From Burkholderiales bacterium (GTDB taxonomy: Bacteria > Pseudomonadota > Gammaproteobacteria > Burkholderiales > Burkholderiaceae_C), in assembly GCA_016219375.1 (NCBI GenBank), contig JACRNC010000023.1:62001-126000 (forward strand): 64,000 bases of DNA. Direction: 5' to 3'. A model generated the notes under the pieces. That model did not search any database, was not told where the DNA came from, and saw nothing but the letters and a program-made list of their open reading frames with translations. The translations under genes were made by a program, and so were the position numbers. Shown piece after piece: positions 1 to 64,000 of the stretch; position 1 is the stretch's first letter, and each line of letters begins with the position of its first letter.

Positions 1-293
1 GAGGCCGAGCCGTGGATCAGCAGCAGCGGCGTGGGGTCGTCCCGTGGGCCGACGTCGCGCACATGCACCCGTGCACCGTCCTCACCGCCCACCGTGATGA
101 ACTGCGACGGCGGCTGCCCCCAGCGCGCGGCCAGCGCTTCCACCGGCTGGTCGGCGCGGAAATAGACCGCGATGAAGACGACGAGCGCGAGCACCGCGGC
201 AACCGCCAGCGCCGCCAGGCCCCACAGCAGCGGCCTGCGCCAGCGCGAGGGCTTGCGCGGCTGGCTGCGGCTGGGGCGGGCGTAGGGCTTCAT
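1..293 (-). CDS. alpha/beta hydrolase, N-terminal part (cut by window edge)
   Basis: Reading the minus strand from ATG 291-293 gives about 97 residues before the window ends. They comprise a basic, Ser/Arg-rich start, one hydrophobic segment (about residues 24-46, rich in L, A and V), then a soluble part reaching [10 protein letters not shown], the HG oxyanion-hole loop that opens many alpha/beta-hydrolase folds. It is therefore probably a membrane-anchored serine hydrolase facing the periplasm. The nucleophile elbow and catalytic Asp/His lie outside the window, so substrate cannot be guessed. Its ATG overlaps the trhO stop codon as ATGA, so the two are probably co-transcribed. Confidence 0.75.
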
Positions 294-1090
294 GCGGCGA
301 TCCGGGGCTCCGACGCGAGCCCGCCCCCACCCGCCTCGGGCGACTGCCCGGCCACCGGCCGCAGCCCAGGGTCCAGCGCCTGCCGGTCATCAAACACCAC
401 GCAGGCGCCTTCGTAGTGCGGAGCGCCGGCTTCGCTGCCCACGTCCTCGAAGTACTGCAGGATGCCGCCTTCGAGCTGCCAGACGTGCTCCACGCCCATC
501 TCCTGCATCAGGATCGCCGCCTTCTCGCAGCGGATGCCGCCGGTGCAGTAGCTCACCACCGTCTTGCCCGCCAGCTCGTCGCGGTGCGCGGCCACGGCGT
601 CGGGGAACTCGGTGAACCTGCTCAGCTGCCAGTCGATGGCCCCGGCAAAGCGCCCGGCCGCCACCTCGAAGGCATTGCGCGTATCGAGCATCACCACTGG
701 GCGGCCGGCGTCGTCGCAGCCCGCGTCCAGCCAGCGCCTGAGCGTGGCCGCATCCACGCTGGGCGCGCGGCCGGCAGCAGGGCGGATGGTGGGGTGGTCC
801 ATGCGGATGATCTCGCGCTTGAGCCGGATGCGGAGCTTGCGAAACGGCTGCGCGGCCGACCAGCTCTCCTTGGCCTGCAGGCCGGCAAAGCGCGGGTCGG
901 CACGCAGCTCATCCAGGAAGCGCCGCACGTCCGCCGGCGCGCCGGCCAGGAAGCAGTTGATGCCTTCTTCGGCCAGCAGGATGGTGCCCTTGAGCGCCTC
1001 GCCGGCCATCGCCTTCAGCCGCTGCGCCAGCGCCTCGCGATCGGGCAGGTCGACGAAGCGGTAGGCGGCGATGTTGAGCACGGCGGTCAT
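290..1090 (-). CDS. trhO: tRNA uridine(34) hydroxylase, rhodanese family (TrhO/YceA)
   Basis: A 266-residue cytoplasmic protein. The N-terminal half is the acylphosphatase-like domain of the UPF0176 family ([11 protein letters not shown], about 35-45). The rhodanese domain covers about 125-220 and carries the active-site loop CTGGIRCEK near 182, with the Cys expected for TrhO. Known family role: oxygen-dependent 5-hydroxylation of U34 in tRNAs. I start at ATG 1088-1090 ([12 protein letters not shown]), where the family's conserved N-terminus begins; a longer in-frame reading adds about 20 unconserved residues. The C-terminal tail after about 230 is loose and Gly/Pro/Ala-rich. It is divergent from dnaE and overlaps the downstream hydrolase by ATGA. 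Confidence 0.9.
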
Positions 1091-1098
1091 CGCGGCGG

Positions 1099-1104
1099 AT
1101 TGTA
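1099..1104 (-). promoter_or_regulatory. -10 box of trhO
   Basis: On the minus strand TACAAT is followed by CC and lies eight bases before the trhO ATG. A start six to seven bases after the box would leave almost no 5' leader. No convincing -35 is visible. Confidence 0.45.
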
Positions 1105-1182
1105 GGGAGCGCCCCTTTGGCCTGGGACACCTTGGCGTGCCGGGCTGCACACCTACAGCGGCGGGTGGCAGAGCCCCTGCGC

Positions 1183-1188
1183 GAAAAT
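1183..1188 (+). promoter_or_regulatory. -10 box of dnaE
   Basis: GAAAAT is followed by six C and then the dnaE ATG. The six-base spacing would put transcription at the A of the ATG, meaning a leaderless message; no Shine-Dalgarno is present upstream. The same arrangement occurs at yqgE, ruvB and mpl in this window. Confidence 0.45.
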
Positions 1189-1194
1189 CCCCCC

Positions 1195-4100
1195 ATGTCC
1201 TTCGTCCACCTCCGCGCCCACACTGAATACTCCGTCGTCGATGGCACGCTGCGCATCGGCGACATGGTCGACGCGGCCGTGGCCGACGGCCAGCCGGCGC
1301 TGGCCATCACCGATCTCAACAACCTCTTCGGTGCGGTCAAGTTCTACTCCGGCGCGCGCAAGAAGGGGCTGCAGCCCATCCTGGGCGCGGACGTGTGGCT
1401 GGAGGACGAGGCCGCCGGCGCGCCCTCCGCCCGCCCGCCCAGCCGGCTGCTGCTGCTGGTGCAGAACAAGGCCGGCTACCTCAACCTGTGCGAGCTGCTG
1501 GCCCGCGGCTGGACCACCAATGCCCAGCGCGCCCAGGCGCACCTGCGCTGGGACTGGCTGGCGGCGCATGCCGACGGGCTGATCGCGCTGTCGGGCGCCG
1601 ATGCCGGCGCCGTGGGCCAGGCGCTGCTGATGGGCGACACCGCACGTGCGGCCGAGCTGGCGCGCAAGCTGGCCGGGATCTTCCCGGGCCGCTTCTTCAT
1701 CGAGCTGCAGCGCGCCGGCCAGCCCACCAACGAGCCGCACGTGCGCGCGGCCGTGCCGCTGGCGGCCGAACTGGGCCTGCCGGTGGTGGCCACGCATCCG
1801 ATCCAGTTCCTCACGCCCGACGACTTCGAGGCGCACGAAGCGCGCGTGTGCATCGCCGAGGGTGAGACGCTGACCAACCCGCGGCGCATCAAGCGCTTCA
1901 CGCGCGAGCAGTACTTCAAGACCGAAGCGCAGATGCGCGAGCTCTTCTGCGACCTGCCCGCGGCCGTGGACAACACGCTGGCCATCGCCCGCCGCTGTGC
2001 GCTCACGCTGGTGCTGGGCAAGCCGCAGCTGCCCAACTTCCCCACGCCCGAGCTGGCCGACGGCAGTCGCATGCCGATGGAGGACTACTTCCGCCAGCTC
2101 TCGGCCGAGGGCCTGGAGGAGCGCCTGCAGCACCTCTACCCCGACGTAGCCGAGCGCGACCGGCAGCGGCCGTCCTATGTGGAGCGGCTGGAGTTTGAGA
2201 TCAACACGATCCTGAAGATGGGCTTCCCCGGCTACTTCCTGATCGTGGCCGACTTCATCAACTGGGCCAAGAACAACGGCTGCCCGGTGGGCCCGGGCCG
2301 CGGCTCGGGCGCGGGCTCGCTGGTGGCCTATGCGCTGAAGATCACCGACCTGGACCCGCTGCGCTACAACCTGCTGTTCGAGCGCTTCCTCAATCCGGAG
2401 CGGGTGTCCATGCCCGACTTCGACATCGACTTCTGCCAGGCCAACCGCGACCGCGTCATCGACTACGTCAAGGACCGCTACGGCCGCGATGCGGTCAGCC
2501 AGATCGCCACCTTCGGCACCATGGCCGCCAAGGCCGCGCTGCGCGACGTGGGACGCGTGCTGGGCATGGGCTATGGCCATGTGGACGGCATCGCCAAGCT
2601 GATCCCCGCGCCCCCCGGCAAGACCGTGACGCTGGCCAAGGTGCCGGAGAAGCCCGACCCCAGCGTCATCTACGCGCGCAAGGAGGCGCCGGAGATCGAG
2701 GAGCGCGAGCGCAACGAGGAGGAGGTGGCCGAGCTGCTGTCGCTGGCCGAGCGCGTCGAAGGCATGGTGCGCAACATCGGCATGCATGCCGGCGGCGTGC
2801 TGATCGCGCCGGGCAAGATCACCGACTTCTGCCCGCTCTACATGCAGCCGGGCAGCGACAGCGCGGTGAGCCAGTACGACAAGGACGATGTCGAGGCCAT
2901 CGGCCTGGTCAAGTTCGACTTCCTGGGCCTGGCCACGCTGACCATCCTGGAGCAGGCCAAGGACTTCATCGTCGCGCGGCATCCCGACCAGGCCGGCTTC
3001 GACTTCGCCCGGCTGCCGCTGGATGACCGCGGCACCTTCGAGCTGCTGTCCGAAGGCAAGACGGTGGCCGTGTTCCAGCTGGAATCCCGCGGCATGCAGG
3101 GCATGCTGCGCGATGCCAAGCCCAGCGTGTTCGAGGACATCATCGCGCTGGTGGCGCTGTACCGCCCGGGCCCGATGGACCTGATCCCGTCCTTCTGCGC
3201 GCGCAAGCACGGCCGCGAGGAAGTGACCTACCCGCATCCGCTGATGGAGGCGGTGCTGGCCGAGACCTACGGGATCATGGTCTACCAGGAGCAGGTGATG
3301 CAGGTGGCCCAGCGCCTGGGCGGCTACTCGCTCGGCGGCGCCGACCTGCTGCGCCGCGCGATGGGCAAGAAGAAGCCCGAGGAGATGGCCCAGCACCGCG
3401 TGCTGTTCGCCGAAGGCGCGGCCAAGAACGGCATCGACGCGGCCAAGGCCAACGAGATCTTCGACCTGATGGAGAAGTTCGCGGGCTACGGCTTCAACAA
3501 GTCGCATGCCGCGGCCTATGCCCTGCTGGCCTATCACACGGCCTGGCTCAAGGTGCACTACCCGGCCGAGTTCTTCGCCGCCAACATGAGCGTGTCCATC
3601 GACGACACGGACAAGCTCAAGATCTTCTTCGACGACGCGACGCAGAACTTCGGCATCACCTTCGAGCCGCCCAACGTCAACACCGGCGTCTACCGCTTCA
3701 TGCCGGTGGACAAGCCGGCGGGCGCCCCGAAGAGTGAGAAGGGCCGCATCCGCTACGGCCTGGGTGCCATCAAGGGCACGGGCCAGGGCGCCATCGAGCA
3801 CATCGTGGCCGTGCGCGAGGAGGGCGGGCCGTTCAAGAGCTTCTTCGACTTCTGCGCCCGCATCGACAAGGGCCGCGTCAACAAGCGCGTGGTGGAGGCG
3901 CTGATCAAGGGCGGCGCCTTCGATGCGCTTGCGCCCAACCGCGCCGCGCTCATGGCCAGCATCACGCTGGCATTCGAGTTCGCCGAAGCCCAGGCGGCGC
4001 ACGCCGACCAGGGGGGGCTGTTCGACTTCGGCGACAGCCATGCCGCATCCACCCAGGAGCCGGACCTGATCGCCGCCGAGCCCTGGGGCATCAAGGAGCG

Positions 4101-4755
4101 TCTGAGCCAGGAGAAGGTGGCCATCGGCTTTTATCTGTCCGGCCACCTGTTCGATGAATCGGGCGACGAGGTGCGGCGCTTCGTGCGCCAGCGCATCGCG
4201 GATCTCAAGGACAGTCGCGACCCGCAGATGGTCGCCGGCATCCTCAGCGGCCTGCGCATCGTCAACGGCCAGCGTGGCCGCGTGGCCATCTTCACGCTGG
4301 ACGACAAGACCGACGTGATCGAGGCCGTGGCCAACGAGGAGCTGCTGGACGCCAACCGCGAGCTGTTCAAGGACGACGAGCTGGTCATCGTGCAGGGCAA
4401 GTGCCAGCCGGATCGCTTCTCCGGCGGCCTGCGCTTCAACGTGACGCAGATCTGGAGCCTGGCGGTGGCGCGCTGCCGCTTCGGCCGCTACCTGCGCGTG
4501 GCCATCAACGGCTCGGCGCCCCCGGTGGCCGCGCTGCTGCGCGAGTTCCCGCCCCGGCGCATCGACAGCGAGGCCGGCGAGCTGGTGCAGGGCCTGCCCG
4601 TGCGCGTGCAGCTGGAGCGCCGCGGCCAAGGCATCGCCGCGCAGGCCGAGATCGACCTGGGCGAGGACTCGCGCTTCTTCCCCAGCGACCCGGCGCTGCA
4701 GCGCTGGAAGCAGGCCGCCGAGGCGGGCAAGGCGGAGATCGTCTACGAAGGCTGA
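1195..4755 (+). CDS. dnaE: DNA polymerase III alpha subunit
   Basis: A 1186-residue replicative polymerase, normal for proteobacterial DnaE. The N-terminal PHP domain opens with [15 protein letters not shown]. The palm has [11 protein letters not shown] (about 368-378) and MPDFDID (406-412), whose Asp 408 and 410 with Asp 575 in KFDFLG match the three catalytic aspartates of E. coli PolIIIalpha (401, 403, 555). The tandem helix-hairpin-helix and OB-fold region follows to the end. I start at ATG 1195 (MSFVHLRAH), where family similarity begins; an upstream TTG would add 26 unconserved residues. It is transcribed alone, away from trhO and convergent with mtgA, with 24 bases between stop codons. 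Confidence 0.97.
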
Positions 4756-4779
4756 AGCCGCTGCTGTGCGGCGTGTGGC

Positions 4780-5658
4780 TCAGGGCAGCTCGACCGCGCC
4801 CATGCGGGCCACGATGGTCCCCGCGCGTCCGCTCACATAGGCCGAGCCCGGCCGCTGCTCGAAGCGCTTGGGCGCCGGCAGCATCACCGCCAGGCGCGCG
4901 GCCTGCATGGCGCTGAGCCGGTCGGCATCGATGCGGTAGTAGTGGCGTGCGGCGGCCTGCGCGCCGAAGAGGCCCTCGCCCCATTCGACGTTGTTGAGGT
5001 AGATCTCCAGGATGCGCTGCTTGGGCAGCAGGGCCTCCAGCATGAAGGTGATGGCGAACTCCTGGCCCTTGCGCAGGAAGTGGCGCTCGCCGCTCAGGAA
5101 GAGGTTCTTGGCCAGCTGCTGGGTGATGGTGGAGCCGCCGACGATCTTGGGCTGCGACGAGGTCATCACCGGCGGGGGCGGCGGCGCGGGCCTGCCGCGG
5201 CGCTCGGCACGTGCCAGCTGCTTCTGGTAGCGGGCCTCGGCCGCCGCGCGCTGGCGCTGCAGGACGGCCTCGGCGCGCTGGTTCTTCTCCCAGGCCTTCT
5301 CGATGGCGTCCCACTCCACGCCGCTGTGCTCGTTGAAGCGTGCGTCCTCCGACGCGATGACTGCGCGCTTGAGCGTGCCGGCGATCTGCTCATAAGGCCG
5401 CCACTCCTGGGCCCAGCTGACCCCGCCGGTCTCCATCAGCAGCCGCGCGATCTCCGAGCGCTGGAAGGCGGTGGACTGCGGGTCGATGAAGCGCATCAGC
5501 GCGATGCGCGCGGCAAAGAAGAGCTGCAGCGACAAGCCGCAGACGATGACCAGCGCCACGGCGCGCGAGACCATGCCGAACCAGCCCGGGCGGCCGGCAT
5601 GGACCCGCGTGGTCTTCCCCGCAGACTTGGCTTTGCCGTTGGATGCAGCGCGGCTCAT
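4780..5658 (-). CDS. mtgA: monofunctional biosynthetic peptidoglycan transglycosylase
   Basis: A 292-residue GT51 glycosyltransferase that polymerises lipid II on the periplasmic face. One transmembrane helix (about 29-52) follows a basic N-terminus. The catalytic Glu lies in [14 protein letters not shown], and the conserved [15 protein letters not shown] motif and the [12 protein letters not shown] motif follow. MtgA is usually about 230-245 residues; the excess here is an insertion of roughly 45 residues between [11 protein letters not shown] and [11 protein letters not shown]. That insertion is highly charged and Ala/Gln/Arg-rich, probably helical, and ends in six prolines. The start ATG overlaps the aroE stop by four bases, so the genes are translationally coupled. 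Confidence 0.93.
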
Positions 5659-6536
5659 GCGGCGCCCCCGTCCACCTCGGCGCGCAGCGCGGCCAGCACC
5701 GGCGCGGTGTCCGGGCGCACGCCGCGCCACAGGGCGAAGCTCTCTGCCGCCTGCTCCACCAGCATGCCCAGGCCGTCGCGGCCGATGGCGCCCTGCCGTG
5801 CTGCCCAGTCCAGGAAGGGCCGGGCCTTGTCGCCATACATCATGTCCAGCGCCAGCGCGCCGGGCTGCAGCACGGGGCCTGCCACCGGCACGCCGGCGCC
5901 TTCCAGGCTGGCGGCGGTGGCGTTGATGACCACGTCGAAGGCGCAGAGCCCGGGCAGCACGCCGCAATCGGCGAGGCGGGCGGTCTGCAGCATGACGCCA
6001 TGCGTGCGCGCCAGGTCGGCATGGCGCGCCACCAGCTCCTCGGCCCGCGGCAAGGTCCGGTTGGCCACGACGATGCGTGCCGGGCGCTGTTCGATCAGCG
6101 GGCCCAGCACGCCGGCCGCTGCGCCGCCGGCACCGATGAGCAGCAGGCTGCGGCCGGCCAGCGCGCAGCCGGCATTGACGGTGAGGTCGCGCACCAGGCC
6201 GGCGCCGTCGGTGTTGTCGGCCAGCCAGCCGCCGTCACCCTCCGCGTCGAAGCGCAGCGTGTTGGCCGCCTGGGCCAGCTCGGCCCGCGGCGTGCGGCGC
6301 GCGGCCAGCTGCCAGGCTTCGAACTTGAAGGGCACGGTGATGTTGCAGCCGCGCGCGGCGGGCTGCTGGGCGAACGCCCTCAGTGCGAGGGCAAAGCCAT
6401 CCAGCGGGCACAGCAGCCGGTCATAGACCAGATGCTGGCCGGTCTGCGCCGCAAAGGCCGCATGGATGGCGGGCGAGCGGCTGTGGGCCACGGGGTTGCC
6501 GGCGACGACGTAGAGATCGGGGGGGGCAGTCGGCAT
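5655..6536 (-). CDS. aroE: shikimate dehydrogenase (NADP+)
   Basis: A 293-residue cytoplasmic enzyme reducing 3-dehydroshikimate to shikimate in the chorismate pathway. The shikimate-binding SRSP (about 19-22), the catalytic Lys of NITVPFK (71), the Asp of DNTDG (110) and the nucleotide loop GAGGAA (about 134-139) are all present. NRT follows the second Rossmann strand (VVANRT), typical of NADP-preferring AroE. Start ATG 6534-6536 gives the expected N-terminus ([16 protein letters not shown]). It is followed by mtgA with ATGA overlap, a pairing frequent in betaproteobacteria. Confidence 0.96.
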
Positions 6537-6660
6537 GGGGCTCGACGGGGAGGTTCTGGGCAGGGTGACGCTCCAGATGATGCGGAGCGGTAAGCCGCCA
6601 CATTGTCCTTCGCGGGCTTGGCTGCAGGGGGCGGTGGGCCGCGGGTGGGGCAGCGATCAG

Positions 6661-6678
6661 CGGGCGGCGGGCCGCCCG
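6661..6678 (-). terminator. possible hairpin after the TonB-like gene
   Basis: CGGGCGG-CGGG-CCGCCCG can form a seven-pair GC stem about 70 bases beyond the TonB stop in the 212-base gap before aroE. No T-run follows, so if it acts it is weak or Rho-dependent. Nothing else is recognisable in this gap. Confidence 0.25.
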
Positions 6679-6748
6679 ATCTCGCGCCGAGCTCCGCATG
6701 AGCGTGATGGCAAGCCGACGGACACGATCGGCAATGGCCAAGCCGCTC

Positions 6749-7630
6749 TTACGGCGCCTCCGACTGCACCGTGCTCAGCCTGGCCTCCACGCCCGCATCG
6801 CGTGTGAACTTGAAGCGCGAGGCGATCGCCCACAGGTCGGCGCGCTGGCGCATCTGCTCGGGGAACTCGCCGAAGGGGCCGGCCTTGCGCACGATGGCTT
6901 CGGCGCGGCGGTCCAGGGCGGGCTTGCCGGATGAAGACGCGATCTCCGTCTCGACCACCTCGCCCTTCTTGTTCACCCACACCAGCATCACCAGCTCGCC
7001 ATAGAGCCGCTTGCCGTTGGCCGTGGGGAAGTTCTCCGTGCCCACGCGCTCCACCTTGCGGCGGAAGCGGTCGTAGTACAGCGCCTCGGATGCCTCGCGC
7101 GTGGCCGGGCTCAGGTAACGCTTCTTGGGGCGGGAGTTTTCTTCGTTGATGCGCTTTTCGATCTCGCCCAGCAGGTCCAGCAGCTGGCGGCGGCGGGCCT
7201 GGTCGGCCTGGTCCTGCTCCAGCGTGGTGGCGCGGCGCGGGTCGGGCGGGGGCAGGGCGGCCAGCTCCCGGCGCACCTGGGCCAGCAGCTGGTTCTGCAC
7301 CTCCTGCAGCTGGGCGACCTGGCGGTGGGCGTCGGCCACGTCCTCGCCGCCGGCGGCGTTGGGCGACGGCGGCAGCGGCGTGGTCACGCGCTGGCGTGCG
7401 TCGGCCGACTCGCCGCCGCCCTGCAGGTTGTGCTGGGCATAGGCCTGGGCCTTGTCCGGCGCCTCGCTGGACTTGGCATTGACCAGGATCACCTCCAGCG
7501 GGATCTGGCTCATCGCCTTGTCGAAGCCGATCGGGTCCAGCGTGCGCCAGCCGAGCAAAGCCGCATGCAGCGCCACGGAAAAAGCCACGGCGATCTGCAG
7601 GGTCGTCAGCTGGTGCAGCCAGTTCTTCAT
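6749..7630 (-). CDS. TonB C-terminal domain protein (energy-transducer-like)
   Basis: A 293-residue protein with a short cytoplasmic start, one transmembrane helix (about 12-29), a long periplasmic middle rich in Gln, Ala, Pro and Arg (probably helical, about 100-185), and a TonB C-terminal domain (about 195-290; RLYGELVMLVWVNKKGEV, then WAIASRFKFTRDAG). TonB proteins couple the ExbBD proton motor to outer-membrane receptors. There is no exbB/exbD here, and in this conserved RNase-TonB-aroE-mtgA context the partner receptor is unknown. The start codon overlaps the RNase stop (ATGA), tying its translation to that gene. Not necessarily the cell's main TonB. Confidence 0.85.
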   Translation of the reverse strand: MKNWLHQLTTLQIAVAFSVALHAALLGWRTLDPIGFDKAMSQIPLEVILVNAKSSEAPDKAQAYAQHNLQGGGESADARQRVTTPLPPSPNAAGGEDVADAHRQVAQLQEVQNQLLAQVRRELAALPPPDPRRATTLEQDQADQARRRQLLDLLGEIEKRINEENSRPKKRYLSPATREASEALYYDRFRRKVERVGTENFPTANGKRLYGELVMLVWVNKKGEVVETEIASSSGKPALDRRAEAIVRKAGPFGEFPEQMRQRADLWAIASRFKFTRDAGVEARLSTVQSEAP

Positions 7631-9687
7631 GGTGCGGCGGGCGGGGTCTCGCTGGGGGCCGGGGCGGTGTCCGCATCCTGCACGTCGATGGCCAGGGCCA
7701 GCGGCGCGGCGGACTCGGCCGCCTCCTCGTCGGCTTCGTCGATCACCGCATCGTCGTCGGTCGTGGTCGGGTCGTCGATCCGGGCGACCACGCTGGCGTG
7801 CACGTCCAGCGTCAGCTCATCGGTGGCGTTGATGCGCACCCGCACGCGCGCGCCGCGCGGCAGCGACTCGGCGCCCAGGGCGCGGAAGACCAGCGGCAGC
7901 GTGTCGGCGCGCACCAGCCCGTCCTTCATCACCGCGGCGTCGATCTCGGCCATGCCTTCCTGCTTGAGGTAGCGCAGCGTCCAGTAGCGCTCCAGGCTGC
8001 TCTGGAAGGCGTTGTAGGCGCTGTAGGCGGCATCGAAGTTGGAGATGATGGCGAACAGCTCCGCATCCTTGGGCTTGAAGGGAGCGGCCAGCGCGGCGGT
8101 GCGGCCGTGGCGGGCGCAGGCCACGATCTGCCACTGGTTGACCAGGTCCACATAGCGGCGCAGCGGCGAGGTGGCCCAGGTGTACTGCTTGACGCCCATG
8201 CCGGCATGCGGCGCGGGCTTGGTGCTCATGCGCACCTTGATGCCCGGCGCCAGGCTCGCCTGGCTGCGGTAGATGCCCGGCACGCCCAGCTCGGCCAGCC
8301 AGCCGCCCCAGGTGCTGTTGGCCAGGATCATGGCCTCGGCCACGATGAGGTCCAGCGGGGCGCCGCGCTGGCGCTGGCCGATGAGCACGCGCTCGCTGCC
8401 GTTGGGCTCCTCGCCCTGCACGCCGTCGAGCTTGAATGTGTAGTCCGGGCGGTTGAAGGTCTCGGGCTTGCCGCGGATCACCTCGCGCTCGGCCTTGAGC
8501 TTCTTGGCCAGGCGCCACAGCAGCTTGAGCTCAGCCGCGAAGGCGTAGTCGGCCGGTGCGTCGCCGTTCAGGGTGGCTTCGGTGATCACGCCGTCGAGCT
8601 GGTCGTGACGCAGGTTGGCCGCGATCGGCACGCGCTCCAGCCTCGTCTCGCTGCCCAGCACATTGAGCGTGTCCCGGTCCAGCGTGAAGTAGATCGACAC
8701 CGCCGGGCAGTCGCGGCCGGCCTGCAGCGTGTAGCGCTGCACCACCTCGTCGGGCAGCATGGTCAGCTTGTGGCCCGGCATGTAGACGGTGGACAGCCGC
8801 GTGCGCGCCACCTGGTCCACCGCCGCACCGGGCTGCAGCGCCAGGGCGGGGGCGGCGATGTGCACGCCGAAGACGAGGGATCCGCTGCCATCCAGCCCCT
8901 GCAGCGACAGCGCATCATCGATCTCGGTGGTGGACGAATCGTCGATGGAGAACGCCTGCACCGGCGCCAGCGGCAGCTCGTCGCGGATGGCCGGCGCCTC
9001 CAGGGGCGGGAAGCCCGTGCCCTTGGGGAAGAACTCGAACAGGAAGCGCCGCCAGTGGAACTGGTAGGGGCTGTCGATGGCGCCCGCGTCCTTCAGCAGG
9101 TCCAGCGGTGCGCGCTGGCTGCGCTTGGCCGCGTCGACCACGGCCTTGTACTCCGGGCCGTTCTTGTCGGGCTTGAAGAGGATGCGATAGAGCTGCTCGC
9201 GGATGGGCGGCGGGCAGCGGCCCTCGGCCAGCTCCTGCGCCCAGGACTCGATCTGCGCCTGCTGCTGCTTCTTGCGCTCGATGGCCAGCAGCGCCTGCTT
9301 GAGGATGTCCTCGGGCGCCTTCTTGAAGCGGCCCTTGCCGCGGCGGTGGAAGTAGTGCGGCGCATCGAAGAGCCGCATCAGCACCGCGGCCTTCTGCACC
9401 GCGTCGGCCTGCGCGCCGTAGTACTCGGCGGCGATGTCCTCGAAGCCGAAGTCATCCTGCGGCGCCACCTCCCAGGTCAGGTCCAGGTCGATCTCGCCGG
9501 CCTGGGCGGCGGCCTGGGCCAGCAGCTCCGCCGGTGCCGGCTTGGCAAAGCGCAGCAGCACGTTGGCGGACTTGACCTTGACGCGCTTGCCCGATTCCAG
9601 CTCCACCTGCAGGGAGCTGTCCGCCTCGGACATCACGCGGCCGGCCAGGAACTTGCCGGATTCATCGAAGAGGGCATAGGAAGACAT
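7627..9687 (-). CDS. RNase II/RNase R-family exoribonuclease
   Basis: A 686-residue protein of the RNB family, which degrades RNA 3'-to-5' hydrolytically. The RNB catalytic loop is near residue 250 (SIDDSSTTEIDDALS). Against E. coli RNase II, three of four metal-binding Asp are kept and the one equivalent to D207 is Glu. MSTKPAPHAGMGVKQYTWATSPLRRYVD carries the RNA-gripping C-terminal part of the domain (quoted in pieces: YTWATSPLRRYVD). A short S1-like beta region follows, and the last ~50 residues are acidic and low complexity. I start at ATG 9685-9687 (MSSYALFDESG); upstream in-frame codons add residues unlike the family. Between RNase II and RNase R in length; exact specificity is not clear. 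Confidence 0.85.
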   Translation of the reverse strand: MSSYALFDESGKFLAGRVMSEADSSLQVELESGKRVKVKSANVLLRFAKPAPAELLAQAAAQAGEIDLDLTWEVAPQDDFGFEDIAAEYYGAQADAVQKAAVLMRLFDAPHYFHRRGKGRFKKAPEDILKQALLAIERKKQQQAQIESWAQELAEGRCPPPIREQLYRILFKPDKNGPEYKAVVDAAKRSQRAPLDLLKDAGAIDSPYQFHWRRFLFEFFPKGTGFPPLEAPAIRDELPLAPVQAFSIDDSSTTEIDDALSLQGLDGSGSLVFGVHIAAPALALQPGAAVDQVARTRLSTVYMPGHKLTMLPDEVVQRYTLQAGRDCPAVSIYFTLDRDTLNVLGSETRLERVPIAANLRHDQLDGVITEATLNGDAPADYAFAAELKLLWRLAKKLKAEREVIRGKPETFNRPDYTFKLDGVQGEEPNGSERVLIGQRQRGAPLDLIVAEAMILANSTWGGWLAELGVPGIYRSQASLAPGIKVRMSTKPAPHAGMGVKQYTWATSPLRRYVDLVNQWQIVACARHGRTAALAAPFKPKDAELFAIISNFDAAYSAYNAFQSSLERYWTLRYLKQEGMAEIDAAVMKDGLVRADTLPLVFRALGAESLPRGARVRVRINATDELTLDVHASVVARIDDPTTTDDDAVIDEADEEAAESAAPLALAIDVQDADTAPAPSETPPAAP

Positions 9688-9696
9688 AAGCCGCGG

Positions 9697-9702
9697 ATTG
9701 TC
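9697..9702 (-). promoter_or_regulatory. -10-like box upstream of the RNase gene
   Basis: On the minus strand GACAATCC lies nine bases before the chosen ATG, resembling the close -10 boxes at trhO, mpl and ruvB. No -35 is recognisable. Confidence 0.35.
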
Positions 9703-9776
9703 CCATCGGCCCAGCCGGCACCCGGCCGGCACCCGACCGGCCCCGCGCGCCTGCGCCGAGGGGGCGCGGATGTGAC

Positions 9777-9799
9777 AAGGCCCGCACGGGGCGGGCCTT
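9777..9799 (-). terminator. hairpin after the PEP-CTERM gene
   Basis: AAGGCCCGC and GCGGGCCTT form a perfect nine-pair stem with a five-base loop, 33 bases after the stop of the PEP-CTERM gene. Flanking A/T pairs give two terminal U but no long U-tract. It sits between that gene and the RNase promoter and could insulate them. Confidence 0.5.
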
Positions 9800-9832
9800 G
9801 CATCGGCGGCGGGCGCAGCGCGCCGGGCCGGG

Positions 9833-10468
9833 TCAGCGAGAGCGCCGGCGTGCGGCGATCGCGGTCACGCCCAGGCCGGCCAGCAGCAGGCCGACGGCCC
9901 CGGGCTCGGGCACCGCGGCGATCTGCATGCGGTCGAAGTACAGGCCGTCGTCCGGCCTGGTGCCGCTGAAGGTCACGGACGTGAAGCCGGCGGCGTCGAC
10001 GAAGCCGACGAACAGCGTGGTCGAGTTGTCGCCGGCGTAGTCGGTGAAGAAGGTGGCCGTCGCGCCGTTGGACAGCGTGCCGCTGAAGGTCGTCGTGCCC
10101 ACGGTGCCCAGGCCGCGCATGTCGATGCCGAAGGCCGTGACGGGCGCGGCGAACGAGAAGGTGAAGGTGTCCGGGGTGGCGTAGTACACGCCGGTCGCGC
10201 CCAGTGTGGGCAGCAGGGTGCTGGTGCCGGAAAAGGTGGGGCACCAGACGCTGCCGTTGCAGGTGACGGTGACCGTGGGAAAGGTCCATGACGGCGAGGC
10301 CCCGCCGGGCGGCGACTCGAAGCTCTCGACCGTGAGCGGGGCGCCGCCGATGGCGGCCAGGAAGGCGGCCTCGCTGGTGTAGCTGGTGGCGGCAAAGGCA
10401 AAGGCCGGGGAGGCCGCTGCAGCGGCAAGCGCGAGCGCGGCGGTGAACTGGCGGGGTGTGCTGGTCAT
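9833..10468 (-). CDS. PEP-CTERM sorting-domain protein
   Basis: A 211-residue secreted protein. The signal peptide is clear (about 1-27, ending AFAFAA). The body is Thr/Ser/Gly/Phe-rich, low in charge and predicted to be beta-rich, with one likely disulfide pair (CNGSVWC). The C-terminus is a textbook PEP-CTERM signal: VPEPG, a hydrophobic helix (AVGLLLAGLGVTAIAA), then RRRSR. Such tails are cut by exosortase EpsH/XrtB-type enzymes and their owners are usually exported with exopolysaccharide. No exosortase lies in the window, so processing would be in trans. AAGGAG nine bases before the ATG supports the start. Biological role unknown. Confidence 0.85.
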   Translation of the reverse strand: MTSTPRQFTAALALAAAAASPAFAFAATSYTSEAAFLAAIGGAPLTVESFESPPGGASPSWTFPTVTVTCNGSVWCPTFSGTSTLLPTLGATGVYYATPDTFTFSFAAPVTAFGIDMRGLGTVGTTTFSGTLSNGATATFFTDYAGDNSTTLFVGFVDAAGFTSVTFSGTRPDDGLYFDRMQIAAVPEPGAVGLLLAGLGVTAIAARRRSR

Positions 10469-10530
10469 GGCTGGACTCCTTGGACGACGCGGTGTTGCGT
10501 CACCCCCAATCTAGACAGGCGAAGGCTGCG

Positions 10531-10557
10531 CCGCCTCCCTAGAACGCCTCCCCCTGG
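10531..10557 (-). promoter_or_regulatory. repeated G-rich boxes upstream of the PEP-CTERM gene
   Basis: On the minus strand CCAGGGGGAGGCG is followed two bases later by CTAGGGAGGCGG. This pair of imperfect direct repeats lies about 65-90 bases before the PEP-CTERM ATG and looks like a tandem operator. A weak TAGATT (10508-10513) between the boxes and the gene could be the -10. Inference only. Confidence 0.25.
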
Positions 10558-10593
10558 CGGGTGGGCCCGCCTGCACATCCACGGGGCGGCGGC

Positions 10594-11181
10594 TCAGCCG
10601 CCGATGAAGCGCATCACCTGCGGCAACCAGGTCTCGAAGTCGCTCAGCGCGTGGTCGCTGCCCTCGATGATCTGCATCGGGCAGGCCGCGTACCGATCGC
10701 GCATCTCGCGCCAGTCCAGCACCTCGTCACCGGTGGCGATCAGCGCGAAGCAGCGCTCGGGGCGGGTGAGGGCGGCCGGGTGCAGGTCGTCCAGCTCGGC
10801 GATGAATTCCGGGCGGAAGAAGAAGCGGTCCTGCGGGTCGTGCCAGCTGGTCTGCTCGCCGATGTAGCGGGCCAGGTCGCGGGCCGGGAAGACGGCCGGG
10901 TTGATGACCACGGCGCGGCAGCCGCTGTGCTCGGCCAGCACCGTGGCATAGAAGCCACCCAGCGAGCTGCCGACCACGGCCATGGTGCCCTGCGGCCAGT
11001 CGCGCGTGCCGGCTTCGATCAGCGCCCAGGCCTCGCGCGGCGAGGGCGGCAGCTGGGGGCACCACCAGTGGATGCCGGCGCCCTCTTCGTTGAGCCGCGC
11101 CACCTCGGCCGCCATGCACTGCGCCTTGGCCGAGCGCGGCGACGAGCGGAAGCCGTGCAGGTAGAGCAGGTGGGTCAGCAT
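10594..11181 (-). CDS. YqiA-type alpha/beta-hydrolase esterase
   Basis: A 195-residue single-domain hydrolase of the UPF0227/YqiA family. It opens LLYLHGFRSSPRSAKA, has the nucleophile elbow GSSLGGFYA (Ser about 72), the conserved VINPAV segment, and ends with the acid and His of the triad (ATGDEVLDW, then GSDHALSDFE). E. coli YqiA is a small esterase active on acyl-CoA and p-nitrophenyl esters; the physiological substrate is not established. The ATG is the only start that keeps the first strand. It is followed at 76 bases by the DUF454 gene; the gap holds short direct repeats of GGTCTGGCGGA. Confidence 0.85.
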   Translation of the reverse strand: MLTHLLYLHGFRSSPRSAKAQCMAAEVARLNEEGAGIHWWCPQLPPSPREAWALIEAGTRDWPQGTMAVVGSSLGGFYATVLAEHSGCRAVVINPAVFPARDLARYIGEQTSWHDPQDRFFFRPEFIAELDDLHPAALTRPERCFALIATGDEVLDWREMRDRYAACPMQIIEGSDHALSDFETWLPQVMRFIGG

Positions 11182-11257
11182 GGCGTGGCTTGCGGCGGGA
11201 CAGGCGTGCGGTCTGGCGGATGGCGGGGCGGATGGCGAGGCGAGCGGTCTGGCGGAG

Positions 11258-11611
11258 TCACGCGCTCGGCCGCGTGACGATCCAGATGGCCACCAGCGTG
11301 ACGATGGCCGCGGGCAGCACCCGCCACCAGCCGGGCAGCAGCACCAGGCCGAGCACCGCGCTGACCGTCATCAGGCTCACCGCGGCCCACTTGGCCTTGA
11401 TGGGGATGGCGCCGCGCTCGCGCCAGGCGCGGATGTGCGGGCCATAGTGCGGATGCGCCAGCAGCCGTGCCTCCCAGGCCGGGTGCGCCTTGCCGAAGCA
11501 CCACGCGGCCAGCAGCATGAAGGGTACGGTGGGCAGCACCGGCACGAAGATGCCGATCACGCCCAGGCCCACGGACAGCGCACCCAGCGCGAGGAAGGCC
11601 GGGCGCTTCAT
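11258..11611 (-). CDS. DUF454 (YbaN-like) inner-membrane protein
   Basis: A 117-residue membrane protein with two hydrophobic stretches at the start (ALGALSVGLGVIGIFVPVLP and FMLLAAWCFGKA) and two near the end (LMTVSAVLGLVLLPG and VLPAAIVTLVAIWIV). The GIFVPVLPTVPFMLLAA core and the HPHYGPHIRAWRERGAIP loop are hallmarks of DUF454/YbaN. No function is established for the family. I start at ATG 11609-11611 (MKRPAFLALG); an upstream in-frame start would add 24 hydrophilic residues. It lies two bases after the stop of mpl and is probably in its operon. Confidence 0.8.
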   Translation of the reverse strand: MKRPAFLALGALSVGLGVIGIFVPVLPTVPFMLLAAWCFGKAHPAWEARLLAHPHYGPHIRAWRERGAIPIKAKWAAVSLMTVSAVLGLVLLPGWWRVLPAAIVTLVAIWIVTRPSA

Positions 11612-11613
11612 CG

Positions 11614-13056
11614 TCAGCCGCGGGCCGCCAGGGCGTCCAGCAGCCTGGCATGGATGCCGCCGAAGCTGCCGTTGCTCATGCACAGCACCTGGTCGCCCGG
11701 CTTGGCGATGCGCAGGATCTTCTGCACCAGGGTGTCGATGCTGTCGGCCACCACGGCGCGCTCGCCCATCTCGGCCAGGGCCTCGGCGGCGTCCCAGCCC
11801 TGGCCGCCGCTGTGGCAGAAGGCGAGGTCCGCTTCCTCCAGCGACCAGGGCAGCAGGGCCTTCATGGTGCCCAGCTTCATGGTGTTGGACCGCGGCTCGA
11901 AGACGGCCAGGATGCGCACATCCGGCCCCACCTTGCGGCGCAGGCCGTCCAGCGTGGTGCGGATGGCCGTGGGATGGTGGGCGAAGTCGTCGTAGACGGT
12001 GACGCCTGCCGCCTGCCCGCGCAGCTCCAGCCGGCGCTTGACGTTGTCGAAGCGCGCCAGGGCTGCCGCCGATTGCTCAGGCGTCACGCCCACATGCTCG
12101 GCCGCGGCGATGGCCGCCAGCGCGTTCATCTGGTTGTGCTCGCCCAGCAGGCTCCACTCCACGCGGGCCACCTGCATGCCCGACTTGAGCACGTCGAAGG
12201 CATGCGGCTCGCCGCGCGCGCGCAGCCCGGGCGCATCGCCGCGCACGCCGAAGCGCACCACGTCGCTCCAGCAGCCGCGCGCGAGAACCCGGCCCAGCGC
12301 TTCTTCCCGGGCATTGACCACCAGCCGCCCGCTGGCCGGCACGGTGCGCACCAGGTGATGGAACTGCGTCTCGATGGCCGCCAGGTCCGCGAAGATGTCC
12401 GCGTGGTCGTATTCCAGGTTGTTGAGGATGGCCGTGCGCGGGCGGTAGTGGACGAACTTGCTGCGCTTGTCGAAGAAGGCGGTGTCGTACTCGTCCGCTT
12501 CAATGACGAACGGAGCCCCCACGCTTGGCCCTTCGGGCACGGCGCCGCCCCCCGCGGGGGCGCTCGCCCCTTGGGGCGGCCCGGCGGGGCTCGTGCCTTT
12601 GCCCTCGCCCAGCTTTGCCGACACACCGAAGTTCTGCGGCACGCCGCCGACCAGGAAGCCGGGCTTCAGGCCCGCGTCCTCCAGGATCCACGCCAGCATC
12701 GACGTGGTAGTGGTCTTGCCATGCGTGCCCGCCACGGCCAGCACATGCCGGCCCTGCAGCACATGCTCGGCCAGCCATTGCGGGCCGCTGGTGTAGCGCG
12801 CGCCGGCATCCAGGATGGCCTCCATCAGCGCATTGCCGCGCGAGACCACGTTGCCGATGACGAAGAGATCCGGCTTGAGCGCCAGCTGGTCGGCGCCATA
12901 GCCTTCGATCAGGTCGATGCCGAGGGCGCGCAGCTGGTCGCTCATCGGCGGGTAGACGCCGGCATCGCAGCCGGTCACGCGATGGCCCGCCTCGCGGGCC
13001 AGGGCCGCCAGGCCACCCATGAAGGTGCCGCAGATGCCCAGGATGTGGATGTGCAT
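11614..13056 (-). CDS. mpl: UDP-N-acetylmuramate:L-alanyl-gamma-D-glutamyl-meso-diaminopimelate ligase
   Basis: A 480-residue Mur-ligase-family enzyme that reattaches recycled murein tripeptide to UDP-MurNAc in the cytoplasm. It starts with the nucleotide-binding HILGICGTFMGGLA, has the ATP loop AGTHGKTTTTSM (110-120), the EADEYDTAFFDKRSKF block after 186, and the C-terminal domain containing FEPRSNTMKLG. Between NFGVSAKLGE and PFVIEADEYD, where the family has only a few residues, there is an extra Gly/Pro/Ala-rich tract of about 30 residues (151-180). It is encoded by a GC-palindromic repeat and does not disturb the frame. A -10 box lies seven bases before the ATG. Confidence 0.95.
   Translation of the reverse strand: MHIHILGICGTFMGGLAALAREAGHRVTGCDAGVYPPMSDQLRALGIDLIEGYGADQLALKPDLFVIGNVVSRGNALMEAILDAGARYTSGPQWLAEHVLQGRHVLAVAGTHGKTTTTSMLAWILEDAGLKPGFLVGGVPQNFGVSAKLGEGKGTSPAGPPQGASAPAGGGAVPEGPSVGAPFVIEADEYDTAFFDKRSKFVHYRPRTAILNNLEYDHADIFADLAAIETQFHHLVRTVPASGRLVVNAREEALGRVLARGCWSDVVRFGVRGDAPGLRARGEPHAFDVLKSGMQVARVEWSLLGEHNQMNALAAIAAAEHVGVTPEQSAAALARFDNVKRRLELRGQAAGVTVYDDFAHHPTAIRTTLDGLRRKVGPDVRILAVFEPRSNTMKLGTMKALLPWSLEEADLAFCHSGGQGWDAAEALAEMGERAVVADSIDTLVQKILRIAKPGDQVLCMSNGSFGGIHARLLDALAARG
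12515..12602. repeat. palindromic GC-rich repeat inserted in frame inside mpl
   Basis: This stretch holds nested palindromes: GCCCCTTGGGGC, CCCCCGCGGGGG and outer complementary pieces GGCACG and CGTGCC. It corresponds exactly to the surplus residues 151-180 of Mpl. Its composition and wording resemble intergenic repeats that I remember from Burkholderiales genomes, but no second full copy is in this window. Confidence 0.6.
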
Positions 13057-13063
13057 GGCGGGG

Positions 13064-13069
13064 ATTGTA
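13064..13069 (-). promoter_or_regulatory. -10 box of mpl
   Basis: TACAAT on the minus strand is followed by CCCCGCC and the mpl ATG. The seven-base spacing predicts a message starting at or next to the start codon. No -35 match. Confidence 0.45.
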
Positions 13070-13113
13070 GGAAGCGGGCTTTGCGCCTCCCCGATGCCAC
13101 GATCAGAAGAGGT

Positions 13114-13178
13114 GAGGGGGCCCGGCGTGCCCGAGCAGGCGGCTTTGGGCGGTCAGAGCGGGTATGGCGGGCCCCCTC
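13114..13178. terminator. long-armed inverted repeat between mpl and the DUF1501 gene
   Basis: GAGGGGGCCCG (13114-13124) and CGGGCCCCCTC (13168-13178) are perfect 11-base arms. The pairing continues imperfectly outward (AAGAGGT against CGCCCCTTCTT), with a 43-base loop. It lies just after the DUF1501 stop and about 45 bases before the mpl -10 box, so it may end DUF1501 transcription. There is no clean U-run. Confidence 0.4.
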
Positions 13179-13186
13179 GCCCCTTC

Positions 13187-14602
13187 TTAGCCCATGAAGC
13201 CCAGGTTGCGGCTGGCGAATCGGCCGATGTTGGGCACCACCGTCTCCAGGTCCGTCGCGCCGAACCAGCTGGCCAGCGTGGCGGCGTACTGGTCCACCGA
13301 CGTGGTGGGGATCAGCCGGCCCAGGATGGCGTCCTCCGGCCCACCGATGGCCACCGTCGGCCACTGGCCATAGACCCGATTGCCGCGCACCGCGCCGCCG
13401 ACGATGAAGTGATGGCTGCCCCAGCCGTGGTCGGTGCCGCGACCGTTGGACTGCAGCGCGCGGCCGAAGTCGGACGCGGTGAAGGTGGTCACTTGGTTGG
13501 CCACGCCCAGCGCCACGGTCGCGTCATAGAAGGCCTTGATCGCATCGCCCACCTGGCGCAGGCGCAGCGGCTGCTCGTCGGCCAGGTTGTCATGGAAGTC
13601 GAAGCCACCCAGGCTGACGAAGAAGATCTGCCGCCGCTGGCCCAGCGCCGAGCTGGCCGCGATCATGCGGGCGACCATGCGCAGCTGCTGCGCCAGCGGG
13701 TTGGACGCCAGCGACGCGAAGCCGCCGAAGGCCGGCAGCGAGGCCGGCACGCCGGCCAGTGCATCGGTGACCCGGCCCTCGCTGGCCACGGCGCGCGCGG
13801 TGGTGCGGCCCAGCTCGGCCTCCAGCCGGTGGCTGCGGTTCTCGGTCACCAGCCGGCGCAGCGCGGCCCCGGCCTGGGGTGACCACGAAAAGCCGTTCAG
13901 CGCATTGACCCGCACCGCGCCGCTGGGCGTGAGTTGGTACTGGATGGTCTGCTCGCCGGCCTCGATCATGTTGTTGCCGGCCACCGACATGCAGATGGAC
14001 ACCGGGCTGCCGCCGTTGAAGTTGGCCGCCATCAGGTCGCCCGCGCGGCCCAGCCAGCCGGTCTGCGACGGCCGGTCGGGCAGGCCGGTCTGCCACTGGT
14101 TCTGCTGGTCCGAATGCGAGAACAGCTGGAAGGGCACCGGCACCAGCGGGTTGCAGTTGTTCCACTGCGCCTTGGTCAGCGGCTGGGTCAGCGTGCCCAC
14201 GTTGGCCAGCAGCGCGCAGGCGCCGGCATCGATGAGGCTCTTCATCCCGGCCAGCTGCGGATGCAGGCCCAGCTGCGGGCCGCTGAAGCCCTGCAGGCTC
14301 AACGGCAGCGCGGCCGACTGCGCCAGCGCCAGTTCGGGCCGTGCCGAGCGGTAGGCCGCGTACTCGGTGCTGCTGATCGGCAGCACGGTGTTGGACTGGT
14401 CGTTGCCGCCGTTCAAGAAGACGCAGACCAGCGCCTTGTGGTCGCTGGCGGTGGAGGCAGCTGCGCTGCCGATGCTGGCCAGGTTGGCCAGGAAGGGCGT
14501 GCCCGACAGCGCGGTCAGGAAACCCGCCTGCTTGAGGAACTGGCGACGGGACGCGGGCGAGATGAAGGAAGACGTTTTCTTCGTGGCCATGATGGTGCTC
14601 AC
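13187..14602 (-). CDS. DUF1501 domain protein (exported)
   Basis: A 471-residue protein. The N-terminus has a twin-arginine-like signal (SRRQFLKQAGFLTALSG, about 18-34) and a hydrophobic stretch to about residue 50, so export by Tat is likely. The DUF1501 body (sulfatase/phosphatase-like superfamily) shows FLNGGNDQSNTVLP, LGGFDFHDNLADEQ, TFTASDFGRALQSNGRGTDH and the final WGSHHFIVGGAVRG. The conserved Asp/His/Gly pattern suggests a metal site, but no biochemical role is established. It lies 12 bases after the DUF1800 gene, its usual partner. The start may be this ATG or the one four codons on (MATKK). Confidence 0.85.
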   Translation of the reverse strand: MSTIMATKKTSSFISPASRRQFLKQAGFLTALSGTPFLANLASIGSAAASTASDHKALVCVFLNGGNDQSNTVLPISSTEYAAYRSARPELALAQSAALPLSLQGFSGPQLGLHPQLAGMKSLIDAGACALLANVGTLTQPLTKAQWNNCNPLVPVPFQLFSHSDQQNQWQTGLPDRPSQTGWLGRAGDLMAANFNGGSPVSICMSVAGNNMIEAGEQTIQYQLTPSGAVRVNALNGFSWSPQAGAALRRLVTENRSHRLEAELGRTTARAVASEGRVTDALAGVPASLPAFGGFASLASNPLAQQLRMVARMIAASSALGQRRQIFFVSLGGFDFHDNLADEQPLRLRQVGDAIKAFYDATVALGVANQVTTFTASDFGRALQSNGRGTDHGWGSHHFIVGGAVRGNRVYGQWPTVAIGGPEDAILGRLIPTTSVDQYAATLASWFGATDLETVVPNIGRFASRNLGFMG

Positions 14603-14614
14603 ACCTTGTCGGGC

Positions 14615-16390
14615 TTACTTCTGGATCAGGAACTCGGGCGAGCACATCGCCAGCGTGACGGCGATCCACACGCGGCGCTGGGCGGCATTGGCCTCGGTCA
14701 TCGGCACGGCGGCCACGGCCTCGACGATGGTCTGGCGCGTGCTGGCACTCATCTGTCCGGCCATCAGCATCTGGTCCAGCCGCGCCACCAGCTTGTCAGG
14801 CTGGTTGGCCAGCGCCAGCTCGTCGGTGTAGGGCGCGGTGATGAGGCGGTCGCCCCAGCCGTAGCCCTGCTCGATGGTCTGCACCATGAAGTTGATGTAG
14901 GCGCTGACGGTGGTCTCATGCGTGATCTGGAACTCCGGCGCCACCAGGCCGGCACCACGCACGTCGCCGGCGGGCGAGTAGTCCGGCCGGAAGAAGTTGA
15001 AGACCGACGGCGAATGCAGCGGGCCCTGGCCCACGCCTTCGATGGGATCGTGCAGGCTGTTGATGCGATACGCGCCGGAGGGCGAGCGCGCGCCGAAGAG
15101 CCGCGCCCAGTTGGCCACGCGCACCACCGGCTCGCGCAGCTTGCCCCAGTTGCCGTCCGCCAGCTTGGCTGCGTCGCGCGCCTCCGGGTCCAGCAGCACC
15201 GCGCGGATCACGGCCGTCATGTCGCCGCGCACGCCGGCGCCGTTGTTGTTGAAGGCGCGCGCCACGCGGGCGATGTAGGCCGGCGACGGGTTGCTGGTCA
15301 CCAGGCGCTGGATGAGCTGGCGGCCGATGAAGGGGCCGACGTTCGGGTGGTTGAAGAGCGTGTCCAGCGCGACCTTGAGCGACTCGCGCGGCCCGGTGCC
15401 GGCGGGGATGACCACGCCGCGCAGGATGCGCTTCTCGCTGGTGGAGTGATGCTGCGGATAGGGCTGCATCGGCTGGTCCCACGGCTGCGTCTGCACGCCG
15501 TTGACCCAGCCGAGCCAGCGGCCTTCGCCCGTGTCCGGGCCGGCCCAGCTCCAGCCGGTGAAGACCTTGGCCATGCCCATCACCTCGGGCTGGCCGTAGG
15601 TGGGGATGTCCTGGCCGTTCTGCTGGCGGCGCGTGCCGTCCTCGTTGAGCTCCCACAGGCCGATGGTGAAGAGCTGCATCACTTCGCGTGCGTAGTTCTC
15701 GTCGGGCATGCGACCAGTGGCGGTGTTCTCCTTGTCGTTGCCCAGGTGGGACAGGTAGGTGCCCATCGCCGGATGCAGCGTCATCGCCTCCAGCAGGTCG
15801 CGGAAGTTGCCGAAGGCATGCTGGCTCAGCGTGTCCAGGAAGGATGCGGCCGCCAGCGGCGCGGCATCCAGCGAGCTGTTGACCACGCTGACGACGAAGA
15901 TCTGCGACAGCGCGAAGGTCACGCGCTGGCGCAGCTGGTCCGGCCCGGTGATCGCCTGGCGCCAGAAGCTCTCGGCCACCGCGTTGTGGCCGGCCTCCAG
16001 GCAGTTGCTGCAGATGTTCTGCGCGTTGTAGTAGGCGGTGTGCGTGCCCAGCGACGGCGTGCTGAACTGCCCGTCGATCCAGGCCCGGTAGCCGCCGGCC
16101 TGCACGGCCGCCACGTCCACCGTGGTGGGGCCGTAGGTGGCCTGGATGAGGAAGCGCGCGGCCTCGTTGGCGTTGGGCGGCGCGGTGGTCTCGGCCGTCG
16201 GGCTGGTGGCGCTGCTGCCGCCGCCGCCGCAGCCGCTCAGCGCGATGGCCGCGGCCAGTGCGGTCAGCAGGGCGCCGCGGCGCAGGCGTTGCCAGCGGGT
16301 GGCGTGAGGCGCTTGATCCGCCTGACGGGCGGCGGGGAAGGGCAAGGCGTCGGCCGCGCGTGGCGGGGCCGTCAGGTCGGTGCGGGGCAT
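14615..16390 (-). CDS. DUF1800 domain protein, probable lipoprotein
   Basis: A 591-residue protein. After a 40-residue hydrophilic, basic start comes a hydrophobic segment ending in the lipobox ALSGC (Cys about 54) followed by a Gly/Ser linker, so it is probably a lipidated periplasmic or surface protein. The DUF1800 body begins ARFLIQATYGPT and includes the conserved DENYAREVMQLFTIGLWELN, FTGWSW and FIGRQLIQRLVTSNPSP. The family's function is unknown. DUF1800 and DUF1501 genes occur side by side in many bacteria, as here (12-base gap), suggesting a joint export- or surface-related job. Confidence 0.85.
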   Translation of the reverse strand: MPRTDLTAPPRAADALPFPAARQADQAPHATRWQRLRRGALLTALAAAIALSGCGGGGSSATSPTAETTAPPNANEAARFLIQATYGPTTVDVAAVQAGGYRAWIDGQFSTPSLGTHTAYYNAQNICSNCLEAGHNAVAESFWRQAITGPDQLRQRVTFALSQIFVVSVVNSSLDAAPLAAASFLDTLSQHAFGNFRDLLEAMTLHPAMGTYLSHLGNDKENTATGRMPDENYAREVMQLFTIGLWELNEDGTRRQQNGQDIPTYGQPEVMGMAKVFTGWSWAGPDTGEGRWLGWVNGVQTQPWDQPMQPYPQHHSTSEKRILRGVVIPAGTGPRESLKVALDTLFNHPNVGPFIGRQLIQRLVTSNPSPAYIARVARAFNNNGAGVRGDMTAVIRAVLLDPEARDAAKLADGNWGKLREPVVRVANWARLFGARSPSGAYRINSLHDPIEGVGQGPLHSPSVFNFFRPDYSPAGDVRGAGLVAPEFQITHETTVSAYINFMVQTIEQGYGWGDRLITAPYTDELALANQPDKLVARLDQMLMAGQMSASTRQTIVEAVAAVPMTEANAAQRRVWIAVTLAMCSPEFLIQK

Positions 16391-16742
16391 GGGCAGTGCG
16401 GACGTGTGGTGCGCACCCCAATCGACTCCGAGCCCCGGCCTTGCGGGGTCTTGAGCGTGGTGCGCCGGCCGGCAGGATCGGCCCTCGCCCGGCTGCTTTG
16501 AAGCAGCTTTACCCAGCGTTGCAGCGGTGGCAGCGCCTGTCGGTCAACTTGACCGGCGCAGGACGCGAGCCGCGCGATCCGTGACCGCTTGCCGTGTCCC
16601 GCATCACGGCTGCAAAGGCCCGATACGCGGTGTATCGCTGGGGCCTTGCGTGAAGATGCCCGCCGGCCTGGTCAGACGGTCTCGTCAGACGGCCTCGACG
16701 GATGGCCTCGACAGGCCCGGTTCGCGCCCGGGCCTGCGGCGG
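16391..16742. other. gap between hemL and the DUF1800 gene
   Basis: In these 352 bases I see no coding frame with family similarity. Two hairpins are visible: the hemL terminator candidate (16712-16736), and at 16615-16647 the arms AAGGCC and GGCCTT enclosing CGATAC/GTATCG with a small bulge. The promoter of the DUF1800 gene should lie in the 16400-16500 part but is not obvious. Confidence 0.5.
16712..16736 (-). terminator. hairpin after hemL
   Basis: CAGGCCCGG and CCGGGCCTG form a perfect nine-pair stem with a seven-base loop, starting seven bases after the hemL stop. There is no U-tract behind it. Confidence 0.5.
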
Positions 16743-18059
16743 TCAAAGCCCTGCCAGCGCCTCGCGCGCGGCGTCGAGCGTCTGCTCGATGTCCTCGGCC
16801 GTGTGCGCCGCGCTGACGAAGCCGGCCTCGTACAGCGCCGGGGCCAGGTAGACGCCGCGCTCCAGCATGCCGTGGAAGAAGCGGTTGAAGCGCGCCGCAT
16901 CGGTGGCCATCACCACGCCGTAGTTCTGCGGCAGCCGGTCGGTGAAGAAGAAGCCGAACATGCCGCCTTCGCTGTCGGCGCAGAAGTCCAGCCCCGCGGC
17001 ATGCGCCGCGCCGGTCAGGCCTTCGACCAGCGAGCGCGTGCGCGCGGCCAGCGCCTCGTAGAAGCCGGGCTTGCGGATCTCGGCCAGCGTGGCCAGGCCG
17101 CAGGCCGTGGCCACCGGGTTGCCCGACAGCGTGCCCGCCTGGTAGACCGGGCCCAGCGGCGCGAGCTTGGCCATCACGTCGCGCGAGCCGGCGAAGGCGG
17201 CCAGCGGCATGCCGCCGCCGATCACCTTGCCGAAGACCGACAGGTCGGGCTTGAAGCCCGGGATGGCCTGCGCATACAGGCTCTGCGCGCCGCCCAGCGC
17301 CACGCGGAAGCCCGTCATCACCTCGTCGAGCACCAGCAGCGCGCCGTAGCGCGTGCACAGCTCACGCAGTGCCGTCATGAACGGGATGCTGGCGCGCACG
17401 AAGTTCATGTTGCCGGCGATCGGCTCGACCATCACGCAGGCGATGTCGCGGCCGTGCTGGGCAAAGGCCTCTTCCAGCTGGGCGACGTTGTTGTACTCCA
17501 GCACCAGCGTGTGCTGCACCACCTCCGGCGGCACGCCGGCGCTGGTCGGGTGGCCGAAGGTGGCCAGGCCCGAGCCGGCCTTGACCAGCAGCGCATCCGC
17601 ATGGCCGTGGTAGCAGCCCTCGAACTTGATGATCTTGGCCCGCCCGGTGTAGCCGCGGGCCAGCCGCAGCGCGCTCATGCCGGCCTCGGTGCCGGAGCTG
17701 ACCAGCCGCACCTGCTCGGCGCTGGGCACCAGCTCCAGGATGGCCTCGGCCAGCTCGATCTCTCGCTCGGTGGGCGCGCCGAAGGACAGGCCCTCGGTCA
17801 CCGCACGCTGCACCGCCTCGATCACCGCCGGGTGGCCGTGGCCCAGGATCATCGGCCCCCAGGAGCCGATGTAGTCGATGTAGCGCTGCCCCTGCGCGTC
17901 CCACATGTAGGCGCCCTGCGCCCGCGTGATGAAGCGCGGCGTGCCGCCCACGGCGCGGAAGGCGCGCACCGGCGAGTTGACGCCGCCGGGGATGACCTGC
18001 TGCGCGCGCTGGAAGAGGGCGAGGTTGCGGTCGCTGGATGCGGAGGATTCAGTGGACAT
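16743..18059 (-). CDS. hemL: glutamate-1-semialdehyde 2,1-aminomutase
   Basis: A 438-residue PLP enzyme making 5-aminolevulinate for haem from glutamate-1-semialdehyde. Diagnostic are [13 protein letters not shown] near the N-terminus, [11 protein letters not shown], the PLP-contact block [11 protein letters not shown], and the Schiff-base Lys in [12 protein letters not shown] (about 276). The length is normal. The first 11 bases overlap the end of the ThiD-like gene in another frame, so it is probably translated from the same message. Confidence 0.97.
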
Positions 18060-19011
18060 GGCGCTTGGCGGCAGGCGGGTGGTCTTCGGGGGGCAGGTCC
18101 GGGCCGTCGTCGGGCCCGCCTTCGCCTTCCTCGTCGGCCGGCGGCAGGGCCCAGAAGAAGCGGTCGGGGATGACGTTGCCCATGCCCGGGCGGTAGCCCG
18201 CGTCCAGGGATTGATCGAGGAAGCTCAGCGCCTCGCCCACCGCGGCATGCAGCTCATTGCCGGCGGCCAGCAGCGCAGCCAGCGCGGCAGACAGCGTGTC
18301 GCCAGCGCCCACGAAGGCCGTCTCGAAGCGCTCGAACTTCTCGCCGGTGATTGCGCCCTGCGGCGAGGCCAGCACGTTGTCGATGTGCTGGTCGGGCAAC
18401 TGGATGCCGGTCACCAGCACGCAGCGCGCGCCGGCCTCGCCGGCGGCCACGGCCAGCTCGCGGGCAGAGGGCTGGCGCTCGGATTCCCACTCCGGCAGCA
18501 GGAAGTCGGTCAGCGTCTTGTGGTTGCCCACCAGCACCTCGGTGGCCGGCAGCACCAGCTCGCGGAAGGCGTCCAGGTAGGCCGCCTGCGCGTCCTCTTC
18601 CATCCACGACAGGTTGGGCAGATACGCCACCAGCGGCACCTCGGTGTAGTCCGAGAGGATCTCGGCCACGGCGCTGATGCCTTCGGCGCTGCCCAGGAAG
18701 CCGACCTTCCAGGCGGAGATGGTCACGTCCTCCAGGATGCTGCGCGCCTGCTCCACGATGGCGTCGGGGTCGATCTCGTGCATGTCGAACACTTCGGCCG
18801 TGTCGCGCATCACGATGGACGTGACCACCGGCAGCGGGTGCGAGCCCATCGCCGCGATCGTGGCCACGTCGGCAGCCAGGCCGGCGGCGCCGGTGGGCTC
18901 GCTGGCATTGAAGCTCATCACGCACGGCGGCGCGGGCGGCTCCTCGCCGAGGGCGTCTTGCGGCAGATCGGCCTGCGCGCCGGGCGGGGGAGGGGAGTGG
19001 GGTGCGGTCAT
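18049..19011 (-). CDS. ThiD/PdxK-like kinase of the ribokinase superfamily
   Basis: A 320-residue kinase usually annotated as hydroxymethylpyrimidine/phosphomethylpyrimidine kinase in betaproteobacteria. The substrate loop is [18 protein letters not shown] where typical ThiD has IAGSDPSGGAG. The ATP-end motif is [23 protein letters not shown] with the general-base Asp of ribokinases and pyridoxal kinases, not the GTGCT common in ThiD. A 30-residue Pro/Ala start and a 35-residue acidic, His-ended tail flank the domain. Either thiamin or vitamin B6 salvage is possible. It is divergent from rubredoxin and overlaps hemL by 11 bases. Confidence 0.75.
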
Positions 19012-19354
19012 CGCGTCAGAGGCGGCGACGCCGGCGCACGGCCGGCGTCAGGGGGAAGGGGCAGGCCGGCCGACGCGTGGGCAGGTGCCAGGCGAAGCGG
19101 GCGGCGGCGGAGGGCTGCAGATCAGCCTGCTGCTGACCGGGGCTGCACAGGCCGCGACCCGCGGCGGCGGCATTCGGCTGCACACGGGCCGGGCAGCGCC
19201 TGCAGTGTCGCTGCAGTGTCGGCAAGGCCGGGGTGGACAAGCACGGCCGGGTGGTTTTTGGTCTGTGCTTTTGTTCCCACAAACCCTCGTTTTTCCCCGG
19301 TGAGCGCTCGCTACAATCGCCCACCATTGTAGTCAAGCGCCCCCCTGGAAGAAC
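19012..19354. other. divergent regulatory gap between the ThiD-like and rubredoxin genes
   Basis: No gene is evident in these 343 bases. It holds two directly repeated TGCAGTGTCG words (19201-19210 and 19212-19221), an AT-richer patch (about 19255-19300) and the rubredoxin -10 candidate. The promoter for the ThiD-like/hemL pair must also be here. Confidence 0.4.
19312..19317 (+). promoter_or_regulatory. -10 box of the rubredoxin/pil operon
   Basis: TACAAT lies 37 bases before the rubredoxin GTG, at the end of the AT-richer patch of the gap. A poor -35 (GTTTTT) sits 17 bases upstream. The start would leave an ordinary leader containing GGAAG before the GTG. Confidence 0.45.
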
Positions 19355-19528
19355 GTGACTGACGCCAAGACGTACATGTGCCTCATCTGCGGATGGATCT
19401 ACGACGAAGCCGCCGGCTCGCCTGAAGATGGCATCCCCCCTGGCACCCGCTGGGCCGATGTCCCGATGAACTGGGTCTGTCCTGAATGCGGCGCCCGCAA
19501 GGAAGATTTCGAGATGGTGCAGATCTGA
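19355..19528 (+). CDS. rubredoxin
   Basis: A 57-residue electron carrier beginning at GTG, with GGAAG five bases upstream. Two CxxC pairs bind one iron: MCLICGW (Cys 9 and 12) and VCPECGA (Cys 42 and 45). The DGIPPGTRWADVPMNW core is also typical. It contains no other domain. Rubredoxin directly before pilG is a recurrent betaproteobacterial arrangement; whether it serves the pilus genes or an alkane/oxygen-stress redox chain cannot be read from sequence. Confidence 0.95.
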   Translation: MTDAKTYMCLICGWIYDEAAGSPEDGIPPGTRWADVPMNWVCPECGARKEDFEMVQI

Positions 19529-19651
19529 GCCGCCGGGCTCAGGCTGGAGCATCTCGCCCGTATACCGGTTCTTCCTGCCCGTTCGTTTGATCCTGGCGGC
19601 GGGGTGCAGCACTGGTGCTCACCGGCCGCCGTTGCCGAGGAGCCCCAGCCC

Positions 19652-20062
19652 GTGAGCGATGCCTCTTCCGCCGACACCGGCGCCGTCAAGGTCCTGGTGA
19701 TCGACGACAGCAACACCATCCGTCGCAGCGCCGAGATCTTCCTCAAGCAGGGCGGCTACCAGGTCGTGCTGGCCGAGGACGGCTTCGATGCGCTGTCCAA
19801 GATCAGCGACCACGAGCCGGACCTCATCTTCTGCGACATCCTGATGCCGCGGCTGGACGGCTACCAGACCTGCGCCATCATCAAGCGCAACCCCCGCTTC
19901 GCCAGCGTGCCGGTGATCATGCTGTCGTCCAAGGACGGCCTGTTCGACAAGGCGCGCGGGCGCATGGTGGGCTCCGAAGACTACCTCACCAAGCCCTTCA
20001 CCAAGGAGCAGCTCCTGCAGGCGGTGCAGCAGCACCGGGATGCGCATCACCCGGCGGCCTGA
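19652..20062 (+). CDS. pilG: PilG, CheY-like response regulator of twitching motility
   Basis: A 136-residue single receiver domain. The acidic pair is in VLVIDDSNTIRR, the phospho-acceptor Asp in DLIFCDILMPRLDGYQ, and the Lys in LTKPFTKEQL. In Pseudomonas PilG is phosphorylated by ChpA and acts on pilus extension. I prefer GTG 19652 because GAGGAG lies nine bases upstream and the receiver fold starts soon after; a longer frame opens at GTG 19604 but adds residues with no family match. First gene of the chemosensory run, 123 bases after rubredoxin. Confidence 0.92.
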   Translation: MSDASSADTGAVKVLVIDDSNTIRRSAEIFLKQGGYQVVLAEDGFDALSKISDHEPDLIFCDILMPRLDGYQTCAIIKRNPRFASVPVIMLSSKDGLFDKARGRMVGSEDYLTKPFTKEQLLQAVQQHRDAHHPAA

Positions 20063-20190
20063 CCGGGCTGCGGCGGGCAGGCGGGGTGGCCGCGGCCGGG
20101 CAGTGCTTTCCCGCCTCCATTTCGGCGCGCCGCTGCCGATATCGCGATGTGGAGCCGGAGCGCCCGGCCGAGACTGATCCGAGGACACAC

Positions 20191-20556
20191 ATGGCTATCC
20201 AGAACATCCTGCTGGTGGACGATTCCAAGACCGAGCTGCACCACCTCAGCGACATCCTCACGCGCAAGGGCTACCAGGTCCGCACGGCCGAGAACGGCGA
20301 GGAGGTCATGCGCCGCCTGGCTGAGCTCAAGCCCGACCTGATCCTGATGGACGTGGTCATGCCCGGCCAGAACGGCTTCCAGCTGACCCGCGCCATCACG
20401 CGGGATCCCAATTTCGCCGACGTGCCGGTGATCATCTGCACGAGCAAGAACCAGGAGACCGACAAGGTCTGGGGCATCCGCCAGGGCGCCAAGGACTACG
20501 TCGTCAAGCCGGTCAACCCGGACGAGCTGATCGCCAAGATCCGCGCCTTCGGCTGA
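20191..20556 (+). CDS. pilH: PilH, CheY-like response regulator
   Basis: A 121-residue receiver domain, almost nothing more. The motifs are ILLVDDSKTELHHL, DLILMDVVMPGQNGFQ and YVVKPVNPDELI. In the Pseudomonas Chp system PilH opposes or drains phosphate from PilG. GAGGA lies eight bases before the ATG. It follows pilG after 128 bases and is separated from pilI by a strong hairpin. Confidence 0.93.
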   Translation: MAIQNILLVDDSKTELHHLSDILTRKGYQVRTAENGEEVMRRLAELKPDLILMDVVMPGQNGFQLTRAITRDPNFADVPVIICTSKNQETDKVWGIRQGAKDYVVKPVNPDELIAKIRAFG

Positions 20557-20589
20557 GCCGGCGTCTCACACGATCCGACACACACACAG

Positions 20590-20613
20590 CCGCCCGGCCT
20601 GACGGCCGGGCGG
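20590..20613 (+). terminator. strong hairpin between pilH and pilI
   Basis: CCGCCCGGCC-TGAC-GGCCGGGCGG is a perfect ten-pair stem with a four-base loop, 34 bases after the pilH stop. It follows an unstructured CA-repeat stretch (20577-20588). No U-run follows, so rather than full termination it may set relative expression of pilGH and pilIJL by attenuation or mRNA end protection. Confidence 0.45.
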
Positions 20614-20667
20614 ACACCACAGACGCCACCGCCGCCTTCGCCCGCAGCGAGCCAGCGACCCAAGCGC

Positions 20668-21189
20668 ATGTCCAAGAAAGAAGCCCTGAGGGAGTTGCAG
20701 AGCCGCCTGGCCGACCGGCTGCAGGTCGCGCGCGACCAGGCCAGCGCCGCCAACTGGCTGGCCGTCGAGGCCGGCGGGCGGGGCTTCCTGCTGCCGCTGG
20801 CCGAGGCGGGCGAGATCTTCACCGGCCGCGTCAGCTGCCTGCCGGTGCCGCACACCGCGCCCTGGATGCTGGGCGTGGCCAACCTGCGCGGCCATCTGCA
20901 CTCGGTGGTCGACCTGGCGGCCTTCCTGGGCATCAAGACCGGCGCGCCGGCGCGCGAGGCCAACTGTCTCGTGGCCTTCAATCCGACGCTGGAGACGAAC
21001 TGCGCGCTGCTGGTCGACCGCCTGGCCGGCCTGCGCGGGCGCGAGCAGCTGCAGCCCCGCACGGGGGACGACGCGCCGCGCCCGGCGTTCGTCGCGGGCA
21101 GCTGGACCGACGAGCAGGGGCGCGTGTGGCATGAGCTCGCGCTGGGTGCTTTGTCACGCCACGAGGCCTTCCTCGGCGTGGCCGCATGA
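20668..21189 (+). CDS. pilI: PilI, CheW-like adaptor
   Basis: A 173-residue protein with one CheW domain. An N-terminal helix ([18 protein letters not shown]) precedes the domain (about 25-165), which contains [30 protein letters not shown] and [11 protein letters not shown]. It should couple the receptor PilJ to the kinase PilL. Located directly upstream of pilJ (76-base gap), as in other pil-chp operons. Confidence 0.92.
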
Positions 21190-21265
21190 GGCGCATCAAG
21201 GACAGGGGCCGCCGCAGACCGGCAGCCTTGCAAGCAGGTCAACACAGGTTGAGCAAGAGGGGTCT

Positions 21266-23557
21266 ATGAGTTTTCTGGACAAGTTCAAGGAGGCCGATGC
21301 CTCCGCCGCGGACACTACCGCGACGACCGAAGCCGACCTGGCGACCGTTGCGCGCGACACCGCCCATCCCACGACGCAGCAGAACGTGGATGCCGACTCC
21401 TCGATCATCTCGGAGGCCGCGCCCTCCGAGCTGCCCGGCGACTACCTGGACCGCCCGCGCCCGGATGCTGCCGGCGCCGACAGCGCCGAGTTCGACACCG
21501 GCCTGCCGGTCATCGGCCGCTGGAGCGCCGGCCGCCAGCAGCGGCTGCTGTTCATGCTGCTGCTGCTGGGTGCGGTGGGCCTGCTGGTCACCGGCTTCCT
21601 GACCATCCGCGCGGCCAACCAGCGCGCCGAGCAGATCGGCGCCACCGGCCGCGCGCTGACCGAGTCGCAGCGCCTGGCCAAGTCGGTGTCGCAGGCGCTC
21701 ATCGGCAGCCCGCAGGCGTTTCCTGAAGTCAAGAGCGCCACCGAGGTGCTGGCCAGCAGCACCCGCGGCCTGCAGAACGGCTCGGCCGAGCTCAACCTGG
21801 TGGCCGCCCCGCCGGCCGTGCAGGAAGCGTTGACGCCTGTTGCCGGCCTGGTGGACGCCGCCGAGCGCAATGCCAAATCGCTGCTGGCGCAGCAGAGCGT
21901 GCTGACCCGCGTGGGCAAGTCGCTGCGCGAGGTCAACCAGCAGTCCAGCGAGCTGATGGAGCTGGCCGACGCCATCTCCGCGCTCAAGGTGCAGCAGAAC
22001 GCCAGCCCGGCCGAGGTGGCCGCAGCCGGCCAGCTCATCATGCTGACCCAGCGCATCGGCAAGTCGGCCAACGAGTTCCTGACCGTGGAAGGCGTGTCCA
22101 CCGAGGCCGTGTTCCTGCTGGGCAAGGACCTGAACGCCTTCCGCGAGATCGCCCAGGGCCTGTCCGACGGCAACCCCGAGCTGCGCCTGCCCGGCACTAA
22201 GGACCCGCAGACCCGCGAGCTGGTCGAGGCCCTGCTCAAGCAGTTCGAGACCACCCGCACCGAAGCCGCCTTCATCCTGGGCAGCCTGCAGGGCCTGGTG
22301 GCCGCGCGTGATGCGCAGGCCGCCATCGTGGCCGACAGCGAGAAGCTGCGCAAAGGCCTGGAAGAAGTGCAGACCCGCCTGACCGTGGGCAGCGGCGTCA
22401 GCCCGGTGTCCATCGGCCTGATCGTGGCCTTCCTGGCGCTGTCTTCGCTGGCCGGCTTCGGCCTGATCCGCCTGTCGCTGGCCGACCAGCGCCACCGTGC
22501 CGCGGTGGCCGAGCTGCAGCGCCAGGAAGCCGAGCGCCAGCAGCGCGAGGCCAAGCGCGTCAACGACGCCAACCAGGCGGCCATTCTGCGTCTGATGAAC
22601 GAGCTGCAGACGGTGGCCGAAGGTGACCTGACGCAGCAGGCCACCGTGACCGAGGACATCACCGGCGCCATCGCCGACTCGGTGAACTACACGGTGGAAG
22701 AGCTGCGCACCCTGGTGGCCCAGGTGCAGGGCACGGTGGCCCGGGTGACCGAGACCACGCAGCAGGTGGACGCCACGTCCACCGAGCTGCTGGCCGCCTC
22801 CGACGAGCAGCTTCGCGAGATCCGCGAGACCGGCGAATCGGTGCTGCAGATGGCCGGGCGTATTAATGAGGTGTCGGCACAGGCCCTGCACTCCGCCGAG
22901 GTGGCGCGCCAGTCGCTGACGGCTGCCGAGTCCGGCCTGAAGGCCGTGCACGACGCCATCGGCGGCATGAACGCCATCCGCGACCAGATCCAGGACACCT
23001 CCAAGCGCATCAAGCGGCTGGGCGAGTCCTCGCAGGAGATCGGCGAGATCACCGAGCTGATCTCCGACATTACCGAGCAGACCAACGTGCTGGCCCTGAA
23101 CGCCGCCATCCAGGCCGCATCTGCCGGTGAAGCCGGCCGCGGCTTCTCGGTGGTGGCCGAGGAAGTGCAGCGGCTGGCCGAACGCTCGGCCGACGCCACC
23201 AAGCAGATTGCCGCGCTGGTGAAGACCATTCAGACCGACACCCAGGACGCCGTGGCCGCCATGGAGCGTTCCACCCAGGGCGTGGTCGAGGGGGCGCGGC
23301 TGTCGGACAACGCCGGTACCGCGCTGGGCGACATCGACCGCGTGTCGCGCCGTCTGGCCGAGCTGATCCAGGAGATCTCGCGCCAGGCGCTCAACGAAGC
23401 CGAGTCGGCCAACGTGGTGGTCTCCAACATCCAGCACATCTTCGCCGTGACCGAGCAGACCGGAGAGGGCACCCGCTCCACCACGCAGTTGGTGCGCGAG
23501 CTGTCCAAGACCGCAGAAGAACTCAAGCAGTCGGTCGCCCGATTCAAGATCGCCTGA
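21266..23557 (+). CDS. pilJ: PilJ, methyl-accepting chemotaxis protein of the pilus system
   Basis: A 763-residue receptor. Two transmembrane helices (about 94-114 and 380-402) bracket a mostly helical periplasmic PilJ-type sensor. A HAMP-like linker follows, then the signalling coiled coil whose tip is [20 protein letters not shown] and [18 protein letters not shown]. An acidic cytoplasmic N-terminal extension of some 90 residues precedes the first helix; the Pseudomonas protein begins close to that helix. AGAGGGG sits eight bases before ATG 21266. No pilK-type methyltransferase follows. Confidence 0.94.
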
Positions 23558-23788
23558 TCCGTCGTGCCAGGCAGGGGCCACGCATGACCCGCACGCGCCG
23601 GCTCATGCTGCCGCTGCCGCCGGGTGCGGGAGGCGCCCTTGTCCGCTTTCTGCCCGATCCTTTGCTCCCGTCTTTGCCCGCGTGCCGGGGCCGGTCGCTG
23701 ATGCGCCGGCCGGGCGCGGGCCTGCGCAGCGGCTGAGCCGTACCTGTCGAGCTGCGTCGCCTTCGCAACCCGTCGAGAACCCATCCGG

Positions 23789-26700
23789 ATGGACACGCCT
23801 ACCTCCTCCCGCCCGACGCACGACGCCTCCTTCGACCTCAACGCCCTGGCCTGGGTGCAGGAGGAGCTGCGCAAGTCGCTCGACACGGCGCACAAGGCGC
23901 TGCGCCGCTTCCTCAAGGAAGCCGAGGCGGCGCAGACCTCCGACGTCGATGACGTCGACCCTGCCGTGCTGCGCACCGCCCGGCTGCAGGTGCACCAGGG
24001 CGTGGGCGCGCTGGAGCTGGTCGGGCTGACGGCCGGCGCCACCATGCTGCGGGCCATCGAGTCGGCCGTGCAGCGCTTCGTGGCCAAGCCGCGCAAGCTG
24101 GATGCGGCCGCGGTGGAGGCGATCGAGCATGCGTCCTTTGCGCTGCAGGACTACATCGCCCGCCTGCTGGCCGGCAAGCCGGTGCCGCCGGTTGCGCTGT
24201 TCCCGCAGTACGCGGCCGTGCAGGGCCTGGCCGGCGGCGAGCGTGCCCACCCAGCCGACCGTTGGGAGCACGACTGGCAGTGGCGCGACTGGAGCGACGC
24301 CGAGGACGCGGGCGGCCTGGACGGCGCCACTGATGCGCTGAGCCCCGATGGCGAGGCGCTCAACCGCTTCGAGTCCGAGCTGCTGGCCTGGATGCGCCGC
24401 GGCGCGCCGGCCCACGCCCAGGCCCTGGCCACGCTGTGCGACGGCCTGGCCCGCGGCGCCGGTGCGCTGCAGCAGCGCACCCTGTGGCGGCTGGCGGCGG
24501 CCTTCTTCGACGGCGTGGCCGGCGGCGTGCTGCCGGCGGACGTGCATGCCAAGCGCATGGGCTCGCAGCTGCTGGGCCAGCTGCGCGCGCACAGCCGCGG
24601 CCAGCCCGAGCCGGCCCAGCGCCTGGCGCAGGAACTGCTGTTCCATTGCGCCCAGGCCGGTGAGGCCGCGCAGGCCCTGCCGCGGCTGCGTGCCGTGCGC
24701 GACGCCCACGGCCTGGCCGAGCACGTGCCGGTGGACTACGCCGCCACGCGCCTGGGTCGCTTCGACCCGGCCTGGATCGCGCAGGCCAGGAAGCGCGTGG
24801 CCGCGCTCAAGGACGCCTGGTCGGCCGTGGCCGGCGGCGAGATGGTTCGCCTGCCCGGCCTGGGCGAGCAGTTCAGCCTGGTCGGTGACTCGATCAAGCG
24901 CCTGCTGCCCAATGGCGAGCGCCTGGCCGATGCGCTGCAGGCCGCCGGCGCGCGCGCCATGCAGGCCCAGGCCGCGCCGCAGCCGGCGCTGGCGATGGAG
25001 GTGGCCACGGCGGTGCTCTATCTGGAAGCCACGCTGGAAGACGGCGAGCTCGACCACCCCGGGCAGGCCCAGCGCGTGCTGCGCCTGGCCGAGCGCATCG
25101 AGCGCGTGGGCATCGGCGCCGAGCCCGAGCCGCTGGATGCGTGGATGGAGGAGCTCTACCGCCGCGTCTCCGACCGCCAGACGATGGGCAGCGTGGTGCA
25201 CGAGCTGCGCGCCAACCTGTCGGCTGCCGAAAAGCAGATCGACCAGTACTTCCGCGACACCACCCAGGCCGAGCTGCTGGTGCCGGTGCCCGGGCCGCTG
25301 AAGGCCATGCGCGGCGTGTTCTCGGTGCTGGGCCTGGGCCAGGCCTCGCAGACCGTGCTGCGCATGTGCGAGGACATCGACCAGCTCACCGCCGGCGCCG
25401 ACCCGCACGAGGCGGCCACGGCCGGCGTCTTCGACCGGCTGGCCACCAACCTGGGCGCGCTCGGCTTCCTGACCGACATGCTGGGCGTGCAGCCGCAGCT
25501 GGCCAAGACGCTGTTCAGCTTCGATGCCGCCAGCGGCACGCTGCAGTCCTCGGTGCTCGGCCGCCGCGCCGCGCCGCTGGCCGCTGCGACCGCCTCACCC
25601 GTCGCTGCCCCTGAGCAGGCCGCCGGCCTCATCGAGCAGGCGCAGTCGGTGGCCCAGGCGGCGCTGGACGAGCAGCCGCTGGCCGACCTGCAGCTCAGCC
25701 TGGACGCGCTGTCGCAGGACGCCCGCGTAGCCGCCGAGCCCGCGCTGGCCGCGAGCATCGAGCAGGCCCAGGCGGCGGTCGAGCAGGCCGGCCAGGCCGG
25801 TGCCGGCCCGCAGACCGAGTCGCTGGCGCGCGAGCAGGTCGCGCAGGCGATGGTTGATTTCGTCAACAGCGTCTCCGAGCCGATGGGCCTGGACCCGCTG
25901 GACCTCCCCACCCGCCCCGGGGCGCTGGACGCCGCCGGCCCCACCACCCAGCCCTCACCGCTGATGCCCGTGCCCGCGGCCACCGTGGTGGACACCGGCC
26001 TCGAAGAAGACGACGAGATGCGCGCCATCTTCATCGAGGAGGCGCGCGAGGTCATCGGCAACGCCCGCGAGGCGCTGGCCGCGCTGACGGCCGAGCCGGG
26101 CAACGTGGAGCAGCTCACCACCGTGCGCCGCGCCTTCCACACGCTCAAGGGCAGCTCGCGCATGGTCGGGCTGACGGAGTACGGCGAGGCGGGCTGGGCC
26201 TGCGAGCAGCTCTACAACGCCTGGCTCGCCTCGCAACAGCCCGCCAGCGACGACCTGCGCGCCTTCACCGGCCAGGCCCTGGACCTGCTGGCCGACTGGA
26301 TCGACGAGATCGAGGCCCACACGGCCGACCATCGCCAGCGCGAGCCGCTGTGCCGCGCCGCCGACACGCTGCGCAACGAAGGCCGGCTGCTGCCGCTGGA
26401 CACCGCGCCGGGGGCCGCCGTTGAGCAGCAGGCCCCGGCTGCGCTGCCCTCGGCCGACGTCACCGCCCAGGTGCTTCAGCCCGATGCCGCCGCGGCCCTG
26501 CCGGTGGTGGAAGACGAGCTGCCCCAGGCAGACACGCCGAGCTCTTCTGCGCCCGCTGCATCTGCTGCCGAGGACACCGCCCAGCGCGTCGAGGCCCTGC
26601 TGGCCGACGTGTCGCTGGATCTGGATGCGCCCGAGCCTGCGCCCGGCCCGGTTGCCGAAGTGCCGCCGGTGTTCGCCGACACCGTGGTCGAGGACGGCCA

Positions 26701-29700
26701 GGCCGCCACGCCCTCTACCCCATCCGCGCCGGCTGCCCAGGCTGCCGAGCCCGCCGCGCCGGCTGCCGACCTGTCCTTCACGCTGGATCTGTCCGCGCTC
26801 GACGAAGCCGGCACGCCCGCCGCGCCCGCGCCGCAGCCGCTGCCAACGCCGGACGCTACGCCGCTGGTCGGCGAGCTGCGTCTGGACGGCGAGACGCCGC
26901 AAGCGCAGCCCGATGAGGCGCAGGCCGGCGATGGCCTGCTGCTGGCCGACGAGCTGGTGGAGCTGACCGTGCCGGCGGCCGAGGCGCCCGGCCAGGCCGG
27001 GGCAGAGGCAGCGCCCAGCGCGCCCGGCGTGACGGACGGCATGACGGACGGCGATGGGGCCTCGCAGGCCGCGCCACCTGCCGGCGAGGCCTTCTCGCTC
27101 GACTTCGACATCGGCCCGCCGGCAGGCGAGCCCGGTCAGGGCGACACCGTCCCCGGCCTGCTCTCCACCGAGCTGGTCGATGAGCCGGCCGATGAGCCGG
27201 CAGACGTACCCGCGGAGCTGCCCACGGCCGAGTCCACCGAGCTGCCGGTGTCCGACGATGAGGTGCCGCACCTGCGCGTCATCGAAGGCGGCACGCCGGA
27301 CGCGCAGGCCGGCAGCGATGCAGCGCCGGCCGCGGACGGTGCGGCGCCCGACGACGAGCAGCCGGTGAACTACGGCACCGCGCCCGAGGCCGCCAACGAC
27401 GCTGCCGGCGATCCGGCCGGCGAGCAGGTCAAGGTGATCGGCCCGCTGCGCATCGGCATCCCGCTCTTCAACATCTACCTCAACGAGGCCGACGAGCTCT
27501 CGCGCCGCCTGGTCACCGAGCTGGCCGAGTGGTCGCTGGAGCTCGACCGCCCGGTGGGCGACGCTGCGGTGGCCCTGGCCCATTCGCTGGGCGGCAGCTC
27601 GGCCACGGTCGGCTTCCAGGATCTGTCGCAGTTGGCGCGCCAGCTGGAGCACGTGCTCGCCCGCAGCCATGCGCTGGGCAGCGGCACGCCGGAGGACGCG
27701 CAGATCTTTGCCGACACCGCCGAGGAGATCCGCCGACTGCTGCATCAGTTCGCCGCGGGCTTCCTCAAGGCACCGTCGCATGCGCTGCTGGAGCGGCTGT
27801 CCGCACTGGAGCGCGAGCTGGCCACGCGGCTGGACGAGCAGAGCCACGGGCTGGCCTCCTCGCGTCCGGGCGAGCTGGATGTGGCCGACGATCTGCTGCC
27901 GGTGGCCGAAGTGGCGGCGGACGATGCCGCCGTCGAGCCGCAGGCTGCCGGGCTGATCGAGGCCGCCGGGTCGGCTGAGGACTCCGCGCTGCCTGAGGCC
28001 GGCGACGCGGCGTTTGCCGAGCCGGTCGATGCCGCAATGGAGCAGGCAGCGGCCGCCGCGGACGCCGCCTTCGCCGCCGACACCGCTCCGGCTCCGCTGC
28101 AGCCGGCTGCGTCGCTGGCCGGCTTGGGCCAAGCCGAGTTCAAGCCGCTGGCGCCGCGCGCCGACGCCGGCCCTGCCGTCTCCCTCAGCGCGCAGGCGGC
28201 CGTGCCGCAGTGGGCGGGCGACGACGACATCGACGCCGTCGATGCGGTGGACGCCGACCTCTTCCCCATCTTCGAGGAAGAGGCCGAGGAGCTGCTGCCC
28301 GCGCTGTCCGGCCAGATGCGCGACTGGCTGCGCCGCCCGGCCGACCCCGCCGGCGCCACCGCCTGCATGCGCACGCTGCACACGCTCAAGGGCGGCGCCC
28401 GCCTGGCCGGTGCCATGCGCCTGGGCGAGCTGGCCCACCGCATGGAGTCCGCCATCGAAGGCCTGCTGGCCCGCGGCGACATCCAGGCCGCCGACGTGGA
28501 AGGCCTGCAGTCGCGCGCCGACGGCCTGACCGAGCTGTTCGAGGCCCTGCGCAGCCGCGATGCCCAGGCCTATGCCCAGGCCTCGGCCGAGGTGCAGGCC
28601 GCCGCGCCGGCCGAACAACCCGCGGAGCTGCTGCAGGCGCCGGCCGTGCCGCAGCTCGAAGACGGCGCGCTGCCCGCGACGGCAAGCTCCGCCTATCCGG
28701 ATCTGGCGGATCTGGCCAATGTGGCCGACCTGGCCGATCAGGGCGGCTCAGCCGAGGCGTCCACCGGGCCGGCCGCTGCCTCTGCCGATCAGGCCGGGGC
28801 CGAAGAGCCTGCCGCCGCCGCTGCGTCGGCCCAGCCAGCCGAGATCGACTGGTCGCGCTTTGCCGCTGCGTCGCCGGCACAAGCCCGCGCCGCAGCGGTG
28901 CGCGCGCCGGCCGGCACGTCTCAAGGCGCGGTGCGCGTGCGCGCGCAGTTGCTCGACCGCCTGGTCAACCATGCCGGCGAGGTCTCCATCACCCGCTCGC
29001 GCCTGGCCACCGAGGTCGGGCAGATCAAGGGCTCGCTGGGCGACCTGGCCGACAACCTGGACCGCCTGCGCCAGCAGCTGCGCGACATCGAGCTGCAGGC
29101 CGAGACGCAGATGAGCACGCGCATGGAGGCCGCCCGCGCCGCCGCGCAGAACTTCGACCCGCTGGAGTTCGACCGCTACACGCGCTTCCAGGAGCTCACC
29201 CGCATGATGGCCGAGTCGGTCAACGACGTGGCCACCGTGCAGCGCAGCCTGCAGCGCACGCTGGACACGGCCGAGGACCAGCTGGCCGTGCAGGCGCGCC
29301 TGACTCGCGACCTGCAGGACGACCTGCTGCGCACGCGCATGGTGGAGTTCGAGGGCCTGTCCGATCGCCTCTACCGTGTCGTGCGCCAGGCCGCCAAGGA
29401 GACCGGCAAGCAGGTCCGCCTGGACCTGGTGGGCGGCAACATCGAAGTCGACCGCGGCGTGCTCGACCGCATGACGCCGGCCTTCGAGCACCTGCTGCGC
29501 AACTGCGTCACGCACGGCATCGAGCCCACGGAGCGTCGCCTGGCCGCCGGCAAGGACGCCGCCGGCCTGATCACCGTGTCGCTGCACCAGGAGGGCAATG
29601 AAGTCGGCGTGGAGTTCCGCGACGACGGCGCCGGGCTGGATCTGCCGCGCATCCGCGACAAGGCGCTGCGCATGGGCCTGCTCGCGCCCGACGCGCAGCC

Positions 29701-30826
29701 CACCGATGCCGAGCTGGCCAACCTGATCTTCACGCCCGGCTTCACCACGGCCGAGCAGGTCACCGAGCTGGCCGGCCGCGGCATCGGCATGGACGTGGTG
29801 CGCTCCGAGGTCAACGCCATGGGCGGCCGCATCGAGACGGCCACCGCGGCGGGGCAGGGCACCAGCTTCCGCCTGGTGCTGCCGCTGACCACCGCGGTGA
29901 CGCAGGTCGTGATGCTGCGCTGCGGCGCGGCCACCGTGGCCGTGCCCACCCACCTGATCGAGATGGTGCGCCGCGCGCGGCCCGAGGAAGTGCAGCAGGC
30001 CTACGAGCAGGGCGCCTATGCCTTCGGCGAGCAGGTCCTGCCCTTCTTCTGGCTGGGCGCGCTGCTGCAGTCCAGCCCGCGCGGGCTGGAGGGCGGCCGC
30101 ACGCTGCCGGTGGTGATCATCCGCTCGGCGCAGCAGCGGATCGCGCTGCATGTGGACGAAGTGCTGGGCAACCAGGAAGTGGTGGTCAAGAACCTGGGCC
30201 CGCAACTCTCGCGCCTGCCCGGCCTGGCCGGCATGACGCTGCTGGCCTCCGGCGCCGTGGCGCTGATCTACAACCCCGTGGCCCTGGCCACCGTCTATGG
30301 CGAGGCCGCCCGCGCCTACACCGCGCGTGCCCTGCATGCCGATGTGGCGCCGGCTCTGGGCGAAGCCGTCGCTGACGGCCGCGCCCCCGCCGCGCCGGCC
30401 CAGCCGCAGGAGCCTGAGGCCCCCGCCGTGCCGCTGGTGCTGGTGGTGGACGACTCGCTCACCGTGCGCCGCGTCACCCAGCGCCTGCTGGCCCGCGAGG
30501 GCTACCGCGTCACCCTGGCCAAGGACGGCCTGGACGCGCTGGAGCGGCTGGCCGAAGAGCGCCCGGCCGTGGTCCTGAGCGACATCGAGATGCCGCGCAT
30601 GGACGGCTTCGACCTGGTGCGCAACATCCGCGGCGACCAGCGCCTGGCCGACCTGCCGGTGATCATGATCACCTCGCGCATCGCGCAGAAGCACCGCGAC
30701 TACGCCAGCGAGCTGGGCGTGAACCATTACCTGGGCAAGCCCTACAGCGAAGAAGAGCTGCTGGCGCTGATCGGCCGCTACACCGGCACGCCGGCCCACG
30801 GCCCGGCCGCCGTCACCGCTCCCTGA
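23789..30826 (+). CDS. pilL: PilL/ChpA, hybrid chemotaxis histidine kinase
   Basis: A 2345-residue CheA-type kinase of the Chp pilus system. Three Hpt-like segments keep a His: FHTLKGSSRMVG (His 784), AHSLGGSSATVG (1265) and LHTLKGGARLAG (1531). A fourth, degenerate one near residue 69 has HQGVGALELVG. Long Ala/Pro/acidic linkers separate them. The kinase core has the dimerisation helices (about 1715-1850), N-box LLRNCVTHGIEP (Asn 1905), DDGAGLDLPRIRD, and GRGIGMDVVRSEV. A CheW-like domain (about 2030-2165) and a receiver (Asp 2265 in VVLSDIEMPRMDGF; Lys in YLGKPYSEEE) complete it. Phosphate goes to PilG and PilH. Start ATG 23789 is 231 bases after pilJ. Confidence 0.95.
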   Translation: MDTPTSSRPTHDASFDLNALAWVQEELRKSLDTAHKALRRFLKEAEAAQTSDVDDVDPAVLRTARLQVHQGVGALELVGLTAGATMLRAIESAVQRFVAKPRKLDAAAVEAIEHASFALQDYIARLLAGKPVPPVALFPQYAAVQGLAGGERAHPADRWEHDWQWRDWSDAEDAGGLDGATDALSPDGEALNRFESELLAWMRRGAPAHAQALATLCDGLARGAGALQQRTLWRLAAAFFDGVAGGVLPADVHAKRMGSQLLGQLRAHSRGQPEPAQRLAQELLFHCAQAGEAAQALPRLRAVRDAHGLAEHVPVDYAATRLGRFDPAWIAQARKRVAALKDAWSAVAGGEMVRLPGLGEQFSLVGDSIKRLLPNGERLADALQAAGARAMQAQAAPQPALAMEVATAVLYLEATLEDGELDHPGQAQRVLRLAERIERVGIGAEPEPLDAWMEELYRRVSDRQTMGSVVHELRANLSAAEKQIDQYFRDTTQAELLVPVPGPLKAMRGVFSVLGLGQASQTVLRMCEDIDQLTAGADPHEAATAGVFDRLATNLGALGFLTDMLGVQPQLAKTLFSFDAASGTLQSSVLGRRAAPLAAATASPVAAPEQAAGLIEQAQSVAQAALDEQPLADLQLSLDALSQDARVAAEPALAASIEQAQAAVEQAGQAGAGPQTESLAREQVAQAMVDFVNSVSEPMGLDPLDLPTRPGALDAAGPTTQPSPLMPVPAATVVDTGLEEDDEMRAIFIEEAREVIGNAREALAALTAEPGNVEQLTTVRRAFHTLKGSSRMVGLTEYGEAGWACEQLYNAWLASQQPASDDLRAFTGQALDLLADWIDEIEAHTADHRQREPLCRAADTLRNEGRLLPLDTAPGAAVEQQAPAALPSADVTAQVLQPDAAAALPVVEDELPQADTPSSSAPAASAAEDTAQRVEALLADVSLDLDAPEPAPGPVAEVPPVFADTVVEDGQAATPSTPSAPAAQAAEPAAPAADLSFTLDLSALDEAGTPAAPAPQPLPTPDATPLVGELRLDGETPQAQPDEAQAGDGLLLADELVELTVPAAEAPGQAGAEAAPSAPGVTDGMTDGDGASQAAPPAGEAFSLDFDIGPPAGEPGQGDTVPGLLSTELVDEPADEPADVPAELPTAESTELPVSDDEVPHLRVIEGGTPDAQAGSDAAPAADGAAPDDEQPVNYGTAPEAANDAAGDPAGEQVKVIGPLRIGIPLFNIYLNEADELSRRLVTELAEWSLELDRPVGDAAVALAHSLGGSSATVGFQDLSQLARQLEHVLARSHALGSGTPEDAQIFADTAEEIRRLLHQFAAGFLKAPSHALLERLSALERELATRLDEQSHGLASSRPGELDVADDLLPVAEVAADDAAVEPQAAGLIEAAGSAEDSALPEAGDAAFAEPVDAAMEQAAAAADAAFAADTAPAPLQPAASLAGLGQAEFKPLAPRADAGPAVSLSAQAAVPQWAGDDDIDAVDAVDADLFPIFEEEAEELLPALSGQMRDWLRRPADPAGATACMRTLHTLKGGARLAGAMRLGELAHRMESAIEGLLARGDIQAADVEGLQSRADGLTELFEALRSRDAQAYAQASAEVQAAAPAEQPAELLQAPAVPQLEDGALPATASSAYPDLADLANVADLADQGGSAEASTGPAAASADQAGAEEPAAAAASAQPAEIDWSRFAAASPAQARAAAVRAPAGTSQGAVRVRAQLLDRLVNHAGEVSITRSRLATEVGQIKGSLGDLADNLDRLRQQLRDIELQAETQMSTRMEAARAAAQNFDPLEFDRYTRFQELTRMMAESVNDVATVQRSLQRTLDTAEDQLAVQARLTRDLQDDLLRTRMVEFEGLSDRLYRVVRQAAKETGKQVRLDLVGGNIEVDRGVLDRMTPAFEHLLRNCVTHGIEPTERRLAAGKDAAGLITVSLHQEGNEVGVEFRDDGAGLDLPRIRDKALRMGLLAPDAQPTDAELANLIFTPGFTTAEQVTELAGRGIGMDVVRSEVNAMGGRIETATAAGQGTSFRLVLPLTTAVTQVVMLRCGAATVAVPTHLIEMVRRARPEEVQQAYEQGAYAFGEQVLPFFWLGALLQSSPRGLEGGRTLPVVIIRSAQQRIALHVDEVLGNQEVVVKNLGPQLSRLPGLAGMTLLASGAVALIYNPVALATVYGEAARAYTARALHADVAPALGEAVADGRAPAAPAQPQEPEAPAVPLVLVVDDSLTVRRVTQRLLAREGYRVTLAKDGLDALERLAEERPAVVLSDIEMPRMDGFDLVRNIRGDQRLADLPVIMITSRIAQKHRDYASELGVNHYLGKPYSEEELLALIGRYTGTPAHGPAAVTAP

Positions 30827-30848
30827 GGCCAGGGTCCGAGCGCCGAGC

Positions 30849-32036
30849 ATGTCCGCCGTCCCCGCACCGCCCGTCCTGCCCGAGCCGCGCCCTGCGCGGC
30901 CGATGGCCGACGTCATCGACCACCTGGCCGACCTGACGGGCAACCGCGACCGCGAGCGCGTGGACGTGGTCTTCGTGCAGGCCTTGGTGGCCCTGCTGCG
31001 CGCGCAGGAGGTGGCCGTCTGGCGACTGGTAGGCGAGGGCCAAGAGTGGCGCTGGTTCCTCTGCGCCAGGCTGCGCGCGGGCGAGGTCACGCCCGCGTCC
31101 GACGCGCCCTGGACGCCGTTCGCCGACTTGGTGCTGCCCGACTCCGTGCCCTGGCGCGGCGAATGCCTGCGCGCCCAGGCGCAGATCCTGGCCCCGCGCC
31201 GCGGCGCGGACCAGCCGGTGGTCAACGTCTTCCCGCTGCCCGGCGAGGCGGTGGCGCAGACGGTGGTCGAGATCGCCACCGACCGGCCGCTGACCTCCGC
31301 CAAGCTGCAGACCGTGCAGGCGCTGATGCGCATCTACGGCAACATCCAGAGCCTGCTCGACTACAGCCAGCGCGACACGCTGACCGGGCTCCTCAACCGC
31401 AAGACGTTTGATGAGACCTTCATGCGCACGGCGCTACCCGGCGGCATGCTGCTGGAGGCCGATGCGGCGGCGGTGGGCGCCGGTGTCGGTGCGGATGCGG
31501 GCACCGGCGCCGCGCCGGCCGGCACGGCGGCCGCGGGCTCAGAGCCAGCCGAGCCCGGCAGCGAGGCGCGCAAGCCCGCCCCGGCGCAGCAGGCCTGGCT
31601 GGGCGTGATCGACATCGACCACTTCAAGCGCGTCAACGACACCTACGGCCACCTGATCGGCGACGAGGTGCTGCTGCTGGTGGCGCGCATCCTGCGCAGC
31701 ACCTTCCGCTTCCAGGACCAGCTCTACCGCTTCGGCGGCGAGGAGTTCGTGGTCATGCTGCGCTGCCACAACGAGGCCGACGCGATGCTGGCCTTCGAGC
31801 GCTTCCGCCAGAACATGGCGGCCTATCCCTTCCCGCAGGTCGGGCAAGTGACGGCCAGCGTGGGCTTCACGCAGGTGATGCCCGAGGACAGCCCGGGTGC
31901 GGCCTTCGACCGGGCTGATCGCGCGGTCTATCACGCCAAGCAGAGCGGCCGCAACCGCGTCATCAGCCATGCGGAGCTGGTGCGGGCCGGCGAGCTGGAG
32001 GCGGCGACCAAGGTGGGCGACGTCGAGCTGTTCTGA
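30849..32036 (+). CDS. diguanylate cyclase (GGDEF domain)
   Basis: A 395-residue cytoplasmic protein. The N-terminal ~170 residues are a GAF-like or unassigned sensory region. The GGDEF domain starts at DTLTGLLNRKTFDE and has the intact active site RFGGEEF with the product-inhibition I-site RFQD exactly five residues before it, so it should make c-di-GMP and be feedback-inhibited. Between the first helix and the metal-binding strand (GVIDIDHFKRVNDTYGH) there is an Ala/Gly/Pro-rich insertion of about 50 residues. No EAL domain. It lies 22 bases behind pilL, so c-di-GMP synthesis is probably co-expressed with the Chp array. Confidence 0.92.
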   Translation: MSAVPAPPVLPEPRPARPMADVIDHLADLTGNRDRERVDVVFVQALVALLRAQEVAVWRLVGEGQEWRWFLCARLRAGEVTPASDAPWTPFADLVLPDSVPWRGECLRAQAQILAPRRGADQPVVNVFPLPGEAVAQTVVEIATDRPLTSAKLQTVQALMRIYGNIQSLLDYSQRDTLTGLLNRKTFDETFMRTALPGGMLLEADAAAVGAGVGADAGTGAAPAGTAAAGSEPAEPGSEARKPAPAQQAWLGVIDIDHFKRVNDTYGHLIGDEVLLLVARILRSTFRFQDQLYRFGGEEFVVMLRCHNEADAMLAFERFRQNMAAYPFPQVGQVTASVGFTQVMPEDSPGAAFDRADRAVYHAKQSGRNRVISHAELVRAGELEAATKVGDVELF

Positions 32037-32090
32037 AGATCCGGGGCTTGACAGGGCCTGCCTGTCAACCGCGCAGCGGCATCGGGCGCT

Positions 32091-32175
32091 CAGGGGGCTT
32101 CGCTCCGCTCATGTCCTCCGCCGTTCGCCTGGCGGCGCCCGGCTCCTCCTTTACTTCGCTGCGCGAAGCCCCCTG
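32091..32175. repeat. 85-bp element with perfect 13-bp inverted ends
   Basis: CAGGGGGCTTCGC (32091-32103) is matched by GCGAAGCCCCCTG (32163-32175). A smaller stem with CGCC/GGCG lies inside. It sits between the convergent GGDEF and photolyase genes, so it could terminate both, but it has no U-tract and looks more like a dispersed palindromic repeat. Confidence 0.6.
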
Positions 32176-32212
32176 ATCACCCGATCCATCGGGGCGTGGA
32201 GCGTGTCGAGGA

Positions 32213-33838
32213 TCAGTCGAACACCTTGACCTGCATCGGCTTGAGCGCCGCCTGCACCTTGTCCTTGACCACCGCGTAGCGCTCCAGCGTGCGGCGGCGC
32301 GCCTCGTTGTGATCGACGATGGGCGGCGGATGGTCCCGGCCGGGCACGAAGCCGGCGGCCTCCAGATCGGCGGGCTTCGCGGCCCAGGGCGCGTGCACCG
32401 CGCGGTCGGGCAGCTTGACGAAGGCCGGCAGGTAGCGGCGGATGAACTTGCCCTGGGGGTCGAACTTCTGGCTCTGGTTGACCGGGTTGAAGATGCGGAA
32501 GTAGGGCTGGGCATCGCAGCCGGTGGACGCCGCCCATTGCCAGCCGCCGTTGTTGGCCGCCAGGTCGTAGTCCAGCAGCTTCTCGGCAAAGTAGCGCTCG
32601 CCCCAGCGCCAGTCCAGCCCCAAGTCCTTGATCAGGAAGCAGGCGGTCACCATGCGCAGCCGGTTGTGCATCCAGCCGGTCTGGTTGAGCTGCAGCATGG
32701 CCGCATCCACCAGCGGATAGCCGGTGCGCCCGCCGCACCAGGCGGCAAAGAGCGCGTCGGCCACCTTGCCGTGCTCCCACTTGATGCGGTCGTAGTCGCG
32801 CTTGAAGGCATGGCCCACCACGTGCGGGTGGTGGTGCAGGATCTGGTGATAGAAGTCGCGCCAGATCAGCTCGGCCAGCCAGGTCTCGGCGCCGCGGGAT
32901 CCGGCGCGCATGCGGTCCCAGGCCAGCCGGGCCAGCTCGCGCACCGACAGCGTGCCGAAGCGCAGGTGCGGCGACAGGTAGCTCGGCCCCTTGATGCCGG
33001 GGAAGTCGCGCGCCTCGTCGTAGCGGTCGATACGCTCCAGAAAGTCCGCCAGCAGCGCGCGGCCCTGGGTGGTGCCGCCATGCAGCTTGAGCTCGGCCAC
33101 CTGCGTGTCCTCGAACCCGATGGCATGCAGATCGGGCACGCCGCCCTGCACGCTGGCGGGCAGCGGCGCCAGGTGCCGCGCATGGCGGGCCACCGGATAT
33201 GCCCGCACGTAGAAGTCCTCCAGCTTGCGCAGCCAGGCGTTCTTGTAGGGCGTGAAGACGTTGTAAGGCGTGCCGGTGGCGGTCATCACCTCGTCGGTCT
33301 CGAACACCACCTGGTCCTTGGACAGATACAGCGCCACGCCGATGTCGGCCAGCGCGCCGCGCGCGCGGGCATCGCGCTCCACCGCCTGCGGCTCGTAGTC
33401 GCGGTTGGTGAAGACGGCGGCCACGTCCAGCTCGTGGGCCAGCCGCGCCACCTCGTCCACCGCGCGGCCGTGGCGCACGATCAGGCGCACGCCGGCTGTG
33501 CCGTGGCGCTCGCCCAGCTCGCGCAGCGCGGCGTCCAGGTCGAGCAGGCATTCGCGGATGAAGGCCACGCGGCGGTCGTCGCGCGGCAGCGGGTCCAGGA
33601 TGTCGCGGTCGAAGACGAAGGCGCACCACACCTGGCGGGCGTTTTTCAGCGCGTGGTAGAGCGCCGCATGGTCGTGCGCGCGCAGGTCGCGGCGCATCCA
33701 CACCAGGGCACGGTCCAGGCCGGGCGCGTCGGGGCCGGATGCGGACCCGCCAGGGGCGCCAGCCGGGCGGTGCGAATCGCGCATCGGCGCGTGGAGCGAG
33801 GCGTGGAGCAGGTCGTGTCCAGGGGGTGTCTGCGGCAT
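32213..33838 (-). CDS. phrB: deoxyribodipyrimidine photolyase (class I)
   Basis: A 541-residue light-dependent DNA repair enzyme. The N-terminal antenna domain starts ALVWMRRDLRAHDHAAL. The FAD-binding domain has ELIWRDFYHQIL, VDAAMLQLNQTGWMHNR, LRMVTACFLIKDL, DYDLAANNGGWQWAASTGCD and YFRIFNPVNQSQKFD, all standard for CPD photolyases. I start at ATG 33838 (MPQTPPGH); ATG 33784 (MRDSHRPAG) would also include the whole fold. It is divergent from yqgE with only 33 bases between start codons, so promoters must overlap coding DNA. Confidence 0.93.
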   Translation of the reverse strand: MPQTPPGHDLLHASLHAPMRDSHRPAGAPGGSASGPDAPGLDRALVWMRRDLRAHDHAALYHALKNARQVWCAFVFDRDILDPLPRDDRRVAFIRECLLDLDAALRELGERHGTAGVRLIVRHGRAVDEVARLAHELDVAAVFTNRDYEPQAVERDARARGALADIGVALYLSKDQVVFETDEVMTATGTPYNVFTPYKNAWLRKLEDFYVRAYPVARHARHLAPLPASVQGGVPDLHAIGFEDTQVAELKLHGGTTQGRALLADFLERIDRYDEARDFPGIKGPSYLSPHLRFGTLSVRELARLAWDRMRAGSRGAETWLAELIWRDFYHQILHHHPHVVGHAFKRDYDRIKWEHGKVADALFAAWCGGRTGYPLVDAAMLQLNQTGWMHNRLRMVTACFLIKDLGLDWRWGERYFAEKLLDYDLAANNGGWQWAASTGCDAQPYFRIFNPVNQSQKFDPQGKFIRRYLPAFVKLPDRAVHAPWAAKPADLEAAGFVPGRDHPPPIVDHNEARRRTLERYAVVKDKVQAALKPMQVKVFD

Positions 33839-33859
33839 GGAGCAATGGTGACAGACGCA

Positions 33860-33865
33860 TAAAAT
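33860..33865 (+). promoter_or_regulatory. -10 box of yqgE
   Basis: TAAAAT followed by CCCGGC and the yqgE ATG. The six-base spacing implies a leaderless transcript and there is no Shine-Dalgarno. The gap to phrB is too short for an ordinary leader. Confidence 0.5.
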
Positions 33866-33871
33866 CCCGGC

Positions 33872-34453
33872 ATGCCCGCCGACGCCAGCAACCTCACCAA
33901 CCAGTTCCTCATCGCCATGCCCGGCATGGCCGACGAGAACTTCGCCGGTGCGGTCGTCTACCTGTGCGAGCACACCGAGCGCGGCGCCCTGGGCCTGGTC
34001 ATCAACAAGCCCATCGACATCAAGCTCAAGAACCTGTTCGAGAAGGTGGACCTGCCGCTGGACCGCCCGGACCTGGCGGAGGCGCCGGTCTTCTTCGGCG
34101 GCCCGGTGCAGACCGAGCGCGGCTTCGTGCTGCACGACCGCATCGAGGGCGACGAGAGCCCCTACAGCTCCACGCTGGCCATCCCCGGCGGCGAGCTGGA
34201 GATGACCACCTCCAAGGACGTGCTGGAGGCCCTGTCCGCCGGCGCCGGCCCGCGCCGCGTGCTGGTCACGCTGGGCTATGCCGGCTGGGGTGCCGGCCAG
34301 CTGGAGGACGAGGTCGCCCGCAACGGCTGGATCACCGTCGATGCCGAGCCGTCCATCATCTTCGACACGCCGGCCGAGAGCCGCTACGGCCGCGCGCTGT
34401 CGCTGCTGGGCATCGACGTCGGCATGCTGATGCAGGACGCCGGGCACGCATGA
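33872..34453 (+). CDS. YqgE/AlgH family protein (DUF179)
   Basis: A 193-residue soluble protein. Family marks are LTNQFLIAMPGMADENFAGAV, CEHTERGALGLVINKP, FFGGPVQTERGFVLH and GYAGWGAGQLEDEV. AlgH was linked to alginate regulation in Pseudomonas, but no molecular function is established. The gene stands before ruvX, as in very many proteobacteria (82-base gap), and heads the run leading into pyrRBC'. Confidence 0.92.
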   Translation: MPADASNLTNQFLIAMPGMADENFAGAVVYLCEHTERGALGLVINKPIDIKLKNLFEKVDLPLDRPDLAEAPVFFGGPVQTERGFVLHDRIEGDESPYSSTLAIPGGELEMTTSKDVLEALSAGAGPRRVLVTLGYAGWGAGQLEDEVARNGWITVDAEPSIIFDTPAESRYGRALSLLGIDVGMLMQDAGHA

Positions 34454-34535
34454 GCGCAGGCGCGCAGCCGCCTGCGGGCGGCTTGTCCCTGTCCGCCCCG
34501 CCGATCCTGTCGCCTTGCTTCACCGCCCTGCCGGC

Positions 34536-34949
34536 ATGACCCCTGCGCACCACACCGTGCTGGCCTTCGACTTCGGCGACAAGCGCGTCGGCGTGGCTTG
34601 CGGCAACACGCTGCTGCGCCAGGCCCAGCCGCTCAAGACGCTGGCGGTGCAGGGCGAGGCCCGCTTTACTGCCATCGCGGCGCTGATCCGCGAATGGCAG
34701 CCGGCCGAGCTGGTCGTCGGCGTGCCCTTTCATCCCGACGGCGCCGAGCACGACAACACCCGCCGCGCCCGCCGCTTCGCCCGCCAGCTGGCCGGGCGCT
34801 TCCACCTGCCCGTGCGCGAGGTGGACGAGCGCTACACCACCACCGAGGCGCATGCCGCGGGCGCGCGTGGCGACGCGCTGGACGCTGCATCGGCGGCCAT
34901 CATCCTGGCCCAGCATTTCGAGCACACCTCCACCGGGACCGCACCATGA
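34536..34949 (+). CDS. ruvX: YqgF/RuvX, RNase H-like pre-16S rRNA processing nuclease
   Basis: A 137-residue RNase H-fold protein. The first catalytic Asp is in VLAFDFGDKRVGVACG, the DERYTTTEA segment follows strand 4, and the last acidic position lies in GDALDAASAAIILAQ. Known role: maturation of 16S rRNA 5' ends (E. coli YqgF). I start at ATG 34536, since a TTG seven codons upstream is a poorer start. The stop overlaps the pyrR start as ATGA. Confidence 0.92.
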   Translation: MTPAHHTVLAFDFGDKRVGVACGNTLLRQAQPLKTLAVQGEARFTAIAALIREWQPAELVVGVPFHPDGAEHDNTRRARRFARQLAGRFHLPVREVDERYTTTEAHAAGARGDALDAASAAIILAQHFEHTSTGTAP

Positions 34950-35449
34950 CCCTCCACCTCGACGCCGAGGCCCTGTACGCCAGCCTGCTGGCCGGCGTGC
35001 GCCCGCTGATCCAGGCCGACACGGCCCTGGTCGGCATCTGGTCCGGCGGCGCCTGGCTGGCCGAGCGGCTGCAGCGCGACCTGGGCCTGCCCGGGCAGCA
35101 CGGCGTCATCTCCAGCGCGCTGCACCGCGACGACTTCGGCTCGCGCGGCATGGCCGCCACGACGGACGCCACCAGCTTGCCTTTCGAGGTGGACGGCCGG
35201 CCCATCGTGCTGATCGACGACGTGCTCTACACCGGCCGCACCATCCGCGCGGTGATCAATGAGCTGTACGACTTCGGCCGTCCGGCCAGCGTGCGGCTGG
35301 CGGTGCTGGTGGACCGCGGCGGGCGCGAGCTGCCGATCGAGGCGGCCTTCTCGGCCGCGCGCATCGCCCTGCCGGCGCACGAGCGCCTGTCCCTGGCCCG
35401 CAGCGATGCCGGCCGCTTCAGCTTCCACATCGAGAAGGTGGCCGACTGA
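34946..35449 (+). CDS. pyrR: PyrR, uracil phosphoribosyltransferase/pyr regulator homologue
   Basis: A 167-residue type I phosphoribosyltransferase. The PRPP loop is [28 protein letters not shown] and [12 protein letters not shown] are also typical of PyrR. In Gram-positives PyrR binds pyr mRNA to attenuate transcription; I see no anti-terminator/terminator pair around pyrB here, so in this organism it may act mainly as an enzyme. Coupled to ruvX by ATGA and to pyrB by TGATG. Confidence 0.92.
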
Positions 35450-36411
35450 TGCTCTCCAAGCGCAACCCGCAGCTCAACTCGCACGGCGAGCTGATCCACC
35501 TGCTGTCCACCGAAGGCCTGCCGCGCGACGTCATCCACCAGATCCTGGACACCGCCGGCACCTTCCTCAGCGTCAACGACCGCGAGGTCAAGAAGGTGCC
35601 GCTGCTGCGCGGCAAGAGCGTGTTCAACCTGTTCTTCGAGAACAGCACGCGCACGCGCACCACCTTCGAGATCGCGGCCAAGCGCCTGTCGGCCGACGTG
35701 CTCAACCTGGACATCGCGCGCTCGTCCACCGCCAAGGGCGAGAGCCTGCTGGACACCATCGCCAACCTCAGCGCCATGCATGCCGACATGTTCGTCGTGC
35801 GGCACTCGGAGTCCGGCGCGCCCTACCTCATCGCCCAGCATGTCGCGCCGCACGTGCACGTGGTCAACGCCGGCGACGGCCGCCACGCGCACCCCACGCA
35901 GGGCCTGCTGGACATGTACACCATCCGGCACTTCAAGGGCGACTTCACGCAGCTCACGGTGGCCATCGTCGGCGACATCGTGCACTCGCGCGTGGCCCGC
36001 TCGGACATCCATGCGCTGACCACGCTGGGCGTGCCCGAGGTGCGCGTGGTCGGCCCCAAGACGCTGGTGCCCGGCGACCTGCGCCAGATGGGCGTGCGCG
36101 TGTGCCATGACATGGCCGAAGGCCTGCGCGATGCCGACGTCATCATCATGCTGCGCCTGCAGAACGAGCGCATGAGCGGCGGCCTGCTGCCCTCGTCCGG
36201 CGAGTTCTTCAAGGCCTATGGCCTGACGCCCGAGAAGCTCGCGCTGGCCAAGCCCGACGCCATCGTCATGCACCCGGGGCCCATCAACCGCGGCGTGGAG
36301 ATCGACTCGTCCGTGGCCGATGGCAGCCACAGCGTCATCCTGCCGCAGGTGACCTTCGGCATCGCCGTGCGCATGGCGGTGATGAGCATCATCGCGGGCA
36401 ACGAGGCCTGA
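35449..36411 (+). CDS. pyrB: aspartate carbamoyltransferase catalytic subunit
   Basis: A 320-residue enzyme joining carbamoyl phosphate to aspartate, the committed step of pyrimidine synthesis. The carbamoyl-phosphate loop is [13 protein letters not shown], the 80s loop has [12 protein letters not shown], and [12 protein letters not shown] and [12 protein letters not shown] are present. There is no pyrI regulatory gene; the partner is the dihydroorotase-like PyrC' two genes on, as in the dodecameric ATCase of pseudomonads. The start codon shares one base with the pyrR stop. Confidence 0.97.
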
Positions 36412-36424
36412 GGAGCGCCAGCAC

Positions 36425-37237
36425 ATGAAAGCCCTGCTGCAACGCGCCCTGCCCATCGTCATCGCCCTGGTCCTGCTGTGGCTGCTGGCGCCCATCGCCA
36501 TCGTGCCCACCGGCTACCGCGGCGTGCTGACCACCTTCGGCAAGTCCAGCGACACCGTCTACGAGCCCGGCATCCACCTGGTGTGGCCGCTGGCGCAGAC
36601 GCTGCACCTGATGGATGTGCGCATCCAGAAAGGCGAGGGCGACGGCGACGCTGCCTCGCGCGACCTGCAGTCGGTGCACACCAAGATCGCCATCAACTAC
36701 CACCTGCGGCCGTCCGCCGTGGTCACGGCCTTCCGCGACATCGGCCCGTCCACCGACGTGGCGGCCGACCGCATCATCCTGCCCGCCGCACAAGAAGCGG
36801 TGAAGGCCGTCACCGCGCGCTTCACGGCCGAGGAGCTGATCTCCCGCCGCACCGAGGTGCGCGACGGCATCGTCGCCATGCTGCGGCAGAAGATGCAGCG
36901 CCACGGGCTGGAGCTCGATGAGTTCGCCATCGTCAACTTCAGCTTCTCGCGCACCTTTACCGAGGCCATCGAGGCCAAGGTCAAGGCCGAGCAGGAGAAG
37001 CTCAAGGCCGAGCGCGACCTGCAGCGCATCGAGGTCGAGGCCCGCCAGAAGGTCGCCAGCGCCAAGGCCGAGGCCGAGTCCCTGGCCCTGCAGCGCCAGC
37101 AGGTCACGGCCGAGCTGCTGCAGCTGCGCAAGATCGAGAACGAGCGCGAAGCCATCCGCAAGTGGGACGGCAAGCTGCCGCAGATGACCGGCGGCGCGGT
37201 GCCCTTCGTGCAATTCGGCCACGCCAACGAGCGCTAG
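36425..37237 (+). CDS. SPFH/prohibitin-family membrane protein
   Basis: A 270-residue protein with one N-terminal transmembrane helix (about 7-25), then a band-7 domain ([25 protein letters not shown], conserved piece [11 protein letters not shown]; later [14 protein letters not shown] and [17 protein letters not shown]). A long charged coiled coil follows (about 185-250, rich in A, E, K, Q). Prohibitin-type proteins form membrane rings and often hold proteases. AGGAG lies ten bases before the ATG. It sits between pyrB and pyrC' with gaps of 13 and 14 bases, so it is part of the pyr operon, although no link to pyrimidine synthesis is known to me. Confidence 0.85.
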
Positions 37238-37251
37238 AGAAGAAGGCGTCC

Positions 37252-38568
37252 ATGAAGATCCTCATCACCAACGGCCGCCTCGTCGACCCCGCCAGCGGCC
37301 TGGACCGCACGGGCGATCTGGCCCTCGCCTCCGGCCGCATCGTCCACCTGGGCGAGGTGCCGGCCGACTTCACGCCTGACCGGCGCATCGATGCCAGCGG
37401 CTGCGTCGTCGCCCCGGGCCTGGTCGACCTGGCCGCCCGGCTGCGCGAGCCCGGCCATGAGCACGAAGGCATGCTGGAGTCCGAGCTCAATGCCGCGGCC
37501 GCCGGCGGCGTCACCAGCCTGGTCTGCCCGCCGGACACCGACCCGCCGCTGGACGAGCCGGGGCTGGTGGACATGCTCAAGTTCCGCGCCCGCAAGCTCA
37601 GCCTGTGCCGGCTCTTCCCGCTGGGGGCGCTCACGCGCGGCCTCAAGGGCGAGGTGCTGACCGAGATGGCCGAGCTGACCGAGTCCGGCTGCGTGGGCTT
37701 CTCGCAGGCCGATGCGCCTATCGCCGACACGCAGATGCTGCAGCGCGCGCTGCTCTATGCCGCCACCTTCGGCTACACCGTGTGGCTGCGCCCGCTGGAC
37801 CCGTGGCTGGGCAAGGGCGTGGCCGCCAGCGGCCCGGTGGCCACGCGGCTGGGCCTGGCCGGCGTGCCGGTCAGTGCGGAGACCGTGGCCCTGCACACCA
37901 TCTTCGAGCTGATGCAGGCCACGGGCGCGCGCGTGCACCTGTGCCGCCTGTCCAGCGCGGCCGGTGTGGAGCTGGTGCGCCAGGCGAAGGCGCGCGGCCT
38001 GCCGGTCACGGCCGACGTGAGCATCAATTCGCTGCACCTCACCGACGTGGACATCGGCTACTTCAACTCCGCGATGCGCCTGATCCCGCCGCTGCGCCAG
38101 CAGCGCGATCGCGACGCCCTGCGCGCTGGCCTGGCCGACGGCACGCTCGACGCGCTGGTGTCCGACCACACGCCGGTCGACCCGGATGCCAAGGCGCTGC
38201 CCTTCGGCGAGGCCGAGCCCGGCGCCACCGGCCTGGAGCTGCTGCTGAGCCTGGCGCTCAAATGGGGCGAGGATGCTGGCGTGGGCCTGTCGCGCGCCCT
38301 GGCCACCATCACCTGTCAGCCGGTGCGGGTGCTGGGCGAGTCGCTGGGCTCGCTGGCATCCAGCGCCGGCCGCCTGGTGGCCGGCGGCGTGGCCGATGTC
38401 TGCGTGTTCGATGCAGCCGAGCGCTGGGTGGTGCGCCCGGATGCGCTGGCCAGCCAGGGCAAGTCCACGCCGTTTGCCTTCGAGCACCTGGGCACCGAGC
38501 TGCCCGGCCGCGTGCGCTGGACCATCGTGGCCGGCACGGTGGCGCATGAGATGCGGGTGGCGGGCTGA
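37252..38568 (+). CDS. pyrC': PyrC', inactive dihydroorotase-like partner of aspartate carbamoyltransferase
   Basis: A 438-residue protein of the class I dihydroorotase fold, with the usual composite beta-sandwich ends. The metal-binding HxH of active enzymes (PGLIDxHVHLREPG) reads PGLVDLAARLREPG, so both His are lost. Further in, GFSQADAPIADTQML replaces the usual GFSDDG and SDHTPVDPDAK has lost the last His of the DHAPH motif. It should therefore be catalytically dead and structural, holding the PyrB dodecamer, as known for pyrBC' of Pseudomonas. The true dihydroorotase must be elsewhere. Start ATG 37252 follows GAAGAAGG. Confidence 0.9.
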   Translation: MKILITNGRLVDPASGLDRTGDLALASGRIVHLGEVPADFTPDRRIDASGCVVAPGLVDLAARLREPGHEHEGMLESELNAAAAGGVTSLVCPPDTDPPLDEPGLVDMLKFRARKLSLCRLFPLGALTRGLKGEVLTEMAELTESGCVGFSQADAPIADTQMLQRALLYAATFGYTVWLRPLDPWLGKGVAASGPVATRLGLAGVPVSAETVALHTIFELMQATGARVHLCRLSSAAGVELVRQAKARGLPVTADVSINSLHLTDVDIGYFNSAMRLIPPLRQQRDRDALRAGLADGTLDALVSDHTPVDPDAKALPFGEAEPGATGLELLLSLALKWGEDAGVGLSRALATITCQPVRVLGESLGSLASSAGRLVAGGVADVCVFDAAERWVVRPDALASQGKSTPFAFEHLGTELPGRVRWTIVAGTVAHEMRVAG

Positions 38569-38708
38569 GCGCTTGCCTGTCCTTGCGCCGCGCCTGCGGT
38601 TTGGTTTGAGTGTGGACGGCTTGGCTCAATGGGTGTCGATGTGACCGGCCTGGCTCGTGGGGGCGGGCTGCGGGTCGAGCTTGTGGTCGCGTGCAGCGGC
38701 CGGCGCGC

Positions 38709-38945
38709 GCAAAGGCCGGGGCGGGGCCGCGGGGCTTCAAGCGCTTGCCCGGGCTGCGCCCGGGTGCCCTGCGATGCTCGGACGGGCGGCGCGCCGTGGA
38801 ACTCGCTTCGCTCACGCCTGCGGCGTTCGCTGCGCTCTGACATCCACGGCGAGTCAGTCCGACGATGCGCGCTGGCGCGCGCCGCCGCCCGTCCTGCGCT
38901 TCTCGGCTGCGCTCAGGCGCCCCGCGGCCCCGCCCCGGCCTTTGC
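38709..38945 (+). repeat. structured interspersed repeat, copy A
   Basis: A 237-bp element bounded by perfect 27-base complementary arms (38709-38735 and 38919-38945; the arm starts GCAAAGGCCGGGGCGG). Inside are a hairpin CCCGGGC-TGC-GCCCGGG, the pair GCCGTGGA/TCCACGGC closing a domain, and ACGCC-TGC-GGCGT. The central part matches copy B in inverted orientation over about 190 bases. Similar peptide strings in databases come to mind from Burkholderiales, so this is probably one member of a larger genomic family; I do not recognise a named family. Confidence 0.8.
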
Positions 38946-39289
38946 CGGTGAGGCAGTGGTGGCGTGCGAGGGGAAGGTGAGGGCGGTGTGTCGCCACGCC
39001 GAGAGTCCTGATGGCGACGGGGATCGCGCCTGGCTGTGCTGCCGAGCACCGCGGACCGCATCGGGTGACGCGGGTCAGCGCAATGCGACCTCACCACGAC
39101 GCCGTGCAAAGTGGAAGGCAGCAGATGGCCTGGGCGCTTCGGCCCCAGGTCAGTACCCCGACGGATGTCTGAGTCACTCCGAGCGAGAGGCTCAAGGTAC
39201 CCAAGCCCGCGGTGCAGCCACCGCCACCCCTGTCACTTGCTGCACTGAAGCCGCAGCTCACCGTCATCCACCACCGACGCGCCAGCGAG

Positions 39290-39523
39290 GCAGCGGGGGC
39301 CGGGCCGGACGCGCGCCTCTGCGCAGCCGAGAAGCGCAGGGCGGGCGGCGGCGCGCGCCAGCGCGCATCGTTGAACTGACTCGCCGGCGTCTGTCCGAAC
39401 GCAGCGAGCGCCGCAGGCGTGAGCGCAGTGAGTTCGACGGCGCGCCGCCCGACCGAGCATCGCAGGGCACCTTCGCGCAGCGAGGGCAAGCAGTCGAAGC
39501 GCGGCCGGCCCGGCCCCCGCTGC
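39290..39523 (-). repeat. structured interspersed repeat, copy B (inverted)
   Basis: A 234-bp element, reverse-complementary to copy A. Its terminal arms are 19 perfect bases (39290-39308 and 39505-39523, starting GCAGCGGGGGCCGG) and differ in sequence from those of copy A. The centre shares GGTGCCCTGCGATGCTCGG, CACGCCTGCGGCG and GATGCGCGCTGGCGCGCGCC with it. Some sequence outside the arms (GTGCAAAGGC and GTGGTGG words) is also shared. Confidence 0.8.
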
Positions 39524-39716
39524 TTCGCCCACTCCAGCCTTTGCACGCCGCCCAGCCGCAGGCGACCCACCACGCTGCGCCAAACCGCACGCCCCCGAGC
39601 ATCGGCATCGGCATCGGGCCGCCTCGCCATCCCATTGCTCCTGCAACGCAGCCCAGAGTGGACTTCAACCCAAGGCCCCACTGCAGCCGCCTCGGCCCCC
39701 CGCAGCGTCCCACCAC

Positions 39717-40463
39717 ATGACTGCCCCCCGCGTCCCCGCCATCGTCGCCGCCTGGCGTCTGACCCGCGTGGTGCTGCATGTGCTGCATGGCGTGGCCGTC
39801 GCCAGCCGCTTCCCGCGTCTGAACCGCGCCGGCCGCGAGCAGCGCATCGTCTGGTGGTCGCGCAAGCTGCTGCGCCTGCTCGGCATCACGCTGCAGGCGC
39901 AGGGCAGCCCACGCCCGCATGCCTGCCTCTTCGTCGCCAACCACGTCTCGTGGCTGGACATCATCGCCATCAATGCCGTGCAGCCCGCGCGCTTCGTCGC
40001 CAAGTCGGAGATCCGCTCATGGCCGGTGATCGGCGGCCTGGTCACGGCGGCCGGCACGCTCTACATCGAGCGCCAGCGTGCCCGCGACGCCGTGCGGGTG
40101 GTCCACGACATGGCTCAGGCCCTGCGCGACGGTGACGTGGTCGCCGTCTTCCCGGAAGGCACGACCGGCCCGGGCGACAGCGTGCTGCCCTTCCACGCCA
40201 ACCTGCTCCAGGCCGCCATCGCCGTCGACGCACCGGTGCAGCCCATGACGCTGCGCTATGCCGACCCGGCCCATCGCCACAGCCCGGCTGCGGCCTACAT
40301 CGGTGACACCACGCTGATGCAGTCGCTGTGGATGATCGCCCGCGCCCGCGGCCTGACGGTGCACCTGGGCATCCAGCCGCCGCAAGGCAGCAGCCATGCC
40401 GACCGCCGCGCGCTGGCCGCCCACCTGCGCGAGCAGATCGCCGCGGCGCTCCTCAGCCAGTGA
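39717..40463 (+). CDS. PlsC-type 1-acyl-glycerol-3-phosphate acyltransferase
   Basis: A 248-residue inner-membrane-associated acyltransferase. The catalytic HX4D motif is in VANHVSWLDIIAIN, the glycerol-phosphate-binding motif is VFPEGTTGPGDSVLPF, and PVQPMTLRY follows. One hydrophobic N-terminal segment is present. It should transfer an acyl group to lysophosphatidate or a related lipid. Gene order pyrB-pyrC'-plsC is common in Burkholderiales, but here the repeat-bearing gap separates it by 1.15 kb. No Shine-Dalgarno is evident before the ATG. Confidence 0.88.
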   Translation: MTAPRVPAIVAAWRLTRVVLHVLHGVAVASRFPRLNRAGREQRIVWWSRKLLRLLGITLQAQGSPRPHACLFVANHVSWLDIIAINAVQPARFVAKSEIRSWPVIGGLVTAAGTLYIERQRARDAVRVVHDMAQALRDGDVVAVFPEGTTGPGDSVLPFHANLLQAAIAVDAPVQPMTLRYADPAHRHSPAAAYIGDTTLMQSLWMIARARGLTVHLGIQPPQGSSHADRRALAAHLREQIAAALLSQ

Positions 40464-40554
40464 AGGCCAGGCCGTAGCGCCCGCAGGAGGCGACCCGCCC
40501 AACCGACCCTAAGCGCCCCACTTAAGCGACCCGCCCACGCGCCCAGCGGCGCGC

Positions 40555-41619
40555 TCAGCCTTCGCTGAACAGCCCGCCGCTGGCCGCCGGCGGCGCCACC
40601 CCCAGGTGCCGGAAGGCCGCCAGCGTCGCGATGCGCCCGCGCGGCGTGCGCTGCAGATAGCCCTGCTGGATCAGATAGGGCTCGATCACGTCCTCGATCG
40701 TGCCCGCCTCCTCGCCGATGGCCGCCGCCAGGTTGTCCAGCCCCACCGGCCCGCCGTCGAACTTGTGGATCACCGCCTCCAGCAGCGTGCGGTCCATCAC
40801 GTCGAAGCCCAGCGGGTCCACGTCCAGCATGGCCAGCGCCCGGTCGGCCATCTGGCGCGTGATGTGGCCGCTGCCCTTGACCTGCGCATAGTCGCGCACC
40901 CGGCGCAGCAGCCGGTTGGCAATGCGCGGCGTGCCGCGTGAGCGCCGGGCGATCTCCAGTGCACCGTCCTCGTCGATCGGCGCCTCCAGCAGGCCGGCCG
41001 AGCGGCGCACGATGCGCGAGAGTTCCGCGGCCGTGTAGAACTCCAGCCGCGCCACGATGCCGAAGCGGTCGCGCAGCGGGTTGGTCAGCATGCCCGCCCG
41101 CGTGGTGGCGCCCACCAGCGTGAAGGGCTGCAGGTCCAGCTTGATCGAGCGCGCCGCCGGCCCCTCGCCGATCATGATGTCGATCTGGTAGTCCTCCAGC
41201 GCCGGGTAGAGGATCTCCTCCACCACCGGTGACAGGCGGTGGATCTCGTCGATGAAGAGCACATCGTTGCGCTCCAGATTGGTCAGCAGCGCGGCCAGGT
41301 CCTTGGGCTTTTCCAGCACCGGCCCGCTTGTCTGGCGCAGGTTCACGCCGAGCTCGCGGGCGATGATGTGCGACAGCGTCGTCTTGCCCAGCCCCGGCGG
41401 GCCGAAGAGCAGCACATGGTCCAGCGCCTCGGCCCGCTTGCGCGCCGCGCCGATGAAGATCTCCAGCTGCTCGCGCGCCTTCTCCTGGCCCACGTACTCA
41501 TCCAGATCCTTGGGCCGCAGCGCGCGCTCCAGCGCCTCTTCCTGGGGCGTGGCCGTCGCGTTGGACACCACGCGAGCCGCGCCCGGGCGGGGCGCCAAAT
41601 CATCGGTCTGGATGCTCAT
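40555..41619 (-). CDS. ruvB: Holliday-junction branch-migration ATPase RuvB
   Basis: A 354-residue AAA+ motor. [18 protein letters not shown] opens the domain, Walker A is [12 protein letters not shown], Walker B is [12 protein letters not shown], sensor 1 is [20 protein letters not shown], and the winged-helix end carries [14 protein letters not shown] start at ATG 41619 (MSIQTDDLA); a longer frame exists but has no family match. No ruvA or ruvC adjoins it. A -10 box lies six bases before the ATG. Confidence 0.97.
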
Positions 41620-41625
41620 GGCCGG

Positions 41626-41631
41626 ATTATC
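41626..41631 (-). promoter_or_regulatory. -10 box of ruvB
   Basis: GATAAT on the minus strand followed by CCGGCC and the ATG. It matches the close -10 arrangement of dnaE and yqgE and predicts a leaderless message. Confidence 0.45.
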
Positions 41632-41894
41632 CAAGCCGACCCGGCGCGGGCGGCGGCGCCCGTGCCGCCTGGTGGCGATGACGTTTCGATGACGCGTCCG
41701 CACATGCTCGTGCGCAAGCCGCATGATCCTGTTGGCCCACGGCAACGGATCACGCAACTGTCACATTTGCTTCGCCTTCCCTTGCTCCAATGGCGCCACT
41801 TCCGCAACGGAGGTGGCAGTGCGTCGGCGCCGAGGGGTCCTAGCAGAAGCTCGGTGGCCGGCCCCGCTGTCCGTTCAACTCTGGAGATATCCCT

Positions 41895-42956
41895 ATGAAG
41901 AAATCCCTCATCGCGCTGGCTGCCCTTGGCACGCTCGCCGGCGCCGCGCACGCGCAATCCTCCGTCACCATCTACGGCGTGGTCGATGCCTCGCTGGAGA
42001 GCGTCAAGGGCACCGACAGCCTGACCCGCGTCAGCTCCGACAACCTGGCCACCTCGCGCCTGGGCTTCAAGGGCACCGAGGACCTGGGCAGCGGCCTCAA
42101 GGGCAAGTTCGTCCTGGAGCACAACGTCAAGGTCGACGCCGGCACGCAGGGCAACTCCGCCCGCCTGTGGGACCGCGCGGCCTGGATCGGCCTGGAAGGT
42201 GCCTTCGGTGAAGTGCGCCTGGGCCGCCAGGACTCGTCCATCGGCCTGCTGGCTGGCAACACCAACATCCTGGGCGCGCAGGCCTACGACGACTTCAAGA
42301 TCGCCGGCACCTTTGCTGGCGACACCTATCGTCGCGCTGACAACGCCATCACCTATCTGCTGCCCAAGTTCGTCGACGGCCTGACGGCGGAAGTGCAGTA
42401 CAGCACCGCTATTGGTTCTACCCGTGGAATTGCCAGTAGCACCAACCCGACCGTCAACCCCGGCACCGAGACTGCTGACGTTGACACCGGCAAAACTTGG
42501 GGTTTGAACGTTCAGTACGCCAATGGTCCGTTTGGCGTCGGGGGTGGCTACATCAACGCTAAGCGAGACGCCGTCGGAGATCGTGAAGACGAAGGCTGGT
42601 TGGTCTATGCCTCGTATGACTTCGGGGCCGCGAAGCTGACGGGCTATTTCAACCAAGACGAAGATTCCGCAGACGACGACAAGCGCAAGCTTTACGGCAT
42701 CAAGGTCGGCGTGCCGCTGGGCGCCTTCACGCTGCAGGCCGGCGTCTCCAAGGTGGACAACGTCAACTTCGCCAAGGACGCGGAAGCGACGATCTACGCG
42801 CTCAAGGGCGTCTATGCGCTGTCCAAGCGCACGGCGCTCTACGCCCTGGCCACCTACGTGGACAACGACGACGGCTCAGCACTGAACGTCGGCGCGGCCA
42901 CCACGGCCGGCGACAGCGCCCACGGCATCGCCATCGGCGTGCGTCACTCCTTCTAA
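41895..42956 (+). CDS. trimeric porin, Burkholderiales type (first of two)
   Basis: A 353-residue outer-membrane beta-barrel. The signal peptide ends AHA, before QSSVTIYGVVDASLE. SRLGFKGTEDLGSGLKGKFVLE and GEVRLGRQ are porin hallmarks and the protein ends in Phe (GIAIGVRHSF), the barrel-assembly signal. GGAG lies nine bases before the ATG. Third-position use drops to T/A-richer codons between about 42400 and 42690 (residues ~170-265), covering variable loops, while both ends are GC-rich. Substrate unknown. Confidence 0.93.
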   Translation: MKKSLIALAALGTLAGAAHAQSSVTIYGVVDASLESVKGTDSLTRVSSDNLATSRLGFKGTEDLGSGLKGKFVLEHNVKVDAGTQGNSARLWDRAAWIGLEGAFGEVRLGRQDSSIGLLAGNTNILGAQAYDDFKIAGTFAGDTYRRADNAITYLLPKFVDGLTAEVQYSTAIGSTRGIASSTNPTVNPGTETADVDTGKTWGLNVQYANGPFGVGGGYINAKRDAVGDREDEGWLVYASYDFGAAKLTGYFNQDEDSADDDKRKLYGIKVGVPLGAFTLQAGVSKVDNVNFAKDAEATIYALKGVYALSKRTALYALATYVDNDDGSALNVGAATTAGDSAHGIAIGVRHSF

Positions 42957-42976
42957 GGCCGGGCTACCGGCGCTTG

Positions 42977-43007
42977 AAACGGCCGCGCAAGCGGCCGTTT
43001 TCTTTTG
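42977..43007 (+). terminator. rho-independent terminator of the first porin
   Basis: AAACGGCCGC-GCAA-GCGGCCGTTT is a perfect ten-pair stem with a GNRA tetraloop, followed by TCTTTTG. It starts 20 bases after the stop codon. Confidence 0.9.
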
Positions 43008-43152
43008 CACAGCAGGACGTGTGAGCAATTGAAACGGCTGTTTGTCTCCCGCGGACGACAGCGTGCGGGGCAACCCCGATAGGCCGGCTTGCAGGGGGCT
43101 TAAACAATCGCCGCACTCCCCCCTGTAGAGGGGGCGTTCACAAGGAGCATCC

Positions 43153-44520
43153 GTGCAAAAACCGACCCTGATCAAAGCAGTCGCCCTGGCCGTCGCCGCC
43201 CTGGGCGCTGGCGCCGCTTCGGCGCAATCCAGCCTGACCATCTACGGCAACCTGGACGTTGCGTACACCAACGTCAACAAGAAGCAGGGTGACGTCTCGG
43301 GCACCGTGCTGCCGGCCGCCAGCTTCGCTGCCAAATCCACCGTCAGCGGCATCACTTCCAGCGTCTCGTCCGTCAACGCGCTCGGCTTCCGCGGCACGGA
43401 AGATCTGGGCGGCGGCTACAAGGGCAATTTCGTCCTGGAAGGCCAGATGCAGCTCGACACCGGCGCCCAGAGCGGCCAGGACGGCCGCATGTGGGGCCGT
43501 CAGGCCTTCCTGGGCCTGACCACGCCCTACGGTGAAGTGCGCCTGGGCCGTCAGTACGCCCCGATGTTCTACACCTTCGCCGGCACCACGGTCGAAGCCC
43601 TGGGCGGCGCCGACCTGCAGGCCGTGGGTCTCGTGCTGAACAACCTGCAAGTCCGTCAGGACAACCAGGTGAGCTACTGGCTCAAGGCCGGCGGCTTCAC
43701 CGGCGCCGTGTCCTATTCGCCCAACGCCGGCGCGGCCACCCGCATCAGCTCGGCTCGTACGGTCAACGGCAGCATCACGTCCACCTCCGGCCAGATCGTC
43801 GGCGGCGTGTCGGCCGGCACCGAGGACGACACCGAGCGTGGCCGCAGCTATGGCCTGTTCCTGAACTACGGCTTCCCGTTCGGCTTGATGCTGTCCGGCG
43901 CCTACAACCAAAACGACTTTGCGGGCACGCCGATTGGGCCCGCCGCCCAAGCGTTCGACTACTTCCGCGCGGAGAAATACAAGTCTTTTGCGTTGGCTGC
44001 GAAGTACACCGTGCCCAGCACCGGTACCGTTATTAGCGGGCAATGGCATGAGGGGGAGCTTGAAACCAGCGCCGCCGCCGCAGGTACTCTTGCCACCGGT
44101 TTGCCGGCGCCCGCTCCCGCCACGCTGCCCACTGCCGGTGTGAATGTTGGCGATATCAAGACCCGCACATTTTCGCTGGGGGTGAAGCACCCGATCGGCA
44201 ACTTCTCGGTTGGTCTGCAGTTGTCGCGCACGGAGTTCACCAACTTCACCGAAGGCAAGGACACCGCCTTCATGCTGATTGGCGACTACAACTTCTCCAA
44301 GCGCACCCGCCTGTACATCCGCGCCGGCCAAATGAAGGACGACCGCGGCAACGCGACCGCCTTTGGCACCACGGCGGCCGGCAACTTGGCTCTGGCCGGC
44401 GGCCCCTTCCCGCTGCTGACCGGCCTGGGTAACCTGGAAACGCCGTTCTTCAGCGGCGGCGGCGCCCACATCGACGCCAAGACCACGGTCGTGGCCATCG
44501 GTGTGCGTCACCAGTTCTGA
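43153..44520 (+). CDS. trimeric porin, Burkholderiales type (second of two)
   Basis: A 455-residue outer-membrane porin starting at GTG with AAGGAG six bases upstream. The signal peptide ends ASA before QSSLTIYGNLDVAYT. LGFRGTEDLGGGYKGNFVLEG (core GTEDLGGGYKG) and GEVRLGRQYAP match the first porin; the last residue is Phe. It is about 100 residues longer than the first, mostly in loops. Codons in about 43900-44210 are less GC-rich than the rest, as in the first porin. The pair probably arose by duplication; they have separate terminators. Confidence 0.92.
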   Translation: MQKPTLIKAVALAVAALGAGAASAQSSLTIYGNLDVAYTNVNKKQGDVSGTVLPAASFAAKSTVSGITSSVSSVNALGFRGTEDLGGGYKGNFVLEGQMQLDTGAQSGQDGRMWGRQAFLGLTTPYGEVRLGRQYAPMFYTFAGTTVEALGGADLQAVGLVLNNLQVRQDNQVSYWLKAGGFTGAVSYSPNAGAATRISSARTVNGSITSTSGQIVGGVSAGTEDDTERGRSYGLFLNYGFPFGLMLSGAYNQNDFAGTPIGPAAQAFDYFRAEKYKSFALAAKYTVPSTGTVISGQWHEGELETSAAAAGTLATGLPAPAPATLPTAGVNVGDIKTRTFSLGVKHPIGNFSVGLQLSRTEFTNFTEGKDTAFMLIGDYNFSKRTRLYIRAGQMKDDRGNATAFGTTAAGNLALAGGPFPLLTGLGNLETPFFSGGGAHIDAKTTVVAIGVRHQF

Positions 44521-44541
44521 TCGCCTCAAAGCGCATCAGCG

Positions 44542-44570
44542 AAAACCGCCTCCTCGGAGGCGGTTTTTTT
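44542..44570 (+). terminator. rho-independent terminator of the second porin
   Basis: AAAACCGCCTC and GAGGCGGTTTT pair across a short CTCG-type loop and are followed by more T (seven T in all). It starts 21 bases after the stop. Confidence 0.92.
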
Positions 44571-44763
44571 ATGTCCGTTTTCGCGTGCTGCCTGCAGCCG
44601 GTTACTGCCGGGGCGATCGCGATATGGCGTGCTCATCGCGAGCGACCGGCCAGGGGGCGTGGCGGCACTGAAGCGCAGAGCCGCTGCTACGCCGCGTCGG
44701 GCCGTTTTGTGGCCCGTTTGCGCGTTCGCCCGCAGCGGGGCGCAAAACCGCTGAACGCTGCCT

Positions 44764-46035
44764 TCAGCGCGCGAGCTGCTCGCGCGCGAAGAGGTCGGCC
44801 ACCGTCTCGCGCTCACGGACGATCCAGGCCTCTGCGCCGTCCACCATCACCTCGGCCGGCTTGGGCCGGGTGTTGTAGTGGCTGGCCATGCTCATGCCGT
44901 ATGCGCCGGCCGACAGGATGGCCAGCACGTCGCCCGCCTGCACCGCCAGCCGGCGGTCACGGCCCAGCCAGTCGCCCGACTCGCACACCGGGCCGACGAT
45001 GTCCCAGGTGTGTTCAGCCGCGCCCGCGCGCGGCGCGCACGGCACGATGCCCATCACCGCTTCATACAGCGTGGGCCGCAGCAGATCGTTCATCGCCGCA
45101 TCGACGATGCAGAAGTTCTTATGCGCCGACGGCTTGAGGTAGAGCACCTCGGTCAGCAGCACGCCGGCATTGCCCACCAGCGAGCGACCGGGCTCCAGGA
45201 TCAGCTCGCGCTGACCGTGGCCGCGATCGTCCAGGCGCTTGAGCAGCGCGGTAATCAGCGCATCGGCCGCCGGGGGCGCCTCGTCGGTGTAGGTGATGCC
45301 CAGCCCGCCGCCGAAGTCGATGTGGGTCAGGCGGATGCCCTCCGCCTCCACCGCCTCGATCAGGTCCAGCACCTTGTCCAGCGCATCCAGGTAAGGCCCT
45401 GGCTCGGTGATCTGCGAGCCGATGTGGCAGTCGATGCCGTGCACGGCGATGCCCGGCAGCTCCGCGGCGCGGCGGTAGGCGGCCAGCGCCTCCTCGTGCG
45501 CGATGCCGAACTTGTTGTGCGTCAGGCCGGTGGAGATGTAGGGGTGCGTCTTGGCATCCACGTTCGGATTGACACGCAGGCTCACCGGCGCGCGCTTGCC
45601 GTGCGCCTGGGCCACCTCGGACAGCGCCTCCAGCTCGGCCGTGCTCTCCACATTGAAGCAGCGCACGCCCACCTCCAGCGCACGCGCCATCTCGCGCCGC
45701 GTCTTGCCCACGCCGGAGAACACCACCTTGCCCGCATCGCCGCCTGCGGCCAGCACGCGCTCCAGCTCGCCGCCGGAGACGATGTCGAAGCCGCAGCCCG
45801 CGCGGGCGAAGGTCTGCAGCACGCTCAGGTTGGGATTGGCCTTCACGGCATAGCACACCAGGTGACGCCGGCCGGCCAGCGCCCGCTGGTAGGGCGCCAG
45901 GGCGGCCAGCATGGAGCCGCGCGAGTAGACATAGAGCGGCGTGCCGAAACGCTGCGCCAGATCGGCGGCAGGGCAGTCCTCGATATGCAGGGCGCCGTTG
46001 CGGTAGGCGATGTGGGGATGGCCGGGCAGGCTCAT
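44764..46035 (-). CDS. lysA: diaminopimelate decarboxylase
   Basis: A 423-residue PLP enzyme making lysine from meso-diaminopimelate. The PLP-binding Lys is in CYAVKANPNLSVLQ; the glycine loop is DFGGGLGI; CESGDWLGRDR supplies the active-site Cys and Asp. The C-terminal AILSAGAYGMSMASHYNTRP is typical. I start at ATG 46033-46035 (MSLPGHPHIAYRNG); the longer open frame upstream is unrelated. It is downstream of lptM on the same strand, an order conserved in many proteobacteria. Confidence 0.96.
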   Translation of the reverse strand: MSLPGHPHIAYRNGALHIEDCPAADLAQRFGTPLYVYSRGSMLAALAPYQRALAGRRHLVCYAVKANPNLSVLQTFARAGCGFDIVSGGELERVLAAGGDAGKVVFSGVGKTRREMARALEVGVRCFNVESTAELEALSEVAQAHGKRAPVSLRVNPNVDAKTHPYISTGLTHNKFGIAHEEALAAYRRAAELPGIAVHGIDCHIGSQITEPGPYLDALDKVLDLIEAVEAEGIRLTHIDFGGGLGITYTDEAPPAADALITALLKRLDDRGHGQRELILEPGRSLVGNAGVLLTEVLYLKPSAHKNFCIVDAAMNDLLRPTLYEAVMGIVPCAPRAGAAEHTWDIVGPVCESGDWLGRDRRLAVQAGDVLAILSAGAYGMSMASHYNTRPKPAEVMVDGAEAWIVRERETVADLFAREQLAR

Positions 46036-46120
46036 GGTGCGGGCAGGCGCTGGGGCGCGGATGAGGTTGGGGCAGAGGAGGGCGCGGCCTGGGCGGCCCG
46101 GCGCGGGGACAGGCCGTCGC

Positions 46121-46387
46121 TCAGCGTGCGGCCGCAGCGGGGTTGGCAGGGCCGGCATCGCCGCTTGCCGCGGCCGCGGCCGGGGCAGAAGCGGCAGAAA
46201 GGGCGGGGGCCGCTGGAGTGCCCTGCACGGCAGGAGCCGGCCGTGCAGCTGTGGCGGGCCGCGCGGCAGCAGCGGGCGCGCCATGCGGCAGGTAAAGCGG
46301 CCCCTTCTGCCCGCAGCCGGCCAATGAGCCCAGCAGCGCCAGCAGCAGTGCAGCACGCGTGGCGCTGCGCGCGGCCACCTCCCGCAT
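46121..46387 (-). CDS. lptM: LptM (YifL-like) small lipoprotein
   Basis: An 88-residue lipoprotein. The signal peptide ends in the lipobox LAGC (Cys 25) followed by GQKGPLYLP, the signature of LptM, which in E. coli helps oxidise and mature the LPS translocon LptD. The rest is an Ala/Pro-rich tail with no further domain. I start at ATG 46387 (MREVAARS). A longer in-frame ATG at 46510 lies just behind a -10 box, but would bury the signal peptide. The gene lies upstream of lysA, as is usual. Confidence 0.85.
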   Translation of the reverse strand: MREVAARSATRAALLLALLGSLAGCGQKGPLYLPHGAPAAAARPATAARPAPAVQGTPAAPALSAASAPAAAAASGDAGPANPAAAAR

Positions 46388-46489
46388 GGCAGAGGTGCCT
46401 GCTACTTCTGGCGCCGTGCCCCATCGGGCCGGGCAGCACAGCGCTTGCATCTGGTGCCCGCTGCGCCGGCAGGGGGCCTGGGCGGCTCC

Positions 46490-46495
46490 TAGAAT
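46490..46495 (+). promoter_or_regulatory. -10 box toward cyaY
   Basis: TAGAAT on the plus strand; a start about 46502 would give a 27-base leader without a clear Shine-Dalgarno. It faces the minus-strand TAGAAT at 46517-46522. Confidence 0.35.
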
Positions 46496-46516
46496 GATCG
46501 CGTCACGCATCCCGGG

Positions 46517-46522
46517 ATTCTA
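46517..46522 (-). promoter_or_regulatory. -10 box toward lptM-lysA
   Basis: TAGAAT on the minus strand followed by CCCGGG and an ATG at 46510, the close spacing seen at dnaE and yqgE. The likely transcript has a 123-base leader before the LptM start. Confidence 0.4.
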
Positions 46523-46528
46523 AAGATC

Positions 46529-46912
46529 ATGACCAGCGCCGCCCCCTCCGCTGCGACCGGCCTGCAGCCGGACGTGCTGACCGATGCGCAGTACCACGAG
46601 CTGACCCAGGCCGTGCTCGCCGGCATCGAAGCCCAGGTGGACCGCTGGCTGCAGGACGACGTGGTGGACATCGACGCCGCGCGCACCGGCGGCCTGCTGG
46701 AGCTGACGCTGCCCGATCGCAGCAAGCTCATTGTCAACACGCAGCCGCCCCTGCACGAGCTGTGGCTGGCCGCGCGCCGCGGCGGCTATCACTTCAAGTG
46801 CGTCGGCGGGCGCTGGCTGGACACGCGCGAAGGCCAGGAGTTCTTTGCGCTGCTGTCGGCCTGCGCCAGCGAGCAGGCCGGCCGGACGCTGACCTTTCAA
46901 GCCGCTGCTTGA
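46529..46912 (+). CDS. cyaY: CyaY, bacterial frataxin
   Basis: A 127-residue frataxin-fold protein that binds iron and modulates IscS in Fe-S cluster assembly. Features are a helix (LTDAQYHELTQAVLAGIEAQVD), the strand region GLLELTLPDRSKLIVNTQPP, and the family signature LHELWLAARRGGYHF. It stands divergent from lptM-lysA and convergent with mrcA, a conserved neighbourhood. Confidence 0.94.
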   Translation: MTSAAPSAATGLQPDVLTDAQYHELTQAVLAGIEAQVDRWLQDDVVDIDAARTGGLLELTLPDRSKLIVNTQPPLHELWLAARRGGYHFKCVGGRWLDTREGQEFFALLSACASEQAGRTLTFQAAA

Positions 46913-47068
46913 AGAAGCGGCCCTGATTCAAGCCGGCCGCCGGCGCCGGGCCCCCGCCTCGACAGGGCTGCCGGCCGCGCCGCTTTGGCCTGATGGCCGG
47001 GGCTGCTGCCGCATCCGGCCTGATCGGCACGGCGCGCCATCCGGCCACTGCCCAGCCAGCGGTGGCGG

Positions 47069-49441
47069 CTAGTTCTTGAACAGATCCAGGATGCTCTTCT
47101 TTTCCTCGTCCTCGGGCTCGGCGGCCGGTGCGTCTTCCATGCCCAGGCTGCCGACGCCGGTGGAGTGGGTGTATTCCTCGTAGAACCACTCGCCGTTGAT
47201 GTTGACCAGCCCCGGCGGCACGCCCGGCTCTTCCACCGGCACGCCGCGCAGCGCATAGCTCATGTAGTCGATCCACACCGGCAGCGACAGGCCGCCGCCG
47301 GTCTCGCGGTTGCCGAGCTTCTGCGGCGTGTCATAGCCGATCCACACCACCGCGGCCAGCCGCCGCGTGTAGCCGGCGAACCAGGCATCCATCGAGTCGT
47401 TGGTCGTGCCGGTCTTGCCGTAGAGGTCCGGCCGCTTGAGCGTGGCCTGCGCGCGCGCGGCCGTGCCGGAGCGGGTCACCTCCTGCAGCAGGCTGCTCAT
47501 GACGAAGGCGTTGCGCGCGTCGATGGTGCGCAGGCTCTCGTCCAGCGGCTGCGGCTGCACCTGGGCCAGCAGCTTGCCGCGGGCGTCCGTCACGCGCGTG
47601 ACCAGCATCGGATTGACGCGGTAGCCGCCGTTGGCGAACGTTGCATAGGCATCGACCATCTGCAGCGGCGTGACCGAGCCGGCGCCCAGCGCCATCGTCA
47701 GGTAGGCCGGGTGCTTGTCCGCCTCGAAGCCGAAGCGGGTGATCCAGTCCTGCGCATAGCCCGCGCCGATGGAGCGCAGCACGCGGATGGAGACCATGTT
47801 CTTGGACTTGGCCAGCGCACGCCGCAGCGTCATCGGGCCTTCGAACTTGCCGTCGTAGTTCTTCGGCTCCCAGGGCTGGCTGCCGGTGGTGCCGGCGTCG
47901 AAGAACAGCGGCGCATCGTTGACCATCGTCGCCGGCGTGAAGCCCTTCTCCAGTGCGGCCGAATAGATGAACGGCTTGAAGCTCGACCCCGGCTGCCGCC
48001 AGGCCTGGGTGACGTGGTTGAACTTGTTCTTGGCGTAGTCGAAGCCGCCCACCAGCGCGCGGATACGGCCGGTGTCGGGCTCCATCGCGACGAAGGCGCC
48101 TTCCACCTGCGGCAGCTGCGTCACCGCCCACTGTTCCTTGGCGCCCTGCACCAGCCGGATCACCGCGCCGCGGCGGATCTGGATCTTGGGGCTGGCCTTG
48201 GGCGACAGGGCGAAGCTGGCCTGGCGCAGCCCGTCGCCCTTGACCTCCACCGTGTCGCCGCTCTGGAACATCGCGACGATCCGCTTGGGCTCGGCCTCCA
48301 GCACCACGGCGGCCTTGATCTCGTCGTTGTCCGGGTGGTCGTCCAGCGCCTCGGCCACGCGGGCGTCCACCGCCTGCGGGTCGGCCGGCAGGTCGATGTG
48401 GGCCTCGGGCCCGCGATAGGCCTGCCGGCGCTCGTAGTCCAGGATGCCGCGGCGCAGCGCGCGGTAGGCCACCACCTGGTCGGTCGAGCGGATGGTGGTG
48501 TAGACGTTCAGCCCGCGCGTGTAGGCCGAGTCGCCGTACTGGTTGTAGATCAGCTGGCGGGCCGCCTCGGCGACGAACTCCGCATGCGAGGGCAGCGGCG
48601 TGTTGGCACGGTAGCGCAGCTCCTGGGCCTTGGCCTGCTCATGCTGCTGCGGCGTGATGAAGCCGTTGTCCAGCATGCGGTCGATGATGTATTGCTGCCG
48701 CGTGGTCGCCCGCTTGGGGTTGCTGATGGGGTTGTAGGCCGACGGCGCCTTGGGCAGCCCGGCCAGCATGGCGGCCTCGGCCACGGTGATGTCCTTGAGC
48801 GGCTTGCCGAAGTAGATCTCGCAGGCGGCGGCAAAGCCGTAGGCCCGCTGCCCCAGGTAGATCTGGTTCATGTAGACCTCCAGGATCTGCTGCTTGGACA
48901 TCAGGCTCTCGATCTTGAGGGCCAGCAGGATCTCGTAGATCTTGCGCGTCAGCGTCTTCTCGGTGGGCAGATAGAAGTTGCGCGCCACCTGCATGGTGAT
49001 GGTGGATGCGCCCTGGCTGCGCGCCTCGGCGAAGTTCGCCACGCCCGCGCGGATGATGCCCAGGTAGTCCACCCCGCCGTGCTGATAGAAGCGGGCATCC
49101 TCGATGGCGAGCACCGCGTCCTGCATCACCTTGGGGATGTCCTGGATCGGCGTGAACTGCCGGCGCTCCTCGCCGTACTCGCCGATCAGCACGTTGTCGG
49201 CCGAGTACACCCGCATCGGCAGCTTGGGCCGGTACTCGACCAGGCTGCTGAGCTCCGGCAGGTTGGGATAGGCCATGCACAGGGCGATGGCCAGCAGCAT
49301 CACCCCGGCCAGGCCGGCGGCCACGCCCAGACCCAGGGCCCAGGCGAGCGGTTTGACGAGCCATCTGACCCAGGTGGAGGCCGATTCGGGGGCGGGCTGG
49401 GGGTCGGGGTTGCGCGGAGTGCCGCGCGAGGAATCGCTCAT
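47069..49441 (-). CDS. mrcA: penicillin-binding protein 1A (bifunctional)
   Basis: A 790-residue inner-membrane murein synthase. After a Pro-rich cytoplasmic start and one transmembrane helix (about 34-57) comes the GT51 domain: catalytic Glu in AIEDARFYQHGG (about 113), GASTITMQVARNFYL, and EVYMNQIYLGQRAYG. An OB-like insert precedes the transpeptidase, with SxxK in RQPGSSFKPF (about 485), SKN in KSKNMVS, and KTGTTNDSMDAWF (about 675). Normal length for PBP1A. It is divergent from pilM, the usual ponA-pilM arrangement, and convergent with cyaY. Confidence 0.96.
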   Translation of the reverse strand: MSDSSRGTPRNPDPQPAPESASTWVRWLVKPLAWALGLGVAAGLAGVMLLAIALCMAYPNLPELSSLVEYRPKLPMRVYSADNVLIGEYGEERRQFTPIQDIPKVMQDAVLAIEDARFYQHGGVDYLGIIRAGVANFAEARSQGASTITMQVARNFYLPTEKTLTRKIYEILLALKIESLMSKQQILEVYMNQIYLGQRAYGFAAACEIYFGKPLKDITVAEAAMLAGLPKAPSAYNPISNPKRATTRQQYIIDRMLDNGFITPQQHEQAKAQELRYRANTPLPSHAEFVAEAARQLIYNQYGDSAYTRGLNVYTTIRSTDQVVAYRALRRGILDYERRQAYRGPEAHIDLPADPQAVDARVAEALDDHPDNDEIKAAVVLEAEPKRIVAMFQSGDTVEVKGDGLRQASFALSPKASPKIQIRRGAVIRLVQGAKEQWAVTQLPQVEGAFVAMEPDTGRIRALVGGFDYAKNKFNHVTQAWRQPGSSFKPFIYSAALEKGFTPATMVNDAPLFFDAGTTGSQPWEPKNYDGKFEGPMTLRRALAKSKNMVSIRVLRSIGAGYAQDWITRFGFEADKHPAYLTMALGAGSVTPLQMVDAYATFANGGYRVNPMLVTRVTDARGKLLAQVQPQPLDESLRTIDARNAFVMSSLLQEVTRSGTAARAQATLKRPDLYGKTGTTNDSMDAWFAGYTRRLAAVVWIGYDTPQKLGNRETGGGLSLPVWIDYMSYALRGVPVEEPGVPPGLVNINGEWFYEEYTHSTGVGSLGMEDAPAAEPEDEEKKSILDLFKN

Positions 49442-49468
49442 GAGCCGGGTCTACAGGAGGTGCGCGGG

Positions 49469-49474
49469 ATTATA
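49469..49474 (-). promoter_or_regulatory. -10 box of mrcA
   Basis: A consensus TATAAT on the minus strand followed by CCC, 27 bases before the mrcA ATG. No good -35 or Shine-Dalgarno was found. Confidence 0.45.
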
Positions 49475-49620
49475 GGAAGGGGGTTCTGAGCCCCGCCTGA
49501 CTCGGGCCGGCTGCTCTTGGGGTTGCCCCGCAGCGCATCTTGTGACGCCTTGTAAGCCGTGTGCCGGATGCAACGCACAAGCGTTTTCACGAGGCGCAAA
49601 TCCAGCAGCCCACAAAAGCT

Positions 49621-49650
49621 TTGCTGCTAGCATTGAAAGTAGGTTATTAA
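49621..49650 (+). promoter_or_regulatory. candidate promoter of pilMNOPQ
   Basis: In an AT-rich patch unlike its surroundings, TTGCTG (49621-49626) and TATTAA (49645-49650) are 18 bases apart. It lies about 50 bases before the pilM GTG. The fit to consensus is modest (3 and 4 of 6). Confidence 0.35.
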
Positions 49651-49696
49651 CATTACCAGCGCCTGTGGCACACACCGCGGCGCTTGGGGGAGCGGT

Positions 49697-50776
49697 GTGA
49701 GCTTTCTCGACGTTCTGCTGGGGCGCAAACACCCGCCCATGATTGGTCTGGATATCAGTTCATCGAGCGTCAAGCTCGTCGAACTCAGCCAATCGAACGA
49801 CGGTCAATACATCCTGGAGCGATTTGCGTCCGAGCCTTTCGAGAAAGGCTGGATCGCAGACGGCCAGATCGAGAAATTCGACGAGGTCGCCGAGGCGGTG
49901 CGCAAGGTCGTCACCAAGAGCGGCACCAAGACCAAGCACGTGGCCATGGCCATGCCGCAGTCGGCCGTGATCACCAAAAAGATCATGCTGCCCGCCGGCT
50001 TGCGCGAGGAAGACCTGGAAGTCCAGGTCGAGGCCGAGGCCAACCAGTACATCCCGTTCTCGCTGGACGAGGTCAGCCTGGATTTCTGCGTGATCGGCCC
50101 CAGCCCCACGTCGGTAGGCGATGTCGAGGTGCTGATTGCCGCCTCGCGCAAGGACCGGGTGCAGGATCGCCAGGGGCTGGCCGAGGCCGCGGGCCTCAAG
50201 CCCGTGGTGCTGGACATTGAATCCCACGCCTCGCGACTGGCCGTCGGCCGCGTGGTCGACGGGCTGCCCAACGAGGGCCGCGATGCGCTGATCGCGCTCT
50301 TCGAGATCGGTGCGGAGACGACCAGCCTCAAGGTGCTGCGCGACACTGAGCTGCTCTACGACCGCGACCAGGCCTTCGGCGGCTCGCAGCTCACGCAGCT
50401 CATCTCGCGGCAATACGGCTTCTCCTTCGAGGAGGCCGAGCACAAGAAGCTCTCCGGGGACCTGCCCGAGGACTATGCCTCGTCCATCCTGGCGCCGTTC
50501 GTGGACAGCCTGTCGCAGGAGATCGGGCGCTCGCTGCAGTACTTCTTCACCAGCACGCCGCACCACAAGGTGCACTACATCATGCTGGCCGGCGGCACCG
50601 CGGCCCTGCCGGGCCTGAAGGACCGCGTCACCGAGCTGACCGGCTTTGCCTCGATGGTGGTCAACCCCTTCGAAGGCATGAAGCTCGGCTCGGCCGTTCG
50701 TGAAAGCAAGCTGCGCAAGGAGGCCCCCTCCTATCTCACGGCCTGTGGCCTGGCGATGCGGAGGTTCCTGCAATGA
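49697..50776 (+). CDS. pilM: PilM, actin-like type IV pilus assembly protein
   Basis: A 359-residue cytoplasmic ATP-binding protein. The phosphate-1 motif is MIGLDISSSSVKLVELSQ; FEIGAETTSLKVL and MLAGGTAALPGL are the later nucleotide-fold motifs. PilM docks on the N-terminal tail of PilN beneath the inner membrane. It starts at GTG with GGGGGAG upstream. Its end overlaps pilN by ATGA. Confidence 0.95.
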   Translation: MSFLDVLLGRKHPPMIGLDISSSSVKLVELSQSNDGQYILERFASEPFEKGWIADGQIEKFDEVAEAVRKVVTKSGTKTKHVAMAMPQSAVITKKIMLPAGLREEDLEVQVEAEANQYIPFSLDEVSLDFCVIGPSPTSVGDVEVLIAASRKDRVQDRQGLAEAAGLKPVVLDIESHASRLAVGRVVDGLPNEGRDALIALFEIGAETTSLKVLRDTELLYDRDQAFGGSQLTQLISRQYGFSFEEAEHKKLSGDLPEDYASSILAPFVDSLSQEIGRSLQYFFTSTPHHKVHYIMLAGGTAALPGLKDRVTELTGFASMVVNPFEGMKLGSAVRESKLRKEAPSYLTACGLAMRRFLQ

Positions 50777-51423
50777 TCCTGATCAACCTCCTGCCGCACC
50801 GTGAGGAGCGGCGCCAGCGTCGCAAGCAGGCGTTCTATGCCGGCCTGGGCCTGTCGGCCGTCGCCGGTCTGGTGATCGCCGGGTTGTGGTACCTGGTGCT
50901 GCAGCAGATGATCGCGGCCCAGAACGATCGCAACGAGTTCCTGACCGCCGAGATCGCCAAGCTCGACAACGAGATCAAGGACATCGCCTCGCTGCGCAGC
51001 GACATCGAGTCGCTCAAGGCGCGCCAGCGGGCGGTCGAGGATCTGCAGACCGATCGCAACATGCCGGTCCACCTGCTCAACGAGCTGGTGCGCCAGACGC
51101 CTGAGGGCATCTACCTGACCGCCATCCGCCAGGATGGCCAGAGCGTCAATGTCTCCGGCATGGCGCTGACCAACGAGCGCGTCTCGGAGTTCCTGCGCAA
51201 CACGGCCAACAACTCGCCGTGGCTGGAGCGGCCGGAGCTGCAGGAGATCAAGGTCTCGGCCAACCAGCCGGTGCGGGATCAGAAGCGCCTGTTCGAGTTT
51301 TCCGTGCGCCTGAGCCTCAAGCGTCCGCAGGACGTGCAGCAGCAGGCCGGTGCGGCGTCTGGCGTCGCACCTGGCGCCGCGCCCGCTGGCACCGTGCCGG
51401 CCCCCGGCGCCCCGCGCTCCTGA
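50773..51423 (+). CDS. pilN: PilN, inner-membrane alignment protein
   Basis: A 216-residue protein. The short N-terminal tail ILINLLPHREERRQ carries the PilM-binding INLLP motif. One transmembrane helix follows (about 21-44), then a coiled coil (EFLTAEIAKLDNEIKDIASL) and a ferredoxin-like periplasmic domain. An Ala/Gly/Pro tail of about 25 residues ends it. It works as a heterodimer with PilO. Confidence 0.95.
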   Translation: MILINLLPHREERRQRRKQAFYAGLGLSAVAGLVIAGLWYLVLQQMIAAQNDRNEFLTAEIAKLDNEIKDIASLRSDIESLKARQRAVEDLQTDRNMPVHLLNELVRQTPEGIYLTAIRQDGQSVNVSGMALTNERVSEFLRNTANNSPWLERPELQEIKVSANQPVRDQKRLFEFSVRLSLKRPQDVQQQAGAASGVAPGAAPAGTVPAPGAPRS

Positions 51424-51450
51424 GTCCGCGACCGAGCCCATTGCACACAC

Positions 51451-52146
51451 ATGGCCACCGAGTCCAAAACCAACCTCGACCTCAACAGCATCTTTCTGGA
51501 GGCGCAGGCCCAGTTCAAGGGCCTCAATCCGAACGAGCCGGGGCAATGGCCCATCCTGCCCAAGGTTGCCGTCTTCGCCGCCGTGGCGCTTGCCACCATC
51601 GTGTTCCTCTGGTTCGTGCTGCTGTCGTCGACCAGCGACGAGCTGCAGATGGCCCGCGACAAGGAGCCCGAGCTCAAGCAGCAGTACAGCGGCAAGCTGG
51701 CCCAGGCGGTCAACCTTGGTGAGCTGCGCAAGCAGAAGATCCAGGTTCAGGAGTACGTCACCCAGCTCGAGAAGCAGCTGCCCGGCAAGGCCGAGATGGA
51801 CGCGCTTCTTTCGGACATCAACCAGGCCGGCCTGGGCCGCGGCCTGCAGTTCGAGCTGTTCCGCCCGGGCCAGGTTTCGGTGAAGGACTACTACGCCGAG
51901 CTGCCCATCGCCATCCGCGTGACCGGCCGCTATCACGACATCGGCGCCTTTGCCGCCGACATCGCCAACCTGTCGCGGATCGTGACGCTGCACAACCTCA
52001 ACATCCTGCCGGCCTCGGCCAATGCCAAGGACGCCAGCGGCGGCCTGGCGATGGAGGCCACCGCGCGCACCTACCGCTACCTGGACCCGAACGAGGTCGA
52101 GGAGCAGCGCAAGGCCCGCGACAAGGCCAAGGGAGGGAACAAGTGA
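51451..52146 (+). CDS. pilO: PilO, inner-membrane alignment protein
   Basis: A 231-residue partner of PilN. A cytoplasmic start with FKGLNPNEPGQWP precedes one transmembrane helix (about 41-58), a coiled coil (about 60-115) and a periplasmic domain beginning YYAELPIAIRVTGRYHDIG. The charged end (EEQRKARDKAKGGNK) is unusually basic. The stop shares a base with the pilP ATG (TGATG). Confidence 0.95.
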   Translation: MATESKTNLDLNSIFLEAQAQFKGLNPNEPGQWPILPKVAVFAAVALATIVFLWFVLLSSTSDELQMARDKEPELKQQYSGKLAQAVNLGELRKQKIQVQEYVTQLEKQLPGKAEMDALLSDINQAGLGRGLQFELFRPGQVSVKDYYAELPIAIRVTGRYHDIGAFAADIANLSRIVTLHNLNILPASANAKDASGGLAMEATARTYRYLDPNEVEEQRKARDKAKGGNK

Positions 52147-52676
52147 TGCGTGCAGTACGAGCCGGTCTGGCCCTGACGGCCCTGGCGCTGCTGGCCGGCT
52201 GTGCCGGCGAGAACGACGAGCTGCAGGCCTGGATGGACCAGCAGAAGCGCGAGGTGCGCCCGAGCGTGCAGCCGCTGGTGCCGCCCAAGCAGTTCACGCC
52301 ACAGGTCTACCAGTCGGCCGACGGTGTCGAGCCGTTTGCCCTGCAAAAGCTCACCGTGGCCCTCAAGCAGGAGGCCAAGCAGCCGAATTCCGCTCTGGCG
52401 GCCGAGCTGAACCGCCGCAAGGAACCGCTGGAGGCCTACCCGCTGGACAGCATGACCATGGTGGGCAGCGTCAACCGCAAGGGCACGCTGTACGCCCTGA
52501 TCAAGGTGGACAACCTGCTGTATCAGGTGAAGCCGGGTGATTACCTGGGCCAGAACTACGGAAAAGTGACGAGCATCACCGAGACGGAGATCGCCTTGCG
52601 CGAGATCGTTCAGGACGCGGCTGGCGAGTGGATCGAGCGCCAGAGCAACCTGCAGCTCCAGGAGGATGCAAGGTGA
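52146..52676 (+). CDS. pilP: PilP, pilus assembly lipoprotein
   Basis: A 176-residue lipoprotein with lipobox LLAGC (Cys about 19). The folded domain begins QKLTVAL and contains LEAYPLDSMTMVGSVNRKG, ALIKVDNLLYQVKPGDYLG and QNYGKVTSITETEIALREI. PilP links the PilN-PilO dimer to the secretin PilQ. The ATG at 52146 is preferred to the overlapping GTG three bases earlier. Confidence 0.94.
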   Translation: MRAVRAGLALTALALLAGCAGENDELQAWMDQQKREVRPSVQPLVPPKQFTPQVYQSADGVEPFALQKLTVALKQEAKQPNSALAAELNRRKEPLEAYPLDSMTMVGSVNRKGTLYALIKVDNLLYQVKPGDYLGQNYGKVTSITETEIALREIVQDAAGEWIERQSNLQLQEDAR

Positions 52677-52696
52677 TTGACGTTCAGGAGAGAGGA

Positions 52697-54859
52697 ATGA
52701 TGAAGTCCATGCGCACGGTTGTGGCCAGCCTGGCGATCGGCCTGGGAGCGCTGGCTGCCGCGCCGGCCTGGGCCGAGAACGCCATCCAGTCGATCAACAG
52801 CAGCCAGCAGGCGGGGGCCGAAGTGGTCCGCATCGAGCTCAGCGAGCCGCTGAGCGCCGTGCCGGCGGGCTTCGTCGTGCAGACGCCGCCGCGCATCGCG
52901 ATCGACCTGCCGGGCGTGACCAACGCCATCGGCCGCAACACGGTGGAGATCAACCAGGGCAACCTGCGCTCGGTCAACCTGGCCCAGGCCGGCGAGCGCA
53001 CGCGCCTGGTGCTCAACCTGCGCCAGCCGGCTACCTACACGGCCAGCGTGGACGGCAAGCTGCTGATGCTGGTGCTGGAGTCGGCAAGCGCGCCGTCGCG
53101 CAGCGCCGCAGCGCCGGCCAGCGGCTCGGCCGCAAGCCCGGCAGCCGCCCCGGCCAAGGGCGAGACCCACTTCTCCGACGCGCTCAACCGCAGCCCGCTG
53201 GCGCTGCGCGACATCGACTTCCGTCGCGGGCAGGACGGTGCCGGCCGCGTCGTGGTGGAGCTGCCGAACAACCAGATCGGCGTGGACATCCGCCAGCAGG
53301 GCCAGCAGCTGGTGGTCGAATTCCAGCGCTCCACCCTGCCGGAGAACCTGCGTCGCCGCTTCGACGTGACCGACTTCGGCACGCCGGTGCAGTCCATGAC
53401 GGCCAGCCAGGTGGGCGACAAGGTGCGCCTGGTGGTCGATCCGCGCGGCAACTGGGAGCACAGCGCCTACCAGAGCGACAACCAGTTCGTGCTGGAGGTG
53501 CGCCAGCAGAAGGTGGACCCGAACAAGCTGACGCAGGGCCCCGGTTACTCGGGCGAGAAGCTGTCGCTCAACTTCCAGAACATCGAGGTGCGCTCGCTGC
53601 TGCAGGTGATCGCCGACTTCACCAACTTCAACGTGGTGACCAGCGACACCGTGACCGGCAATGTGACGCTGCGCCTGAAGGACGTCCCCTGGGATCAGGC
53701 TCTGGACATCATCCTGCAGGCCAAGGGCCTGGGCGTGCGCAAGTCGGGCAACGTGCTGTGGATCGCGCCCAAGGACGAGATCAACGCCAAGGAGAAGCTG
53801 GACCTGGAGGCCAAGGCGGCGATCGCCGCGCTGGAGCCGCTGCGCACGCGCTCCTTCCAGCTCAACTACACCAAGGCTGAGGAGATCGCCAAGGGGCTGA
53901 CCGGGCAGAACAACCAGGGCGGCAGCGGCCAGAACACCCGCATCCTGACGCCGCGCGGCAGCGTCATCTGGGAGACGCGCACCAACCAGCTGTTCGTCAG
54001 CGACGTGCCGTCCAAGCTGGAAGAGATCCAGGATCTGATCTCGCGCATCGACATCCCGGTGCGCCAGGTGCTGATCGAGGCGCGGATCGTCGAAGCGGAT
54101 GAAACCTTCGGCCGCTCGCTGGGCGTGCGTCTGGGGGCGACCGATGCGCAGGGGACGAGCGTGGGCGGTGGCCGCAAGCTCGCCTTCGGCGGTACCTATC
54201 TCGGCGTGGGGAAGACCACCGGCCAGGTGGAAGATGATGTCGATTTCATTCCGAACTCGAACTTCATCAACATGCCGGCCAGCAGCCTCGGCACCGGCGT
54301 GAGCGCTGGGTCCCTGGCGCTGACGCTCATCAACGCCTCGGGTAATCGCTTTCTGAACCTAGAGCTTTCTGCCTTGGAAGCCGACGGTCGCGGCCGGGTC
54401 ATTTCCAGCCCGCGCGTGATCACCGCCGACCAGATCAAGGCGGTGATCGAGCAGGGCACGGAGCTGCCCTATCAGACGGCCACCTCCAGCGGTGCGACGG
54501 CGATTTCCTTCCGCAAGGCGAACCTCAAGTTGGAAGTGGTGCCGCAGATCACGCCCGAAGGCAGCATCATCCTGGACGTGGATGTGAACAAGGACACCGT
54601 GGGCCAGCAGACCACGGCGGGCTTTGCCATCAACACCAAGCACGTCAAGACGCAGGTGCTGGTGGAGAACGGCGGCACCGTGGTGATCGGCGGCATCTTC
54701 CAGCAAAGCGAAACCAATGATGAGACCAAGGTGCCGCTGCTGGGCGACATTCCGGTGCTGGGCAACCTGTTCAAGAAGCGCACGCGCCAGAGCGGCAAGT
54801 CGGAGCTGCTGGTGTTCCTGACGCCCAAGGTGGTGACGGAGCGTGCTGCATTGCGCTGA
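52697..54859 (+). CDS. pilQ: PilQ, type IV pilus secretin
   Basis: A 720-residue outer-membrane secretin. The signal peptide ends near APAWA. Two AMIN domains follow (about 28-115 and 160-260), then STN/N0 (LNFQNIEVRSLLQVIADFTN), an N1 domain with a Gly/Gln/Asn loop (QNNQGGSGQN), and the secretin channel, whose end has TVVIGGIFQQSETNDETKVP and LLGDIPVLGNLFKKR. Two adjacent ATG codons (52697 and 52700) follow AGGAGAGAGGA. PilQ is the pore for pilus fibres and binds PilP. Confidence 0.95.
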   Translation: MMKSMRTVVASLAIGLGALAAAPAWAENAIQSINSSQQAGAEVVRIELSEPLSAVPAGFVVQTPPRIAIDLPGVTNAIGRNTVEINQGNLRSVNLAQAGERTRLVLNLRQPATYTASVDGKLLMLVLESASAPSRSAAAPASGSAASPAAAPAKGETHFSDALNRSPLALRDIDFRRGQDGAGRVVVELPNNQIGVDIRQQGQQLVVEFQRSTLPENLRRRFDVTDFGTPVQSMTASQVGDKVRLVVDPRGNWEHSAYQSDNQFVLEVRQQKVDPNKLTQGPGYSGEKLSLNFQNIEVRSLLQVIADFTNFNVVTSDTVTGNVTLRLKDVPWDQALDIILQAKGLGVRKSGNVLWIAPKDEINAKEKLDLEAKAAIAALEPLRTRSFQLNYTKAEEIAKGLTGQNNQGGSGQNTRILTPRGSVIWETRTNQLFVSDVPSKLEEIQDLISRIDIPVRQVLIEARIVEADETFGRSLGVRLGATDAQGTSVGGGRKLAFGGTYLGVGKTTGQVEDDVDFIPNSNFINMPASSLGTGVSAGSLALTLINASGNRFLNLELSALEADGRGRVISSPRVITADQIKAVIEQGTELPYQTATSSGATAISFRKANLKLEVVPQITPEGSIILDVDVNKDTVGQQTTAGFAINTKHVKTQVLVENGGTVVIGGIFQQSETNDETKVPLLGDIPVLGNLFKKRTRQSGKSELLVFLTPKVVTERAALR

Positions 54860-54909
54860 ACCCTGGACGAGCTGGCGAGGCCCCTGAGGGGTGCGCCGGA
54901 CGCTTTCCC

Positions 54910-54940
54910 AGCCGGCGTGCCGCAAGGCCGCCGGCTTTTC
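54910..54940 (+). terminator. terminator between pilQ and aroK
   Basis: AGCCGGCG and CGCCGGCT form an eight-pair stem with an eleven-base loop, then TTTT. It ends six bases before the aroK ATG, so it would end most pilMNOPQ transcription and may reduce aroK expression. Confidence 0.7.
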
Positions 54941-54945
54941 ACATC

Positions 54946-55533
54946 ATGAGCGTGCGCATTGCCTTGGTTGGGCTGCCGGGAGGCGGCAAGTCGACGGTGG
55001 GCCGGCAGCTGGCACGCCGGCTGCGGCTGAGCTTCATCGACAGCGATGCGGTGATCGAGCAGCGCCTGGGCTGCAGCATCCGCAGCTTCTTCGAGCGCGA
55101 GGGCGAGGGGGCCTTCCGCGACATCGAGCAGGTCGTCATTGCCGAGCTGGTGCAGCAGCCGGATTGCGTGCTGGCAACTGGCGGAGGCGCGGTGCTGCGG
55201 CCAGCCAATCGTGAGGTGCTGCGGGGCCAGGCCACGGTGGTCTACCTGCGCTCCTCGCCCGATGAGCTCTACCGGCGGCTGCGGCACGACACGCAGCGGC
55301 CGCTGCTGCAGGTGGCCGACCCGCTGGCCAGGCTCAAGGAGCTCTACCGCCAGCGTGATCCGCTCTACCGCGAGACGGCGCACTTCATCGTCGAGACCGG
55401 CCGGCCGTCTGTGACCAGTCTGGTCAACATGGTGGTGATGCAGCTGGAGCTGGCGGGAGTGGTGCGCCCGCAGCCCCTGGCTGAGCCTGCCGCGAAGGCC
55501 TCGCAAGCGGACGACAAGCCGGCACACGACTGA
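54946..55533 (+). CDS. aroK: shikimate kinase
   Basis: A 195-residue P-loop kinase of the chorismate pathway. The Walker loop is GLPGGGKSTVG; the substrate-binding Asp is in FIDSDAVIEQR; ATGGGAVL is the Walker B-like glycine motif; RPLLQ and the LID YRQRDPLYRETAH complete it. The last 20 residues are an Ala/Asp/Lys tail. In most proteobacteria aroK is followed directly by aroB; here it is not, the next gene being ureD on the other strand. Confidence 0.95.
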   Translation: MSVRIALVGLPGGGKSTVGRQLARRLRLSFIDSDAVIEQRLGCSIRSFFEREGEGAFRDIEQVVIAELVQQPDCVLATGGGAVLRPANREVLRGQATVVYLRSSPDELYRRLRHDTQRPLLQVADPLARLKELYRQRDPLYRETAHFIVETGRPSVTSLVNMVVMQLELAGVVRPQPLAEPAAKASQADDKPAHD

Positions 55534-55670
55534 GCCTGACGCGGCGGCGATTGCGGTGGCCTGCGGTGGACGCAGAGCGCATCGGCTCTCGGTGCCTTTC
55601 AGCCCAAGCCCAAGCCCAAGCTGGCTGCCGTGACCTGCTGGGCTGTGGTGTGCGTGGCGTGGCGCCTTGC

Positions 55671-56762
55671 TCAGGTGCGCCAGACGCGGGGCCGCACGTC
55701 GGGCAGGGCCCACAGCCGGTGTCGCCAGGCGGCTCGGATGGCCTGGAGTGCGGGCCAGGCAGCCTCGGTGCGGTGGACGAGCAGGCGGGCGACGACCAGG
55801 CCGGGATGGGGAGAGGTAACGCCCCAGGGTGGCTGCGGCGGGGAGGCGCAGCCGGCAGTCGGGTGGTGAGCGTCCGTGCCGGTCGCGGATGCGGCGGGGC
55901 GTTGGCCGGCAAGCGGCGGCGTGCCGATCGCTGGCGAGCTGGCGGGTGAATGCGTGAGCGGGTGCGTGGGCAGGTGCGTGGAGGCGGGCGTGAGCGGGTG
56001 CGCGGGCGGATGTGCGAGGCGATGCGCCGGCAGATTCGCTGACAGAGGCGTGGAGAGATGCGTCGAGAGATGCGCGGACAGGGCGCTGCGCGCGTCCTCG
56101 GTCAGCGCCTCTGTCGCCTGGCTGCTCCATGCGGGCCGGGCGGCGCACCAGGCGGTCACCAGGACGCTGTGCCCGCGCCAGCCCAGCGGGCTGGCCAGCA
56201 GGCGGTGCGTCAGGCCAGCCTGCACTGGGTCCTCGAAGTCGAGTCGGGTCTGCTCCAGCCAGTGGGCCGGCCAGTCGATCTGCTGCTCGAAGCAGCCGCT
56301 GCGCAGCGGCTGGCCCGATGCGGGCAGGCCCAGCGCCAGGATGTCCCAGCCGATCATCGACGCGCCGTCGGCCAGGCTCAGCTGCAGCGTGTTGCGGGCG
56401 CGGCAGCCGTCGTGCACCAGGGTTTCCAGCGGCAGCCATTCCAGCCGCGCATCGGCATCAACGCGCAGGCGTGCGGACTGCGTGGCCAGAGGGCCGGCGC
56501 TGCGATAGAAGCGCGTGGCGCCGGGTGTGGTGATCAGGGCATGGGCGCCGGCCTGCACATCGACGTCGATGTGCAGCTCGTCGCCGCCGACGATGCCGCC
56601 GGGCGGGTGGACGAGGACGTGGTGGCAGATGCCGGGCGATTCGGGGTAGAGCGCCTGCAGCACGCGCAGCGGGCCGTCATGGCGATCATGGGCGACGGTG
56701 CGCGGGCCCGCGGCCCCTTGGGCGCTGCGGTATTGCAGGTGGAGATGGCCAAGCCAGGACAT
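55671..56762 (-). CDS. ureD: urease accessory protein UreD with a His-rich insertion
   Basis: A 363-residue urease nickel-assembly protein. The family part begins LHLQYRSAQG and has HDGPLRVLQALYPES, VHPPGGIVGGDELHIDV, HALITTPGATRFYRS, WLPLETLVHDGCRARN and WDILALGLPASG. The C-terminal block is VVARLLVHRTEAAWPALQAIRAAWR. UreD is normally about 270-290 residues. The surplus is a tract at about 225-310 that is rich in His, Pro, Thr and Leu and encoded by a 12-bp tandem repeat. I start at ATG 56762; a GTG at 56819 would add 19 residues. No other urease gene is in the window. Confidence 0.88.
   Translation of the reverse strand: MSWLGHLHLQYRSAQGAAGPRTVAHDRHDGPLRVLQALYPESPGICHHVLVHPPGGIVGGDELHIDVDVQAGAHALITTPGATRFYRSAGPLATQSARLRVDADARLEWLPLETLVHDGCRARNTLQLSLADGASMIGWDILALGLPASGQPLRSGCFEQQIDWPAHWLEQTRLDFEDPVQAGLTHRLLASPLGWRGHSVLVTAWCAARPAWSSQATEALTEDARSALSAHLSTHLSTPLSANLPAHRLAHPPAHPLTPASTHLPTHPLTHSPASSPAIGTPPLAGQRPAASATGTDAHHPTAGCASPPQPPWGVTSPHPGLVVARLLVHRTEAAWPALQAIRAAWRHRLWALPDVRPRVWRT
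55952..56083. repeat. 12-bp minisatellite inside ureD
   Basis: Eleven consecutive 12-base units, imperfect, with consensus near GCGTGNGCGGGT on the plus strand. The first and fourth units are identical and others differ at several places. Twelve bases are four codons, so copy changes keep the ureD frame. The minus-strand product is repeats of a His-Pro-Leu-Thr type. Confidence 0.85.
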
Positions 56763-57064
56763 CGGCAGGCGGCGGCCGGTGCGGGCCGGGCAGGAAGGGG
56801 TGGAGCCCGCCAGTATCACGCGGGCAGCGAGTCACCCGAGTGGCGCGCTGGCCGTGCGCACGCCGTGCGTGGCCCGATACGCGCATGGGGCAGGCAACGG
56901 TCAAGGTGGCGAAGCGCGCGATGGCCGGGCGACGGGCAGGGAAAGGCCTCCAGGGCGATTGACTGGACGGCCGCAGGGCACAGCGACGGTCGAGCAACGG
57001 GCACCGGGGAGGGTGGCCGTGCGCGGCACGATACCGGCGCGGCGGCCGCCTGGGGCACAGCGGC
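56763..57064. other. gap between ureD and the ABC permease gene
   Basis: These 302 bases hold no frame with family similarity. There are short GC palindromes (GGCGGCCGCC at 57041) but no terminator with a U-run and no evident promoter. ureD may be transcribed from here or by read-through. Confidence 0.4.
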
Positions 57065-57825
57065 TCAGGCGTGCGCGCCGCGATGGGCCCAGCCGGTGGT
57101 GCGCTTCTCCACCAGCGAGAAGAGCTCGTACATCAGCATGGCCATCGCGCCGATGACCACCAGCCCGCCGAAGGCCAGGCCCATCTGCATGGCCGAGCCG
57201 GCGGAGACCAGCAGGTAGCCGATGCCCTCGTTGGCGGCGGTCATCTCCGACACCGTGGTGCCGACGAAGGCCAGCGTGATGGCCACCTTGAGCGAGGCGA
57301 AGAAGTAGGGCAGGCTGCGCGGCAGCCCAACCTTGATCAGCACGTCCAGCCGGCGTGCGCCCAGCACGCGCAGCACGTCCTCCAGCTCCGGCTCCAGCGT
57401 GGCGAGACCCGTGGCGATGTTGACCATGATGGGGAAGAAGGAGATGAGGAAGGCCGTGAGGATGGCCGGCCCCGCGCCGATGCCCAGCCACACCACCAGG
57501 ATGGGCACGAAGGCCGCCTTGGGCAGGGCGTTGAAGGCGGTCATCACCGGGTAGAGCGCGGCATAGGCCAGCCGGGATGAGCCGATGATGAAGCCCAGGA
57601 TCACGCCGACGGCGATGGACAGGCCGAAGCCCACCATCGTCACCCAGAAGGTGCGCCAGGCATGGCGGGCGATCTCGCCGCGGAACTCGACCAGCTGCTC
57701 GCCGATGCGCGCGGGGCTGGGGAAGATGAACTCCGACACGTTGCCCAGCGAGCACACGGCCTGCCACAGCAGCACCAGGCCGACCAGCAGCACCCACGGC
57801 GCCCAGCGTTGAAGTTGACGATCGT

Positions 57826-57829
<4 letters not shown>
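57065..57829 (-). CDS. ABC transporter permease (NMT1/nitrate-sulfonate type)
   Basis: A 254-residue inner-membrane permease of the BPD_transp_1 family with about six transmembrane segments. The coupling-helix region is LRVLGARRLDVLIKVGLPRSLPYFF, core LGARRLDVLIKVGLP, with the EAA-type Gly. VGTTVSEMTAANEGIGYLL is typical of SsuC/TauC relatives. Start ATG 57829 overlaps the ATPase stop by four bases. It forms one importer with the next two genes; the substrate may be a purine catabolite given the neighbours, but the sequence does not say. Confidence 0.9.
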
Positions 57830-58653
<824 letters not shown>

Positions 58654-58669
58654 GCAAGGCCTCAGCGCA

Positions 58670-59770
58670 TCACTTGGCGAAGATGTTGCGCTCGGCCGCG
58701 GGCGGCAGGAAGCTGGCATCGAACACCGTGGCCGCATCGATGCGGCCCTTGGTGGCATAGGCATCGGCCACTTGCGAGGCCATCAGCGCCAGGCGCGGGC
58801 CCTTGACCTCGCCGAAGCCCTCGATGCGCGCGTCCGCCGTGGCCACCGACGACTGGATGGCCAGGCGCAGGCGGCGCTCCTCCAGCTCGGTGTTGATGAT
58901 GCCGTCGCGCTCCTTGACGTAGGCGATCGCCGCCTTGGGGTCGGCGATGACGTCCTTGGCGCCGCGGGTGAAGGCCTTCAGGAAGGCGCGCACGGCCTGA
59001 GGGTTCTTCTTGAGGAAGGACTCGGAGGTGATGATGGCGTTGCCGTAGAGCTTGACGCCGTACTGCGGGTAGGACATCACCACGATGTCCTGCGGCTTGA
59101 TGCCGCGCGCCTCCAGATTGAGCAGCGAGGTGAAGTAGAAGCCGGTGATGGCATCCACGTCGCCGCGGGCCAGCATGGTCTCGCGCAGCGGCGGGTCCAT
59201 GCTCACCCAGCTCACGTTGCCCACCTTGTTGGCCTTGGCAAAGACCGGCCAGCCGCGGCGGCCGGCATCGAACACCGGGGCGCCGAGCTTCTTGCCGGCC
59301 AGGTCGGCGGGCTTGGTGATGCCGCTCTTCTTGAGCGCGAAGACGGCCGCCGGCGTGTTGTTGTAGACCATCATCACCGCCACCGGCTTGTTGGGCGCAT
59401 CCGGGTTGTTGGCGCGGAACTCCATCAGCGCGGCCAGGTCGGCAAAGCCCATGTCATAGGCGCCGGAGGCCACGCGGTTGACCGCATTGCCCGAGCCGTT
59501 TCCGGCGTCCACGGCCACATCGACGCCGGCCTGCTTGAAGTAGCCCTTGGCCTGGGGCAGCAGGAAGAAGGCGGCGGGGCCTTCGAAGCGCCAGTCGAGC
59601 TGGAACTTGATCGGCGTGATGGCCTGGGCCTGGGCCCGGGCAGGCTGGGGCAGGGCGGCGAGGGCAGCGGCGGCAAGCGCCGTGGCAGCGCAGGCCAGGG
59701 CCGCGCGGCGACCGATGCGGGCGGTGAGGGCAGTGAGGGGCGAAGCTTGAGCGAAGGCAGCAGAGGTCAT
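58670..59770 (-). CDS. ABC transporter substrate-binding protein (NMT1/THI5-like)
   Basis: A 366-residue periplasmic protein. The signal sequence has a twin-Arg (RIGRRAALACAATALAAAAL) and ends near ARAQA, so Sec or Tat export is possible. The mature part opens KFQLDWRFEGPAAFFLLPQAKGYF, of which QLDWRFEGPAAFFLLPQAKG is the NMT1 landmark. SGAYDMGFADLAALMEF follows. NMT1 proteins bind nitrate, sulfonates or thiamin-pyrimidine precursors; the closest physiological hint here is the purine-degradation cluster. First gene of the importer. Confidence 0.9.
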   Translation of the reverse strand: MTSAAFAQASPLTALTARIGRRAALACAATALAAAALAALPQPARAQAQAITPIKFQLDWRFEGPAAFFLLPQAKGYFKQAGVDVAVDAGNGSGNAVNRVASGAYDMGFADLAALMEFRANNPDAPNKPVAVMMVYNNTPAAVFALKKSGITKPADLAGKKLGAPVFDAGRRGWPVFAKANKVGNVSWVSMDPPLRETMLARGDVDAITGFYFTSLLNLEARGIKPQDIVVMSYPQYGVKLYGNAIITSESFLKKNPQAVRAFLKAFTRGAKDVIADPKAAIAYVKERDGIINTELEERRLRLAIQSSVATADARIEGFGEVKGPRLALMASQVADAYATKGRIDAATVFDASFLPPAAERNIFAK

Positions 59771-59919
59771 GACGCAGGTGCAGGGGTTGACGAAGAGAGG
59801 TCAGCAAGATCCATGCACGCCGCGCCGTCCCTCATGCAGGCGATGGGCATCGGCATGCGCTGCGCGTGACGGCCTTCACGGTGGGCGGCATGCGGGCAGC
59901 GCGGCATCGCGATGGCCGA

Positions 59920-61182
59920 TCAGGCGGCGGCGCTCAGCACGTCGAAGAGCGTGCGCGCCACGACCTTGGTCGCGCGGCGCAGGTCCTCCAGCACCAGCCG
60001 CTCGTCCGCGCGCTTGGCATGCGACTCCAGCACGGTGCGCGGCCCGGCGCCATAGAGCACCACGGGGATGCCGCGCTCGCCATAGAGGCGCGCATCGGTG
60101 TAGAGCGGCGTGCCGCTCACCGGGATCTCTTCGCCGAAGACGGCCGTGCCATGCCGCTGCAGCGCGGCCACCAGCGGCGCATTGCCTGGCAGCGGCTGGA
60201 GCGAGCGGGCCAGCAGCAGGCGCCGGGTCTCGATGCGCACCTCGGGCAGGCGCTCGGCCACCTCGCGGATCACGCGCAGCAGATCGGCCTCGACCTGCGC
60301 CGGGTCTTCTTCCGGGATCATGCGGCGGTCGAGCTTCATCACCACCTTGCCGGGCACCACATTGGTGTTGGTGCCGCCCTCGATGCGGCCGATGTTCAGA
60401 TACGGGTGCGTGATGCCGGGCACGGACGAGCGCAGGCTCTGGTACTTGATGTTCTGCGCATACAGAGCCTGCATCAGCGCCACGGCCGCCTGCAGGGCAT
60501 CCACGCCGGTGTGCGGGATGGCCGCATGGGCCATGCGGCCGTGCACGGTCACCTCCATCTGCAGGCAGCCGTTGTGCGCGGTGACCACCTGGTAGCTGAA
60601 GCCGGGGCCGATGACCAGGTCCGGCTTCGTCAGGCCTTGCTGCAGCAGCCAGCCCGGGCCGAGCTCGCCGCCGAACTCCTCGTCATAGGTGAAGTGCAGC
60701 TCCACCGTGCCGGCCAGCGCCGCGCCTTGCGCGGCCAGCGCCTCCAGCGCGCGCGTGGCGAAGGTGAAGGTGGCGAAGTCGCTCTTGCTGACCGCGGCGG
60801 CGCGGCCGTAGAGGCAGCCGCCGTCCACCTCGCCGCCGTAGGGGTCGTGCGTCCAACCTTCGCCGGGCGGCACCACGTCGCCGTGGCTGTTGAGCGCGAT
60901 GGTCTTGCCCGGTGCACCGGGTGTGCCGAGCGCGCGGCGCACGATCAGGTTGGTGATGCTCTGCATGCCCTGGGCCTGCACCTGATCGGCGGGCACCGCA
61001 TGGCGCTCGGCCGCATAGCCGAAGGCGGCCAGCAGCTCGGCCGTGCGCTCGGCATGCGGGGCGTTGTGGCCCGGCGGCGTGTCGGTGGGCACGCGCACCA
61101 GCTCCTGCAGGAAGCGCACTTCCTCGTCGAAGTGGGTGTCGATCCAGGCGTCGAGTGCGGCGTAGCGCTCAGCAAGGTTCAT
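59920..61182 (-). CDS. M20-family peptidase/deacylase with altered metal site
   Basis: A 420-residue protein of the ArgE/DapE/M20 fold. Kept: the first ligand pair LNSHGDVVPPGEGW, the base pair TYDEEFGGELG and the C-terminal His in ESHAKRADERL. Changed: where family members have YGRGxxDMKGG with the metal-bridging Asp, this one reads YGRAAAVSKSDF; where they have the ligand Glu/Asp of the xEPT motif it reads VIGPGFSYQ. It may act on an unusual substrate, or bind rather than cleave. It overlaps the UraD-AllC stop as ATGA, so it belongs to the purine-degradation operon. Confidence 0.8.
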   Translation of the reverse strand: MNLAERYAALDAWIDTHFDEEVRFLQELVRVPTDTPPGHNAPHAERTAELLAAFGYAAERHAVPADQVQAQGMQSITNLIVRRALGTPGAPGKTIALNSHGDVVPPGEGWTHDPYGGEVDGGCLYGRAAAVSKSDFATFTFATRALEALAAQGAALAGTVELHFTYDEEFGGELGPGWLLQQGLTKPDLVIGPGFSYQVVTAHNGCLQMEVTVHGRMAHAAIPHTGVDALQAAVALMQALYAQNIKYQSLRSSVPGITHPYLNIGRIEGGTNTNVVPGKVVMKLDRRMIPEEDPAQVEADLLRVIREVAERLPEVRIETRRLLLARSLQPLPGNAPLVAALQRHGTAVFGEEIPVSGTPLYTDARLYGERGIPVVLYGAGPRTVLESHAKRADERLVLEDLRRATKVVARTLFDVLSAAA

Positions 61183-62969
61183 CGGATGTCCTCGTCGATC
61201 AGGTCCAGCCAGCGCAGGAAGGCCTCGACCGCGAGCTGCGCGTCGTCGTCGGTCACCGTCTCCAGCGGGTTGTGGCTGATGCCGTCGTTGCCGCCGCGCA
61301 CGAAGAGCATGGCCTGCGGCATGGCCTGGTGCAGCTTCATCGCGTCATGGCCGGCGCCGCTGGGCAGGCGCAGCACCGGCAGGCCCAGGTCGGCCACGGC
61401 CTGCTCCCAGCGCTGCTGCAGCGTGTGCGCGCTGGGCGCAGCAGCCGCGCGCAGGGTCTCGGTGATGTGGTGCTGCAGGCCGCGGCGATCGCAGATGTCG
61501 GCCAGGGCCAGCAGCAGGTCATCGGCCAGGCGGTCGCGCTGCGCGTCGCTGGGCGCGCGCACGTCCAGCGAGAAGTCGCAGCGGCCAGGCACCACGTTGA
61601 TGGAGCCGCCCGGCACGGCAAGCTGGCCGATCGTGGCCACCGAGTCGCCGTCCTGCGCCGCACGCCGCTCCACTTGCAGCGCCCATTCGGCCACCGCGCA
61701 GGCGGCGTCGCGGCGGCGGCTCATGGGCGTGGTGCCGGCATGCGAGGCCACGCCCTGCACCTGGCCGATGAAGCGCCGGCTGCCGTTGATGGACGTGACC
61801 ACGCCCAGCGGCAGGCCCGCCTGGGCCAGCACCGGGCCCTGCTCGATGTGCACCTCGACGAAGCCCAGGTACTGCGCCGGGTCGCGTCGCAGCGCGGCGA
61901 TGGCCTCCATCGTGGCCGGCAGGCCGGCGTGCTGCATGGCCTGGCGCAGCGTGATGCCGGCTGCGTCGAGCTGATCCAGCCAGGCGGGATCGAAGCCGCC
62001 CACCAGCGCGCTGGAGCCGAGGAAGGTGGCGGCAAAGCGCTGGCCTTCTTCTTCTGCAAAAGCCACCAGCTCGATGCTGCGGTTCAGGCGTGCGCCACTG
62101 GTGCTCAGCTCGCGCACCGCAGCCATTACGGTGAAGATGCCCAGCCGCCCGTCATGCCGGCCGGCGTTGCGCACCGTGTCGTAGTGCGAGCCGGTAAGCA
62201 GCGCGGGCGCATCGGGCTGCGTGCCCTCGTAGCGGGCCACCACGTTGCCCACCGCGTCGAGGTGCACCTCGTCGAAGCCGCAGTCGCGCATCCACTGCAT
62301 CAGCTGCGCCGCGCAGGCGCGGTGGGCGTCGGTCAGGTAGGTGACGGTCAGCTCGCCGCGCTCGGACCAGGGCGGCTCGCTGTGCGCGGCCAGCTCGTCA
62401 GCCCACTGCAGCACCTGGCGGCCGAGCAGCGGCTGCTGGTCGAAGCGGTCGGCCAGGCGGATCTCGGCGATGCGGTGGATGTTGCGCAGGCACTCCTGCA
62501 GCTCGGCATCCGGATGGGCCTGCAGCCGGCGCTGGAAGGTGGCGATGATCTCCGCACGAGCCAGGCCCAGCGAGCGCGGCCCGCGTACGGCCAGGATGAA
62601 GGGCCAGCCGAAGCGGGCGTTGTAGTCGGCATTGAGCTGCTGCAGCGTGGCGAACTCCTGCGGGCTGCAGTGGGTCAGGCCCGCGCGGCTTTGCTCATCG
62701 GTGGACTCGGCCGTCAGGCTGCCGGCGATGGCGACCTTGCCGGCCAGCTCGGGGTGGGCGCGGATCAGGCCCAGCTGCTCCTCGCGCGTGGCCGTCTGCA
62801 CCACGTGCACCAGCGCCTGCCGGAGCTGGGCCAGGGTGTGGAAGGGCCGGTGCGACGCGGCACGCTCGGCGATCCACGGCGAGTGCTCGTAGATGCCGTG
62901 CAGCAGCCGCACGAAGCCGGCGGTGTCGGCTGCGTTCAGCTCGGTGAGGGTCAGGGAGGCCATGCTCAT
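61179..62969 (-). CDS. fused OHCU decarboxylase-allantoate amidohydrolase
   Basis: A 596-residue two-domain enzyme. Residues about 8-175 are UraD, the decarboxylase of 2-oxo-4-hydroxy-4-carboxy-5-ureidoimidazoline (SPWIAERA, catalytic His in RAHPELAGK, Glu in TDEQSRAGL, NADYNARFGWPFILAVRG). Residues about 185-596 are an M20 allantoate amidohydrolase with all ligands: GSHYDTVRNAGRHDGRLG, FAEEEGQRF, VEVHIEQGPVL and GISHNPLE. One protein thus carries two steps of urate degradation. Its start overlaps the puuE stop and its stop the M20 start. Confidence 0.93.
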   Translation of the reverse strand: MSMASLTLTELNAADTAGFVRLLHGIYEHSPWIAERAASHRPFHTLAQLRQALVHVVQTATREEQLGLIRAHPELAGKVAIAGSLTAESTDEQSRAGLTHCSPQEFATLQQLNADYNARFGWPFILAVRGPRSLGLARAEIIATFQRRLQAHPDAELQECLRNIHRIAEIRLADRFDQQPLLGRQVLQWADELAAHSEPPWSERGELTVTYLTDAHRACAAQLMQWMRDCGFDEVHLDAVGNVVARYEGTQPDAPALLTGSHYDTVRNAGRHDGRLGIFTVMAAVRELSTSGARLNRSIELVAFAEEEGQRFAATFLGSSALVGGFDPAWLDQLDAAGITLRQAMQHAGLPATMEAIAALRRDPAQYLGFVEVHIEQGPVLAQAGLPLGVVTSINGSRRFIGQVQGVASHAGTTPMSRRRDAACAVAEWALQVERRAAQDGDSVATIGQLAVPGGSINVVPGRCDFSLDVRAPSDAQRDRLADDLLLALADICDRRGLQHHITETLRAAAAPSAHTLQQRWEQAVADLGLPVLRLPSGAGHDAMKLHQAMPQAMLFVRGGNDGISHNPLETVTDDDAQLAVEAFLRWLDLIDEDIR

Positions 62970-63928
62970 GCGGCGGCTCCGTCAGCAAAGGGATGCACGG
63001 CCTTCCAGTGCCGCGCGATGTCGATGCGCCGGCAGATCCACACGCGGTCGTGCTGCTGGATGTGGTCCAGCAGACGCTGCAGCGCCTTGAAGCGCCCCGG
63101 CCGGCCGATCAGGCGGCAGTGCAGGCCGATGCTCATCATGCGCGGCGTGTGCTGCCCCTCCGCCCACAGCACGTCGAAGGTGTCGCGCAGGTAGGTGAAG
63201 AAGTCCTCGCCCGTGGCCAGGCCCATCGGCGGGGCGCAGCGCATGTCGTTGGCATCCAGGGTGTAGGGCACCACCAGGTGCGGCACGGTGGCGCCGTCGC
63301 TGCGCCTCACGGGCATCCAGAAGGGCAGGTCGTCGCCGTAGTAGTCGCTGTCGTACTCGAAGCCGCCGTGGTCCACCACCAGGCGACGGGTGTTGGGGCT
63401 GTCGCGGCCGGTGTACCAGCCCACGCCGTGGTCGCTGCCCGGGCTGTCCGGGCTGCGGGGGCCGCAGAGCTGCTCGAAGATGCGCAGGGCCTCAGCCATG
63501 TGCGCGCGCTCGGTGGCCTCGTCGATGTGCTGGTAGTGGATCCAGCGCAGGCCGTGGCAGGCGATCTCGTGGCCGCCTTGGATGAATGCCCGCACCACCT
63601 CGGGGTGACGCTGCAGGGCCATCGCCACGCCGAAGACGGTCAGCGGCAGGCCGCGGCGCTCGAACTCATCCAGGATGCGCCACACGCCCACGCGCGAGCC
63701 GTATTCGTAGATCGACTCCATGCTCAGGTGCCGCGCCGCGAAGCTGGCCGGGCTGAACATCTCGGAGAGGAACTGCTCGCTGCCCGCATCGCCGTGCAGC
63801 ACGCTCATCTCGCCGCCCTCTTCATAGTTGAGGACGAACTGCACGGCCACGCGGGCATCGCCGGGCCACTGCGCCTGCGGCGGGTTGCGGCCGTAGCCGA
63901 TGAGGTCGCGGGGGTAGGGCGTGGGCAT
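62966..63928 (-). CDS. puuE: allantoinase, PuuE type
   Basis: A 320-residue protein of the polysaccharide-deacetylase fold that hydrolyses allantoin to allantoate without a metal, unlike AllB. Family marks are RDLIGYGRNPPQAQWPGDARVAVQFVLNYEEGGE (piece IGYGRNPPQAQWPGDARVAV), MESIYEYGSRVGVWRIL, EIACHGLRWIHYQ and GWYTGRDSPNTRRLV. It is the first visible gene of the purine operon and overlaps the UraD-AllC gene by four bases. Confidence 0.94.
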   Translation of the reverse strand: MPTPYPRDLIGYGRNPPQAQWPGDARVAVQFVLNYEEGGEMSVLHGDAGSEQFLSEMFSPASFAARHLSMESIYEYGSRVGVWRILDEFERRGLPLTVFGVAMALQRHPEVVRAFIQGGHEIACHGLRWIHYQHIDEATERAHMAEALRIFEQLCGPRSPDSPGSDHGVGWYTGRDSPNTRRLVVDHGGFEYDSDYYGDDLPFWMPVRRSDGATVPHLVVPYTLDANDMRCAPPMGLATGEDFFTYLRDTFDVLWAEGQHTPRMMSIGLHCRLIGRPGRFKALQRLLDHIQQHDRVWICRRIDIARHWKAVHPFADGAAA

Positions 63929-63954
63929 GGTGTTGACGGAGCGTGATGCGGTGG

Positions 63955-64000
63955 TCAGGCGGCGCGCTTGGGGCGCCGTGCGGATGCGGCCGCCGCGCGC
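63955..64000 (-). CDS. possible C-terminal end of an upstream gene (partial)
   Basis: On the minus strand the frame entering from the window edge reads RAAAASARRPKRAA and ends at TGA 63955-63957, 26 bases before the puuE start. Such basic Ala/Arg/Lys tails are common at the ends of proteins in GC-rich bacteria. With about 14 residues I cannot tell the protein, or even be sure it is coding. Confidence 0.3.
   Translation of the reverse strand, partial: RAAAASARRPKRAA

Follow-up and report, generated by a model that had tools for sequence, protein, structure and literature searches.

A seemingly undescribed family of gene-free, structured mobile elements in Burkholderiales

The window, meaning the whole stretch of 64,000 nucleotides of Burkholderiales DNA analysed here, contains two related repeats that lie in opposite orientation in the gap between two genes. 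These repeats raise the question of what they are and, more specifically, of what keeps their base pairs while the sequences of their arms drift.

The pyrC-plsC gap and the family of its repeats

The gap of 1,148 nt that holds both repeats separates two tandem genes, a dihydroorotase-like gene (pyrC, 37252..38568, plus strand) and a 1-acylglycerol-phosphate acyltransferase-like gene (plsC, 39717..40463, plus strand), and a codon-usage gene caller found no gene in it. The two inverted copies thus lie where the sequence-only reading had placed them. Copy A (38709..38945, plus strand) is one structured unit with the ends GCAAAGGCC...GGCCTTTGC, and copy B (39285..39528, minus strand) is a second, inverted unit with the ends GCGAGGCAGCGG...CCGCTGCTTCGC. 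A and the inverted B are 84% complementary over 125 nt and 76% complementary over 136 nt. The spacer between their inner ends (38946..39284) is longer than the spacer of about 70-80 nt seen in compact pairs of relatives.

The outer arm of A (38709..38735) pairs perfectly over 27 bp with its other side (38919..38945), as had been claimed. Inside these arms we find a side hairpin at 38748..38764 (38748-38754 with 38758-38764, loop TGC) and a core at 38780..38894, which comprises a closing helix (38780-38791/38883-38894), a further helix (38792-38800/38843-38851), a terminal hairpin and a second hairpin (38867-38882), with conserved unpaired motifs between them. B had been given as 39290-39523 with a perfect 19-bp arm pair; this pair is real, but the arms extend to 24 bp with one G.T wobble, 39285..39308 pairing with 39505..39528. 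The side hairpin of B lies at 39470..39486 (39470-39476 with 39480-39486, loop GCA on the plus strand). The comparison of this inner stem between the copies, CCCGGGC-TGC-GCCCGGG in A and CCCTCGC-TGC-GCGAAGG in B, does contain the two compensated pairs attributed to it, but a C.A mismatch in B on the written strand had been overlooked. On the other strand this mismatch is a G.T wobble, and it therefore agrees with the strand result given below. Inspected by eye, the last proposed replacement, GTGGA/TCCAC by GTCGA/AGACG, is compensated in part only (GTC/GAC, followed by a bulged GCC/GGC), and a different pairing is favoured there when B is folded alone.

Two further features were observed around the repeats. 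A spurious reading frame of 363 aa, rich in Ser, Glu and Arg (SERSERRRRERSE), crosses both units at 38629-39720 of the window, and public genomes may list frames of this kind as proteins by mistake. Within the pyrimidine cluster, a gene for a Band_7/SPFH protein (36425-37237) separates the aspartate carbamoyltransferase gene from the dihydroorotase-like gene.

Further copies were sought in the host genome and its relatives and were found in both. BLAST with B gives 17 clear copies in the own genome, and a covariance model built from 49 diverse cores (threshold E 1e-4) gives 18. With A as BLAST query, 21 of the 61 genomes listed have matches, the own genome included. The model finds the element in 25 of the 42 listed genomes of the host genus, which is probably Aquabacterium, with 0 to 42 copies per genome and no match in the other 17. 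Across the family, 90 of the 150 sampled genomes listed and 80 of the 126 genera have model matches. A pattern scan of named genomes returned at least 115 stretches, and the 80 loci among the matches listed include records from Aquabacterium, Variovorax, Rubrivivax, Pelomonas, Rhizobacter, Xenophilus and Piscinibacter. Two pattern matches (L148 and L143) were also seen in metagenome bins labelled Sedimenticola and Arenicellales, outside Burkholderiales, and could reflect transfer or binning error. The viral contigs scanned contained no such stretch. Plasmid records gave no match for copy A or for an Aquabacterium composite, and a Variovorax composite matched one record, a 2.48-Mb Variovorax paradoxus replicon.

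Rfam 15 gave no match up to E 5 for window positions 38500-39800, and for six loci from several genera its sole match was weak (E 0.51, below the cut-off) and lay outside the units. No description or name of the family was found in a literature search covering mostly titles and the starts of abstracts, and six names from the order have no occurrence in the accessible part of PMC3733652. A widespread family of gene-free mobile elements in Burkholderiales thus seems to be undescribed. An element of such reach in the family, yet without a name that we could find, also has a covariation record that is unusually rich for a mobile repeat.

Covariation of the fold and the strand that carries it

Folded as RNA, copy A has a z-score of -8.4 against 200 dinucleotide shuffles, and copy B, folded as DNA, one of -3.6. 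The consensus is laid out as outer arms, a side hairpin, an internal loop, a closing helix with two branches, and a second internal loop. The first internal loop has the conserved motifs CTGCG-TGCTCG / CTGCGCT-CTCG; in the second, AACTC is invariant and GCTCAAACA is strongly conserved. These loops are conserved across genera, and the conserved part of the unit is the branched core, not the ends alone. The helix of the consensus core is absent from the single-sequence fold of B.

The claim that compensatory changes are kept within each copy was beyond test with two copies. It holds in an alignment of 49 diverse sequences (A1), in which 38 of the 40 consensus pairs show double-sided changes and for which the controls collapse. 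Indeed, 90.0% of the cells in A1 pair, against 67.6% in shuffles, and 433 cells are doubly changed, against a mean of 139 in shuffles and at most 123 when the structure is slid along the alignment. The covariation score is 0.548, compared to 0.167 after shuffling and no more than 0.111 in every slid version. The further copies therefore leave the structural claim of the sequence-only reading standing: they covary very strongly instead of showing arm changes that are not complementary, and the family is not an already named one in Rfam.

We then asked on which strand this fold is kept. RNA tolerates a G-U wobble and does not tolerate an A-C mismatch, and the complementary strand swaps the two. 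Inferred changes were counted on trees, over the pairs found on folding either strand. On the written strand, A-C events outnumber G-U events by 91 to 19 in Aquabacterium type-1 units (63 rows), by 11 to 0 in the own genome (17 rows) and by 52 to 21 in A1 (49 rows); the 28 rows of type-2 units give 15 and 8, a difference that is not significant. The excess was replicated with 40 units drawn from one genome in each of five other genera (A-C 26, G-U 7, p = 0.0013), the loci being new to the analysis and their genera possibly overlapping those named in the pattern scan.

Two RNA controls, oriented to the RNA strand before counting, behave in the opposite way, as RNA on its own strand should. RNase P of the order shows 50 G-U events and 6 A-C events (29 of the 30 loci fetched from 60 matches, one being dropped for length), and one type of the cobalamin riboswitch of the genus shows 13 and 1 (17 of 26 usable rows; 30 loci were fetched from 50 matches, of which 4 were dropped for length and 9 as another sequence type). 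As A-C exceeds G-U on the written strand and the reverse is seen in the controls, the selected fold lies on the strand opposite the written one, namely the minus strand of the window for A and the plus strand for B.

Imposing common helices on every row gives totals of 96 G-U and 206 A-C, with G-U and A-C at 24 and 22 in the own-genome rows and at 31 and 33 in the type-2 rows; with pairs from the rows' own folds on both strands, the same two sets give 0 against 11 and 11 against 21. The complementary strand is also the more stable one, at -181.7 compared to -173.3 kcal/mol for A and -171.4 compared to -161.0 kcal/mol for B, and it folds better in further units of the family as well. Standing wobbles are less frequent on the proposed strand (about 2-4%) than in the RNA controls (about 9-20%), but wobble events are similarly common relative to double changes, at 91 per 256 in the elements and 50 per 187 in the control.

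The strand asymmetry bears on the possibility that the arms evolve in concert without selection, template switching at replication correcting the hairpins and producing paired changes. The long perfect arms that differ between copies, such as the 27 bp of A, would fit this process, as would the many double changes and few standing intermediates of A1. Nevertheless, such correction should be strand-neutral, whereas A-C is at least 2.5-fold over G-U in four of the five element sets, the fifth being the non-significant type-2 set, and conservation of the loops across genera also speaks against it. We therefore give template switching very little credence.

Together, the covariation and the strand-specific wobble asymmetry support the earlier suggestion that the structure is maintained by selection or by an enzyme that needs folded DNA or RNA. 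That one elaborate fold is retained on a single strand suggests a copying machinery that recognises RNA or single-stranded DNA in its folded form. In DNA, G-T is also milder than A-C, so the wobble test fits both kinds of molecule; we consider RNA of the complementary strand slightly likelier than single-stranded DNA. No promoter-like sequence was noticed by eye in the spacers, which makes the RNA version harder to picture. More generally, a count of this type addresses the choice between duplex DNA and RNA or single-stranded DNA of one strand, and it can be extended to palindromes such as REPs and MITEs.

Dispersal, pairing and genomic context

In all of the 29 same-genus loci examined, pyrC and plsC are about 2-152 nt apart with no element detected (39 other genomes have a plsC match), which indicates that the insertion in the window is lineage-specific. 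Copies at unrelated sites are found within single genomes. Three composites of one genome (L085, L097 and L111) agree at 90-92% over about 540 bp, beyond which they diverge immediately on both sides into unrelated flanks, and two single units of another genome (L131 and L135) share 286 bp at 96% with sharp ends and, again, unrelated flanks. The highest identity between same-genome copies at different sites is about 97%. These observations bear out the proposal of a non-autonomous mobile element. Several copies also occupy an equivalent place, with shared flanks, in different species, and part of the present distribution is therefore inherited.

The copies compared showed no excision, circle or fresh insertion. 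One unit is absent from L137 relative to L100 and L084; its junction is not clean, and a deletion may explain the absence. The first unit is absent from L156 relative to L161 and L165, also without a clean junction. No target-site duplication was detected in 16 composites, with no excess over permuted flanks, and old copies could have lost theirs. This result weighs against the idea of a classical MITE derived from a DDE insertion sequence, in which the hairpin would be a mere by-product of long inverted ends. Gene-free units with paired ends and dispersed copies agree with that origin. In addition to the missing duplications, however, conservation extends to the branched core, and a wobble bias specific to one strand is unexpected for a MITE, which makes this origin quite unlikely.

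The units, which are about 235-290 bp long, also occur in pairs of a fixed orientation. Neighbours within 1 kb of each other are convergent (plus, then minus) in all of the 73 sequence-distinct cases, namely four in the own genome, 37 in same-genus loci and 32 in named loci; these pairs are distinct in sequence, yet orthologues in different species were counted separately. The four own-genome pairs are C22:100709/101290, which is the pair of the window, C16:168921/169285, C23:7464/7805 and C1:151040/151465. At distances of 1-5 kb, four neighbours are convergent, two divergent and one direct. The 20 composites used for replication are all convergent too, which is no independent count since they were picked from a list of pairs.

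The compact spacer of Aquabacterium, about 70-80 nt, is itself a hairpin. Two genomes (G246 and G182) have 12 near pairs among the matches listed, all with a start-to-start pitch of 278 nt, and in their 12 aligned composites a unit with GGCAAAGG-type ends commonly stands opposite one with GCGGCAGG-type ends, much like A and B. What usually moves is a convergent pair, made up of two related unit types with a short spacer between them, and single units appear to move too. Given the folded strand assigned above, the two strands of a pair are read outward from the spacer.

The elements sit behind genes and shun promoter regions. Using a simple codon-usage gene caller on loci selected for carrying the element, we count 52 convergent, 57 tandem and 5 divergent gaps with an element, compared to 8 convergent, 145 tandem and 55 divergent among the remaining gaps of 60 nt or more in these loci. 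Such a position might indicate a structured RNA or 3' element that is beneficial to the host, for example a bidirectional terminator, a stabiliser of mRNA 3' ends or a transcription insulator between convergent genes, which spread because it is useful. Enrichment between convergent genes and depletion between divergent ones would be expected of such an element, and the conserved loops, the presence in 80 of the 126 genera (among the genomes listed) and the retention at an equivalent place in several species are consistent with it. Against it, the 17 genus genomes without a hit and the 29 relatives whose pyrC-plsC gap lacks the element do without it, and at least one copy (L135) lies behind a pre-existing terminator-like hairpin, as judged by eye. 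Moreover, intrinsic terminators need no branched structure of about 220 nt. We consider a host function of this kind unlikely, although less so than a MITE origin.

Candidate mobilising machinery and known systems

The sequence-only reading had looked to a transposase or tyrosine recombinase shared by the genomes that carry the repeat, and none was found among the Y1_Tnp, RVT_1 and IS110 families in the genus. Y1_Tnp is absent from the own genome and shows no association with carriage, occurring in 12 of the 25 carriers and 10 of the 17 non-carriers among the genus genomes listed. In the same set, RVT_1, with none in the own genome, occurs in 9 of 25 carriers and 6 of 17 non-carriers, and IS110, likewise without association, in 7 of 25 and 7 of 17. 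Around the 12 Y1 loci fetched, no unit lies within about 1.3 kb, and two loci have one about 4 kb away.

Pairs with units about 0.8-2.4 kb apart were examined for a transposase, as candidates for an autonomous version, and were found to enclose unrelated genes. These are a gene for a PIN7 protein (L095:2740-3530), one for a DUF1963 protein (L164:808-3240), one for a 205-aa protein without a Pfam hit (L188:329-1845), two overlapping frames, one of which has a MalM hit below the cut-off only (L204:483-2341), and a Phd/YefM antitoxin domain together with a PEP-CTERM/DUF642 protein (L351:2676-4329). In L164 and L188 the second unit and its outer flank are common and the inner genes differ, giving the appearance of a cargo hotspot. 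Such different single genes between paired units also make integron attC sites a conceivable parallel. The spacers of several long pairs (L164:850-1000, L188:380-520, L103:2700-3100 and L112:2740-3200) seem, by eye, to contain degenerate tandem arrays of about 20-30 nt.

An IS110-family element was found at L212:4350-5780, with TGGACGCCTCC...GGAGGCGTCCA near its ends by eye. It is inserted inside the second unit, and its gene was therefore rejected as the family's own. The insertion point lies approximately at the conserved GAGAAGCGCAG loop, and folded repeats may be targets of IS110 elements.

We propose that A and B are probably units of a non-autonomous mobile family that is moved in trans via a folded strand, like REPINs but far larger. 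Each gene-free unit folds end to end into a multibranched structure, and an enzyme supplied in trans would recognise it in the form of one folded strand, the complement of the written orientation, and copy or move it. Recognition of a folded strand would explain both why pairing persists as the arm sequences drift and why wobbles are tolerated mainly on one strand. The sites behind genes would then probably be those where insertion is tolerated or targeted. Identification of the enzyme would uncover machinery able to read about 220 nt of folded strand.

A bolder reading is that the family is a mobile structured RNA without a protein. The outward strand of each unit would encode an RNA, resembling a ribozyme or a guide, that serves directly as the recognised substrate or the guide of the mobilising machinery. 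It would spread in divergent RNA pairs through most of the genera sampled in this Burkholderiales family and at times flank single cargo genes, such as those for the PIN-domain protein and the YefM-type antitoxin. We regard this as a tentative possibility, clearly less likely than the trans-mobilised family proposed above.

Several known systems resemble the trans-mobilised family in part. Like MITEs, its members are short, non-autonomous and dispersed, with paired ends; they differ in having no target-site duplication that we could find, a conserved branched core and a strand-specific wobble bias. The omega RNAs of IscB and TnpB, including HEARO, and the bridge RNA of IS110 are structured RNAs tied to mobile elements, and they share with the family a branched, RNA-like fold of a few hundred nucleotides at the end of a mobile element. 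The family nevertheless has no attached protein gene, no IS110 association and no Rfam hit. Unlike retro-elements and group II introns, it shows neither an association with reverse transcriptase in the genus nor an Rfam match. Burkholderiales-1, which appears as a table line without an Rfam number in the accessible part of PMC2864571, is likewise a candidate structured RNA from Burkholderiales, and the comparison extends to that line.

The closest likeness is to REPINs and BIMEs. According to the accessible part of PMC3116915, REPINs are inverted doublets of palindromic units that are extragenic and show compensatory changes. The family, too, consists of gene-free, extragenic, palindromic inverted pairs, often of two related types, with many copies, compensatory changes and a likely movement in trans; the inverted doublet is seen in the convergence of all 73 neighbours and in the dispersal of whole composites. 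These features could mean that the units are true REPINs, moved by a RAYT since lost from the host genome, and a Y1 protein is indeed present in 22 of the 42 genus genomes listed. The units, however, are far longer than REPs, which are 20-40 bp according to the accessible part of PMC3733652, and have a conserved multibranched fold of about 235-290 bp in place of a REP hairpin. Near both ends of 138 units, GTAG and CGTC tags and their complements turn up less often than in shuffled ends, GTAG occurring near the two ends of 15 and 3 units against 33 and 18. Together with the absence of a Y1 association in the genus and of units close to the Y1 loci, this makes true REPINs very unlikely. The family works like REPINs on a larger scale, yet lacks the unit size, tag and partner that define them.
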